Assembly: GCA_003647765.1 (NCBI GenBank)
Contig: QMNM01000106.1
Coordinates: 1-5,898 of the forward strand
Origin: Candidatus Cloacimonadota bacterium
Lineage (GTDB): Bacteria > Cloacimonadota > Cloacimonadia > JGIOTU-2 > B8-G9
Direction: 5' to 3'
DNA: 5,898 nt
The position numbers and the translations under genes are program-made. The notes beneath the pieces are model-generated. The model did not search any database and was not told the DNA's origin. It saw only the letters and a program-made list of their open reading frames with translations. This document shows positions 1-5,898 of this stretch, one piece after another (the stretch's first letter is position 1; every line of letters starts with the position of its first letter).

Positions 1-1763
1 AAGAAAGAAGCAAATATTTAGGAGCAGTTACTCCAGAACCTTTTTATATGGATAAAGGTTTGAGAGAAATTCCAACTCAACTGGGTATTGATAGCGATGA
101 TAAAATTGAAGGTCTGCAGAAATTAACAAAAGTTTTGCACGAATCCGGTGCAAAAGCCATTGCTCATCTAAATCATCCTGGTAGAATGGCAAACCCTAAA
201 ATCCCTGGAAATTACTTTGTTTCTTCTACTGATAAACCCTGTAAAAGTGGCGGTGCTACTCCTAAAAAATTAGAAAAAGAAGAAATGAAAGAAATCACAA
301 AATTATTCGCTGATTCGGCAATTAGAGCAAAAAAATCAAATTTTGATATTATAGAATTACAATTTGGTCACGGATACTTGTTAGCACAATTTATATCTCC
401 TGCTGTTAATGACAGAACAGATGAATATGGTGGAAATTTTGACAACAGAATCAAATTTTCTTTAGAGGTATTGAAAGCAGTTAAACAAGCTGTTGATATT
501 CCTGTAATTGCTCGTATAAGCGGAGATGAGATGACTCCAGATGGAATAAAACTTTCTGATATGATTGAATTTTCCAAAATATTAGAACAAAATGGGATTG
601 ATGCTGTGCATGTCTCTGCTGGAACAGTATGTTCTACGCCACCTTGGTATTTTCAACATATGTTTGTGCCCAAAGGAAAAACTTGGGATATGGCAAAGAA
701 GATAAAAGAAAATGTTAATATCCCTGTAATTGCTGTTGGTCAAATCAATGAAATTAGAGACATTGAAAAAATTAAAGATAATGAAATGGCTGATTTAATA
801 GCATTCGGAAGACCATTAGTTGCTGACCCTGATTTTGTGGGAAAATATCTTGGTAAAGTAAAAGGTAATATTGCTCCTTGTTTGGCTTGCAGTGAAGGTT
901 GTCTGGGAGGAGTGAAATCAGGACAAGGGTTGCAATGTTTGGTGAATCCTGAAGTTGGAAAGGAAAGAGAATTAATTAAAAAAGCAAAACAACCTAAAAA
1001 ATATGCTGTTATCGGAGCAGGACTTGCTGGAATGGAAGCTGCAATTATTCTTAAAAAACGAGGGCATAAAGTTGACCTTTATGAAAAAGATGAATTGGGT
1101 GGACAATTTGTTTTTGCACCACTTACTCCTAACAAAAAATCAATGGAAAAATTAATTCCATATTTTGAAAAAGAACTAAAATCCACAGGAGTAAATATTA
1201 TCTTCAAAGAAATTACTAAACCGGAAGATGTTGATAAATATGATGGAGTGATTTTGGCAACCGGCTCTAAACCAGCAGTTCCCCCGATTGAAGGATTGGA
1301 TAAATTCTATTGGGCTGATATCCTGTTAGAAGAAAATTTACCTGAAAATAAGAATATTCTCATTATTGGTGGAGGACTAATTGGCGTTGATATTGCTACT
1401 GCTTTAATACCAAAAGGTAATAAAATAACTATTGTGAAACGAACAACCGATTTCGGTGAAGATATGGAAGCAATTGCAAAAAAACTTTCTCTCAATATGA
1501 TGGAAAAAAATGGCACTATTTTTAGTGACCATACTCATATTAAAAAAGTGGATGGAAGAACTGTTTATGCTGAAAGGAATGGAGAATCTATCCAATTTGA
1601 AGATATAGATATAATAGTAGTTTCTACCGGAATGAGAAGCTATAACCCTCTTGAAGAAAAGTTAAAAGGTAAATTGCCTGTTTATGTAATAGGTGATGCC
1701 AAAGAAGTTGGAAATGCACAAGATGCCATTAGACAAGGATTTGAAATAGGTCGAAAATTATAA
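1..1763 (+). CDS. Old Yellow Enzyme/2,4-dienoyl-CoA reductase-type NAD(P)H:flavin oxidoreductase, 5' end missing
   Basis: The reading frame is open to the left edge (in-frame codons from base 3 read ERSKYLGAV...), so Met at base 48 is internal. Roughly 60-80 N-terminal residues are missing compared with the usual 640-670 aa of the family. Numbering from Met48: an OYE-type FMN TIM barrel occupies about 1-270 (HLNHPGR 40-46, HGYLLAQF 108-115, DEYGG 125-129, FGRPLVADP 253-261). Cysteines 278, 281, 285 and 297 (Cx2Cx3Cx11C) fit the family [4Fe-4S] site. An FAD-binding GAGLAG motif lies at 323-328 with acidic E346. A second nucleotide-binding motif, GGGLIG, is at 441-446, and a closing IGD at 548-550. 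Family members pass electrons from NAD(P)H through FAD and Fe-S to FMN to reduce activated C=C bonds of enoates or enoyl-CoAs in the cytosol. The exact substrate cannot be told. K464/R465, where NAD-specific enzymes usually carry an acid, hint at NADPH. The usual HxxH of the barrel is QxxH here (Q105, H108). Probably the first visible gene of a three-gene transcript. Confidence 0.9.
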   Translation, partial: ERSKYLGAVTPEPFYMDKGLREIPTQLGIDSDDKIEGLQKLTKVLHESGAKAIAHLNHPGRMANPKIPGNYFVSSTDKPCKSGGATPKKLEKEEMKEITKLFADSAIRAKKSNFDIIELQFGHGYLLAQFISPAVNDRTDEYGGNFDNRIKFSLEVLKAVKQAVDIPVIARISGDEMTPDGIKLSDMIEFSKILEQNGIDAVHVSAGTVCSTPPWYFQHMFVPKGKTWDMAKKIKENVNIPVIAVGQINEIRDIEKIKDNEMADLIAFGRPLVADPDFVGKYLGKVKGNIAPCLACSEGCLGGVKSGQGLQCLVNPEVGKERELIKKAKQPKKYAVIGAGLAGMEAAIILKKRGHKVDLYEKDELGGQFVFAPLTPNKKSMEKLIPYFEKELKSTGVNIIFKEITKPEDVDKYDGVILATGSKPAVPPIEGLDKFYWADILLEENLPENKNILIIGGGLIGVDIATALIPKGNKITIVKRTTDFGEDMEAIAKKLSLNMMEKNGTIFSDHTHIKKVDGRTVYAERNGESIQFEDIDIIVVSTGMRSYNPLEEKLKGKLPVYVIGDAKEVGNAQDAIRQGFEIGRKL

Positions 1764-1786
1764 TCTAAAAATTCAAAGGTGTTAAA

Positions 1787-2197
1787 ATGAAATTATTAAT
1801 GATATATGCAGATAAATTTGCATATAAAACAAACATCAAAAATTTAGAATCTGCGGAGAAAATTGCCGAGAACAAGCAGATAGAAAATGCTTTGGTTGGA
1901 TTCATTCAAGTTGAGCAACAAGATGAAGATGATATTTCAAAAATAGAAACTAAAATGATCAAAAATCTGAAATGGGCAGCCAAAAAGAATGATACAAACA
2001 AAATCGTTCTGCATTCTTTTGCGCATCTCTCTTTGAGCAAAGCAAACGAAGGAATAACTAAAGAACTGTTTAATCGTGCAGAACAAAGATTAGAAAAATC
2101 AGGTTATGAATCTTCTCAAACACCATTTGGATATTTTTTAGATTTAGATATTCAAGCGCCGGGTAAATCATTAGCGAGAATTTTTAAGGAATTCTAA
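1787..2197 (+). CDS. Stand-alone archaeal-type threonyl-tRNA synthetase editing-domain homologue
   Basis: This 136-residue protein resembles along its whole length the N-terminal editing domain of archaeal ThrRS (tRNA-Thr_ED, a D-aminoacyl-tRNA-deacylase-like fold). The start MKLLMIYAD matches the archaeal MKVLLIHSD pattern, SFAHLS (77-82) matches PFAHLS, and TPFGYF (112-117) matches APFGYY. There is no aminoacylation or anticodon-binding domain, so it is a free-standing module. In archaea the domain hydrolyses Ser-tRNA(Thr), and separate editing proteins exist in some archaea. His80 aligns with the conserved His of the archaeal domain (H83 in Pyrococcus, recalled from memory). The position of the functional Lys (K121) is Leu118, and that of E134 is Arg131. 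Canonical editing activity is therefore doubtful, and another role is possible. AAAGGTG at 1775-1781 lies 5 nt before the ATG and supports this start. It follows the flavoprotein by 23 nt and directly abuts the sirtuin gene, so the three are probably co-transcribed. Confidence 0.8.
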   Translation: MKLLMIYADKFAYKTNIKNLESAEKIAENKQIENALVGFIQVEQQDEDDISKIETKMIKNLKWAAKKNDTNKIVLHSFAHLSLSKANEGITKELFNRAEQRLEKSGYESSQTPFGYFLDLDIQAPGKSLARIFKEF

Positions 2198-2932
2198 ATG
2201 ATTGAAAAGGCTGCTGAACTTATCAAAAATGCTAAACACATCACAGCTTTCACTGGAGCTGGAATTTCTGTAGAAAGCGGTATCCCACCCTTTCGCGGGA
2301 AAGATGGTTTATGGAGCAAATTCGACCCGATATTTTTGGAAATCAATTATTTTCATCAAAATCCTCTAAAATCGTGGGAATTGATAAAAGAGATTTTTTA
2401 TGATTTTTTCGGAAAAGCAAAACCAAATGCAGCTCATCTTGCTCTTGCTGAAATGGAAAAAAGGGAACTTCTGAATGCAGTTATTACTCAAAACATTGAT
2501 AATCTTCATCAAAAGGCTGGAAGCAAAGAAATCTATGAATTTCACGGAAATTCCAGAAATTTGGTTTGCACTAAATGTGGGTCAAAATTTCCTGTATCTG
2601 AAATTGGTCTGAATAAATTACCACCAAAATGTAAAAAGTGTGGAAGAGTTCTCAAACCTGATTTCGTCTTCTTTGGAGAGCCAATACCAGAACCAGCGAG
2701 AACAAATTCTTTCGCAGAAACAAAAAAAGCGGATGTTTTTATTCTAATCGGCACAACTGGCGAAATTATGCCAGCTTCTATGATTCCTTACGAAGCAAAA
2801 AATAATGGTGCCAAAATTATTGAAGTAAATACAAAACCTTCCAATTATACAAAAAGTATAACAGATGTTTTTCTTGAAGGAAAAGCAACGGAAATAATGG
2901 GAGAATTACTTGGATTTTTGAAGGGAAAATAA
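2198..2932 (+). CDS. cobB: Sir2-family NAD-dependent protein deacylase (sirtuin)
   Basis: At 244 residues this is the normal length of a bacterial sirtuin. Numbered motifs are the Rossmann NAD loop TGAGIS (19-24) with FRG (32-34), the ribose/nicotinamide-site TQNID (97-101), the catalytic His116 in EFHGN, and a zinc module of Cys124, 127, 145 and 148. These are followed by KPDFVFFGE (153-161) and IGTTGEIMPAS (184-194), which replaces the usual GTS..V.PA. Sirtuins remove acyl groups from protein lysines in the cytosol, consuming NAD and forming O-acyl-ADP-ribose and nicotinamide. The Tyr-xx-Arg pair of desuccinylase (SIRT5/CobB-like) sirtuins is not evident. The DxxxF..xP region resembles the Thermotoga class U enzyme, so deacetylation is the likelier activity. 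Asp of the common PDFRG is Pro31 here, a position that also varies in E. coli CobB. The ATG follows the preceding stop codon directly, and AAGGA at 2186-2190 gives a 7-nt spacing. Translational coupling with the editing-domain gene is likely. Confidence 0.92.
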   Translation: MIEKAAELIKNAKHITAFTGAGISVESGIPPFRGKDGLWSKFDPIFLEINYFHQNPLKSWELIKEIFYDFFGKAKPNAAHLALAEMEKRELLNAVITQNIDNLHQKAGSKEIYEFHGNSRNLVCTKCGSKFPVSEIGLNKLPPKCKKCGRVLKPDFVFFGEPIPEPARTNSFAETKKADVFILIGTTGEIMPASMIPYEAKNNGAKIIEVNTKPSNYTKSITDVFLEGKATEIMGELLGFLKGK

Positions 2933-3058
2933 AATGGAACATTTAATCCTTTTCATACTTCGTAGTTCTGATATTTCGGGACGGAGAACGAGCAGAGGTT
3001 TTTAGAGTGAACACATAGATTTTTTAAATAAAATGATATTAATACGGAGGGTTTAATT
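2933..3058 (+). other. Intergenic spacer before the aminotransferase, with a less AT-rich core
   Basis: This 126-nt gap has no supported gene. Bases about 2957-3000 are clearly richer in GC than their surroundings. They include GTTCT (2964-2968) and its complement AGAAC (2985-2989) around CGGGACGG, which is a weak 5-bp stem. The strong GGAGGG (3046-3051) belongs to the next gene. I see no clear promoter or T-tract terminator, so read-through from the sirtuin gene is possible. Confidence 0.4.
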
Positions 3059-4219
3059 ATGAATATTTCTAACCGAGTGAAACAAATCAAAAAATCTGCT
3101 ATTCATGAAATGACAAGATTATCAAAACAATATGACGATGTTGCGTTTCTGTCCTGGGCAAAACCTACTTCTGGAACACCAGAACATATCGGAAACGCTG
3201 CTGTTTCTGCAATTAATAAAGGACTAACAGGTGGATATTCTCAAAATGAAGGGTTACCTGAATTAAGAAACGAAATCGCCAAAAAACTCAAAAGGGATAA
3301 TAATATTGAAGCAAATATTTCCCAGATAATTGTAACTGTCGGCGCAATTGAAGGGTTAGCAGCGGCAGTTATGGCAGCAATTGATCCTGGAGATGAAGTA
3401 ATTTTACCAACTCCCACTTATTCTACTCATATTCGTCAAGTTCAGATAGCTTCAGGAAAGCCTGTATTAGTTCCACTTATAGAAGAAAAGAATTTCGCAT
3501 TGGATATTCAATCTATTAAAGAAGCAATAACTCCAAGAACCAAAGCTATAATGTATTGTAGCCCTAATAATCCCACTGGAACTGTTTTCCCAGAAGAAAA
3601 ACTTCGTCAAATAGCTGAAATATCTCTGGAAAATAACCTGATGGTAATTACTGACGAAGCTTATGAATACTTTATATATGATGACAACAAACATTTCAGT
3701 ATAGCATCTATTCCAGAAATGAAGAAAAATGTTATCAGCTGCTTCACATTCACCAAAACTTACGCAATGACTGGCTGGAGGATTGGTTATCTTCATGCTG
3801 ATGAAGAAGTAATTCCACAAATCAAAAAGGCACATATTCCATTCGCGATTTGTGCTCCTGTTGTTTCGCAATATGCTGCTCTTGCTGCTTTAAAAGGTTC
3901 TCAAAATTGCGTAGAAGAATTTGGAAACCACTATCTTAATATGCGAAATTTAATGTGTGAACGACTTGATAAACTCAAATCGGTGTTTGAATATCAAAAG
4001 CCAGGGGGTTCTTATCTTATGTTTCCCAAAATACTCTTGAAGGAAGGAAAGGATTCCATTTCTTTTTGCAAAAAACTTCTAAAAGAAGCCAGAGTATCTA
4101 CAACACCTGGTATCGCTTTTGGCCCAACCGGAGAGAGTCATCTCAGACTCTCTTTCTGTGTATCTGAAGAAGAGATAAATAAAGCATTTGATAGGATGGA
4201 AAAATATTTTCAAAAATAG
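3059..4219 (+). CDS. PLP-dependent class I/II aminotransferase (AspC-like fold family)
   Basis: A complete 386-residue fold-type I aminotransferase. Visible signatures are GGYSQNEGLPELR (58-70), VGAIEGL near 94-100 for cofactor phosphate binding, and SPNNPTG (168-174) with Asn171 contacting PLP O3'. Asp199 pairs with the pyridine nitrogen, Tyr202 is in DEAYE, and TFTKTYAMTGWRIGY (230-244) holds the Schiff-base Lys233 and phosphate-binding Arg241. Arg363 in HLRLSF binds the substrate alpha-carboxylate. The enzyme transfers an amino group between an amino acid and a 2-oxo acid in the cytosol. Aspartate, aromatic, alanine and methionine specificities cannot be separated by eye. The N-terminal substrate loop, usually LxxGEPDFDTP, is LSWAKPTSGTP (31-41), so the common Gly is Ala34, which may affect substrate choice. 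GGAGGG (3046-3051) lies 7 nt upstream of the ATG. The gene ends with TAG. It may be an independent unit or the end of the upstream operon. Confidence 0.93.
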   Translation: MNISNRVKQIKKSAIHEMTRLSKQYDDVAFLSWAKPTSGTPEHIGNAAVSAINKGLTGGYSQNEGLPELRNEIAKKLKRDNNIEANISQIIVTVGAIEGLAAAVMAAIDPGDEVILPTPTYSTHIRQVQIASGKPVLVPLIEEKNFALDIQSIKEAITPRTKAIMYCSPNNPTGTVFPEEKLRQIAEISLENNLMVITDEAYEYFIYDDNKHFSIASIPEMKKNVISCFTFTKTYAMTGWRIGYLHADEEVIPQIKKAHIPFAICAPVVSQYAALAALKGSQNCVEEFGNHYLNMRNLMCERLDKLKSVFEYQKPGGSYLMFPKILLKEGKDSISFCKKLLKEARVSTTPGIAFGPTGESHLRLSFCVSEEEINKAFDRMEKYFQK

Positions 4220-4380
4220 AAAAATGGCATTTATCGTACAGATAATATGCTGTCAAATGATGAAATAGATGAAGAATTATAACAATGTTGTAATGCTCAG
4301 ATTTTTCAAACCTATCATTAAAAAATTTCAAGATAATAGTATTCCTACCGTTTTTGTTTATATAAAATCTGCTCCTCTTT

Positions 4381-4414
4381 TATCTTTAAATTCATCTAAA
4401 TTTAAAGATATTTT
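4381..4414 (+). terminator. AT-rich perfect hairpin with T-run, possible terminator
   Basis: The arms TATCTTTAAATT (4381-4392) and AATTTAAAGATA (4399-4410) are perfect 12-bp complements around the loop CATCTA. TTTT and further T-rich sequence follow on the + strand. The position, between the aminotransferase and a new promoter, suits a terminator. Each arm has only one G or C, so the stem is weak, and such a repeat can arise by chance in AT-rich spacer DNA. A protein-binding site is the alternative. Confidence 0.4.
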
Positions 4415-4452
4415 ATATCTTTGTGATTACTCATAGAAATTATTAAAAAAAT

Positions 4453-4480
4453 TTGACAATATAAATTTTAGGTTTATATT
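4453..4480 (+). promoter_or_regulatory. Sigma70-type promoter for the DUF134/DUF5320 genes
   Basis: A perfect -35 box TTGACA (4453-4458) is separated by 16 nt from a -10 box TATATT (4475-4480), which matches TATAAT at five of six positions. Transcription would start near 4487, giving a short leader of about 20 nt before the ATG at 4509. It is the best promoter in the window and lies directly before the predicted regulator gene. Confidence 0.75.
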
Positions 4481-4498
4481 ATGAACATAAGTTCATAA
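4479..4498 (+). promoter_or_regulatory. 20-bp palindromic operator candidate overlapping -10 box and ribosome binding site
   Basis: The half-sites TTATGAAC (4479-4486) and GTTCATAA (4491-4498) are perfect 8-bp inverted repeats around ATAA. The left arm overlaps the last bases of the -10 box, and the right arm runs into the ribosome binding site AAGGA (4498-4502). A dimeric protein bound here would block RNA polymerase. The next gene encodes a helix-turn-helix protein, so autorepression is the simplest reading, but this is inferred from position only. Confidence 0.65.
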
Positions 4499-4508
4499 AG
4501 GATTAGTT

Positions 4509-4967
4509 ATGCCAAGACCAAGAATAGAGCGAAGAGTTAAAGAACCGCCGAGATTTCAGCGGTTTAAACCTGTTGGAATCCCTGCCAGATTATTAGAGCA
4601 GATTCCGTTAACTTTAGATGAATTTGAAGCGTTAAGATTGGCAGATTATAATGATTTGGAACATGAAGCAGCTGCGAATCAAATGGAAATCTCCCGTCCA
4701 ACTTTTACAAGATTAATTGATGCAGCAAGGAAAAAGGTGGCAAGAGCTCTTGTGGAAGGCAAGGAAATTTTTATAATGGGCGGCTCTGTATATTTCAGAA
4801 ATAATATAATTAGATGCCTTAATTGTGGAACTATAATTCAGACTGATTTTGAAAATGATGCTACTATAAAATGTCCTAATTGTGGTGGAACTGAGTTCGT
4901 AAATCTGGCACAGCAGTTTGGCTTTGGCAAATTTAACAGAGGAAGACGAGGACATGGCAGAAGATAG
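4509..4967 (+). CDS. DUF134/UPF0251 helix-turn-helix DNA-binding protein with C-terminal zinc ribbon
   Basis: The N-terminal part of this 152-residue protein matches the DUF134/UPF0251 family: RPRIERRV at the start, FKPVGIP (19-25), then LTLDEFEALRLAD (34-46). A sigma70 region 4-like helix-turn-helix follows (about 48-83, EAAANQMEISRPTFTRLI...ARKKVARAL), and then the closing GG (91-92). Most family members end near this GG. Here about 60 residues follow with a zinc ribbon of Cys103, 106, 122 and 125 (CLNC and CPNC, Cx2C-x15-Cx2C) and a Gly/Arg-rich basic tail (KFNRGRRGHGRR) that could bind nucleic acid. It is predicted to be a transcriptional regulator of this locus. Its promoter carries a 20-bp palindrome that it could bind as a dimer. 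The ribosome binding site AAGGA (4498-4502) is 6 nt before the ATG. The gene ends in TAG and is followed after 54 nt by a DUF5320-type gene, a pairing seen often for these families as I recall. Confidence 0.88.
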   Translation: MPRPRIERRVKEPPRFQRFKPVGIPARLLEQIPLTLDEFEALRLADYNDLEHEAAANQMEISRPTFTRLIDAARKKVARALVEGKEIFIMGGSVYFRNNIIRCLNCGTIIQTDFENDATIKCPNCGGTEFVNLAQQFGFGKFNRGRRGHGRR

Positions 4968-5021
4968 AAAGATTAAAGATAAAAGAATAAAAGATTAAAG
5001 AATAAAATTAAGGAGGCTAAG
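4968..5021 (+). repeat. Purine-rich spacer with a 12-nt direct repeat
   Basis: AAAGATTAAAGA occurs at 4968-4979 and again at 4990-5001, a 22-nt period inside an almost wholly A/G/T leader. No stem is possible in it. It leads into the strong ribosome binding site TAAGGAGG (5009-5016), 5 nt before the next ATG, so it may keep that site open in the mRNA. It may also be only replication slippage. Confidence 0.5.
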
Positions 5022-5378
5022 ATGCCAAGAGGTGATAGAACAGGTCCTGACGGAATGGGACCAATGACAGGTAGAGGATTGGGTTATTGTGCTGGTTATT
5101 CAAGTCCGGGATTCACAAGAGGTGTTCCACGCGGTGGTGCTGGTTATGGATATGGTTACGGTCGTGGTTATGGATTCGGTCGTAGGGGAGGATTTGGATA
5201 TGGTAGAGGATATGGTAGAGGATTCTATCAAAATCCTTATTATGGATATCCTTCATATCCTTACCCTTATTCAAAAGAAAATGAAGAACAGATGCTGAAA
5301 GATGAATTGAAAATAATTAAAGAAGAAGCAAAAAACATTGAGAAAAGACTTGACGAATTAAAAGCCAAGGATAAGTAA
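5022..5378 (+). CDS. DUF5320-type small protein with Gly/Arg/Tyr-rich low-complexity middle
   Basis: A 118-residue protein in three parts. Residues 1-26 carry the DUF5320-type signature (MPRGDRTGPDGMGPMTGRG, then GYCAGY with the only Cys, C23). Residues 33-83 are low complexity: GYGYGYGRGYGFGRRGGFGYGRGYGRG and then a Tyr/Pro stretch (YYGYPSYPYPY). Residues 84-118 are highly charged with hydrophobic spacing (L92, L96, I99, I106, L110, L113), probably a coiled-coil helix for oligomerisation. There is no signal peptide or membrane segment. The function is unknown. The RG/GY composition resembles RNA-binding or condensate-forming domains in other proteins, but that is analogy only. TAAGGAGG lies 5 nt upstream of the ATG, the strongest ribosome binding site in the window, so high expression is plausible. 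It is probably co-transcribed with the DUF134 gene. An overlapping + strand frame (5089-5298) is a shadow. Confidence 0.85.
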   Translation: MPRGDRTGPDGMGPMTGRGLGYCAGYSSPGFTRGVPRGGAGYGYGYGRGYGFGRRGGFGYGRGYGRGFYQNPYYGYPSYPYPYSKENEEQMLKDELKIIKEEAKNIEKRLDELKAKDK

Positions 5379-5386
5379 CCCTATAA

Positions 5387-5424
5387 TTCAGGGAGGGCTT
5401 CAAATTGCTCTCCCTGAAAAAATT
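5387..5424 (+). terminator. 12-bp GC-rich hairpin after the first DUF5320 gene
   Basis: TTCAGGGAGGGC (5387-5398) pairs with GCTCTCCCTGAA (5407-5418) through 12 pairs, one of them G-U, around an 8-nt loop. It begins 8 nt after the stop codon and is the most stable stem seen in the window. A's rather than T's follow on the + strand, so it is not a standard intrinsic terminator. It could be a transcript 3' end or stabiliser, or attenuate expression of the genes downstream. Confidence 0.5.
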
Positions 5425-5443
5425 TGAGTAACAAAATTTACAT

Positions 5444-5522
5444 GGCTGTCATTGACCATTCCATAGCAGAACCAGGCTGTCATGGACCATTCCATGACAG
5501 ATTCACGGCATGGACAATGACA
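5444..5522 (+). repeat. Cluster of palindromic repeat units in the DUF5320 intergenic region
   Basis: Two 27-nt direct copies of GGCTGTCATkGACCATTCCAT plus rrCAGA lie at 5444-5470 and 5475-5501, with 24 of 27 positions identical and a period of 31. The second forms a perfect hairpin: CTGTCATGG (5477-5485) and CCATGACAG (5492-5500) around ACCATT. A third, inverted part-copy CATGGACAATGACA (5509-5522) has an 11-bp arm that complements TGTCATTGACC of the first copy with one mismatch. This may be a dispersed intergenic palindromic repeat or a multi-site operator for the downstream genes. Confidence 0.7.
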
Positions 5523-5558
5523 ACTAAGGAATCTACCCGTATATTGAGGGAGGTATAA

Positions 5559-5798
5559 ATGCCAAGAAAAAACGGTACGGGTCCAGAGGGTTTAGGACCA
5601 GGAACCGGCAGAAGAAGAGGACCTTGCTTTGGAAGTTTATATAATAAGAAAGGCCATATATCTATCTGGCGTTCACTAATATTGCCAGTAGTAGGCTTTA
5701 TTATAAATGATGCCCGAAAATCAGATGGAATTACACAGCGAACTGTTCGAGGATTAATAACGCATTTTAAAAATAAAAAACAAGTTCAACAAGATTAA
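5559..5798 (+). CDS. Second small DUF5320-type protein with a divergent C-terminal half
   Basis: A 79-residue protein. Residues 1-24 repeat the family signature (MPRKNGTGPEGLGPGTGRRRG, then PCF with C23 at the same position as in the upstream paralogue). The rest is unlike that paralogue: it lacks the Gly/Tyr-rich stretch. It has a short hydrophobic run (LILPVVGFII, 40-49) too short for a sure membrane helix, followed by NDARKSDGITQRT and a basic tail. No function is known to me. GAGGGAGG (5546-5553) lies 5 nt before the ATG and strongly supports the start. It is preceded by the palindromic repeat cluster and followed after 61 nt by a third gene with the same Met-Pro-Arg start. Shared N-termini with different C-termini suggest a common targeting or assembly module joined to variable tails. 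Confidence 0.75.
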   Translation: MPRKNGTGPEGLGPGTGRRRGPCFGSLYNKKGHISIWRSLILPVVGFIINDARKSDGITQRTVRGLITHFKNKKQVQQD

Positions 5799-5859
5799 GA
5801 AGACAAAAAAGTCATAAATGCTGATTTTAAAGTAGTGGAAACTGAGAAAGGAGATAAAT

Positions 5860-5898
5860 ATGCCACGAGGTGATGCCATGCCTGGCGGCAGACAAGGA
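5860..5898 (+). CDS. Start of a third MPRGD-type small protein, cut by the window edge
   Basis: Only 13 codons are visible (MPRGDAMPGGRQG). The MPRGD start is identical to that of the DUF5320-type protein at 5022, and AAAGGAG (5847-5853) lies 6 nt upstream of the ATG, so a real gene start is likely. The remainder lies outside the window. It would be the third tandem member, with a variant signature in which the usual GTGP is not evident. Confidence 0.6.
   Translation, partial: MPRGDAMPGGRQG

Follow-up and report, generated by a model that had tools for sequence, protein, structure and literature searches.

A DUF134 protein as the very probable autoregulator of an ORP-type metal-cluster locus with DUF5320 small proteins in Candidatus Cloacimonadota

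Introduction

At the right-hand end of a contig from a Candidatus Cloacimonadota bacterium, a gene for a DUF134 (UPF0251) protein is followed by a row of small genes that, like it, begin Met-Pro-Arg, and the question is what such an array does and whether it is a system in its own right. The stretch analysed, here called the window, is 5,898 nucleotides long and is the entire contig G000:C132 of a draft genome (1.97 Mb, 360 contigs, 88.8% complete). An earlier note, made from the letters alone, had read the array as an undescribed system, made up of a regulator and diversifying tandem paralogues, and had suggested a metal-cluster or redox role. In the literature on DUF134, UPF0251 and DUF5320, as far as it was accessible and with subscription papers outside the search, we found no study of function or operator. 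Comparison across genomes indicates that the window is the broken-off left (5') end of a widespread anaerobic metal-cluster gene cluster.

The genes of the array

The gene coordinates and start strings reported in the earlier note proved correct, and the array reads as follows:

4509..4967, + strand: DUF134 (UPF0251) regulator (PF02001, E 1.5e-26, 93.2 bits against a cut-off of 27)
5022..5378, + strand: DUF5320 protein 1, 118 aa (PF17253, E 3.6e-26, 92.7 bits against a cut-off of 27)
5559..5798, + strand: DUF5320 protein 2, 79 aa (PF17253, E 4.7e-7, 31.3 bits against a cut-off of 27)
5861..5898, + strand: start of a fourth gene, MPRGDAMPGGRQG..., 38 bases, after which the contig ends

The start string ATGCCAAGA stands at 4509, 5022 and 5559, and ATGCCACGA at 5861. 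Kinship between DUF134 and DUF5320 on the strength of the common MPR start was considered and rejected: the families are different, and DUF134 proteins begin M-x-R-P anyway. The two tandem small proteins do form one family, as had been supposed, each scoring above the Pfam cut-off despite their differing C-termini, with the match in the 5559 gene limited to residues 1-29. Contig G108:C33 (JAGGUR010000041.1, a Candidatus Cloacimonadota MAG) is 97.5% identical to the window over 3.4 kb and extends further; in it the fourth gene has its full form of 86 aa, with a DUF5320-like N-module, which matches, and a four-Cys zinc ribbon, the protein as a whole reaching 20.9 bits with PF17253, below the cut-off of 27.

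Elsewhere in the window, positions 1787-2197 encode a free-standing archaeal-type threonyl-tRNA synthetase editing domain (PF08915, E 5e-40) beside a Sir2 gene. Of 59 Cloacimonadota genomes, 9 have this domain above cut-off; the 14 control genomes yielded it in just three, the archaea M. jannaschii, S. acidocaldarius and M. acetivorans.

Gene neighbourhood and domain fusions

The neighbourhood survey covered 117 genomes of the phylum and placed 92 DUF134 matches above cut-off. A DUF5320 gene lies no more than 5 kb from DUF134 in 68 of these 92, where about 0.6 would be expected, and all 103 DUF134-DUF5320 pairs are on the same strand; an MTH1175-family gene lies no more than 6 kb away in 70 of the 92. 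Counted by genome, both families occur in 72, DUF134 alone in 11, DUF5320 alone in 3 and neither in 31 (Fisher p 9e-16). The adjacency of DUF134 and DUF5320, for which the earlier note had asked for just such a survey, is thus far above chance, and the NifX-like/MTH1175 and Mrp/MinD-type genes that it had named are indeed regular neighbours.

Named genomes yielded 80 DUF134 loci, spread over Cloacimonadota, Bacteroidota, Spirochaetota, Marinimicrobia, Chlorobiota, Methylomirabilota and other groups. These loci typically begin with DUF134 and one to four DUF5320 genes; MTH1175 comes next, then a pair of MinD-type ATPases carrying ferredoxin insertions and finally MTH1175 again, and this order is also found in Bacteroidota, Spirochaetota, Marinimicrobia, Chlorobiota and other phyla. 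Among the 62 loci with a clear start, DUF5320 was found within 4.5 kb downstream in 48, MTH1175 in 45 and the ATPases in 39, counts that include many contigs ending early.

Single-frame fusions join the same partners. MTH1175::DUF5320 occurs in three Cloacimonadota genomes, with a DUF5320 part rich in His and Cys, and DUF134::MTH1175 in two other Cloacimonadota genomes; in the one fusion of each of these two kinds that was scanned, both domains score above the Pfam cut-offs. DUF134::DUF5320 forms a single frame in one genome. To judge from the sequences, the fusions tie DUF134, MTH1175 and DUF5320 together more firmly than adjacency does, and the small Gly/Arg-rich proteins go together with metal-cluster proteins.

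The window contig stops before any MTH1175 or ATPase gene, and in its own draft genome these genes lie on contigs C294, C200 and C101. C294 carries DUF5320, two MinD-ferredoxin ATPases and another short DUF5320; C200 carries an MTH1175 gene that closely resembles the one 3' of the array in G009, a genome of the same order as the host; and Mrp is on C101. From the arrangement in G009, C200 would be the continuation of the window contig. Of the two ATPase genes on C294 (locus L064), the one at 721-1641 has a broken frame and the second copy, at 1905-2765, is intact.

A second conserved DUF5320 neighbourhood was met in three genomes (L193-L195; G041, G107, G016), where a DUF134-type operator lies 5' of DUF5320 genes and these in turn are followed by uracil-DNA glycosylase-like and radical SAM-like genes, assigned by reading.

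Promoter and candidate operator

Upstream of the DUF134 gene the following elements were found:

4453..4480, + strand: promoter-like site, -35 TTGACA (4453-4458), 16-nt spacer, -10 TATATT (4475-4480), 11 of 12 in a consensus scan
4481..4496, no strand assigned: candidate DUF134 operator ATGAACATAAGTTCAT, adjoining the -10 element

The promoter-like site is a candidate for the one strong promoter assumed in the earlier note, with the qualifications that other promoter-like matches are present as well and that a hairpin, described below, lies between the two DUF5320 genes. The operator contains a 14-base palindrome, TGMACATAWGTKCA, at 4482-4495, and the perfect form WTGMACATAWGTKCAW occurs a single time in the host genome, on the 5' side of the window DUF134 gene. 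When up to 200 bp upstream of DUF134 starts were searched with no more than 2 mismatches to TGMACATATGTKCA, the palindrome was found at 101 of 113 distinct starts, mostly at a distance of 26-58 bp from the start codon. The remainder of these loci predicts a background of 0.017 per 200 bp, a figure in which some true sites are included. In most genomes a TTGAC/TTGC -35 and a TATATT-like -10 flank the site; in the window's group it is next to the -10.

The specificity of the site is seen when whole genomes are searched. The 117 genomes contain 49 perfect copies of the 16-mer, against 2 for a control pattern read backward, and 40 of the 49 are at DUF134 (binomial p about 1e-146); the others comprise three DUF5320 operons without DUF134, one Mrp gene, two sites at a lipoprotein-metallohydrolase operon and three inside unrelated genes. 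The lipoprotein-like gene, uncharacterised, and the metallo-beta-lactamase-fold gene behind the operator are conserved in two genomes (L198, L199; G039:C437, G009:C41), and they may be further members of the regulon. In a second set of 50 further genomes, reached via the named loci and mostly of other phyla, 36 of 44 sites lie directly at DUF134 and one at DUF5320, in a Chlorobiota genome whose DUF134 gene has no operator; of the seven other sites, two are accounted for by DUF134 genes whose leader is longer. Matches of the TGTGGACATATGTTCAAT type inside DUF134 genes were rejected as operators, as they encode the CGHMFN zinc-ribbon motif, and single-mismatch sites in the host genome, nearly all intragenic, were taken as chance.

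The operator also follows the gene cluster, being present at 52 of 53 cluster-linked DUF134 genes versus 3 of 7 unlinked ones with enough flank. The genes next to those three are a cydA-like oxidase gene; a transporter gene with a flavin disulfide reductase-like gene; and a gene for a His-rich zinc-ribbon protein, assigned by reading and not by profile. These gene types would fit a redox or metal signal.

Further contexts were noted in other phyla. In a Bacteroidota locus (L135, 7001-10353), a pair of cytochrome bd oxidase-like genes comes after a DUF134 gene with the operator, which hints at oxygen or redox as the signal. In a Chlorobiota genome (L207, G139:C10:1109), a perfect operator lies between TonB-type receptor-like and molybdenum hydroxylase-like genes, again by reading.

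Co-variation of DUF134 and its operator

DUF134 consists of a sigma-70 region 4-like helix-turn-helix (codons 36-83) and a four-Cys zinc-ribbon-like part, whose structure model is of low confidence. The four Cys (C103, C106, C122 and C125) are invariant in the alignment, which suggests a metal or Fe-S site.

4614..4757, + strand: DUF134 helix-turn-helix region, predicted recognition helix from residue 63, residue 64 being Pro here

Residue 64, at the beginning of the predicted recognition helix, is either Pro or Ser among DUF134 proteins, and the choice goes with the half-site of the palindrome: Pro64 proteins number 50, 46 of them with symmetric TGAAC half-sites; of the 51 with Ser64, 46 have TGCAC in one or both half-sites. 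The Fisher p of 3e-18 is inflated by relatedness, and independent pairs were therefore counted on a tree for which residue 64 had been masked; of 13 independent switches 10 are concordant, none is opposite and 3 are neutral (two-sided sign test, 0.002). The residue was picked first, from the visible P/S split in the alignment, and the scan of all positions came after; in that scan it has the highest mutual information with half-site type among all DUF134 positions compared. This co-variation is the best evidence that DUF134 itself reads the palindrome. The view of DUF134 as a regulator, put forward in the earlier note, is thus upheld, in that the protein behaves as one by its conserved operator and by the co-variation of residue 64 with the half-site.

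By sequence (E 3e-5), the DUF134 helix-turn-helix resembles the DNA-binding domain of Bacillus subtilis DeoR (SorC family), the structure of which is known with its operator. The fold of the DUF134 model is like those of DeoR and sigma-70 region 4, with 0.7-0.8 A over 40 residues for DeoR. Unlike DeoR, DUF134 has no sugar-binding domain and carries the four-Cys module after the helix-turn-helix.

The DUF5320 small proteins

Proteins of the DUF5320 family are rich in Gly, Arg and aromatic residues, basic and mostly disordered, and usually have one conserved Cys. Protein 1 of the window has a pI of 9.4, and its residues 1-85 are 32% Gly, 12% Arg and 22% aromatic with one Cys; its predicted structure is disordered except for one helix. 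The parts, from alignment, composition and model, are:

DUF5320 protein 1: N-module MPRGDRTGPDGMGPMTGRGLGYC, Gly/Arg/aromatic middle, C-terminal helix 85-116

Protein 2 is made up of the N-module and a hydrophobic segment; an in-frame TAA at 5796-5798 truncates it to 79 aa, while the 97.5% identical relative has AAA and a protein of 104 aa. A PDB sequence search with DUF5320 returned nothing beyond weak low-complexity or coiled-coil matches.

The idea that these paralogues are diversifying locally did not survive comparison. The array holds three distinct small-protein types, with a coiled-coil tail, a hydrophobic segment or a zinc ribbon, and the same three recur, conserved, in related genomes (G114 and G009).

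The gap between the two DUF5320 genes holds a further element by RNA folding:

5387..5418, + strand: 12-bp hairpin, possible processing or attenuation element

No T run follows the hairpin, so that it is not a standard terminator. In the same gap a partly duplicated GGCTGTCAT...GACCATTCCAT stretch lies at 5443-5520, one copy of which is missing in the relative.

Proposed mechanism and alternatives

The reading that we favour, and as a whole consider probable, is that of an ORP-type locus in which DUF134 reads TGMACATAWGTKCA and the DUF5320 proteins serve as tails in trans. The comparison made here shows the gene set and its order, the fusions, the conservation and specificity of the operator, and the co-variation. 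DUF134 is, on these sequence grounds, very probably the autoregulator of the locus, a one-component regulator that would control its own promoter and further promoters of the gene set by binding TGMACATAWGTKCA there. It likely acts as a repressor, because most genomes have the operator between -35 and -10 and in the window it adjoins the -10, its position being the sole basis for this assignment, and a metal or redox signal, perceived through the four-Cys module, would release it. The DUF5320 proteins would most likely supply MTH1175-domain proteins with a tail in trans and hold anionic Fe-S or Mo/Cu-S clusters, much as the cationic tail of IssA has been proposed to do for thioferrate, while the MinD-ferredoxin and Mrp ATPases would load or move the clusters. 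Direct binding by DUF134, repression, the signal and the role of DUF5320 are what we infer in this scheme. Counting against it, the window contig itself has no MTH1175 or ATPase gene, those of the host being on other contigs with one ATPase frame broken, four of the seven unlinked DUF134 genes have no operator, and the operators at cydA-like, transporter and oxidoreductase-like genes could mean a broader redox role.

We speculate, with a good deal of doubt, on a more specific version, in which DUF134 would be a metal- or redox-sensing repressor of a widespread anaerobic TGMACATAWGTKCA regulon whose main targets build an unrecognised metal-sulfide storage or assembly body, the DUF5320 proteins being IssA-like trans tails whose condensation with ORP/MTH1175 proteins is controlled by the MinD-ferredoxin ATPases.

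Unlikely in our view is that DUF134 is an activator and that the ORP-type complex serves cell division by MinD-like positioning, with the DUF5320 proteins as structural partners of the ATPases and not as holders of clusters. A putative part in cell division has been ascribed to Desulfovibrio ORP proteins, the cluster has MinD/ParA-type ATPases as a constant component, and the predicted C-terminal helix of DUF5320 could be a coiled coil; an operator inside or beside the core promoter, however, suits repression better than activation, and DUF5320 is fused to MTH1175, not to ATPases, with a fused tail rich in His and Cys.

It is less probable still that the DUF5320 proteins are RG-rich binders of nucleic acids, such as G-quadruplexes or RNA, with a feedback effect on cluster expression. 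A survey of archaeal proteins lists one DUF134 and one DUF5320 protein among its hits for quadruplex-binding RG motifs (PMC7565180), and the middle segment of DUF5320 is indeed rich in Gly, Arg and aromatic residues, yet that prediction is one by motif, and the MTH1175 fusion together with the His/Cys-rich and zinc-ribbon versions points to metals.

The palindrome could, in principle, be read by a different regulator and not by DUF134, for instance as a LexA-type SOS box, which we hold to be very improbable. GAAC-N4-GTTC comes close to the palindrome, and its core GAACATATGTTC resembles Gram-positive SOS boxes, as TGCAC-N4-GTGCA does some other LexA boxes. The string occurs in a paper on the S. 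aureus SOS response, and a uracil-DNA glycosylase-like gene is present in three Cloacimonadota DUF5320 operons. Neither lexA nor recA turned up, however, among the non-DUF134 perfect sites examined in the 117 and 50 genomes, the site tracks DUF134 and the cluster, and residue 64 tracks the half-site across independent switches; the SOS reading was rejected for want of a lexA or recA target. Finally, that the array is a mere neighbourhood without shared function or an oddity of assembly, as a short contig in a 360-contig draft might suggest, is refuted by the survey, the same array being found on an independent contig at 97.5% identity and its order being conserved across phyla.

On the preferred reading, with DUF134 at the palindrome and DUF5320 in trans, DUF134 gains a predicted operator, regulon and specificity residue and DUF5320 a defined partner, which makes the roles of both testable, and the function of the poorly understood ORP system could be approached via the signal of its regulator.

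Comparison with known systems

The proposed likeness of DUF5320 to IssA is one of composition and attachment. IssA of Pyrococcus furiosus is an iron-sulfur (thioferrate) storage protein, whose unstructured tail of pI 10.7 is rich in Gly and aromatic residues, has cationic residues and the protein's one Cys, and has been proposed to bind thioferrate (PMC5524996). In IssA an MTH1175-type domain is combined with a disordered, basic Gly/aromatic tail with a single Cys, a composition that DUF5320 shares, and DUF5320 is joined to MTH1175 in the fusions of three genomes; the parallel lies in the published description of the tail and in this attachment, there being no sequence match. Unlike the IssA tail, DUF5320 in the window stands alone as a protein and has a conserved N-module and a C-terminal helix of its own, and MTH1175 and a cationic tail are found in one protein only in other Cloacimonadota genomes.

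A likeness in gene content is seen to the orange protein (ORP) complex of Desulfovibrio vulgaris (Orp3, Orp4, Orp5, Orp8, Orp9/MrpORP). The relatives of the window, like the complex, have two MinD-type ATPases with two 4Fe-4S stretches, an MTH1175 protein nearest to 2WFB, and Mrp-type ATPase genes. G009 holds a complete cluster with an Mrp-type ATPase at its end; its cluster ATPases combine CbiA/ParA with two Fer4 stretches, the same ATPase-plus-ferredoxin description that is given for Orp3 and Orp4 (PMC6345978). The last MTH1175 protein of this cluster has the Desulfovibrio orange protein 2WFB as its nearest PDB entry (E 1.7e-19). An Orp8-like MTH1175 protein is thus found in the relative, and the host genome has MTH1175 genes on contigs other than the window; the Orp3/Orp4 pair, two MinD ATPases with 4Fe-4S inserts, is present in G009 and on C294 of the host, there with one frame broken. 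Mrp and MTH1175, which are fused in MrpORP (Orp9), are separate genes in G009 and on C101 of the host, and fused ATPase-MTH1175 forms occur in other phyla (L125, L148).

The differences lie at the head of the cluster. Unlike the Desulfovibrio ORP operons, clusters of the window type are led by DUF134 and DUF5320, and whereas the orp operons are described as divergent and under sigma-54, IHF and DVU2106, the window has a sigma-70-like promoter and a candidate DUF134 operator at 4453-4496 in place of DVU2106-type sigma-54 control. The array is thus no undescribed, self-contained system, as the earlier note had proposed, being the 5' end of a cluster with the ORP-complex gene set known from Desulfovibrio. 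The gene set was already known; what appears new, against the literature searched, is DUF134 with its operator and DUF5320 leading a common variant. The 14-base target of the DUF134 switch is previously unreported in the searchable literature, where the operator strings were found only in papers with unrelated titles. Since the gene set spans Bacteroidota to Spirochaetota and Marinimicrobia, we suggest that the Desulfovibrio ORP system is one variant of a broad anaerobic metal-cluster system.
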